Shown piece by piece: positions 1-32,335 of a stretch of DNA of 32,335 bases; the first letter of the stretch is position 1, and every line of letters begins with the position of its first letter. The notes under the pieces are model-generated. The model had not been told where the DNA came from. It searched no databases and worked only from the letters and a program-made list of their open reading frames with translations. The stretch is from a virus: positions 1 to 32,335 of the IMG/VR virus record IMGVR_UViG_3300037891_000307. The stretch is one strand, 5' to 3'. The position numbers were made by a program, and so were the translations under genes.

Positions 1-378
1 AAAAATAGTGAAAGCATTTGTACCGTTATTGCTAACACCCATTACTCCAGTAGGTGTTTTTATGGATACATTACACCCGTTTAAATCAGTAGTATTTCCC
101 GTTGTTGGGTTAAAAGTTAATTTTTTACTATCTAAACTTACAATTCTATCCGCGCTTACTGTTCCATCCGCCGAATAAATAGAATCACCGCCACCGCCTT
201 CTTCAAAAACTTTTACAACAGTACCACTTGCATTTTTATAATAGACAAGTTTCGTGGCTTTGTCAAAAAAATAAATATCATTCCCTACGTTAGTCCAATC
301 ATTACCATCATCCGTTATATGTGTGTACGGTAAACCTAAAGTTTGGTCTAATCCCGTTGCTACTGTTACTACCGCCAT
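1..378 (-). CDS. Fibre-like virion protein, C-terminus cut by window edge
   Basis: An open frame starts with ATG at 376-378 and runs off the left edge of the window, giving 126 visible residues beginning MAVVTVATGLDQTLGLPYTH. The start lies just after the stop of the 60-aa gene upstream (383), consistent with one operon. Residues about 75-105 contain SIYSADGTVSADRIVSLD followed by KLTF; I recognise this Y-x-A-D-G-T ... R-x-V pattern from tail-fibre and appendage proteins of Bacteroidota phages, where it precedes a distal beta-structured head. A glycine run (GGGG) sits just before it as a hinge. No catalytic motif is visible. The likely role is a distal part of the adhesion apparatus or an accessory fibre; the truncated end prevents a firmer call. 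It shares the CCCGT-rich base composition of the adjacent beta-helix half of the fibre gene. Confidence 0.7.
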   Translation of the reverse strand, partial: MAVVTVATGLDQTLGLPYTHITDDGNDWTNVGNDIYFFDKATKLVYYKNASGTVVKVFEEGGGGDSIYSADGTVSADRIVSLDSKKLTFNPTTGNTTDLNGCNVSIKTPTGVMGVSNNGTNAFTIF

Positions 379-382
379 AATT

Positions 383-565
383 TTATACCATTAAAGATTT
401 ACTTAATTCCTCAAACGCATCAAAAACTGCTTTTTGTTCATCGGTTAAATTATCATATTCGATAACTATTTGAGCAGGCTCATTATCATTTTGATATTGG
501 GTTATAATTTGTTTGCCCATTATATCATTAGACTGTAAAATTGATTGATTAAATATATTTGACAT
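383..565 (-). CDS. Small protein (60 aa) of the fibre module
   Basis: This is a complete short ORF starting 12 nt after the stop of the beta-helix fibre gene and ending 4 nt before the start of the next fibre gene, so it fits tightly in the operon. The leader is A/T-rich without a Shine-Dalgarno sequence, as for its neighbours. The C-terminal half (YDNLTDEQKAVFDAFEEL) reads as an amphipathic helix, with a Gln/Asn-rich N-terminal half. Small proteins ending in a similar helix commonly sit between fibre genes in Bacteroidota phages, but I cannot name a characterised family. By position it might be a fibre chaperone or a small structural subunit; this is inference only. No signal peptide or membrane segment is visible. 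Confidence 0.6.
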   Translation of the reverse strand: MSNIFNQSILQSNDIMGKQIITQYQNDNEPAQIVIEYDNLTDEQKAVFDAFEELSKSLMV

Positions 566-577
566 TTTTATAAAATT

Positions 578-3061
578 TTAAATTAAAATGTTTCCTTGAG
601 AATCTTGTGTATTTGTTATTGAATTAGTAACAACAGTTACCGCAGTAGTACTTCCTTTAAATATATTGCTAGCAAATTTACCCGTTCTTCCTGTCGTTCC
701 CGTTATACAAGGCGCAGCAGCATTTACGACTTCGATTGTATTGTTTGTAATATCAAAATTATCAGCAGTAATATAAAATCCTTTTCCCGTTGAATTATTC
801 AATTTACAAATAACAGAACCACCCTTAAAAACAGAATTTGCGGTTTGTATATAAACAGCAGGCGTAGCTAATGACTCTACAAAACAGTTGTAAGCTTGTC
901 CACTAATCAAATACATGGCAACCTGTGAATTGCTTTTTGCAGTACAATTATATGCTCTTGCTGCGGTTCCACTTAATTGAATACCGTAATAAAGAGCCGA
1001 AAAACCATTACAATTATGTAATTCTCCACTTGTTACAAATATACCATGAAAAGCAGTAGCCTCACCAGTACAGTTATAGGCTTTATTTGCACCATTACCA
1101 AGCCTTAAACCGTAAGTACTACCTTTAAAATATGAATTATATGCTTCTGCACCATCTGTTAACGTAATATAACCACCCGTTATTATAAAAACTGAATCGT
1201 AAATTTTTGAATTTGTAAGTTTAAATGTACCTCCTACATTTGCAAAAACTTTTATAGAATATACGCTTCCCAAATAATTATTAATTGCTGCACCACTTCC
1301 AGAATTTCTATAAACCCCACCTATTATAGTAGCGGCTCCACTTAATAGACCACCTTCGACATTTTCAAAAGTTACTCCATTAATTTTAATAATACTATCT
1401 ATTCTATTTCCCGTATCAAGTAAAATACCACCATTTGAACTTCCCGTATTTCTTGTTATTTTACCATTATTTATTGTGATGTTTACAGTTACGTTTATAG
1501 GAACATCCAACATAATAAAACTTGATGTACTTGTATTTTTATACTCGTACCCGTTCATGTTCCAAGTAATATTTTTGTTTAAATTAATACTTGTACTTGT
1601 TGAAACTGAAACATCGGCAAATTGTTCGATTGTATCTCCACTTGTAGCAGCCGCCAAAGCCAATTGAAATGTAGTATAATACGTATAAGCTCCGTTAGCA
1701 TCTGTTATTCCAAATTTCCCACCGCTAGAACTCGCTAGGGCATCAATAGCTTGCTTAACCCTTTCAGGTGTCCATCTTTTAACCGTTGTAACAGTCCCTG
1801 CCTCTGCCTCCGCTTGTGTTACTGCTGGAACTTGGTTGTTATATGCTGTTTCTATTTCTGAATCTGTTTGGTCAGTAGTTGCTCCTGCCTCTATACCATC
1901 TAATTTAGTACCATCAGTAGCAACATCCCTACCATCAAAAGTGCTATTAGTTGTAATAGCTCCTGTCATCGCACCGCCAGATTTAGGAAGAGCATTGTCT
2001 GCTGTAGTTCCTTGAGCAGAAGTAGCGTAATCTGATGAATCAAAAGCTTTTACTTGAGCTAAGTTAGTTACCTCAGAATCCATTAAAGCACCAGCAGAGG
2101 TAACGTTAGTAGTATCCGTAACGTCTGCTCCTGCCTCTATACCTGTTAGCTTAGTTTTTTCTGTATCCGTAAAAGCGTTAGTATCAGCATTAGATTCATA
2201 AGCAGTCTTAATCTCTGAAGCTGTTTGGTCAGCAGTTGCTCCATCTTCTACATTAATTATCGTTCTAACTTGAGTGGAAGTAAGGTCTTCAGGATCTCCC
2301 AAACCTGCTGTTGCCCTACCCTTAATAGTGCTTGTAGCTACATCTGTTAACTTAGAATTGGTAACTACACCGTTATCTATAGTAATGGATGTACCACTAC
2401 CGCCTACAGTAACATCTCCATAGTCTCCATCTGCTAGACCTACTAAGCTCATAACAAACCTAGAAGTAGCGTTATCCCAAACTACAGCCTTACCATCAGC
2501 ACTAGCACCTAAAGTACCTATGTTAGTGATATTACCCTCTATACTACTAGCATTCCATTGGGAAACAGAGTTTCCAACCTGAGAAGCAGTAACACTATGA
2601 GGATTGGCAGTGCTAGATATATGAGTATCTATCTGAGCATGGGTGTTAGTTCCTACATCTGTTAGACCTGTATGACTAATAGAGTTGGCTACATACGAAA
2701 AGATACCGTTTTGATTAACAGTAACTACCCCTCCTGCTGTTTTTGCTAAACCCTTAGCATCTGATTGACCAACAAGTAATTGACCAGTAGAAAGATTCGC
2801 TATTAAATCTGATGGTGCTAACCCCCTAAGAGTATCAGCATCCAACCCAGAGCCTGCTCCATCTACTGTTTTTAAGTCTGTTAGAATTTCTTGGGGGATT
2901 CTAGAAATAAGTTTCCACTCTCCCGATATATAAGCTTTTAAACGAGAATATAAACCTCCCTCAAGGTTTTCATCTAACCATAATACATCTGTGTTAGAAG
3001 GTTCTGAAGTTCCTCTTGCTATAGCTATAGCATTTATCCCTTGAATACTTTGATCTGCCAT
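578..3061 (-). CDS. Tail fibre / receptor-binding protein with C-terminal beta-helix
   Basis: The 827-aa protein has a clear modular layout. Residues 1-60 (ending about GEWKLISRIP) look like a virion-attachment segment. Residues about 70-445 form a low-complexity Thr/Ser/Ala/Asp shaft with phage-fibre repeats such as GIEAGADVTDTT and GIEAGATTDQTDSEI, and an ALPKSGGAMTG segment of the kind seen in trimeric fibre shafts. From about residue 446 (GKFGITDANGAYTYY) to the end, alternating short strands with many Gly, Asn and Thr residues (NGGILLDTGN, AYNCT repeated) indicate a right-handed parallel beta-helix of the pectate-lyase-like fold. The expected role is host-surface binding, possibly with polysaccharide cleavage, but I cannot point to catalytic residues. 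It lies downstream of the adaptor-like 219-aa gene, as usual for fibres. The codon and tetranucleotide make-up changes at about nt 1600-1750, matching the shaft/beta-helix boundary, which suggests an exchanged receptor-binding half. Confidence 0.85.
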   Translation of the reverse strand: MADQSIQGINAIAIARGTSEPSNTDVLWLDENLEGGLYSRLKAYISGEWKLISRIPQEILTDLKTVDGAGSGLDADTLRGLAPSDLIANLSTGQLLVGQSDAKGLAKTAGGVVTVNQNGIFSYVANSISHTGLTDVGTNTHAQIDTHISSTANPHSVTASQVGNSVSQWNASSIEGNITNIGTLGASADGKAVVWDNATSRFVMSLVGLADGDYGDVTVGGSGTSITIDNGVVTNSKLTDVATSTIKGRATAGLGDPEDLTSTQVRTIINVEDGATADQTASEIKTAYESNADTNAFTDTEKTKLTGIEAGADVTDTTNVTSAGALMDSEVTNLAQVKAFDSSDYATSAQGTTADNALPKSGGAMTGAITTNSTFDGRDVATDGTKLDGIEAGATTDQTDSEIETAYNNQVPAVTQAEAEAGTVTTVKRWTPERVKQAIDALASSSGGKFGITDANGAYTYYTTFQLALAAATSGDTIEQFADVSVSTSTSINLNKNITWNMNGYEYKNTSTSSFIMLDVPINVTVNITINNGKITRNTGSSNGGILLDTGNRIDSIIKINGVTFENVEGGLLSGAATIIGGVYRNSGSGAAINNYLGSVYSIKVFANVGGTFKLTNSKIYDSVFIITGGYITLTDGAEAYNSYFKGSTYGLRLGNGANKAYNCTGEATAFHGIFVTSGELHNCNGFSALYYGIQLSGTAARAYNCTAKSNSQVAMYLISGQAYNCFVESLATPAVYIQTANSVFKGGSVICKLNNSTGKGFYITADNFDITNNTIEVVNAAAPCITGTTGRTGKFASNIFKGSTTAVTVVTNSITNTQDSQGNILI
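1858..2240 (-). repeat. Imperfect direct repeats in the fibre shaft
   Basis: Positions 1858-1883 and 2215-2240 are the same 26-nt word with two mismatches. A related copy of the adjoining segment (encoding GIEAGA) lies near 2124-2160 and again near 1880-1905. They encode the shaft repeats DQTxSEIxTAY and GIEAGAxxxDxT. This is internal duplication in a trimeric fibre shaft, useful for length variation or recombination between fibre genes. Confidence 0.7.
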
Positions 3062-3081
3062 ACTTGCTTTTTATATATAAT

Positions 3082-3741
3082 TTAAGAGTAACTTAAAGAA
3101 GCTCTATTATTCCATACGTTATCGAATAATTTATTGCCATCTGCATAAGTAACCTCAGTAACAGTTCCAGAAGTAACTACCTTTTTAATCCTCCATAAAG
3201 GAGAAGCATTGGATGTACCCAACTGAGCATAACCAATATAGTCTGTTCCTGCTGGACTTCCCTCGTCTTTTCGTAAAAACTCTGGCTCACTAGGTATAGT
3301 AACCAAAGCTGGTACTATCCTTAAATCTGATACCAACTCAACAAAAGGAATAACCTCTACAGTAGAACCAGTAACTGATGGTAGGTTAACCACAACCTCC
3401 TTGTTCTCTATTATATAAATCTCTATCATACTACTACCTACCAACTTAGCAGTAGATATATTAGCATTAGAGTTTAAAGAAGTAACGAAAGCAGCAATAG
3501 TAGTAGGAGTGTCTGTGCTAAAAGAAACAGATACCGCAGCCCCTGCTACATATACCGACAAACCATTAGAGTTAGTAGCTAAATCTACTACATCTGGAGT
3601 CACACTTACCTTTTGTCTTAAAGAGAACCTATAAACTTGAGTTCCAAATCTATAACCCGAATCTACAATAGCATTGTTTATGTTTCTCATTCCTTTGGAA
3701 TTGTCGGAATTAGGAGCTTGATATTCTTGACTGTTAATCAT
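3082..3741 (-). CDS. Tail-fibre adaptor-like structural protein (219 aa)
   Basis: The N-terminus (MINSQEYQAPNSDNSKGMRN) is polar. The middle (about 50-135) is beta-rich with the pattern TPTTIAAFVTSLNSNANIST, a small sandwich-like domain also recognisable in the 652-aa fibre-like protein upstream (DTATNIASAINSH). The C-terminus (about 155-219) contains DYIGYAQLGTSNASPLWRI, then TYADG and DNVWNNRASLSYS; I recognise this ending from short virion proteins that sit just before fibre genes in Bacteroidota phages. The role is most likely to connect fibres to the virion. It is followed after 20 nt by the large fibre gene. It has no transmembrane segment or enzymatic motif. A TATATTTA box lies 16 nt upstream of its ATG. 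Confidence 0.65.
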   Translation of the reverse strand: MINSQEYQAPNSDNSKGMRNINNAIVDSGYRFGTQVYRFSLRQKVSVTPDVVDLATNSNGLSVYVAGAAVSVSFSTDTPTTIAAFVTSLNSNANISTAKLVGSSMIEIYIIENKEVVVNLPSVTGSTVEVIPFVELVSDLRIVPALVTIPSEPEFLRKDEGSPAGTDYIGYAQLGTSNASPLWRIKKVVTSGTVTEVTYADGNKLFDNVWNNRASLSYS

Positions 3742-3757
3742 TTTGTTCTATTTTTTA

Positions 3758-3766
3758 TAAATATAC
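3758..3766 (-). promoter_or_regulatory. TATATTTA box upstream of the 219-aa gene
   Basis: The minus strand reads GTATATTTA here, 16 nt before the ATG at 3741, in the gap after the giant gene. It matches TAnnTTT of the Bacteroidota -7 element (consensus TAnnTTTG) except for the last base. The same word occurs upstream of two other genes in the window. There is no clear -33 TTTG. It could equally be chance in an AT-rich gap. Confidence 0.25.
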
Positions 3767-3790
3767 TTATTTTTTATTTCTATTGTTTTT

Positions 3791-6700
3791 CTACCTATTC
3801 ATTCTTTTTTCTCTTGCTTCTTTTCTTGCTTTTAATTTAGACTTTAATCTTTCTTCAGAATTAGACCTTTTTTTTCTTTTTTCTATTTTCTTTTCAAGTC
3901 TAGTTTTTTCCTTCTTATCTATTCCTAAAGAGTAATCGCTCCAACCTAAATACTTCATTAGCTTTTCGTGAGAAAAATTTCCTTTACCTATTCTTTCCAA
4001 ATTATCTTTTGTCAACTTTTTAGCATTATTAACAGGGAATCCTGTTCTCATTTCAACTAAAGGAATAAGAAGGTCTTCAAAAAACTCTTCGGTGTCAAAA
4101 TCTTCCTCTTCTAATAGGTCTGCTGTTGCTTTTGCGAAAGCATTAGTTAGTTTAGAAACTCCTTCTATAGCAGGACTATTAAATCCTGTCGAGGCTCTTC
4201 TTTTACCATCCTCATCAACATATTGAAGATACGCCTTAACTGATTCCCCTACAAAAGGCAAACCACCAAAGTTTCCAAAAACTACGTCTTTTCCAAGGTC
4301 TTTTAAATCTTTGTCAAATTCATCATCATCTTCTAACAGCCTCTTTATAGGTAAAAGCCCTTTAGTAACAAGACCAAATAATGAAGGAAGTATAACCTGA
4401 AACATCGCTATGTTTTTGATATCTTGAACTGTTCCTCTACCTTTAGCTAAGTTTCTCATGGGAGAGTAAAAACCCTTTCTTAGATATTGAGATTGAGAAG
4501 TTTTAAACATAGTAAAAATCTTAAAAAACTCGCTACCTCTTTGAAGATTAGAAAGCTCATGAACTGCTGAAGACTGCTGAGTTTCTTCTGTAGCATTTAC
4601 AAAATCAAACATTGCTTTATCTTTTGCCTCTGCTTCTGACATACCTTCTTTAATATACTTTTTCTTCATAGACATATAGTAAGGAGTTCCACCGATAAGT
4701 ATAGCACCTACATCTCCGTACTTAGTCATAAACATAGAAAGATTTCTTATACTTGTTCCCCTAGATGAAAGCTCATCTACATCTTGGGTAAAGCTTAAAG
4801 CTGTGTCTCTACTAAAACCTGTTGTTTTTAGTCTATTCCTTACATAAGGAGAGTTCCATATATCTAATAAGTCCTTCCTACCCTCTTTAGTAGTCAACAT
4901 AAGACTAGACTGCTTTACCCAATCCGTTGTGTCAACACCTTCAGCTACTGAATAAGCTGGAGCAGAGGTTAACTGTTTTATAGCAGAAGGAAGATTACCA
5001 CCTAAAATAGCTGTAGTAATATTTTTTCTTATTTTACTAAGTATTTCTATAGTAGCAGAATCTTTTTTTGGTTTATTAGCTAAATCTGAAATAGCTTTGT
5101 CTATTATCTGATTTACTTTACTTCCATATTTTTGCTTTATAACCTCTTTAACTCTTTGGTTTTTAAGTGTTTTGTTTAAAAACTTTATTACATCTGTATA
5201 AGCAATAAAATGCTCCATAGAATCTATATACGAAAACATTGTCTCATCTAAACTTTTGCTTAAATCTAAAGGTTTTGTATTGTTCACCCTTTCTATTAAA
5301 GACCCGTTTAAAGTAGAAGCTATATTTTGAGTAGGACTTAACATATTAACATCTGCTGGATCTACATCTAATCTTCTTATAGGTGAAAAGTCTTCTCTCA
5401 TAGCTAAATCGTGGTCATAATGTTTTCTATATTCTTTGTTAATTCTAGGTTGGTAATTAGGATAAAAATTATTGTGAACCCAATCAGCATACTCTCTTAA
5501 CTTTGGATTTTCAGACATTATATTATTTGATTCATCTATTAAAATCTTGTCTTTTGTTTTGTTCATTTCATCTAAAGTAGCCTCTAAAGACGAATCTCTT
5601 TGCATATTATATATAGCCATAGCTCTACCTTTAGTAATAGTAACATACTCACCCTTTTTTCCAGATGGAATTTTATTACCATTAGCGTCTCTAATAAATA
5701 TCTTTTTATTAAGGTCTTTATTAACTGCTGCTACGTCCTTACCAAAAATAGATTTTTTATTCTCTTCTATAGAATCATAAATAGCCATAGCATTTTTTGT
5801 CTTATTATAAGCAGCTTTTTTTACTGGAGTTATAAATTTATCTTTTAAAAAATCTCTTGCCTTTTCTCTACCTCCTGCTTTTTTACCAGTTAATCTATTT
5901 AAGTTATTAATTAAACCAGCCCAATTTTCTGTTTGATTTACAATCCTATTATACACTTTAGCAACTCCAGAAAAACGAGATGCAATAGCAGCTAGATTAG
6001 ATTTAGTGCTTGCGTTTGAAACATTAGGACTTACTTCTTTATCACCAGCTAATATAGCAGTAAGTAAATCATCTATACCTTCTTGATATTTTTTTGATCT
6101 TGCGGCTTTCTTTTCACTTAATAACTCTCTACCTTCTTTTTTGTATTCTTTTAATAATTGTGTGAGGTTGTCCAATTCCTCTTTAGACTTATTCTCTATA
6201 TCTGCAAAAGATAAAGCTAAAAGCATTCTCTTTTTATCTATAGTCATATCATCTATATCTGATATACTATTAAGAATAACACCCCTCTCCTTAGAAGCCA
6301 TTTCTTGAGTATAATCTAACTTCTGTCTAACCTTTTTTAAGAAGTCTTGAATCTCACTAGCTATCTTCCCTTGACGAGGAGCAGAACCTTTTCTAGAAAA
6401 TGATTTATCTTGAAGTTCTTTTTTAATATCCTCAATTAACTTTACTCTAGCCTCTTGTTCTTTTTTAAACTTAGTATCCTTGGTTATTTTAGAAATATAC
6501 TCTGCTGTGCTTTTTAAAGTAGCAGGAGAACTTACACTTGCAATCTTATTTGCAATAGTAGCGTTTAAAGCAGGAGATGCCTCTCTCAATATCTGTTTGT
6601 TAGCAGATATAAAGTCTTTAAATCTTTTTTGGATTTTTGTTACATCTCTTTTTGTTACTGGCTTTTTAGTTCCTAAAGCATCTTCTATTAAAGAATTAAG

Positions 6701-9700
6701 ACTAGCCTCTAAATCTGCATCTCTTTTTCTAGACTCTTCGGCTTCCCTTTTTATTTTTTCAGATTTACTTTCGTCTTTTAAAGTCTTCTTTCTTTCTTCT
6801 CTTTTTTTCTTTTGCTCGTTTTTTTTGTTTTCTTTTTGTTTTTGTTTTTTGGCTATTTCTATTTTTTTATTTCCTGCCTTTATTTCATTTATAACAAACT
6901 TCTTAAACTCTACCTCATTAACGTTATATCCATTAGATGTCATAGAATTAATACCTTGCTGAACAGCTTTAGATAAATCCCTACTTACCTTGTATGACGC
7001 TTTAACTATTTTTAAAGCACCATGAGCGATATTTATAGGAACACCTAAAATATTATTATAAGCATTATTCCCTTTCATAGAAGTAGCCTCAATAACTTTA
7101 TCTAAAGCTTTTTCTATAGCATCTCTCTTGTCTTTCTCTATAGACTCTGACAACTCAGCAGATTCATCTATTTTTTTAGACTCTGCCTTAGAGATTTCTT
7201 TATTAAACTGATCTACAAGTTCTGCCCTCTTTTTAACATTAGACTTACCAGTAAAAGGAACATATCTTCCTGTTTCTTGGTTTTTCTTACTAACAGAGTA
7301 AGAGCCATCTGGTTTCTTCTTAACCAAGAAATCTCCTTGCTTATTAGATATTACTAATGCTTTTTTTCTTAGTTTCTTTACTTCTTCTTCTAACTCTTGT
7401 TCTCCTAAATCTTTTAACTCCTCTGCCTCTTTCGTTATAGCTTCTTCTTCTTTTTTAAGATTAGACTCAAGAGATTCTTCCTCTTTCATTTTAGACTCTA
7501 ACTCCTGTTCAGCTTTAACCTCTTTTTCAACCAAGGCATCAAAATCTTTTTGCTCTTTATCTTTTTGCTCTTGAGATAAAGCATTATATTCCTCTTCAGT
7601 TCTAGCTTTAGCCTCTGCCTTAGCTTCTCCCCTTTTACGACCTTTGTAAGATTTAAACTGGTCAAGCAAAGGCTTACCTTCTTCTCCTGATATTTTATTT
7701 TGTATACCTGTTTCTAAATTCTTAACAGTAACATAAGGCTCTCCTTTTCTAGTTCTAGCATTAACTATCCTATGAGGAACACCATCTATCTCTGTAATTA
7801 AATCTGATGGTACATCCTTAGTAACATCTGCTGTTTCAGCTTCTAACTCCCCTCCTTGCTTTACTTTCATAGAAGAAATAGGCTTATTAGATAACTCATC
7901 TATATTACCAAGAACTTGAATTTTATTATTATTCTCTACTACTAATGATTGACCCTCTTGCTTTAATACTCCTACCTCTCCATTGTATGTTACTGTCTCT
8001 CCTATATTATCTTTAAATGTGTCACCTAGAGCATCTGACACCTCATCTTCTAAAGCTTCTAAATCTTCAGATAAAATACTTTCTTCCTCTGATACTGCCT
8101 CTTCAGTAGTTGTATCAATTGTAGGTTCTTTTGCTTTTTTAGAAGCTTCTAAGGCTAATTCTTTTTTTCTAGATTCTATTTTTATTTTTTGTTTTGAACT
8201 TTCACTTAGTACTAATACAGGTAGCTTAGATATTACTTTGTAACCTTTGAGTGGTCCACGAGATTTTGTTTCTATTTCTACCTCAATACCAGGAAAAGCT
8301 TTTTTAACTTCTTCTGCTTTTTTATTAGCTTCTTCTTTAGAAGAAGATTCAAAAGTATTAAAAGCACCTTCTCCTTTAGTATCTACATTTTCTTTTGTAG
8401 CTATATTGATTGGAGTGTCTCTAGTTACTACATTCCCATCAGAGTCTTTTTTAGTTGTATATCCAAAATTTAAAGATTTATTAAAAACTCTTAATCCATC
8501 TATAGATATACTTTTATTTTCAACCCACTCATGGTTTTCAGGAAGCTTCTCTTGAGCATCCTTTAACATTTGTTTGAAATTAGCGTCTTTACTTTGAATC
8601 TGAAATTTAGAAGTAAATTGATTAGTTGATTCTAATCCTGATTTATTATAAACTCTTTTAAAAGAAACCATGTCTGTTGACTTACTATCTTTAGAGCCTG
8701 TTATTACTACATCTACCTCTCCTTTTCTATTAACATATACTGCTGTTGGTTTTCCATTTTCGCTTTTTGTAAAATCTGATATTGTAGATTTAGAAGCACT
8801 TAAACTGTTTGTCTTTTCTAGTATATCAGGAAAAAGAGACTTTTCTTCTTTACTTCTTCTATTTAATCTTTCTTTAGAAGATTGATTTTCGGGGATATCG
8901 GTAGCTTTCTCTTCGACAACCTCTTCAGACTTGGCGGTAATATCGCCAGGTTCAACTTCGGTGGTTTCTGTATCCTCTTCAGATACATCTTCTAACGTTT
9001 GCCCTTCTTCTGGCTTCTTAGCAGCTTCTATAGTTTTTTTAAGTTCTGATATATCTACATTATTGTCTTTCGCAAACTGTTCTAATTCTGCTTCTGACAT
9101 GTCATCAAACCTCTCTCCTACTTCTTCTTTTTTTGCATTTTGTATTTCATTAAAAGCTTTCTCTACATCATTCAGTTGTGTCTGGTCTCCCGAATCTTTA
9201 TAGTAAGCCTTACCAAGCTTATACATGTTACCAACCTCCGCACCCGTACCGAAAGTACCAACTAGAATTAAAGTCATTAAAAACTTATCTTTAGCCTCAT
9301 CATAGTTTCTCCCAAATGTGTTTCTAAAAGTCTCTTTAGAAAGAAAACCATTTCTAAATGCCTGCTCTAAATATTCACCACTATACTCTTCTACTTGACC
9401 AGCAGTAGTAGAACCTGCAATTCTTACTAAAGGTTTTATAAATTTCATAAACTTAGCAGACTTACCTTTAGATAAAAGTTCTAAAACTTTCTCTGCTCCT
9501 TTAGCACCAAAGAACTCCCCCATACCCATAGCAGCAGAACCTTGAGAAGTTAAATCAAAAGCGATAGCTTGCTCTAAGGCTAATAACCCTTCACCTACTA
9601 TACTTGCTGCCTTTTTACCTCCACCTAAAGAATTTACTAACTTACTTACTTTCCCAGCTAGATTAGCAGCAGAAGAAGCATTTTTAGTCAACAGAGTAGT

Positions 9701-11077
9701 TACGATTATCTCTGCCATTATCTCCCCCGAAGTACCAAAAAGACCTCCAATTTGCTCTGTCATATTATCTACAGCAGAATCGTATTGTTCCTCAGTTAGT
9801 GTAACCCCCTCTTCATTCGCTATACGAACAATATCTTTTCTAAAATCTCTATCCGTTCCTACATTACCCACTCCTGGGATTGCCTCTACAAAGCTTTCTC
9901 CAAAAGAAGTTATACCCTCTCCAATCTTATCTAAAAATGGAATATTAAACTCACTATCCTCAGCGTTGAAAAACTCTCCCCAACCCTTAGCTACTGCTGC
10001 TGGATTTTCATTTAATAGTAACGCCCTAGATAGAGCGTTGAAGTTTAATTCTGATTTTTCTTTTTCTTCTAATAGAGAATTTATCTTTCCTTTTTCTGCA
10101 CCCTCTGGAAGCTTTTCTGCTTCTGCCATTTTAGCAATATCAGCTACAGAAACCTTTCCGTATAAACCAAACTCTCCTTTTGCCTCCTCTAATTTATCAC
10201 CAAAGTAAGCATCCACCATAGAGTTGTCTATAGCGTTTATATTATCATACTCTTGCTTATATCGAGAGCTAAACTTTTGAAAATCTGTTTTAGCTTCTTT
10301 AGCATATTTAGCCTCTAAATCATTTACTAATTTTCTTTTCTCTCCATCTATCTTTCCTGTCTCTGGATTTATGAAAAACTTTTCAGAATCTTCTCTGAAC
10401 TGTTTTACATAATCTTTTAATTCATATACTTTTGCATTTTGCTCTGGAGTTCTTTTCTGATAAGGTATTTGCCTTAACTGGTAATACTCATCTAACTTTT
10501 GTTTAGCCTCATCTATTTTATCTGAGTCTAACCCTAATGAGTTAATACCCATGTTTCTCATGGACTTTAAATAATCCCTTTTAACAAAGTCTTCTGCCTC
10601 TTCCATAGCCGAAGCATCACCTCTATCTAAATAAGCTTTAGAGGAGTCAGATAACATCTTATTGAAGTATTCCTTTCCTTGCTTATTTAATAAGTCATTC
10701 TTCTTTTGCTCTATAAACTGAAAAGCATAGTTGTCATCTATCTCTGAAGGAAGATTATCTAAAATATCTTCTGTAGTGCTTGATAAGTAATCATATTCTT
10801 CACCTAATGCTTTAGGAACACCTGTCTCCGCATCTCTTTTTCTAATAAACTCCTCATTACCCTCCTCTACTTCTTTTATAGTAATAGGATCTTTTTTGAA
10901 GTCTAAAACATCTTTTTGCTCTGGTTGCTCTAAATCTCCCTTATCTTCTAATGTTTTAAAGTCTTCTTGCTCAACAGTTAACGCTGACCTAACAGGTTTC
11001 TTTTGTTCACCCCTCCAATCTTGAGAATCCGAAGAACCATCTTCCGAAACAGATTCCATATCTTCTTGAACCTCCAT
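3791..11077 (-). CDS. Giant internal (ejected) virion protein, main body
   Basis: From the ATG at 11077 this frame encodes 2428 aa, but the frame is already open upstream to the A10 run at 11129-11138, and the N-terminus probably lies in the neighbouring ORF (see the frameshift entry). The protein is helical and charged. Residues 1-110 are acidic. Segments at about 450-475 (MAEIIVTTLLTK) and 595-615 (KFLMTLILVGTFGTG) are hydrophobic and could enter membranes. Strongly charged coiled-coil stretches lie at about 1146-1240 and 1400-1460. The C-terminal third (about 1650-2250) is the best conserved-looking part, with ATEETQQSSAVHEL (about 2160) and FFKIFTMFKTSQSQYLRK (about 2185), a pattern I associate with very large polyvalent or internal proteins of podoviruses, followed by the hydrophobic AMFQVILPSLFGLV. 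The tail is very basic. It follows the other internal proteins and precedes the fibres. Likely role: packaged in the head or tail and ejected with the DNA. No protease, lysozyme or polymerase motif was identified. Confidence 0.8.
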   Translation of the reverse strand: MEVQEDMESVSEDGSSDSQDWRGEQKKPVRSALTVEQEDFKTLEDKGDLEQPEQKDVLDFKKDPITIKEVEEGNEEFIRKRDAETGVPKALGEEYDYLSSTTEDILDNLPSEIDDNYAFQFIEQKKNDLLNKQGKEYFNKMLSDSSKAYLDRGDASAMEEAEDFVKRDYLKSMRNMGINSLGLDSDKIDEAKQKLDEYYQLRQIPYQKRTPEQNAKVYELKDYVKQFREDSEKFFINPETGKIDGEKRKLVNDLEAKYAKEAKTDFQKFSSRYKQEYDNINAIDNSMVDAYFGDKLEEAKGEFGLYGKVSVADIAKMAEAEKLPEGAEKGKINSLLEEKEKSELNFNALSRALLLNENPAAVAKGWGEFFNAEDSEFNIPFLDKIGEGITSFGESFVEAIPGVGNVGTDRDFRKDIVRIANEEGVTLTEEQYDSAVDNMTEQIGGLFGTSGEIMAEIIVTTLLTKNASSAANLAGKVSKLVNSLGGGKKAASIVGEGLLALEQAIAFDLTSQGSAAMGMGEFFGAKGAEKVLELLSKGKSAKFMKFIKPLVRIAGSTTAGQVEEYSGEYLEQAFRNGFLSKETFRNTFGRNYDEAKDKFLMTLILVGTFGTGAEVGNMYKLGKAYYKDSGDQTQLNDVEKAFNEIQNAKKEEVGERFDDMSEAELEQFAKDNNVDISELKKTIEAAKKPEEGQTLEDVSEEDTETTEVEPGDITAKSEEVVEEKATDIPENQSSKERLNRRSKEEKSLFPDILEKTNSLSASKSTISDFTKSENGKPTAVYVNRKGEVDVVITGSKDSKSTDMVSFKRVYNKSGLESTNQFTSKFQIQSKDANFKQMLKDAQEKLPENHEWVENKSISIDGLRVFNKSLNFGYTTKKDSDGNVVTRDTPINIATKENVDTKGEGAFNTFESSSKEEANKKAEEVKKAFPGIEVEIETKSRGPLKGYKVISKLPVLVLSESSKQKIKIESRKKELALEASKKAKEPTIDTTTEEAVSEEESILSEDLEALEDEVSDALGDTFKDNIGETVTYNGEVGVLKQEGQSLVVENNNKIQVLGNIDELSNKPISSMKVKQGGELEAETADVTKDVPSDLITEIDGVPHRIVNARTRKGEPYVTVKNLETGIQNKISGEEGKPLLDQFKSYKGRKRGEAKAEAKARTEEEYNALSQEQKDKEQKDFDALVEKEVKAEQELESKMKEEESLESNLKKEEEAITKEAEELKDLGEQELEEEVKKLRKKALVISNKQGDFLVKKKPDGSYSVSKKNQETGRYVPFTGKSNVKKRAELVDQFNKEISKAESKKIDESAELSESIEKDKRDAIEKALDKVIEATSMKGNNAYNNILGVPINIAHGALKIVKASYKVSRDLSKAVQQGINSMTSNGYNVNEVEFKKFVINEIKAGNKKIEIAKKQKQKENKKNEQKKKREERKKTLKDESKSEKIKREAEESRKRDADLEASLNSLIEDALGTKKPVTKRDVTKIQKRFKDFISANKQILREASPALNATIANKIASVSSPATLKSTAEYISKITKDTKFKKEQEARVKLIEDIKKELQDKSFSRKGSAPRQGKIASEIQDFLKKVRQKLDYTQEMASKERGVILNSISDIDDMTIDKKRMLLALSFADIENKSKEELDNLTQLLKEYKKEGRELLSEKKAARSKKYQEGIDDLLTAILAGDKEVSPNVSNASTKSNLAAIASRFSGVAKVYNRIVNQTENWAGLINNLNRLTGKKAGGREKARDFLKDKFITPVKKAAYNKTKNAMAIYDSIEENKKSIFGKDVAAVNKDLNKKIFIRDANGNKIPSGKKGEYVTITKGRAMAIYNMQRDSSLEATLDEMNKTKDKILIDESNNIMSENPKLREYADWVHNNFYPNYQPRINKEYRKHYDHDLAMREDFSPIRRLDVDPADVNMLSPTQNIASTLNGSLIERVNNTKPLDLSKSLDETMFSYIDSMEHFIAYTDVIKFLNKTLKNQRVKEVIKQKYGSKVNQIIDKAISDLANKPKKDSATIEILSKIRKNITTAILGGNLPSAIKQLTSAPAYSVAEGVDTTDWVKQSSLMLTTKEGRKDLLDIWNSPYVRNRLKTTGFSRDTALSFTQDVDELSSRGTSIRNLSMFMTKYGDVGAILIGGTPYYMSMKKKYIKEGMSEAEAKDKAMFDFVNATEETQQSSAVHELSNLQRGSEFFKIFTMFKTSQSQYLRKGFYSPMRNLAKGRGTVQDIKNIAMFQVILPSLFGLVTKGLLPIKRLLEDDDEFDKDLKDLGKDVVFGNFGGLPFVGESVKAYLQYVDEDGKRRASTGFNSPAIEGVSKLTNAFAKATADLLEEEDFDTEEFFEDLLIPLVEMRTGFPVNNAKKLTKDNLERIGKGNFSHEKLMKYLGWSDYSLGIDKKEKTRLEKKIEKRKKRSNSEERLKSKLKARKEAREKRMNR

Positions 11078-11345
11078 CTGTGGAGTCTCCTCTTGGGGTA
11101 GTTCTTCTGAAGATACTTCTTCTTGGTCTTTTTTTTTTACTATTGTAAAGGTTATATTCTTTTAGTATTTCAACATTAGACTCTTCACTATAAGCATCTG
11201 GATCGTAAGATTGATAAAAATCTGTCAGAAACTTATCAGGGTCTGAGCTATATTCTTTTACCAGTTCGTCTGAAACTTCTTCACTATAAGCTTCTGGGTC
11301 ATAAGATTGATAAAAATCTTTTACTAAAGTTTTAAAATCTGGCAT
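11007..11345 (-). CDS. Upstream ORF encoding the probable N-terminus of the giant protein
   Basis: The 112-aa ORF starts with MPDFKTLVKDFYQSYDPEAY and contains two 32-aa repeats. Up to residue 71 it is acidic and well behaved, ending NLYNSKKK. After the A10 run the frame becomes Arg/Gly-rich (RPRRSIFRRTTPRG), unlike anything around it and typical of out-of-frame reading. In the other frame the same DNA reads DQEEVSSEELPQEETPQ and continues without interruption into the acidic N-terminus of the 2428-aa protein. I therefore read residues 1-71 as the true beginning of the giant gene. The alternative is a genuine 112-aa protein made by unshifted ribosomes. The leader (AAAAGTAAAAA before ATG) is A-rich, as for other genes here; the upstream gene stops 10 nt before this ATG. 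Confidence 0.75.
   Translation of the reverse strand: MPDFKTLVKDFYQSYDPEAYSEEVSDELVKEYSSDPDKFLTDFYQSYDPDAYSEESNVEILKEYNLYNSKKKRPRRSIFRRTTPRGDSTDGGSRRYGICFGRWFFGFSRLEG
11129..11138 (-). other. A10 slippery run: putative +1 (or -2) frameshift or sequence indel
   Basis: On the coding strand the context is AATAGT, then ten A residues, then GACCAAGAAGAAG. The upstream ORF reads AGT AAA AAA AAA AGA; the downstream gene needs AAA AAA AAA GAC. Dropping one A (or adding two) joins them into one reading frame of about 2517 codons from 11345 to 3791. Mechanisms to consider are transcriptional slippage on A10, programmed ribosomal frameshifting, natural phase variation, or a homopolymer error in the assembly. 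This is the longest homopolymer I see inside coding sequence in the window. Confidence 0.75.
11182..11319 (-). repeat. 96-nt-period tandem duplication at the N-terminus of the giant protein
   Basis: Positions 11182-11223 and 11278-11319 are 42-nt copies with three mismatches, two of them silent and one giving Glu versus Asp. They encode DFYQSYDP(E/D)AYSEE twice with a 32-residue period. The near-identity at the DNA level suggests a recent duplication or gene conversion. Confidence 0.85.
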
Positions 11346-11355
11346 TTTTTACTTT

Positions 11356-13026
11356 TTATTGTTTATCTATTATTGCTTGTCTTTTATTTCTTTCTACAAT
11401 ACTAATACCTTTTTGGTTGGGATCTAATTGTTTCCCCCCTTTAGTTTTTGTTTTTGAACTAGAAGAAGATTTGCTAGAAGGAATTTCTTGATTTGTAAAA
11501 TCTTTATAAGCTTGACTAAGACCTTGGTCTGCTAAAAACTGTTTTGTTTTTTCATACCACTCAAGATATTTATTCTTTCTTTTAGGACTAGCTTCATACT
11601 GCTGAACTATGTCGTCATGATGTAAATGATAAGGCTCTAAAACTCTTTGCTTTCCTTCACCCGTACCACTTTCTTTTAAAGCAACGTAATACCTTTTTAC
11701 TGATCCTTTAGGAGCATTCTTTTTAAATTCATCTGTAGCTATAGAAGTTGTGTCTATAGGCATACCACTTAAATTAACTCCGTTACCAGAAATATAACCT
11801 TCAGGGAAAGCATCTACCATATAAGAAGTCTGAACTTTCCAATCTGCTTCTTTAGTACCCTTTTTTAAATCTTCGTAATAAAAATTCTGACCTGATTCAG
11901 CTATACCACCAATCGTTGTTTTGTCATCATCTATATAATGATCTTCCTTCTGCTTAAGCATTGCTATTAAAAAATCTCCTTTTATAGGAATAGCACTTGA
12001 AGATGGTAGTCCTCTATGAAATATTGGAGCTTCATAAGATATAGGGTTGTATGTATTAACATCCCCATTGTTGTAAGCTAAAACTCCTTTTAATTGTTTT
12101 TTAGTACGGTTTTTAAAAATACCTACACCTTTTTTCTCCTTAACACCGTAAGCAACAGGCATATTAACGAGTGTAGCCTTAGAACTAAAAGGAAAAGCTC
12201 TAGCTTCTGGCGTTCCCTCCGAAGAATCAGAACTTCTACTTGAAGGAAAAAACTTAACATCTAAATCTGTTTTTTGAAAATTAGGCAGAGTCTTTAACAG
12301 ATTATCAACAGCATCATCTCCAAACTCTTCTTCCGTTTGCTCTTTACCATAATAACCTACTGCCGCCATTCTTTCACCCTCCACTAAAGATTGTAAATCT
12401 AACTGCTTATTACTTGTTCTACTTTTTAGATACCTCCCAACTACATCGCCTTGAGCATCTTTTTGCTCAACATACTTAAGACCTCCCTCAGTAGTTCCAA
12501 ACTTTTGAACAGCTTTCTGCAACTTCTCACTAATAACTGACATATCTATTTTAGGATGAAGAGGATATTTAGAGTAGTCAAAATCTCCTGAATGATTAGA
12601 GTCTCCAAAACTTCTTAGATTATCCACATCTTTTTTATAATACTTCTTTGGAGAAAGAATAGCGGCTTTTAGCATATCATTATAAATCTTCTGAGCCTCT
12701 TTAGAAGAAGAGGCAAACTGAGTTAGTTTATTCATCATCTGCTGATTCTTCACAGTAGCATCGAAGTCTCCTTTTATTAAAGACTTAGCATTCTTCTTAA
12801 CAAAGTTTTGATACTCATTAACCATAGGCTTAAAAGAAGATATATCTCTAGACCACAACTGACTCATATCAGAAGCCTTAGCCATAGCACCCTTTAGCTC
12901 CTTGTCTTTCTTTTCCGCTTCTGCCAACTTATCCTTAAATATAGAATTGTAAGTGCTCTTAAATACTTGAGCCTCCCCTTTACCTATACCCGTAGATGTT
13001 CCTAATGGATTACTTGGTTTCGCCAT
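11356..13026 (-). CDS. Internal virion / cargo-type protein (556 aa)
   Basis: I do not recognise a named domain. The N-terminal 130 residues are Lys/Ala/Gln-rich and helical (FKSTYNSIFKDKLAEAEKKD), the middle is mixed alpha/beta, and residues about 510-530 are a Ser/Lys linker (SSKSSSSSKTKTKGGK) before a basic C-terminus. No signal peptide, membrane span or catalytic motif is visible. It starts inside the 3' end of the 62-aa gene (17-nt overlap in another frame), which indicates translational coupling, and is followed 10 nt later by the start of the giant internal protein. Sitting between the 261-aa glycine/alanine-rich protein and the giant protein, it most probably belongs to the set of proteins packaged in the head or tail and ejected into the host. 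Confidence in coding is high and in function moderate. Confidence 0.7.
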   Translation of the reverse strand: MAKPSNPLGTSTGIGKGEAQVFKSTYNSIFKDKLAEAEKKDKELKGAMAKASDMSQLWSRDISSFKPMVNEYQNFVKKNAKSLIKGDFDATVKNQQMMNKLTQFASSSKEAQKIYNDMLKAAILSPKKYYKKDVDNLRSFGDSNHSGDFDYSKYPLHPKIDMSVISEKLQKAVQKFGTTEGGLKYVEQKDAQGDVVGRYLKSRTSNKQLDLQSLVEGERMAAVGYYGKEQTEEEFGDDAVDNLLKTLPNFQKTDLDVKFFPSSRSSDSSEGTPEARAFPFSSKATLVNMPVAYGVKEKKGVGIFKNRTKKQLKGVLAYNNGDVNTYNPISYEAPIFHRGLPSSSAIPIKGDFLIAMLKQKEDHYIDDDKTTIGGIAESGQNFYYEDLKKGTKEADWKVQTSYMVDAFPEGYISGNGVNLSGMPIDTTSIATDEFKKNAPKGSVKRYYVALKESGTGEGKQRVLEPYHLHHDDIVQQYEASPKRKNKYLEWYEKTKQFLADQGLSQAYKDFTNQEIPSSKSSSSSKTKTKGGKQLDPNQKGISIVERNKRQAIIDKQ

Positions 13027-13198
13027 CTTGTTCTTGTTCTTGTTTTATTTTTAACTTCTCTCTTAGCTTGTTGTATCTTTCTTGGTCTTCTGGACTAAAT
13101 GTGCGACCTTGAGGCATACTATCAACAGGCTTATTGATTTCGTCAATATTCCTTAATCTTTTATATGAGCTATATATTCCTAAATTATCTGATATCAT
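13010..13198 (-). CDS. Small helical protein (62 aa) in the internal-protein cluster
   Basis: The ORF starts 3 nt after the stop of the 261-aa gene and overlaps the next gene by 17 nt, so it is embedded in a tightly packed operon. The sequence begins MISDNLGIYSSYKRLRNIDE. The second half (EDQERYNKLREKLKIKQEQE) is a charged amphipathic helix with no membrane segment. I know no family for it. Position suggests a minor internal virion protein or an assembly partner of the 556-aa protein. Its reading frame uses the same codon style as its neighbours, which supports it being real. Confidence 0.65.
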   Translation of the reverse strand: MISDNLGIYSSYKRLRNIDEINKPVDSMPQGRTFSPEDQERYNKLREKLKIKQEQEQDGETK

Positions 13199-13201
13199 AA
13201 C

Positions 13202-13987
13202 CTATCTTTTTTTTAATCCTCCATATATCCCAGTGTTAAGACCTAAACCTCTTAAAAACTCATTAGGACTTTTATAACCTACCGTAGGATCTTTAGTTAA
13301 GACATTACTACCCGAAGGAGTATACTCTAAAGAAGGATCATTATTAACTTTACTATTACCAATAACTTCAGAAACCTCTGGAGATATGTCTACCTCGGTA
13401 GTGGTGTCACCAGGAAACATAGAATCCATAAAGTTTTTATACTTAAGATAATCCATTCCCATAGCAGCACCAGCTTGTACTCCACCCATTATATTCTGAA
13501 TACCTGCCCCCTTCATAGCCTGTGCTCCTTGCATCATATCTAAGTATGGTTGCATTTGATTTGTCTGAAAAACCTTGTCCTCATAACCTGCAACATCTTT
13601 CCTAGCACCCATCAAAGCCTTTTCGTTAATCTGTTTTTGTTGAGCATTCATAGAAAGTAAATCCCTATTAGCATCATTAGACTGCTGCTGAACATTAGAC
13701 AGACCAGTTAAACCTGCATTTCTAGTAGACATAGCCTCTAAAGCAGACTGCTCTGACCTAGCTACATTGTCCAAATAAAGACTTATCTGTTCTTGAGGCA
13801 AACCCCTTATAGCTTGTATCTGTGCATCAGTTAGGTTATCTAAAACACCTTGAGGAATCTCATACTCTGGTCTATCCATAGACCTAGCCATCTGATTTCC
13901 CTTTACTGCTTGATATATACCTGTTCCAGTTTGAATTGCTGTTGGTATTGCTGATAATGCTGTTGCTGCTAATAATGGTAATGCCAT
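13202..13987 (-). CDS. Internal virion protein with hydrophobic N-terminus (261 aa)
   Basis: Residues 4-28 (LPLLAATALSAIPTAIQTGTGIY) form a hydrophobic, Ala/Gly/Thr-rich helix that could insert in a membrane. It is followed by a Gln/Asn/Ala-rich helical body (QEQISLYLDNVARSEQSA, SNVQQQSNDANRDLL) and a Gly/Met-rich stretch at about 155-180 (MMQGAQAMKGAGIQNIMGG). This layout is typical of the small internal core or ejection proteins of podoviruses, the role played by gp14 in T7, although sequence similarity is not claimed. The gene follows the muzzle-type gene and opens the cluster of internal proteins. A cleaved secretion signal is unlikely because no cleavage-site pattern follows the hydrophobic part. 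Confidence 0.65.
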   Translation of the reverse strand: MALPLLAATALSAIPTAIQTGTGIYQAVKGNQMARSMDRPEYEIPQGVLDNLTDAQIQAIRGLPQEQISLYLDNVARSEQSALEAMSTRNAGLTGLSNVQQQSNDANRDLLSMNAQQKQINEKALMGARKDVAGYEDKVFQTNQMQPYLDMMQGAQAMKGAGIQNIMGGVQAGAAMGMDYLKYKNFMDSMFPGDTTTEVDISPEVSEVIGNSKVNNDPSLEYTPSGSNVLTKDPTVGYKSPNEFLRGLGLNTGIYGGLKKR

Positions 13988-14017
13988 AACTTTTTATTTT
14001 TACTAATTTAACTAAAA

Positions 14018-17000
14018 TTATTTATTACTACGCTCTGAGTTTGAATAGTTCATACTCAAAGCAAACAACCTTTCTTCTTCTGTTGATCCGTTTACTATTT
14101 TAACCAACACACTTACATCTCTCATAGAGTCTCCCTCTAATAAAGGTATATCTACATTAGGAGTATTCTCATCTTTCCATAAGGCTGCGTAATGGATGTT
14201 TTCTTTACTATAAAGTGTGTGACCTTGACCAAATGATACCTTGAAGTCATCTTTTATTAAACTAGACTTCTGACCATTCTGAGTTAAAATCTCCCTAGCC
14301 TCCCAAACAGTATCGCTCTCTTCACTTAATGCTTGAAAAACTTTATTATTACCTGGAGCTTGATTAAATACAGCCCAGATTTCAACTGAAGAATCTAAAC
14401 CGTAAAAACTGTTTCTCTTTTTATTTGTGTTATGTAAATGAGTCTCCCCATTTCTAAAAGTTAAATAATCTAATCCAACCCTCACCATACACTCTGGAGT
14501 GAACGTATAAAAAGTAGTCCAATATTTTGTTCTCTCAGAGAATGCTAAAGTCTCTGCTGGAACAGAAAGCAAAGTCTGCCTACCTAAAACTATATCTCCT
14601 GCTACACTATTAATAACGTAAACCCCATTTTCTACATCTCTAGTTACAGTAAAATCTGTTGGAACTCCTTGCTCATTACCCGAATATTGTATATCAAATG
14701 TGTAAGTTTGACCATCCTCCCTAGTCTCAACAACAGTTTCTGCTTGAGAGCTAACTAAAGCCAACTCATCAGGAGTGAAGCCCTCTTCCCTACTAATACT
14801 ACCGAAAGATATAATATACTCATCATGGTTCTCATCATACACACCCCACACTTCTGGAATGATATTGAATACCGAATAGAAATTGCTCTTACTCTCGAAA
14901 TAACTGTGCATTAAATTTTCCGATATAGGAGTTAACCCATCATTGGAAAGCCTTAACACCTTGCCATTTCTAACATCAAAGAAATACCTCCTTCCATTGT
15001 TCTCTGTAAAACTCTCTGGATTTAAAGTACCATAATCTCCTGCATAAGAAATAGCAGGGTAAGATAAAACAGTATTTGATATACCTATATTTCCTTGGTC
15101 TGCTTGGTTGAAAACAATACTCTCCTCTACCAATACCTTAGTAACATTCAACTCATGGTAAACATCTAACCTACCATTAACACCAAACAATTTTCTAATA
15201 GCACCATAGTTTCTGTCATACGTTTGGAAAGAGCTATCAAAGAAGCTGTTTAAGCCATTTACATTTGTTTCTGGTATAAAGTTACCACTATGGTATATTG
15301 TGGTCGGTCTCGTTACGTTCTTAGCGTTCTTATCTACGACATTAGGTCTTCCTATATCTGATATCTTTGATTGCCAAAAATCAGAGAATAACTGACTATC
15401 AACCATAGTAGTGAAAATACCATCGGTAACGTCTGATGTATTAATATCTCTGTTCCTGTAGTAAGTATCTCCACTCTTAAAAGTTCCTGTGGCTGGAACT
15501 CCTAAAGATAAAATTTGATCTGAAGTAGAACCTTTGTGATAATAAAAATATGAACCTGGAGAAAGTATGTCTTCGATTTTACCAACCTCATAACACTCTC
15601 CTATCTCGTAATATATATCCGTAGAAACATCTAACTTAGGAGTATAAATTTCAAAGAAAACTCCATCTGTTATATCTATATTTATACTATTATCTACCTT
15701 TAATATCCCTGCTTCGAAACCTAAAACTTTTACATCTAAATACTCTTCAAAATAAGTTCCTGCCGAATCTTTTATAAATCTTATTCTATCTTTTGAAGAA
15801 TAATCATATACTAAAACAGAATCTGGATTAGCAACTTTATACTCGTCAGTTAAGTTAGTTATATCTAAATTAATTATACTTGCATCGTTTGAGTTAGTAC
15901 CTCCAACAGAATAAGTAATATCATTAGTATACCACTGCAAATAATTATTTAAAGATGTGTTTGGAGTTCTTACCCATTGGTAATGGGTAGCCCACGAAGG
16001 AGGAACACTATCAATAGACCAAGTAACTATAGGTGGAGAAGTTATAGGAATAACCGAACCATCTGAAGAACCCTCTGTATAGAAAGGAAGAACTAATTCT
16101 GATTTAGAAATTATATTAGTATTACCACTTCTATTAGCCCTATCATAATAAACAATACCATAACTATAAGTACCTCCGTTTTTTAAAGCTGAAGAACCAA
16201 AAGAAGTTGTTATTGTTAAAATCCAAGGAGGTATAATAGTAGTAGTCGAATCATTATTAGCTGTATTCTGACCTATATAATCATTAAAAGTAGAAGTAGA
16301 TATAGTAAACTCTCCTTTACAGCTTCCACTCAAGTAAGGGTAAAACTCTACAGTCCTACTGTCAGAACCTCCTGCCGCATATATTATGAAGGGAGCTTGA
16401 CCATTAGCTTTAGTTGTTTGAATATCTCCATTAGTGGAAACAACAGTAACCCCAGAAACTCCATTTCCATCTTGGTCTTCAACAGTTATTAAAACATTAG
16501 TTCTAGAAAAAGATGTTACTGGTGGTGCGTTATTATTTATAGCAAAAATATTAACAGTTCCGTTTGTTGTATTTTCTATTGCAGAAATACCAAAACTACC
16601 ACTAAACATATCATAACCAGCTTGATCGTTTTCTTGAAAAAGACCAGACTTAACGTTATTTAAAAAAACTTTTTTATTACCTCCTGTTACATTCCAGAAA
16701 AAGCCATTATGATCTGTCTGCCTAGCATCCCATGAACCATTTCTTTCCACATTAGCTGTTGCAAGTTCTATTCTTTTTTGACCTAAAACATCAGATATGC
16801 TAGTCGGAGAAAAATTATCTTCAAAATCGGTTATATAACCAGCCAATCCTCTTACAGTTCCATAAGCACCTGGATCTGACAAATCAGCAATAACAACCTC
16901 TATATTGTCTAATATCTGACCTCCCTGAACAGTAACCTCTAATTCTTTTTGATTAGTCTGAAGATGAGAAGTTGTACGTCCATTTCCTATCCTGTTTAAA

Positions 17001-18601
17001 AAAGCAGAAGTCTTCTGGTATCCTCTTGTTGAATCTAGTAAATCATCACTTGTTGTTAAATTTGAGGCAACCCTTAATATATAAGTTCCATCTGGAATAT
17101 TATCAAAACTCCAAGTAGACCATGTTCTTGAGTTAGAGTAATTATCTAAACCACTTGAACCACCCTTTATTTCTTCTCTTATTGTTTTTCTAGTCCTCCA
17201 ATCTGAAGAATCGTAATACAACCCTTCTCCTTCTTGAATATCACTATTAAGTCCTCTTACCTGAGTAGATATAGTATGAAAATCTGTTCCTGCTAAATAC
17301 AAACAAAATCCCCCTAAAGGAAGTGCTTGCTTAAAATCAGAAACCAAACTCTCTACAAATTCATCTGGAATAGGAACAAAAAGTGGTGGAACTCCTACTA
17401 ATCTATTTCTATCTCCAAAACCTCCATACTGTATTTCACCATTATATTTATGAATAGGCTGAAATTGGACATACTCTTGAGCAAGCCCAAGAGTGTTAGA
17501 AGACATCGGTTGAGCAATCCTTAAAACACCACTAATAGTATTTAAAGTTTCTTCTTCCTCAGAAGTTTCGTATGATACAGATAAACCAAAGTCTACATCT
17601 ACATTATCGTATCCCTCTGTTATGTCTGCGTAGGTGATTTTGTTTTTAATAAACTCTTGCGCTCCTGCTACTTGAGGTAAATTATCAAACAACTTAATAG
17701 ATTGATTTAACTCTATAGACTGAGGAGCTTTATCATTTCTAAACTCATAAACTATGTAATCTCCCTCTATAGTATATTCAGAAACATCTATGTTTAATAT
17801 CTGGTCATCTGATATCTGAAAGAAGTCATTTACATTGCCCTCTCTAGCTGCTATCTTTATTCTTTCTACTAGCTCTCCTCCTATAGGGATTTTTATCTTA
17901 ATTGTGTTACCTTGAGACTCCTCACCTCCACAGGTAGAACTAGGTAAACTCTGAAGAGATATTGAACTCCAAGCACTTACCTCCTTGTCATCATATACAT
18001 AGGCAGCCTTAAATTGAAATATCTTATCTCTAATATAGTTTACCTTATAATCAGAATCAGTAGTTATATTAACAGTAGGAGGAAATAAAGGTGGATACTT
18101 AACAGCATCTACAACCTCTTCTTTGATTGGCAAGATATACCCACCAAGTTTAGCCTTGTTAATATTAATCTTTCTAGGTGGATTAGACTTGTCTACCCAA
18201 TAAAGTAAATCGTTGCTGTCATCAAACTCTACAACATTAATACCCGTAATTAAACTATCTGAATTAAAATTAAATACAGAAGCCTGCATCACAGTAACAA
18301 TCTTGGAAGATTCATGATTATACTCATATATACCATGAGTGCCTGCATCATTCCAAATAAATATATATACTAAATTCTTCTTCTTGTATAAGTAAGAACC
18401 TATAACCTTATTATCTCCTTCTGGTAGTTCTACATTAGGAATAAATGTGTTACCTTGAACATTCTCAGCAGAATAAACCCCATTGTCTGAAGAAGAACCA
18501 ATTCTAACATTGATATTCTTTCTTGAGAAACCAGGCTTTACCAATCTCTCTTCGGTATCGAAATCCATACCGTATAAAAACTGTCTTTTTTCGTAACCCA
18601 T
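14018..18601 (-). CDS. Tail stabilisation / muzzle-type protein (1527 aa)
   Basis: The N-terminus carries a pattern I associate with the large tail-closing protein of crAss-like and related podoviruses: GMDFDTEERLVKPGFSRKNI, then NVRIGSS and NVQGN, followed by beta-propeller-like strands and DKIFQFKAAYVYDDKEVSAW near residue 200. Long beta-rich repeats continue to the end. Two small beta-sandwich segments look inserted: about 480-560 (DGTYILRVAS) and about 700-765 (ITVEDQDGNGVSGVTVVS), the latter resembling carboxypeptidase-regulatory-like domains. A third, at about 797-825 (GGTYSYGIVYYDRANRSG), resembles fibronectin-like strands. The expected role is the distal tail barrel that closes the tube, retains DNA and carries fibres. 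It lies directly after three ring-type genes and before the internal proteins, the order known from crAss001 (rings, muzzle, cargo). The start ATG lies 3 nt after the stop of the previous gene. Confidence 0.75.
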   Translation of the reverse strand: MGYEKRQFLYGMDFDTEERLVKPGFSRKNINVRIGSSSDNGVYSAENVQGNTFIPNVELPEGDNKVIGSYLYKKKNLVYIFIWNDAGTHGIYEYNHESSKIVTVMQASVFNFNSDSLITGINVVEFDDSNDLLYWVDKSNPPRKININKAKLGGYILPIKEEVVDAVKYPPLFPPTVNITTDSDYKVNYIRDKIFQFKAAYVYDDKEVSAWSSISLQSLPSSTCGGEESQGNTIKIKIPIGGELVERIKIAAREGNVNDFFQISDDQILNIDVSEYTIEGDYIVYEFRNDKAPQSIELNQSIKLFDNLPQVAGAQEFIKNKITYADITEGYDNVDVDFGLSVSYETSEEEETLNTISGVLRIAQPMSSNTLGLAQEYVQFQPIHKYNGEIQYGGFGDRNRLVGVPPLFVPIPDEFVESLVSDFKQALPLGGFCLYLAGTDFHTISTQVRGLNSDIQEGEGLYYDSSDWRTRKTIREEIKGGSSGLDNYSNSRTWSTWSFDNIPDGTYILRVASNLTTSDDLLDSTRGYQKTSAFLNRIGNGRTTSHLQTNQKELEVTVQGGQILDNIEVVIADLSDPGAYGTVRGLAGYITDFEDNFSPTSISDVLGQKRIELATANVERNGSWDARQTDHNGFFWNVTGGNKKVFLNNVKSGLFQENDQAGYDMFSGSFGISAIENTTNGTVNIFAINNNAPPVTSFSRTNVLITVEDQDGNGVSGVTVVSTNGDIQTTKANGQAPFIIYAAGGSDSRTVEFYPYLSGSCKGEFTISTSTFNDYIGQNTANNDSTTTIIPPWILTITTSFGSSALKNGGTYSYGIVYYDRANRSGNTNIISKSELVLPFYTEGSSDGSVIPITSPPIVTWSIDSVPPSWATHYQWVRTPNTSLNNYLQWYTNDITYSVGGTNSNDASIINLDITNLTDEYKVANPDSVLVYDYSSKDRIRFIKDSAGTYFEEYLDVKVLGFEAGILKVDNSINIDITDGVFFEIYTPKLDVSTDIYYEIGECYEVGKIEDILSPGSYFYYHKGSTSDQILSLGVPATGTFKSGDTYYRNRDINTSDVTDGIFTTMVDSQLFSDFWQSKISDIGRPNVVDKNAKNVTRPTTIYHSGNFIPETNVNGLNSFFDSSFQTYDRNYGAIRKLFGVNGRLDVYHELNVTKVLVEESIVFNQADQGNIGISNTVLSYPAISYAGDYGTLNPESFTENNGRRYFFDVRNGKVLRLSNDGLTPISENLMHSYFESKSNFYSVFNIIPEVWGVYDENHDEYIISFGSISREEGFTPDELALVSSQAETVVETREDGQTYTFDIQYSGNEQGVPTDFTVTRDVENGVYVINSVAGDIVLGRQTLLSVPAETLAFSERTKYWTTFYTFTPECMVRVGLDYLTFRNGETHLHNTNKKRNSFYGLDSSVEIWAVFNQAPGNNKVFQALSEESDTVWEAREILTQNGQKSSLIKDDFKVSFGQGHTLYSKENIHYAALWKDENTPNVDIPLLEGDSMRDVSVLVKIVNGSTEEERLFALSMNYSNSERSNK

Positions 18602-18604
18602 TTA

Positions 18605-19366
18605 TTAAAATTTTGGTGCTGCTTTGTTTCCTTTTCTAAAAGCTTGTAGCATATCTTGAACGCTAACAGAAGCTATTCTAGACCTTAACACTTTTTTATT
18701 ACTAGCATATATCCTCTTCTTACTGTCAGAAACAGATATGCTTATATTGGCATTGTTTTCATTAAGCTTCCAATCTATCCAAGACTTAACAGTTTCTATA
18801 GCAAAAGGATGAACCTCAAACTCTCCATTAGTCTTGTTAGGATCTGCTAAATACTCTAAAGTAATCTTATTTCCCCCTTGATAACAATCAAGCTGAATCT
18901 GTTGGTAGTTCTTATCTATCTTAAAACTTCCATTAGAGTTACTACCACCACCTAATCCATAATACCTACCAACATTTTCGTTATTCCTAAAGTGAACAGA
19001 ACCATACTCTGTCCCTCCAAAAGAAGCTCCCTCTGTTGGAACACTATCTACACTAGAAGATGTAGGTAATTTTCTGTTGCCACAGTCATCTAAAGACCTG
19101 TTCAAAGAAATGTTATTATTTCTTCCTAACTCTTGAAAGTATCCGTACTTATTTACAAAACCTATACGTATATAATTTAAGTAATCATCTGGTAAATCTA
19201 CTGTGTCTAAATCCGAAACAGTTAATTCTTTTATCACTGGAGAACCTGTAACATCAAACTCTAACTCTCTTAAACAAGAAATTCCAAGCTGTAATGCTTG
19301 GACAAATCTATGCTCTGTTCTTCCAGTTTCTATCAGAAGCTCTCGTACAACTTTCTCTAACTCCAT
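18605..19366 (-). CDS. Neck/ring (head-tail connector) protein, muzzle-proximal (253 aa)
   Basis: The N-terminal helical segment (MELEKVVRELLIETGRTEHR, then FVQALQLGISCLREL) is followed by a beta-rich core with DLPDDYLNYIRIGFVNKYG. The pattern of a helix pair, then leucine/aspartate and DDYLNYIRIG, recalls adaptor or tubular proteins that bind below the portal in podoviruses (gp4 of P22, gp11 of T7 as functional analogues). The start ATG overlaps the stop of the preceding 209-aa gene in a TAATG, so translation is coupled and stoichiometry may be linked. The C-terminal 60 residues are basic (SDSKKRIYASNKKVLRSR), compatible with contact to DNA or an acidic portal surface. In crAss001 four ring proteins precede the muzzle; by position this would be the one next to it. 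Confidence 0.6.
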   Translation of the reverse strand: MELEKVVRELLIETGRTEHRFVQALQLGISCLRELEFDVTGSPVIKELTVSDLDTVDLPDDYLNYIRIGFVNKYGYFQELGRNNNISLNRSLDDCGNRKLPTSSSVDSVPTEGASFGGTEYGSVHFRNNENVGRYYGLGGGSNSNGSFKIDKNYQQIQLDCYQGGNKITLEYLADPNKTNGEFEVHPFAIETVKSWIDWKLNENNANISISVSDSKKRIYASNKKVLRSRIASVSVQDMLQAFRKGNKAAPKF

Positions 19367-19995
19367 TAATCCTCGCTATTATCGTTTAACTCATCTTTTT
19401 TAGCTCGTCTCTGCTGCATATAAAGTTCAACAGTAAGCCTTAACAATTGGTCTTGCATGTCTAAAGGAATATCAACCTCTGGGTCTAACTCATCAGACTG
19501 AATACCTCCTGCTAATTTAACTAAAACATTATCTACGCAATCTGAAGGACTTAAGTTTATGAAATACATTTTAGTATTATCAATATAATAACCTCTTCTT
19601 CCTCCCAACTTTCCAACAGCCAACCCTCTAGATAAACCTAAAAAGTTAGGATTGGTAGGAACAAATGTGTCAAATTGCGATTTCACATCCGAAACAGTAT
19701 GTATACCCATTCCTAATGGTAAAGAAACATAGGTAGAAGGGATTTTAATGTAGCTCATACCTAACATCTTATCCTCCTTAACCTCTTGGACAAAAGAATA
19801 AACAAAAGTACCATCTATCCAACTTACACCCTCTGCCTTGTTCTGATAAAAACTTTGCTTTACCATCTGACCAAATGCTTGGTCTACATAGATAACTAAC
19901 TCATCCTTTCTCACCTCTGAGTCAGGAGTAGGAGTTCCACCTTGGATTATCCTTTGAGCTTGTTCTGCTATTATATATCTAGTGTCTCTTTTCAT
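19366..19995 (-). CDS. Neck/ring-type protein (209 aa)
   Basis: The protein starts MKRDTRYIIAEQAQRIIQGG, a helical start of a kind I recognise from ring or connector proteins in Bacteroidota podoviruses. It continues with mixed strands (WIDGTFVYSFVQEV, KIPSTYVSLPLGMGIHTVSD) and a terminal helix (MQDQLLRLTVELYMQQRRAK), ending in an acidic tail. There is no enzymatic motif. It sits between the other two ring candidates and is coupled to the next gene by TAATG. Its own start is separated from the 35-aa ORF by 25 nt that contain AAGGAG and a small inverted repeat (see that entry). The role is probably one ring of the head-tail collar; this is inference from context and general appearance. Confidence 0.6.
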   Translation of the reverse strand: MKRDTRYIIAEQAQRIIQGGTPTPDSEVRKDELVIYVDQAFGQMVKQSFYQNKAEGVSWIDGTFVYSFVQEVKEDKMLGMSYIKIPSTYVSLPLGMGIHTVSDVKSQFDTFVPTNPNFLGLSRGLAVGKLGGRRGYYIDNTKMYFINLSPSDCVDNVLVKLAGGIQSDELDPEVDIPLDMQDQLLRLTVELYMQQRRAKKDELNDNSED

Positions 19996-20001
19996 TTATA
20001 A

Positions 20002-20014
20002 AGTGTGTTACACT
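20002..20014 (-). promoter_or_regulatory. Small inverted repeat in the leader of the 209-aa gene
   Basis: The coding strand reads AAGG AGTGT AAC ACACT TTATAA ATG. AGTGT and ACACT can pair as a 5-bp stem with a 3-nt loop. An AAGGAG lies 17 nt from the ATG, too far for ordinary use, but folding would shorten the distance. The stem overlaps the end of AAGGAG, so it could also hide it. It may be chance. Confidence 0.25.
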
Positions 20015-20020
20015 CCTTGA

Positions 20021-20128
20021 TTAATAGTTGCTTTTTTCTTTTTTAACTTTTTTCTTTTTTACTTTTAAAAAATTTTTAGTTTTTTTAGGCTTAGATAACG
20101 TAGCCTTAACCATCTTTTTATAATTCAT
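20021..20128 (-). CDS. Tiny Lys-rich ORF (35 aa) in the neck operon
   Basis: The ORF runs from ATG at 20128 to TAA at 20021: MNYKKMVKATLSKPKKTKNF and then a tail of mostly Lys and Val ending KSNY. Fifteen of 35 residues are Lys and only one is acidic. It fills the largest gap in the structural operon, starts 17 nt after the previous stop and ends 25 nt before the next start. It could be a DNA-binding peptide packaged with the genome, a small virion component, or an unselected ORF in an A-rich spacer. There is no hydrophobic segment. The A-rich composition alone makes Lys codons likely, so coding needs comparative support. Confidence 0.45.
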   Translation of the reverse strand: MNYKKMVKATLSKPKKTKNFLKVKKKKVKKEKSNY

Positions 20129-20145
20129 AATATCAATTTTTAAAA

Positions 20146-20844
20146 TTAAACTCCTTGTTGTTTTAACATCTCTGCGTACTGAACCAACTCAGGCTCTCTT
20201 AAGTTTATACCCAAGTAAGAAGCACACATAACTATAATCTCATTAGCCAACTCCTCTGGAGCTTCTAAGTCCACTGAATTTACCTCATCATAAACTGGTC
20301 TCCCATTAGTTAAAGTAAAAGCCCAATAAGGATCTTTAGGCTTTCTTAGGTAAGTGAAATCTACTACACCTAAGTTCTTTGGGTATAACTGAATATGGTC
20401 GCTGTAAAAAGCTCCTATGACATACTTCTTAGCCTTAATTCTTTTTGAATAAATAGTAGAACCTAAAAAAGCAGCTATCTCGTTATCATCTACAATATCA
20501 ATTTTATTAGGTAACACAACCGTTTCTCCATCCTCTTCAAACTTGAAATTATAAACAATACTTGATAAGTGTAAATAATCCTGTGGTAAGTCAAGTTTAC
20601 CATCAATCCCAATATGAGTAACATCGTTTCTTACTAATAAAAATTTTAAATCATCCGTTATCTTTTGATTCTTTTGCCAACCCTGCTTTCCTGGCTGAAG
20701 AGAATTAACATTGTTGTATCTCTTCATTATACACTCCGTAAAAGCTCTCGGTAAAGAAAGATTAAACTCTTTAGGAGTGATGTTACCCGACTGATCTTTG
20801 TCTGCCAAGTATTGAAGAAATGTATAAACCTTATTAATATCCAT
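20146..20844 (-). CDS. Ring-type neck protein with an EF-hand-like loop (232 aa)
   Basis: Residues 1-45 begin MDINKVYTFLQYLADKDQSG and continue NITPKEFNLSLPRAF. An N-terminal segment reading roughly N-K-x-Q-x-G-x-x-x-P-x-x-F-N is familiar to me from ring/connector proteins of Bacteroidota podoviruses, and here it also fits the canonical EF-hand loop D-x-D-x-S-G-x-I-x-x-x-E at residues 15-26, with a helix on each side. The body is mixed alpha/beta (HIGIDGKLDLPQDYLHLSSI, then VDFTYLRKPKDPYWAF) and shares the LDLPQDYLHL pattern with the DLPDDYLNYI of the 253-aa ring protein, suggesting a common fold. It is the first neck gene after the fibre-like 652-aa gene. The role as a collar ring is inferred from order and the shared pattern. 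Confidence 0.6.
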   Translation of the reverse strand: MDINKVYTFLQYLADKDQSGNITPKEFNLSLPRAFTECIMKRYNNVNSLQPGKQGWQKNQKITDDLKFLLVRNDVTHIGIDGKLDLPQDYLHLSSIVYNFKFEEDGETVVLPNKIDIVDDNEIAAFLGSTIYSKRIKAKKYVIGAFYSDHIQLYPKNLGVVDFTYLRKPKDPYWAFTLTNGRPVYDEVNSVDLEAPEELANEIIVMCASYLGINLREPELVQYAEMLKQQGV

Positions 20845-20867
20845 TTTTTTTAAAACACTATAAGTTT

Positions 20868-22826
20868 CTATTGCTCTTGAGCAAAATCAATAATATTCCA
20901 ATATAATGTATTAACATTGTATTGAATTGTAACCGCTACCTCTTTATTTGGAGTAGTGCTAAAAACCCAAAAATTACCAGAAGAAGTAATGCTTGATGTA
21001 AAACTTTTATACTTAGTATCATCAAACTTTATTTGCCTAGTAGTACCATTATCTTTAAACCTAAAAATAAATTTTTGATAATCTATTGGTGTCCCTACAG
21101 TACTTCGAATAGTCATAGTTCTGTCGATATCAAAATAAGTAGCAGACTCAGTGGTGTCATAAGCTGGATCACTTACACTATAACTTGTACCTCCCCCTAT
21201 AAAAGTTGAAGCATTTACTGTTTGAAATTCTCTTCTTGTTAATTTTTTCTTAGAGAATATAGCCTCCCCTGAGCTATTTTTAGCAGCATCCGAATCTTCA
21301 ATTACAATAATATCTGTATTTGTTGCTCTTACAAAACCATTAGTATTACTTGATTTTGATGAAATACCATCTATTTCTGCTGGTATATTTGTATGTATAG
21401 CATTAGAGTCTGTTGCTCCGTTTTGCCAAGACCTTACCCCTGCTGTAGTAGAAACAAGAACATATCCATTTGCTGATGGATTACCTAAAACATTTTCTTT
21501 AGTAGCTAAATCTACCGAATCCGCTAAATCTATTCCTTGAGTATCCTTAAATAAAGAAACCACCCAAGATGAGTTAGTACCATCCCAAACAGCTTTAACA
21601 AACACATCTCCTTCTAAAGCTTGTGATGCTGTTAATGTTATTCCTGCTAGAGTAATAACAAAAGCTCCTAAAGTTATTGTAGCGTTATAGTCTATAATAA
21701 ATGTGTCACCATCTACTAAACCAGCACCTAAACCGTAAGAAACAGAACCCGTTAATGTTCCTGAACCTGTTAACTGATAATAACCTTTATCTGTCCCTGC
21801 TGTTAACGCTTTCGTAATCCCACCTAAATTAATAGCTTCAGAAGTAACCCCTTGAACTGGAGTTGCTATGCTTGCAGATCTTAAAGAAGAAACACTTAAA
21901 GAGTCTCCTGGACTTCTACCTATCTCATACCACTTATTATCTGAAATACTAAACTGAAGCGTTAAAGATATTTCCTTTGCTCCCGTTAAGAAGTCAGAAT
22001 TGTTTCCTAACTCTATATTACCACCTTCTTTTACTGTAGTAACCTTTCCTGCTTCTTTTCCTCTAATTATAATTGTGTCACCATCAGTAAAAATACCTGC
22101 ATCTATTGAGGTTAAATCATCCGATGCGACAGAACCCTCTGTCTGAATACTTACAATAGTAAAAGCACCATCTCTAGCTATCGACACACTTCCCGAAGAA
22201 ATAGTTACATCTCTTACAGTATAAGGGGAAGTAGAAGACTTTCTTAAAACTCCAGAAGTAACATCAGTAGCACCAACTATAGTGTTTAAAGAAGCAGATG
22301 TAGAAGAGTTTAAGTATATCTTATAACCTAACTGAGAATCTATCTCTCCTGATGGATAAGAACCACCATCTAATTTTGTAGAAGTTATAGTTGTAGAACC
22401 AGTAACACTAGATGCTAAAACTGTTCCATTTAAAGAACTTCCTTCTGATGCTTCTAAATAAACCGTTACTGTATCCCCCGAAGAAACTGCTGTATAATTA
22501 GGAACACTTATATGACTATTAATAGCTGAAGCTATATTTGTAGCGGTATCCGATACCGTAGAACCAGAAATAGGTGTAGCAGTATTAAATATAGCAACAC
22601 CGTTATAAGATAGGTTTGTTATAGTTCCCCCTCCTGCTGTAGCAGTAATAGTTCCAGATGCGGAAATATTAGAAATAAGAGAAGAAGAAACAAGCATTAA
22701 AGTTTCAGCTTTAAGCCTACCACTATTATTATTAAGCATTTGGTACTTAATATTGTTATCTAAGTCTGTTAGGTATATATAACCTACACCTGACCCATAT
22801 TTTGATAATTCTGATTTTACTGACAT
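20868..22826 (-). CDS. Fibre-like virion protein (652 aa), head or neck fibre candidate
   Basis: The start overlaps the previous stop as TAATG, so it is translationally coupled to the Cys-rich 597-aa gene. The N-terminus (SKYGSGVGYIYLTDLDN) may anchor it. Residues about 50-165 are a Ser/Thr/Gly-rich beta domain (TATNIASAINSH, SGDTVTVYLEASEGSSLNG) of a type repeated in phage appendages. About residue 445 it has SVDLATKENVLGNPSANG, a fibre-shaft sequence common in Bacteroidota phages. The C-terminal 100 residues (MTIRSTVGTPIDYQKFIF, then FRFKDNGTTRQIKFDD) match a small jelly-roll-like head that I recognise at the tips of many phage fibres. Its position between the head and neck genes suggests a fibre attached to capsid or collar, distinct from the 827-aa adhesin. 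No catalytic site is seen. Confidence 0.65.
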   Translation of the reverse strand: MSVKSELSKYGSGVGYIYLTDLDNNIKYQMLNNNSGRLKAETLMLVSSSLISNISASGTITATAGGGTITNLSYNGVAIFNTATPISGSTVSDTATNIASAINSHISVPNYTAVSSGDTVTVYLEASEGSSLNGTVLASSVTGSTTITSTKLDGGSYPSGEIDSQLGYKIYLNSSTSASLNTIVGATDVTSGVLRKSSTSPYTVRDVTISSGSVSIARDGAFTIVSIQTEGSVASDDLTSIDAGIFTDGDTIIIRGKEAGKVTTVKEGGNIELGNNSDFLTGAKEISLTLQFSISDNKWYEIGRSPGDSLSVSSLRSASIATPVQGVTSEAINLGGITKALTAGTDKGYYQLTGSGTLTGSVSYGLGAGLVDGDTFIIDYNATITLGAFVITLAGITLTASQALEGDVFVKAVWDGTNSSWVVSLFKDTQGIDLADSVDLATKENVLGNPSANGYVLVSTTAGVRSWQNGATDSNAIHTNIPAEIDGISSKSSNTNGFVRATNTDIIVIEDSDAAKNSSGEAIFSKKKLTRREFQTVNASTFIGGGTSYSVSDPAYDTTESATYFDIDRTMTIRSTVGTPIDYQKFIFRFKDNGTTRQIKFDDTKYKSFTSSITSSGNFWVFSTTPNKEVAVTIQYNVNTLYWNIIDFAQEQ

Positions 22827-24619
22827 TATTCTATTATTTGTACGTTAAAGTAAATCTTTTTATAATTTGTCAAGTCACCTTTTTTTAAAGCATTACCCGA
22901 TTCATCTACAACCATCAGATCTACTTCACCTGATTTTGACTCTACTATTTGTAATCTAACATAATCATAAAACAAACCGTTTGAACTGTTAGAAGTGAAA
23001 TCATTATTTTCTACAAAAGAAATATTAGTAAATATTTTATAATTGTTATTGTTAGTGTTTTGAAAACCACTAATTCTAAACCTTTGATTAATATAATCTG
23101 GCGAACTTGAACCATCTGGATTTGAAATAGAAACAGTATTCTCGTTAAAGTTAGATTGATTTTGAATAACAATATCTGAAATAGAGTTTGAATAATTAGG
23201 AACACCTGCTGTTATATCTAAGTTAACTCTAAAAGACATAAACTCTTTTGGAGAAATAACTGGTGTAGAAGCTGGTATTTTTATATCGTAAGCATAGTTT
23301 GATCCTGTTGGAGTTTCAAGAACAGTTATACTGCTATCTGAAGAACCTATAGTAGTAATAGAGCCTGATGCTGCAATATCGTCTAAAACGCTTTGAGATA
23401 ACTTTACAGTATAAGTTGTAGTGTTACCAACCACATTAGAAGCAACCTCTATATTGCTATTAGCTGCATTAACAACAACATTTCCAGAACCACCTAAACC
23501 TGTAATTGGGGTAGGATCTCCATCTGAGCAAGAACAATCATCATTACATTGAGCAACCTCTTTTATTTGAGTAGTTAAAGAATCTACTGCTGCCGAATCT
23601 CCACACTCAAAAGCTGTTCTTAGAGCAGCTAAATGAGAAGTAGCAATAGTATACCTTTCTAAAGCTATATCTGCTAAAGTTTTATTTACACATTTATACT
23701 TCAAATATTCTTTAAAAGTAGCATTTACACAACAGAAAATATCACACAGTCTTACGTCACAATCTACATCTATTTCTTTTGTAGAAGAGAATGAGTCTAC
23801 AATCTTAATCCCGTTACCATAATCCCAATATCCTTTTGTAGTAAACAAAAACTCATGTGTTTGACTGTAAAAAGAATTTGTACTAATTATTTTTTCTGTT
23901 CCTACTAAAGGACTTAACTGTAATACTGAAGGATAAAACAAGGTTGTTTTTCTTGTAACCAATGTACCATCTACAGTAGCATCCGTTACACTAGCAACAG
24001 TTATTACAGTAGTATCACTTGATTTAGTGTACGCTACCCCTGTTACCGTATAGTCTCCATTGTTTCCCGTTGAGTTTATTACGCTAAATGTGTCACCTAC
24101 AGAAACAAAAGCTGACTTTTCACCTGCTAAACTAAAAGTATTACTAGAAGTGCTAACTGCTGAAATAACAAACCTATCTGAGGGAGTGATAGAATTTACT
24201 AAATAATTAGTAGTATCTGATCCTTTTAATTCTGGAGATAAACAATCTGAAGTGGCTTGATTAGTAGCTGTTGGTTTAACGTATGAGTATTGAAAAGTTT
24301 TTTTCTTAGACTTAATAGTAGTTACACCACTCTTTACTTCTGTAGAGTCGTAATCAAAAGTATAAAGACCTACCTCTGGAGTTCCGCTTGACAAAGTGGG
24401 AACTAAAATAGTAGTACTATTAATCCTTGATGTACCAACTTGAACATCATTTGTTCCAGTATAAACAACTCCACTAGGAGCAGTTATTTTTATTTTACCA
24501 GTTACATCTGATTCAGATACTGACTGACTAGAGTAATCCGTTATATCTGTTAATACAAACTTTGGAGTAGATGAACTAAGGTCAAATGATATATTAAAAT
24601 CTGTTGAAGTTAAAGCCAT
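22826..24619 (-). CDS. Cys-rich virion protein with beta domains (597 aa)
   Basis: The N-terminal 230 residues are beta-rich (KIKITAPSGVVYTG, SVGDTFSVINSTGNNGDYTV), resembling Ig-like appendage domains. A helical middle part, about 287-364, holds nine of the ten cysteines: C287, C292, C296, C297, C310, C339, C358, C362 and C364, in DCDVRLCDIFCC and QCNDDCSCSD. The C-terminal part (about 370-597) is again beta-rich and Asn/Ser-rich. The gene is first after a strong terminator, with a weak TATATTTA box before it, and is coupled by TAATG to the fibre-like gene downstream. It may be the base or partner of that fibre. The cysteine cluster could bind metal or form disulfides; neither can be decided from sequence. 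I cannot name a characterised family. Confidence 0.65.
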   Translation of the reverse strand: MALTSTDFNISFDLSSSTPKFVLTDITDYSSQSVSESDVTGKIKITAPSGVVYTGTNDVQVGTSRINSTTILVPTLSSGTPEVGLYTFDYDSTEVKSGVTTIKSKKKTFQYSYVKPTATNQATSDCLSPELKGSDTTNYLVNSITPSDRFVISAVSTSSNTFSLAGEKSAFVSVGDTFSVINSTGNNGDYTVTGVAYTKSSDTTVITVASVTDATVDGTLVTRKTTLFYPSVLQLSPLVGTEKIISTNSFYSQTHEFLFTTKGYWDYGNGIKIVDSFSSTKEIDVDCDVRLCDIFCCVNATFKEYLKYKCVNKTLADIALERYTIATSHLAALRTAFECGDSAAVDSLTTQIKEVAQCNDDCSCSDGDPTPITGLGGSGNVVVNAANSNIEVASNVVGNTTTYTVKLSQSVLDDIAASGSITTIGSSDSSITVLETPTGSNYAYDIKIPASTPVISPKEFMSFRVNLDITAGVPNYSNSISDIVIQNQSNFNENTVSISNPDGSSSPDYINQRFRISGFQNTNNNNYKIFTNISFVENNDFTSNSSNGLFYDYVRLQIVESKSGEVDLMVVDESGNALKKGDLTNYKKIYFNVQIIE

Positions 24620-24645
24620 TTTTTATGTGATAACGTTATTCAAGG

Positions 24646-24654
24646 TAAATATAC
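24646..24654 (-). promoter_or_regulatory. TATATTTA box between terminator and the 597-aa gene
   Basis: The minus strand reads GTATATTTA directly after the terminator T-tract and 26 nt before the ATG at 24619. It matches TAnnTTT of the Bacteroidota -7 consensus but lacks the final G, and no TTTG is visible at the -33 position, where the terminator stem lies. A phage-modified or phage-encoded polymerase could use a different rule. A gene placed immediately behind a strong terminator needs a promoter or readthrough. Confidence 0.35.
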
Positions 24655-24656
24655 AT

Positions 24657-24685
24657 AAAAAAAAAGAGAGGCTTTTAAACCTCTC
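24657..24685 (-). terminator. Rho-independent terminator after the 371-aa gene
   Basis: On the minus strand GAGAGG and CCTCTC form a 6-bp stem (extendable by a T-G and T-A pairs) around TTTAAAAG, followed by nine T residues. It lies 31 nt beyond the stop of the 371-aa gene and ends the head module. Confidence 0.85.
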
Positions 24686-24715
24686 CTAGCTCTCCTTACT
24701 AAAAAACTAATACTA

Positions 24716-25831
24716 TTATTTCTTAGGCTTTTCTGTCTTTTCTAAATCTTTTGATTTATCTAAATCAGCAGCCTTAATCATTTCCTCTATATCTTTTAAT
24801 ACATGAGGGTTATGCTCTAAATGCTGAGTAGCACCTTTAATACCACTACCCTTAACACCTAACCTTCCAAGGTTGGCAGCATTGATACTTCCAAATGAAC
24901 TCTTACAAATACCAAGCTCCATCGCTCTCTTTATAGTCTTAAACTCTTTAGACCTTTGGAACTTTTCTTCAGTAGGCTTCTTATTACCCTCTATAGCCTC
25001 CTTGATGTCATTATAAGCCTCTTTCATCTCTGACCTATGATTAACCATCTCTACGAAAAACTCTACAGGGTCTTTATATACAGGAACATCTAAAATCCTA
25101 GTCTTTCCTCCTATGTTATTATAGAAAGACCTACCTGCTTTATCAAACTCTAAAATATTGTCTCTTAAAGCAATAGAAATAACCTGTCTGTATTTTCTAG
25201 TTTCTGACTGTATCTCTTTCTCAAATCTAGCAGGATCGTAATCTATCATCTCATAGAAAGTCAATCTTGCACTTGCTATACTATTAGCAACAGACGAAGG
25301 TTCACCATCAAAAGCTACATTTAAAGTTAACGCCAAACCTTCTATCTCATCGCTAGATAAATCATTTACGATATTCTTTAACTTCTGCTTTAACTCCTCT
25401 TTCTGAAGTTTAATATTTCTACTATACTCTGAATTGTTAACTCTAAAGATAGCTGACTTACCAGACATGGCAGTACCCTCTTCATGGTTAGCAATATTAT
25501 GATTAGTATAGTTTAAATACTTTTGCTTAATAATTTCTCTAGGGTCTGCAATAATGACACCATCATAAGCCATTAACGTACCTCTTTTAGAAAGACTAGA
25601 CTGCTCATCTAAGAATATAGACTTTTCTCCTGGAGCGTATCTTATTGTTCTTAAACCAGACCTAGCAACTCCTGACTCATCCTCCCATTCTGCATATATC
25701 TCATCCTCTGCTGGAATCTGATAGAATGGAGGGTATTTACCATCTTTGGTTTTTACCAGTGTATAAACAACTGGCTTCATACCTTTCTCACTAACACTCT
25801 TTGGTGCTTTTCTTAACTTAATTTCTGACAT
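24716..25831 (-). CDS. Head-module protein of unknown function (371 aa)
   Basis: The N-terminal 100 residues look like a compact beta domain (KPVVYTLVKTKDGKYPPFYQ, TIRYAPGEKSIFLDEQSS, MAYDGVIIADPREII). The remainder is helical and charged (IKLQKEELKQKLKNIVNDL), with a Gly-rich segment (GRLGVKGSGIKGATQHLEHN) and a Lys/Glu tail (LEKTEKPKK). No enzyme motif, membrane span or signal is visible. I do not recognise a named family. It is the last gene before the strong terminator that ends the capsid transcription unit, so an auxiliary capsid or DNA-associated head protein is the most reasonable guess, made from context only. The leader is a run of A/T without Shine-Dalgarno. Confidence 0.6.
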   Translation of the reverse strand: MSEIKLRKAPKSVSEKGMKPVVYTLVKTKDGKYPPFYQIPAEDEIYAEWEDESGVARSGLRTIRYAPGEKSIFLDEQSSLSKRGTLMAYDGVIIADPREIIKQKYLNYTNHNIANHEEGTAMSGKSAIFRVNNSEYSRNIKLQKEELKQKLKNIVNDLSSDEIEGLALTLNVAFDGEPSSVANSIASARLTFYEMIDYDPARFEKEIQSETRKYRQVISIALRDNILEFDKAGRSFYNNIGGKTRILDVPVYKDPVEFFVEMVNHRSEMKEAYNDIKEAIEGNKKPTEEKFQRSKEFKTIKRAMELGICKSSFGSINAANLGRLGVKGSGIKGATQHLEHNPHVLKDIEEMIKAADLDKSKDLEKTEKPKK

Positions 25832-25864
25832 TTTAATTTTAATTTTTATTATTAATAAGTATTA

Positions 25865-26122
25865 TTATCTCTTTGATTTTTTACCTACACACTTCCATTT
25901 TTTTCTAGACAAAGCATTCGCACAAGGAGGATTTTTACACTTCTTAATCCCAAAAGACCTAGCGCAATAAGCATCTCCCTTTTTAGTTCCAGGACGTATT
26001 CTATCTCCTCCGCTTTTTGCATTACCAGATTGACCATAAGAAACGCTTCTAGTCCTACCTGTTTTAGGATTTTTTACAACCTTTACAAATCTTTTTCCTT
26101 TAGATGGTTTTTTGGTAGCCAT
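25865..26122 (-). CDS. Small basic Cys-containing protein next to the capsid gene (85 aa)
   Basis: The protein is strongly basic throughout (MATKKPSKGKRFVKVVKNPK) and ends with a compact four-cysteine segment: GDAYCARSFGIKKCKNPPCA, then ALSRKKWKC. Small basic phage proteins with a similar Y-C-A-R-S ... L-S-R-K-K-W-K-C ending are known to me as conserved hypotheticals near structural genes; their role is not established as far as I know. The four cysteines could bind one zinc ion. Position, after the capsid terminator and before the 371-aa gene, suggests a minor head or DNA-binding protein. The capsid terminator lies just upstream, so its expression probably depends on readthrough and is lower than the capsid protein. 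Confidence 0.65.
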   Translation of the reverse strand: MATKKPSKGKRFVKVVKNPKTGRTRSVSYGQSGNAKSGGDRIRPGTKKGDAYCARSFGIKKCKNPPCANALSRKKWKCVGKKSKR

Positions 26123-26144
26123 ATCAATGAAGTGTCTATAATTT

Positions 26145-26175
26145 AAAAAAAGGGAAGGCTCTATATAACCTCCCC
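26145..26175 (-). terminator. Rho-independent terminator after the major capsid gene
   Basis: On the minus strand GGGGAGG pairs with CCTTCCC (7 bp including one G-T), with a 10-nt loop TTATATAGAG, followed by seven T residues. It begins 25 nt after the capsid stop. Because no clear promoter follows, it likely acts as an attenuator that raises capsid transcripts over downstream ones. Confidence 0.85.
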
Positions 26176-26199
26176 CCGTTATTTTACAATTCTTTCGAA

Positions 26200-27615
26200 T
26201 TATCCTTTCTTAATGTAAGCGAACTTATTCATTGCGAAAGTTTCTAAACCACAGTTATCTTTGTAGAATACGCTGTAAGTATCAGTTCCATTGATAGCAA
26301 AGTTATCAATGATTTCTGATCTTTGGTTTCTTTCTCCTGTTTCAGGATTAACCAAGTAACGAGATCTCAAGTGATTAGTCTTTTCTCCAGAACCTGCATC
26401 TTTAGTTAATCCCATTGGAATAACCATAGCCTCGTTTGAGAATCCGTATCCAGCAGCACCTAAAGACTGAAGATCATTGAAAGTATCAAACTTCTTCTTA
26501 GAGAATACATAGTCAGAAATCGCAAACTTATCGAACTGGAAGTTCGCTTTAGCATCTTCGTTAAAAGTATAGTTACCATAAGTAATAGAACCACCACTCT
26601 TGTAATCAGCTAAAGTGTTATCTATCTGAATAGATAAATCAATACCTGGAGCGATTAGGTTATTCTTAGAACCTTTTTGTTTATCCAAAACTTTTACCAA
26701 AGCCTCTGCATCTTGCTTATCCCATCCCGTAGAAGCAGAATAAGAAGAAACGTTACCATCAGCTAAAATAGATGGAATCAAACCTTGAGTTAAAGCTAGT
26801 GGAGTACCTGCTGTTGCATAAGCATTAGAAACAGCGTTGTTAGATAACTTCTCTCCTAATAAAAGGTTAAGTTCCTTTTGAGACATGAAATTCTTGTACT
26901 CATCAGCTTCACCTTTTAAGTAGTACATTTTACCCATTTTTCCATCCTTACCTTTGAAATCAATATAGGCAAGCATATCTCTTTCAGTAGAAGTTACTTC
27001 GTAAGTTCCTTTGAAAGTTTGTAGGTTATTAGTCTTCTTAGTAACTCTTGTCTGTCTAGATGCTGGCTGAATAGAACCTTCTCCATGAGCGTTACCATAA
27101 ATAACAATTTCTTGAGCAGAAGCGATAGCTGGAACACTGTCAGCAGAATCCAACGGAGTTGCAGTAAAAGCTGGAGTAGCTGGAGTAACAGAATCTACGA
27201 TAGCTCTTATGTAAGAGTCTGCCGAAGCAACACCTGAAGCAGGCTTAATTAAAATTAACTCTCCTACTCTTGGCACAGTGATAGTTGAAGAATTAGTACC
27301 TCCGTATGGAGATGAGTTCTCTGGAATAGAAAGAGTAGCTGCTGCATCAATAGCAAAAGTAGCTGTAGCACCTGCTCCTGCTCCTGCTGAAGTTGCCTTG
27401 ATCTTTGGGTAAATTCTTTCTTCTTCGAAATGGTTGTACTCTAATGCTGAAACACCTTTTTCTGCTCCAATCATTTGTAACATCCCTGTTAGCATTTGGT
27501 CTCCAAACGCTTCTGTAAGCTCTGAGTCGTACTCAGGCTTATGTAAATCCATTGTAGTAACGTAGTTGTAATCACCTCTTCTTACGAAACTACCTCCTGT
27601 ATAATCTAAAGCCAT
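26200..27615 (-). CDS. Major capsid protein (471 aa, HK97-fold expected)
   Basis: The call rests on position (after portal and scaffold-like genes, followed by a strong terminator), size and sequence style. The protein has MALDYTGGSFVRRGDYNYVT at its start, an Ala/Gly-rich stretch about 75-95 (GAGAGATATFAIDAAA), and a core with KMYYLKGEADEYKNFMSQKE and LAYIDFKGKDG that resembles capsid proteins of Bacteroidota podoviruses and crAss-like phages. Codon choice differs from its neighbours: Lys AAG, Asn AAC and Phe TTC are frequent here, while AAA, AAT and TTT dominate elsewhere, as expected for the most abundant product. The leader is A-rich (TTAAAGAAA before ATG) with no Shine-Dalgarno. No N-terminal protease site can be recognised. 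Confidence 0.85.
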   Translation of the reverse strand: MALDYTGGSFVRRGDYNYVTTMDLHKPEYDSELTEAFGDQMLTGMLQMIGAEKGVSALEYNHFEEERIYPKIKATSAGAGAGATATFAIDAAATLSIPENSSPYGGTNSSTITVPRVGELILIKPASGVASADSYIRAIVDSVTPATPAFTATPLDSADSVPAIASAQEIVIYGNAHGEGSIQPASRQTRVTKKTNNLQTFKGTYEVTSTERDMLAYIDFKGKDGKMGKMYYLKGEADEYKNFMSQKELNLLLGEKLSNNAVSNAYATAGTPLALTQGLIPSILADGNVSSYSASTGWDKQDAEALVKVLDKQKGSKNNLIAPGIDLSIQIDNTLADYKSGGSITYGNYTFNEDAKANFQFDKFAISDYVFSKKKFDTFNDLQSLGAAGYGFSNEAMVIPMGLTKDAGSGEKTNHLRSRYLVNPETGERNQRSEIIDNFAINGTDTYSVFYKDNCGLETFAMNKFAYIKKG

Positions 27616-27633
27616 TTTCTTTAATTTTTAAAA

Positions 27634-28713
27634 TTATTTTAATCCTTGTCCTTTTAAGAAGCCTTCCATTATTTGAGACATACTATCATTTCCAGTAGCA
27701 GAAGATTTAGCCTTGGACTTATCGACAACATTGTTGATATCCTTAACCGCCTCTACTTTACCTTCATTAGTATTTAACTCTAATAAGGATTTCATCGCTT
27801 CATCAAAATATAAACCTTTAGCAATAACTGTCTGCATACCACCGAAATCAACTCCATTGTCTCCGACAAAATTTTTGTGATAATCGTTAATATTAAACAT
27901 TACATCTTGAACCTCTTGTTTCATTTCATCACTAAGCTCGAAACTAAACTCATCCTCTCCGAGGACAATACTAATTTCATTAAACTCATCTACTGAACTT
28001 TTAACACTAGACTCATAAAGGTTTTTTAATTCTTCGTATTCTTTTTTTTGGTTATCTAATAACTCTTGATTGTTTTCAGATTTCTTAAGATCTGGTAAAG
28101 AGTATTTATCGTCATTTTTTACTCCCGATAAAAAGTCTCTACCCTCTCTTTGAAGTCTTTCATATTGAGCTAAAACCGCTTCATGCTCCATTATCTCATC
28201 AGAATCCATTAGGCTTACATCCTCTTCTTTTAACCTGTCGTAATCTCTCAACTTCAAGTTAATCTCTGCCTTGGATAAGCCATCCCTCATTTCTAACATT
28301 TTAGACAATGCTTGACGACCTGATAATTTATCTACATCTAACGTATTTATCTCTGAGATTTCCTTCAGTTTATTCCAATCAAAACCACTAGATAACACTT
28401 TTTTTAGCATATCTACACTATCAGATTCAAATTCATCTTCTAATCGTGGAGACTCTGCTTTTTCTGTCAAAGAACGTATCTTATCTTCTAAGTCTTCTAT
28501 AGAACCGTACTTTTCATTAAATGTGTCTTCGAAGCTAAGTGTGTCACCTTCGCTCTCTACAACTTCCGAATTATCTACATTCGTTTCTTCTAAATTTGTC
28601 TCTTCTACATTTGTCTCTTCTACATCTCCTGATCTTACCGATTCTACAGAAGACTCACCCTCCTTTATAATCTCTCCTCCTTGAGATTTAACAAAATTTT
28701 CAAAAATGCTCAT
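27634..28713 (-). CDS. Scaffold-like head assembly protein (359 aa)
   Basis: The gene lies between portal and major capsid genes, the standard place of the scaffold. The protein is acidic and almost entirely helical. Residues about 20-60 are low-complexity acidic with three 5-aa repeats EETNV/EETNL, and residues 70-260 are charged coiled-coil (EDKIRSLTEKAESPRLEDEF). The C-terminal 80 residues end in a basic helical hook (MSQIMEGFLKGQGLK) preceded by KSKAKSSATGNDS, the type of flexible end by which scaffolds bind capsid subunits. No protease motif is seen. An alternative is an acidic internal head protein. A TATATTTA box lies 18 nt before the ATG. Confidence 0.75.
   Translation of the reverse strand: MSIFENFVKSQGGEIIKEGESSVESVRSGDVEETNVEETNLEETNVDNSEVVESEGDTLSFEDTFNEKYGSIEDLEDKIRSLTEKAESPRLEDEFESDSVDMLKKVLSSGFDWNKLKEISEINTLDVDKLSGRQALSKMLEMRDGLSKAEINLKLRDYDRLKEEDVSLMDSDEIMEHEAVLAQYERLQREGRDFLSGVKNDDKYSLPDLKKSENNQELLDNQKKEYEELKNLYESSVKSSVDEFNEISIVLGEDEFSFELSDEMKQEVQDVMFNINDYHKNFVGDNGVDFGGMQTVIAKGLYFDEAMKSLLELNTNEGKVEAVKDINNVVDKSKAKSSATGNDSMSQIMEGFLKGQGLK
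28579..28623 (-). repeat. 15-nt tandem repeat in the scaffold-like gene (three units)
   Basis: Three consecutive 15-nt units (GTAGAAGAGACAAAT with small changes in the third) encode EETN(V/L) repeats in the acidic N-terminal linker. The in-frame unit means copy number could change without breaking the gene. Confidence 0.85.
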
Positions 28714-28731
28714 TTTAGTTTTAATTTAAGT

Positions 28732-28739
28732 TAAATATA
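28732..28739 (-). promoter_or_regulatory. TATATTTA box upstream of the scaffold-like gene
   Basis: The minus strand reads TATATATTTAACTT here, 18 nt before the ATG at 28713, in a 37-nt gap after the portal gene. It is the third occurrence of the same word in a gene leader in this window. There is no matching -33 element that I can see, and the gap is very AT-rich. Confidence 0.25.
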
Positions 28740-28750
28740 TAATAAAAAAT

Positions 28751-31132
28751 TTAATCCAACTTTTCGGTGTTGTCAATACCACTAAAGACTTTAGGCTCTC
28801 TAACGGTATTTCCTATAGAAGTGTCGTCTAAATTATTCTTCTTAGCTTCTTTTATCTGCTTTATCTTTTCATCTCCATCTATCATAGCTATCTCCGCTTT
28901 AGCCATACCTTGAGTTCTAGTCTTAATCTGCTCTAACTGCATCTTTAACTGATACTCCAACTGTAACTCTTCTAATTTATTCTGATGCTTCTGAGCCTCT
29001 AACTGAGCCTCCGATTGAGAAGCCATCTGTTGAGACTGCATCTGAGCTTGAGCATTAGCCTGAGAAGCTGCGGTGCTCTTAGCGATATCTTGCTCCTCTT
29101 TTTCTTTTCTTCTTTTTCTTAATAATTGTGTAGCCTTTTTGATATTTACCTTAGCAACATCTTTTATCTCCATACCATCCTCTAACTCAATGGATTGAGC
29201 AGTGATAGCCTTTTGTATTAATAAAGTTAATTCCTCTAAATCTTCTGAGCTAGGTAAAACCTCTATCTCAATACCCATAGAAGAAAGCCTTAAATCTTTT
29301 GTGATGTTAACCACATCGGTTACTTCCTTTCCTAACGCTAATTCATAACCTCTAAGACCATCCGCAATAGCTTTGTTCTGAATCATTAAAGACAAGCTAT
29401 CTGCCATATCCTTAAAAACCCATAAATAAGCCTCATTCAATGACCTAGTAGAATTTCTACTCATATTTACAGCCATCTTCTGAACACCTACCAATGCCTT
29501 AGAAGAAGGAGTTGAACCATCCCTAGCTTCATTCAACCCTGTAATTGTTCGAATCATATTTAAGTTATGATTCCAAACCTCTACAAAATACAACGCACTT
29601 GCGCTGAGTCCGTTAGCTAACTCTTGAACTGGCTTCTGATTAGTAATACCACCAAACTCCGAGTCTTCACTACGGTAATATAAGTTACCCGTCTGATCGA
29701 ATATCTCTACGATCTCCGTTGGGTCTAGGAATTTCTCTCCCCTACCTTTTAAAACTCCCTCCAAATTGGAAGCATCAATAGCTAAACCTGATGGTCTAGC
29801 CTTAATCATTGACTGCTGAAGTTTTAAATAAGATAAAATCATCTGGTCATCGAAAGGAGTCATAGCCTCTACTAAAGACTTATTCGTCATATCGTACATC
29901 CCAGGAGCAATAATGCTATACCTACTCTTTACAGAAGAAGAATAAGCACCCTTGCTATTTTTTGGTCTACTCATATTCTCTTGTAGACCATACTTATATA
30001 TGCAGTCAGAACCGATAACATATATCCCCTCGTAGAAAACCTCTACCTTCTTTCTAACTACCTCTCTTTTCTTTTTGCTATATTTCTTAGGCTCATAACC
30101 AGACTTCTTTCTGTTTAAGAAATAATTGCTCTTATTAATATATTTCTTCTCATAAGTCAAATCGTGATTGCTTGACCTAAAATTAAAATTAAAAACCTCT
30201 ACATAAAAATCATCAGAACGAAACCTACCAGAATAAGGAGAGTCGTAATACCTACCATTCTCCTCTTTTAAACCTTGATTAGAAACACTCTGCTTACCAA
30301 CTTTCTTAGCGATATGTAAATACTGCTCGTAAGTCATCTCATCACCAACCAACTCCACTAAATCATGGAAGTTCATCTTCTTAATCTCTCCGACATACTC
30401 TATATCCCTGAAATAAGGGTCGTTAGAATATGGCAACACCAAGTTAGCAGGATCTACATAATCTATCTTAACGTCATTGTTCTCATCAAAATACTCTCTT
30501 ACAGCAGCTATCTTTATTACTACTAAATCTCTAATAACCCTCTCCTTAATTTCTTCATTGAAGTTATTAGCATTCATAACAAACTCTATACAAGTCTCCA
30601 TAGCAATCTCTACAGCCTGCTTTAAAGTTGTCTCTATCAATACGTCTGCCTCCTCTAAGTCTTTCGGAACAGGAACGGATTTATCAGTAATAGGAATACC
30701 AGTCTGCAACTCCATCTTCTGAGAAAACTCAGACATCAACAGATTAGCATATATCTTATTCTTCTCCTCCTCCAATTTTTTCATGGAAGATTCATCCATA
30801 GCATTAGCCTTAACCTTAAACTCTTGGTTAATCATTTCGCCAACAACAAGATTTACAAACTTTGGAATAACAGAAACAGATTGCCAATCTAAATTTAAGT
30901 AAGAAGTGTCTCCGTTTAAATCTAATAAGTCCTTAAACTTATCTATACTCTGAAGACCCTCCGCTGCTTTCCTGTTTTCTACGTACCTAGAAATACGATC
31001 ATAAACAGAATATTCTGAACTCCTATACTTACCATAGATAGCCTTTGCGTATTGTAATCCGTAGGATTTTTTAGCCTTATCTTCAGGAGATAAAGACTTA
31101 TCTGGGAAACTAGGAGTCTTAGAATTAGCCAT
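28751..31132 (-). CDS. Portal protein (793 aa)
   Basis: The gene directly follows the terminase. The protein has the portal layout: an N-terminal helical wing (YAKAIYGKYRSSEYSVYDRI), a central body with AAVREYFDENNDVKIDYVDP, and then NLNMIRTITGLNEARDGSTP followed by SSKALVGVQKMAVNMS at about residues 525-560, the conserved clip/stem region of long podovirus portals. Residues about 670-745 form a Gln/Ala/Lys-rich helix (AQAQMQSQQMASQSEAQ), the barrel or internal extension, ending in an acidic/basic tail. At 793 aa it is longer than most portals but in the range I recall for crAss-like phages. It would form a dodecamer at one vertex and receive DNA from the terminase. The start ATG has the leader TATAGAGA, with no strong Shine-Dalgarno. 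Confidence 0.9.
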   Translation of the reverse strand: MANSKTPSFPDKSLSPEDKAKKSYGLQYAKAIYGKYRSSEYSVYDRISRYVENRKAAEGLQSIDKFKDLLDLNGDTSYLNLDWQSVSVIPKFVNLVVGEMINQEFKVKANAMDESSMKKLEEEKNKIYANLLMSEFSQKMELQTGIPITDKSVPVPKDLEEADVLIETTLKQAVEIAMETCIEFVMNANNFNEEIKERVIRDLVVIKIAAVREYFDENNDVKIDYVDPANLVLPYSNDPYFRDIEYVGEIKKMNFHDLVELVGDEMTYEQYLHIAKKVGKQSVSNQGLKEENGRYYDSPYSGRFRSDDFYVEVFNFNFRSSNHDLTYEKKYINKSNYFLNRKKSGYEPKKYSKKKREVVRKKVEVFYEGIYVIGSDCIYKYGLQENMSRPKNSKGAYSSSVKSRYSIIAPGMYDMTNKSLVEAMTPFDDQMILSYLKLQQSMIKARPSGLAIDASNLEGVLKGRGEKFLDPTEIVEIFDQTGNLYYRSEDSEFGGITNQKPVQELANGLSASALYFVEVWNHNLNMIRTITGLNEARDGSTPSSKALVGVQKMAVNMSRNSTRSLNEAYLWVFKDMADSLSLMIQNKAIADGLRGYELALGKEVTDVVNITKDLRLSSMGIEIEVLPSSEDLEELTLLIQKAITAQSIELEDGMEIKDVAKVNIKKATQLLRKRRKEKEEQDIAKSTAASQANAQAQMQSQQMASQSEAQLEAQKHQNKLEELQLEYQLKMQLEQIKTRTQGMAKAEIAMIDGDEKIKQIKEAKKNNLDDTSIGNTVREPKVFSGIDNTEKLD

Positions 31133-31142
31133 TCTCTATACA

Positions 31143-31177
31143 AAAAATATTTTACACTAAGTTAATCAAATATTTTT
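31143..31177 (-). other. AT-only inverted repeat between terminase and portal genes
   Basis: AAAAATATTT at 31143-31152 pairs perfectly with AAATATTTTT at 31168-31177, leaving a 15-nt loop. It lies just after the terminase stop on the coding strand. It could be a weak terminator or processing signal, but a stem made only of A-T pairs is common by chance in such sequence. Confidence 0.3.
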
Positions 31178-31182
31178 ACTAC

Positions 31183-32334
31183 CTATAATCGCCTACCCTT
31201 TCTATAAGATTTCACAAACCTTCCCACATCTAATCCTAAATCTTTGGGAGATTTTTTTCTATTTCTTTCCTTAGAATCTTTAGCAAATAAACATAAAGCA
31301 GCACCAACAAATTCATCGTAATCTGTCCACTTCTGAGGGTTGAACTTTACCCAACACTTTAATAAATCATTGAAGAAAACTTTCCCATGACTATCAGTCT
31401 CATAATCATAACCAGTATTTTCATGTACGTAAGCCTCAGTAATTTCTATAGCCCTCTGACGAACAGCCTCCCCAGACATAGGGATACCCTTCTCCCTCTG
31501 CTTAGACCTACTATGCTGAGTGTGTGAAGAATTTGGTCTACTCATTAAATAACCAGAATACCCTTGAGCATCAAACCAATTTATTAAACCTATCTTGTTG
31601 TTCTCACACAACAACTCACAACCATAAAAAATACTCTGCTTTAACATATCCTCATAAAACATATCTGGAGTGGCAGGTCTATTCACATACTCACAAACGA
31701 AAGTATCACTATGCTCTTGGTCGAAAGGGTCTAACTTCCTAAAAATATAACTAGCACCATTAGACTTCTTATTATCAGTAGTAACCTTATGGTCGAAAGG
31801 ATCACAGCCAGAAACGAAGTAGTGCATATTACCAGGCTTCCTACCCTTGGGAGTATTAACAGTCTTATTCCTTAAATCTACTGGAGGCATATACAATACA
31901 TTCCATCTTCCAGTATCAGTAGGGGTGAATCCTACCTCGTTGTTCTCTCTATCTATCCATATAAAGTTTCCTGTTATGATATTATTATTAAGTGTGCCAT
32001 TATAAGATATCTGGTCATTCAACTTAATAATATCAAAAGGACTTAACTTACCCTCCTCAATGAAAGCCTCATCTATAGTCAACGGATATTTACGCTTCTC
32101 ACCAGCCAACCTACTACCAGTCATCCCCTTCCTACGCCTATCAATATAATTAGCACTACCAATATCTATCTTCTTTCCATCAATACCCAAAACAGGCTTC
32201 GAAGGGTCTTTAACAACACTATATCCATAGCTATCTATAAATCCCTCCAACCCCAAAGTAGCAGGCTTAAACCACCTCAACAAACCAGAAACAGTGAAAT
32301 CTCTACCCTCCTTTCTAGCATGAATTAAATCCGA
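31183..32334 (-). CDS. terL: Terminase large subunit, C-terminal part (5' end outside window)
   Basis: The frame is open to the right edge of the window; the first complete codon is at 32334-32332 and the apparent TTG start at 32283 is not a real start, because SDLIHARKEGRDFTVSG precedes it in frame. About 383 residues are visible. KRKYPLTIDEAFIEEG at about 80 is the typical end of the terminase ATPase half before the nuclease. VSGCDPFDHK at about 171 supplies the first metal-binding Asp of the RNase H-like nuclease, LLCENNKIGLINW carries a likely second acidic strand, and YDEFVGAALCLF at about 338 matches the final acidic pair. The enzyme translocates DNA into the head through the portal encoded just downstream and cuts the concatemer. 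The Walker motifs lie outside the window. The C-terminus is basic (YRKGRRL), as often seen. Confidence 0.9.
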   Translation of the reverse strand, partial: SDLIHARKEGRDFTVSGLLRWFKPATLGLEGFIDSYGYSVVKDPSKPVLGIDGKKIDIGSANYIDRRRKGMTGSRLAGEKRKYPLTIDEAFIEEGKLSPFDIIKLNDQISYNGTLNNNIITGNFIWIDRENNEVGFTPTDTGRWNVLYMPPVDLRNKTVNTPKGRKPGNMHYFVSGCDPFDHKVTTDNKKSNGASYIFRKLDPFDQEHSDTFVCEYVNRPATPDMFYEDMLKQSIFYGCELLCENNKIGLINWFDAQGYSGYLMSRPNSSHTQHSRSKQREKGIPMSGEAVRQRAIEITEAYVHENTGYDYETDSHGKVFFNDLLKCWVKFNPQKWTDYDEFVGAALCLFAKDSKERNRKKSPKDLGLDVGRFVKSYRKGRRL

Positions 32335-32335
32335 G

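Follow-up and report, generated by a model that had tools for sequence, protein, structure and literature searches.

The A-run that splits a giant gene in a crAss-like phage contig is probably a one-base length variant at the edge of an exchanged module

A long A-run separates two open reading frames at the 5' end of a giant phage gene, and the question raised by this locus is whether the two frames represent an evolved arrangement with two products or a single gene that has been interrupted by a one-base change. In metagenomic viruses it is easy to dismiss a frame break at a homopolymer or to read too much into it; in the present case the gene structure is settled by relatives. The DNA analyzed here (the window, 32,335 nucleotides) is a 32-kb fragment of a virus contig with its genes on the minus strand. 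It is a fragment of a crAss-like phage (Crassvirales), an assignment based on its muzzle (PF25731, 1.7e-18, above the cutoff), portal (phrog_6547, 1.7e-110) and head or virion structural protein (phrog_13704, 1.6e-28), which match crassvirus or PHROG families.

The run lies at 11129–11138 and reads T10 on the plus strand, flanked by C at 11128 and A at 11139, so that the coding (minus) strand reads AGT-A10-GACCAAGAAGAAG. It is contained within a 112-aa ORF (11007–11345, minus strand) that consists of an N-terminal module and an out-of-frame tail. Residues 1–72 of this ORF are acidic, contain two copies of FYQSYDP[ED]AYSEE that were read directly from the translation (copy 1, FYQSYDPEAYSEE, 11277–11315; copy 2, FYQSYDPDAYSEE, 11181–11219; both on the minus strand) and end in NSKKK, after which the Arg-rich tail RPRRSIFRRTTPRG follows. 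The body of the giant gene is a 2428-aa ORF (P0002, 3791–11077, minus strand) as called from the ATG at 11077. Its frame is open back to the A10 run, reading KKKDQEEVSSEELPQEETPQ-MEVQEDMESVSEDGS, and includes an acidic linker (DQEEV...DWRGEQ, 11003–11128, minus strand) located 3' of the run that is conserved in relatives. Removal of one A from the run results in a single gene of 2517 codons (69 + 2448), and a shift of -1 from the A10 frame leads into the third frame and not to the giant protein. An earlier sequence-only reading had described the upstream ORF as acidic and repeat-containing up to NSKKK with an Arg-rich tail after the A10 run, had traced the 2428-aa frame back to the run, and had proposed a gene of about 2517 codons with one fewer A and a requirement for a +1 or -2 shift; re-reading and translating the ORFs bears out each of these points.

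Searches of IMG/VR contigs identified five homologous giant genes (L002, L003, L004, L005, and L011) whose proteins share 22–55% amino-acid identity with the window protein over the aligned positions. In all five relatives the giant gene is a single uninterrupted ORF with an in-frame AAA AAA AAA (KKK) at the same site (L002 9839–16534, L003 9749–16489, L004 9746–17098, L005 9716–16771, and L011 from 17147). The L011 gene exceeds the end of its locus and is open up to that point, and a search of the whole contig identified an open frame of 2596 codons. A few bases separate the upstream gene from the start of the giant gene in each relative, and the ATG at 11345 in the window is similarly placed. 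The sequences flanking the run are DSKKK-VQEEV (L002), GVKKK-VQEEP (L003), DSKKK-VQEEP (L004), GKKK-DQEEP (L005), and NPKKK-EQEEQ (L011); read in the A9 frame the window gives NSKKK-DQEEV, and the linker aligns with those of the relatives in that frame. At the position of the window's Met at 11077, L002 and L003 also have Met, but L004 and L005 have Val and the aligned residue in L011 is Gln; this lack of conservation disfavors a translation start at the 11077 ATG. The whole A9 genes in five out of five relatives and the non-conserved Met at 11077 indicate, as judged from the aligned genomes, that the split is private to the window contig and that the tenth A is its own change. A genuine arrangement in which a separate ORF holds the beginning of the giant protein is thus not supported by the relatives, none of which (0/5) is split there; of the two features for which conservation in relatives had been proposed as a check, the run is conserved (as A9) and the split is not. 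A degenerate repeat pattern search identified no near-identical strains with other run lengths, in a searched set that may omit near-identical records. Relatives were not found in bacterial genomes, and neither the N-terminal module nor the linker has a significant match among GenBank phages.

The two ORFs are probably one gene that has been split by a one-base change in the length of the A-run rather than an evolved two-product arrangement. A gene of about 2500 codons would encode the giant protein, with a frame that passes through a run that is A9 in the family; in the window contig the run is one base longer and the frame breaks after KKK. The tenth A would reflect a change in homopolymer length that arose either as an error in the consensus or by replication slippage; if it is real, the full-length protein would be produced solely by polymerase slippage on the run (loss of one A or gain of two). 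Among the A/T runs of the window the A10 run is the longest, and therefore the site where an error or a mutation is likeliest, as sequencing and replication slip most at such runs. The window contig is not generally of poor quality, with no other interrupted gene noticed and with coding A8 runs that are in frame. Another tract, non-coding and T9 at a homologous place in these genomes, reads T10 in one out of nine loci (L010), which indicates, as a rough gauge, that tracts of this kind do change in length by one base in these phages. This tract (T9 in coding sense) is located in the head-gene region, at 24657–24665 in the window (A9 on the plus strand) and around position 4200 in L006–L013; it is conserved and is probably a terminator.

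Two considerations speak against a mere variant or error. The conservation and uniqueness of the A9 run set it apart from ordinary Lys codons and suggest that the run may have some function. Furthermore, a ten-base run is usually called correctly in short-read sequencing, and if the window derives from a short-read contig the A10 could be real and viable. A real A10 could reflect phase variation, in which the run in the DNA flips between A9 (whole gene) and A10 (truncated gene) and switches the giant protein on and off. A coding homopolymer beside a variable module resembles contingency loci, and one genome carries A10 and five carry A9, but a phage without its giant virion protein should be severely impaired, and the run is A9 in all five relatives; we consider phase variation very unlikely.

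The position of the run relative to the surrounding genes bears on how it has been maintained. Pairwise DNA comparisons of the relatives show 80–94% identity over kilobases, broken by approximately 1.0–1.35 kb without similarity (in L002 versus L003 the dissimilar stretch is shorter and contains a weak 72% segment). Two coding parts make up this dissimilar cassette: the C-terminal portion of the upstream gene and the N-terminal module with which the giant gene begins. In the window the upstream gene encodes 556 aa (11356–13026, minus strand); its N-terminal part is conserved and its C-terminal part corresponds to the cassette exchanged in relatives. In three of the pairs similarity returns 1–2 bases ahead of the A9 run, and in the fourth pair the distance is 11 bases. 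These alignments place the run at the exact 3' edge of the exchanged cassette, where an exchangeable module meets the conserved linker, a position that the sequence-only reading had not reported. The cassette is located 5' of the A9 in L008, L009, L010, and L013, and the counterpart in the window spans roughly 11139–12500. The joint exchange of the C-terminal part of the upstream protein and the N-terminal module of the giant protein suggests that the two may interact.

The N-terminal module of the window gene (69 codons up to NS, 11139–11345, minus strand) is exchanged between relatives and is predicted from its single sequence to form four helices (pLDDT 83, pTM 0.63), a predicted fold without a meaningful match in the PDB. 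The module of L005 is predicted to form two beta-beta-alpha repeats (pLDDT 80), and the same slot would thus hold modules of different predicted folds. The slot corresponds to 9716–9931 in L005, 17147–17365 in L011 and 11130–11345 in the window, and most modules are internally duplicated. L005 and L011 share a common module type (47% identity) and L003 and L004 share another (35%), whereas the giant-gene body of L005 is nearest to that of L004 (80%) and the body of L003 is nearest to that of L002 (67%), indicating that the module types do not follow the body. The run lies at a joint where crAss-like phages swap the N-terminal end of a giant cargo-like protein along with the C-terminal end of the protein encoded upstream.

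A conserved DNA patch encoding QEDMESVSEDGSSDSQ is present 3' of the run (11021–11068, minus strand). The patch, GATACGGAATCTGTATCGGAAGATGGTTCTTTGGAA, comprises 43–55 bp and is 83–92% identical between relatives; it is found in L002–L005 and L011 and also in an otherwise unrelated giant gene (L014, 18229–18271). Even in L014 its core of approximately 43 bp is 91% identical, with the rare codons TCG and TTG retained, and a blastp comparison of 353 codons revealed no other convincing similarity to the L014 giant gene. At the junction of L002 and L003 an island of 115 bp with 89% identity, including the A9 run, is surrounded by dissimilar DNA on both sides. Each contig contains one copy of the patch. 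The possibility that the linker patch tags other proteins for packaging was rejected, since no second copy occurs in the same contigs. The patch may be a recombination patch or a DNA-level element.

The alternative of greatest weight is that the run is a selected transcriptional-slippage site that gives two products. In the A9 relatives most transcripts would then be translated into the whole protein, and the smaller share carrying one additional A into a short product, consisting of the N-terminal module and a basic tail that ends approximately 25–41 codons later; in the A10 window the ratio would be inverted, with the short product as the default and the giant protein requiring slippage. The runs in the window and the five relatives were counted across the compared stretch, in called genes that total approximately 49,600 codons. 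In each of the six genomes the sole coding-strand run of at least nine A in called genes is the one at the homologous site, and synonymous-codon shuffles within genes predict approximately 14.8 such runs in total across the six genomes. Outside the compared stretches the contigs of the relatives contain a few other A9/T9 tracts, which are located outside ORFs or at the edges of small ones. The called genes contain 38 KKK stretches, and KKK is encoded entirely by AAA in 5/5 cases at the run site of the relatives and in 0/33 cases elsewhere; given a Lys AAA usage of 0.64, 26% of KKK stretches are expected to be all-AAA, and the chance of 0/33 is 0.74^33 (approximately 5e-5). Both counts indicate that A9 is generally avoided in these genomes and kept at the giant-gene site. 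The run also persists in L011 despite a replaced 5' flank and a diverged linker. The frame entered after one additional A is open for 25–41 codons in six out of six genomes, which is longer than at >99% of the positions in the same genes, and two-product genes of this kind exist in Citrobacter (tssM1) and Yersinia (tssM3) (PMC4256274).

Several observations weaken the case for selected slippage. Compared with synonymous shuffles the additional frame is mildly long (P = 0.009 in the window and 0.10–0.16 in the others), from lineages that are not independent. The genomes represent about three independent lineages (the window, L011, and L002–L005, which have common junction DNA), and under codon drift alone an AAA triplet persists with a probability of 0.3–0.5 per distant pair. 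The more distant giant genes of L014 and L015 do not contain the A9 run. RNA folding 3' of the run revealed no consistent structure (z from -2.3 to 0.0), and a downstream hairpin was rejected as the GATACGGAATCTGTATC stem predicted in L002 and L004 fails to pair fully in L011 or the window. Cassette exchange can also explain the unchanged inheritance of the run. Reporter experiments indicate that poly(A) insertion is much more common than deletion with T7 RNA polymerase and that, for the runs under test, E. coli RNA polymerase gives no rescue through deletion in poly(A) (PMC6260861). With deletion slippage that is low (T7) or undetected (E. coli), the A10 run would produce little giant protein; if the same is true in the host, a phage with A10 would be short of giant protein, which favors an error or a minor variant. 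Considering the small number of lineages, the chance persistence of AAA, the mild frame length and the lack of an RNA signal, programmed slippage appears unlikely on balance, although a serious contender. The earlier proposal that the phage controls the dose of its giant protein by slippage is accordingly a possible but unlikely reading: the conservation and uniqueness of the run agree with it, and the weak signal in the length of the additional frame and the inconsistent RNA structure do not. The run is a plausible candidate slippage site. A more specific and rather doubtful version is that a single A9 slippage site is kept at the joint of module and body and would yield, alongside the full-length protein, the module on its own with a basic tail, whichever module is present, and that the window represents the inverted A10 state. 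With A9 avoided elsewhere and retained at one module junction, the locus offers a direct test case for programmed slippage in a virion gene of a phage.

A programmed ribosomal frameshift at A_AAA_AAA_G could generate a comparable pair of products, as a -1 shift in the A9 relatives would lead to the Arg-rich short product. The heptamer A_AAA_AAA is slippery for ribosomes (dnaX-like sites), and on A9 a -1 shift and the insertion of one A lead into the same frame. However, a -1 shift from A10 misses the giant frame and was rejected as a source of the giant protein in the window, and of the features of dnaX-type sites the heptamer is present but a consistent stem-loop 3' of the run was not found. 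A ribosomal mechanism is thus extremely improbable, and a one-base length variant of a single gene remains the preferred explanation.

The giant protein itself is probably a capsid-cargo protein, based on its size and position. P0002 has no PHROG, Pfam, or NCBIfam match, and similarity to cargo or RNA polymerase-associated families was not found. Residues ~1889–2264 weakly resemble, by tblastn, large "coil containing" proteins from Vibrio phages of approximately 43 kb (23–25%, E ~1e-7 to 1e-9), which suggests that both have a domain in common that belongs to proteins inside the virion or ejected from it. In the middle of the L011 giant protein, residues 1171–1216 contain a metallopeptidase-like domain (PF06114, above the cutoff). 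The giant proteins of L004, L015, and the window do not contain this domain; the body is mosaic as well. In phicrAss001 the proteins gp45–gp50 are Crassvirales cargo proteins that are carried inside the virion (PMC10172136). The likeness is that very large proteins are encoded just past the muzzle gene, and the difference is that the giant protein of the window is without a family match.

Among known slippage systems the closest counterparts are tssM1 of Citrobacter rodentium, where an interrupted frame is rescued at an A11 run by approximately 20–25% slippage, and tssM3 of Yersinia pseudotuberculosis, where an intact frame gives mainly full-length protein and a truncated by-product (15–25% slippage overall; PMC4256274). 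Both have a coding A-run near a frame break, and the two genes form the same pair of states as the A10 window and its A9 relatives. They differ in that slippage was shown by RT-PCR mass spectrometry and western blots, compared with sequence conservation here, and in that they are bacterial secretion genes and not a phage gene that probably encodes a virion protein. The Shigella genes mxiE, spa13, and spa33, discussed in PMC5009743 and PMC4256274 as experimentally established cases of transcriptional slippage, likewise produce two products per gene from short homopolymers, in different genes and hosts. Blochmannia genomes contain more than 100 coding runs of at least nine A each, and one-base poly(A) indels are possibly corrected by transcriptional slippage (PMC3017870). 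The one-base poly(A) indels in otherwise intact genes resemble the window, whereas the tracts are abundant in Blochmannia and runs of at least nine A are avoided here except at the giant-gene site. Finally, short boundary sequences have been proposed to drive phage mosaicism, as discussed in PMC3029335. The short conserved patch between non-homologous flanks resembles such sequences and fits recombination at module edges, with the difference from the cases discussed there that the junction is located inside one gene, after the N-terminal module, and includes the A9 run.
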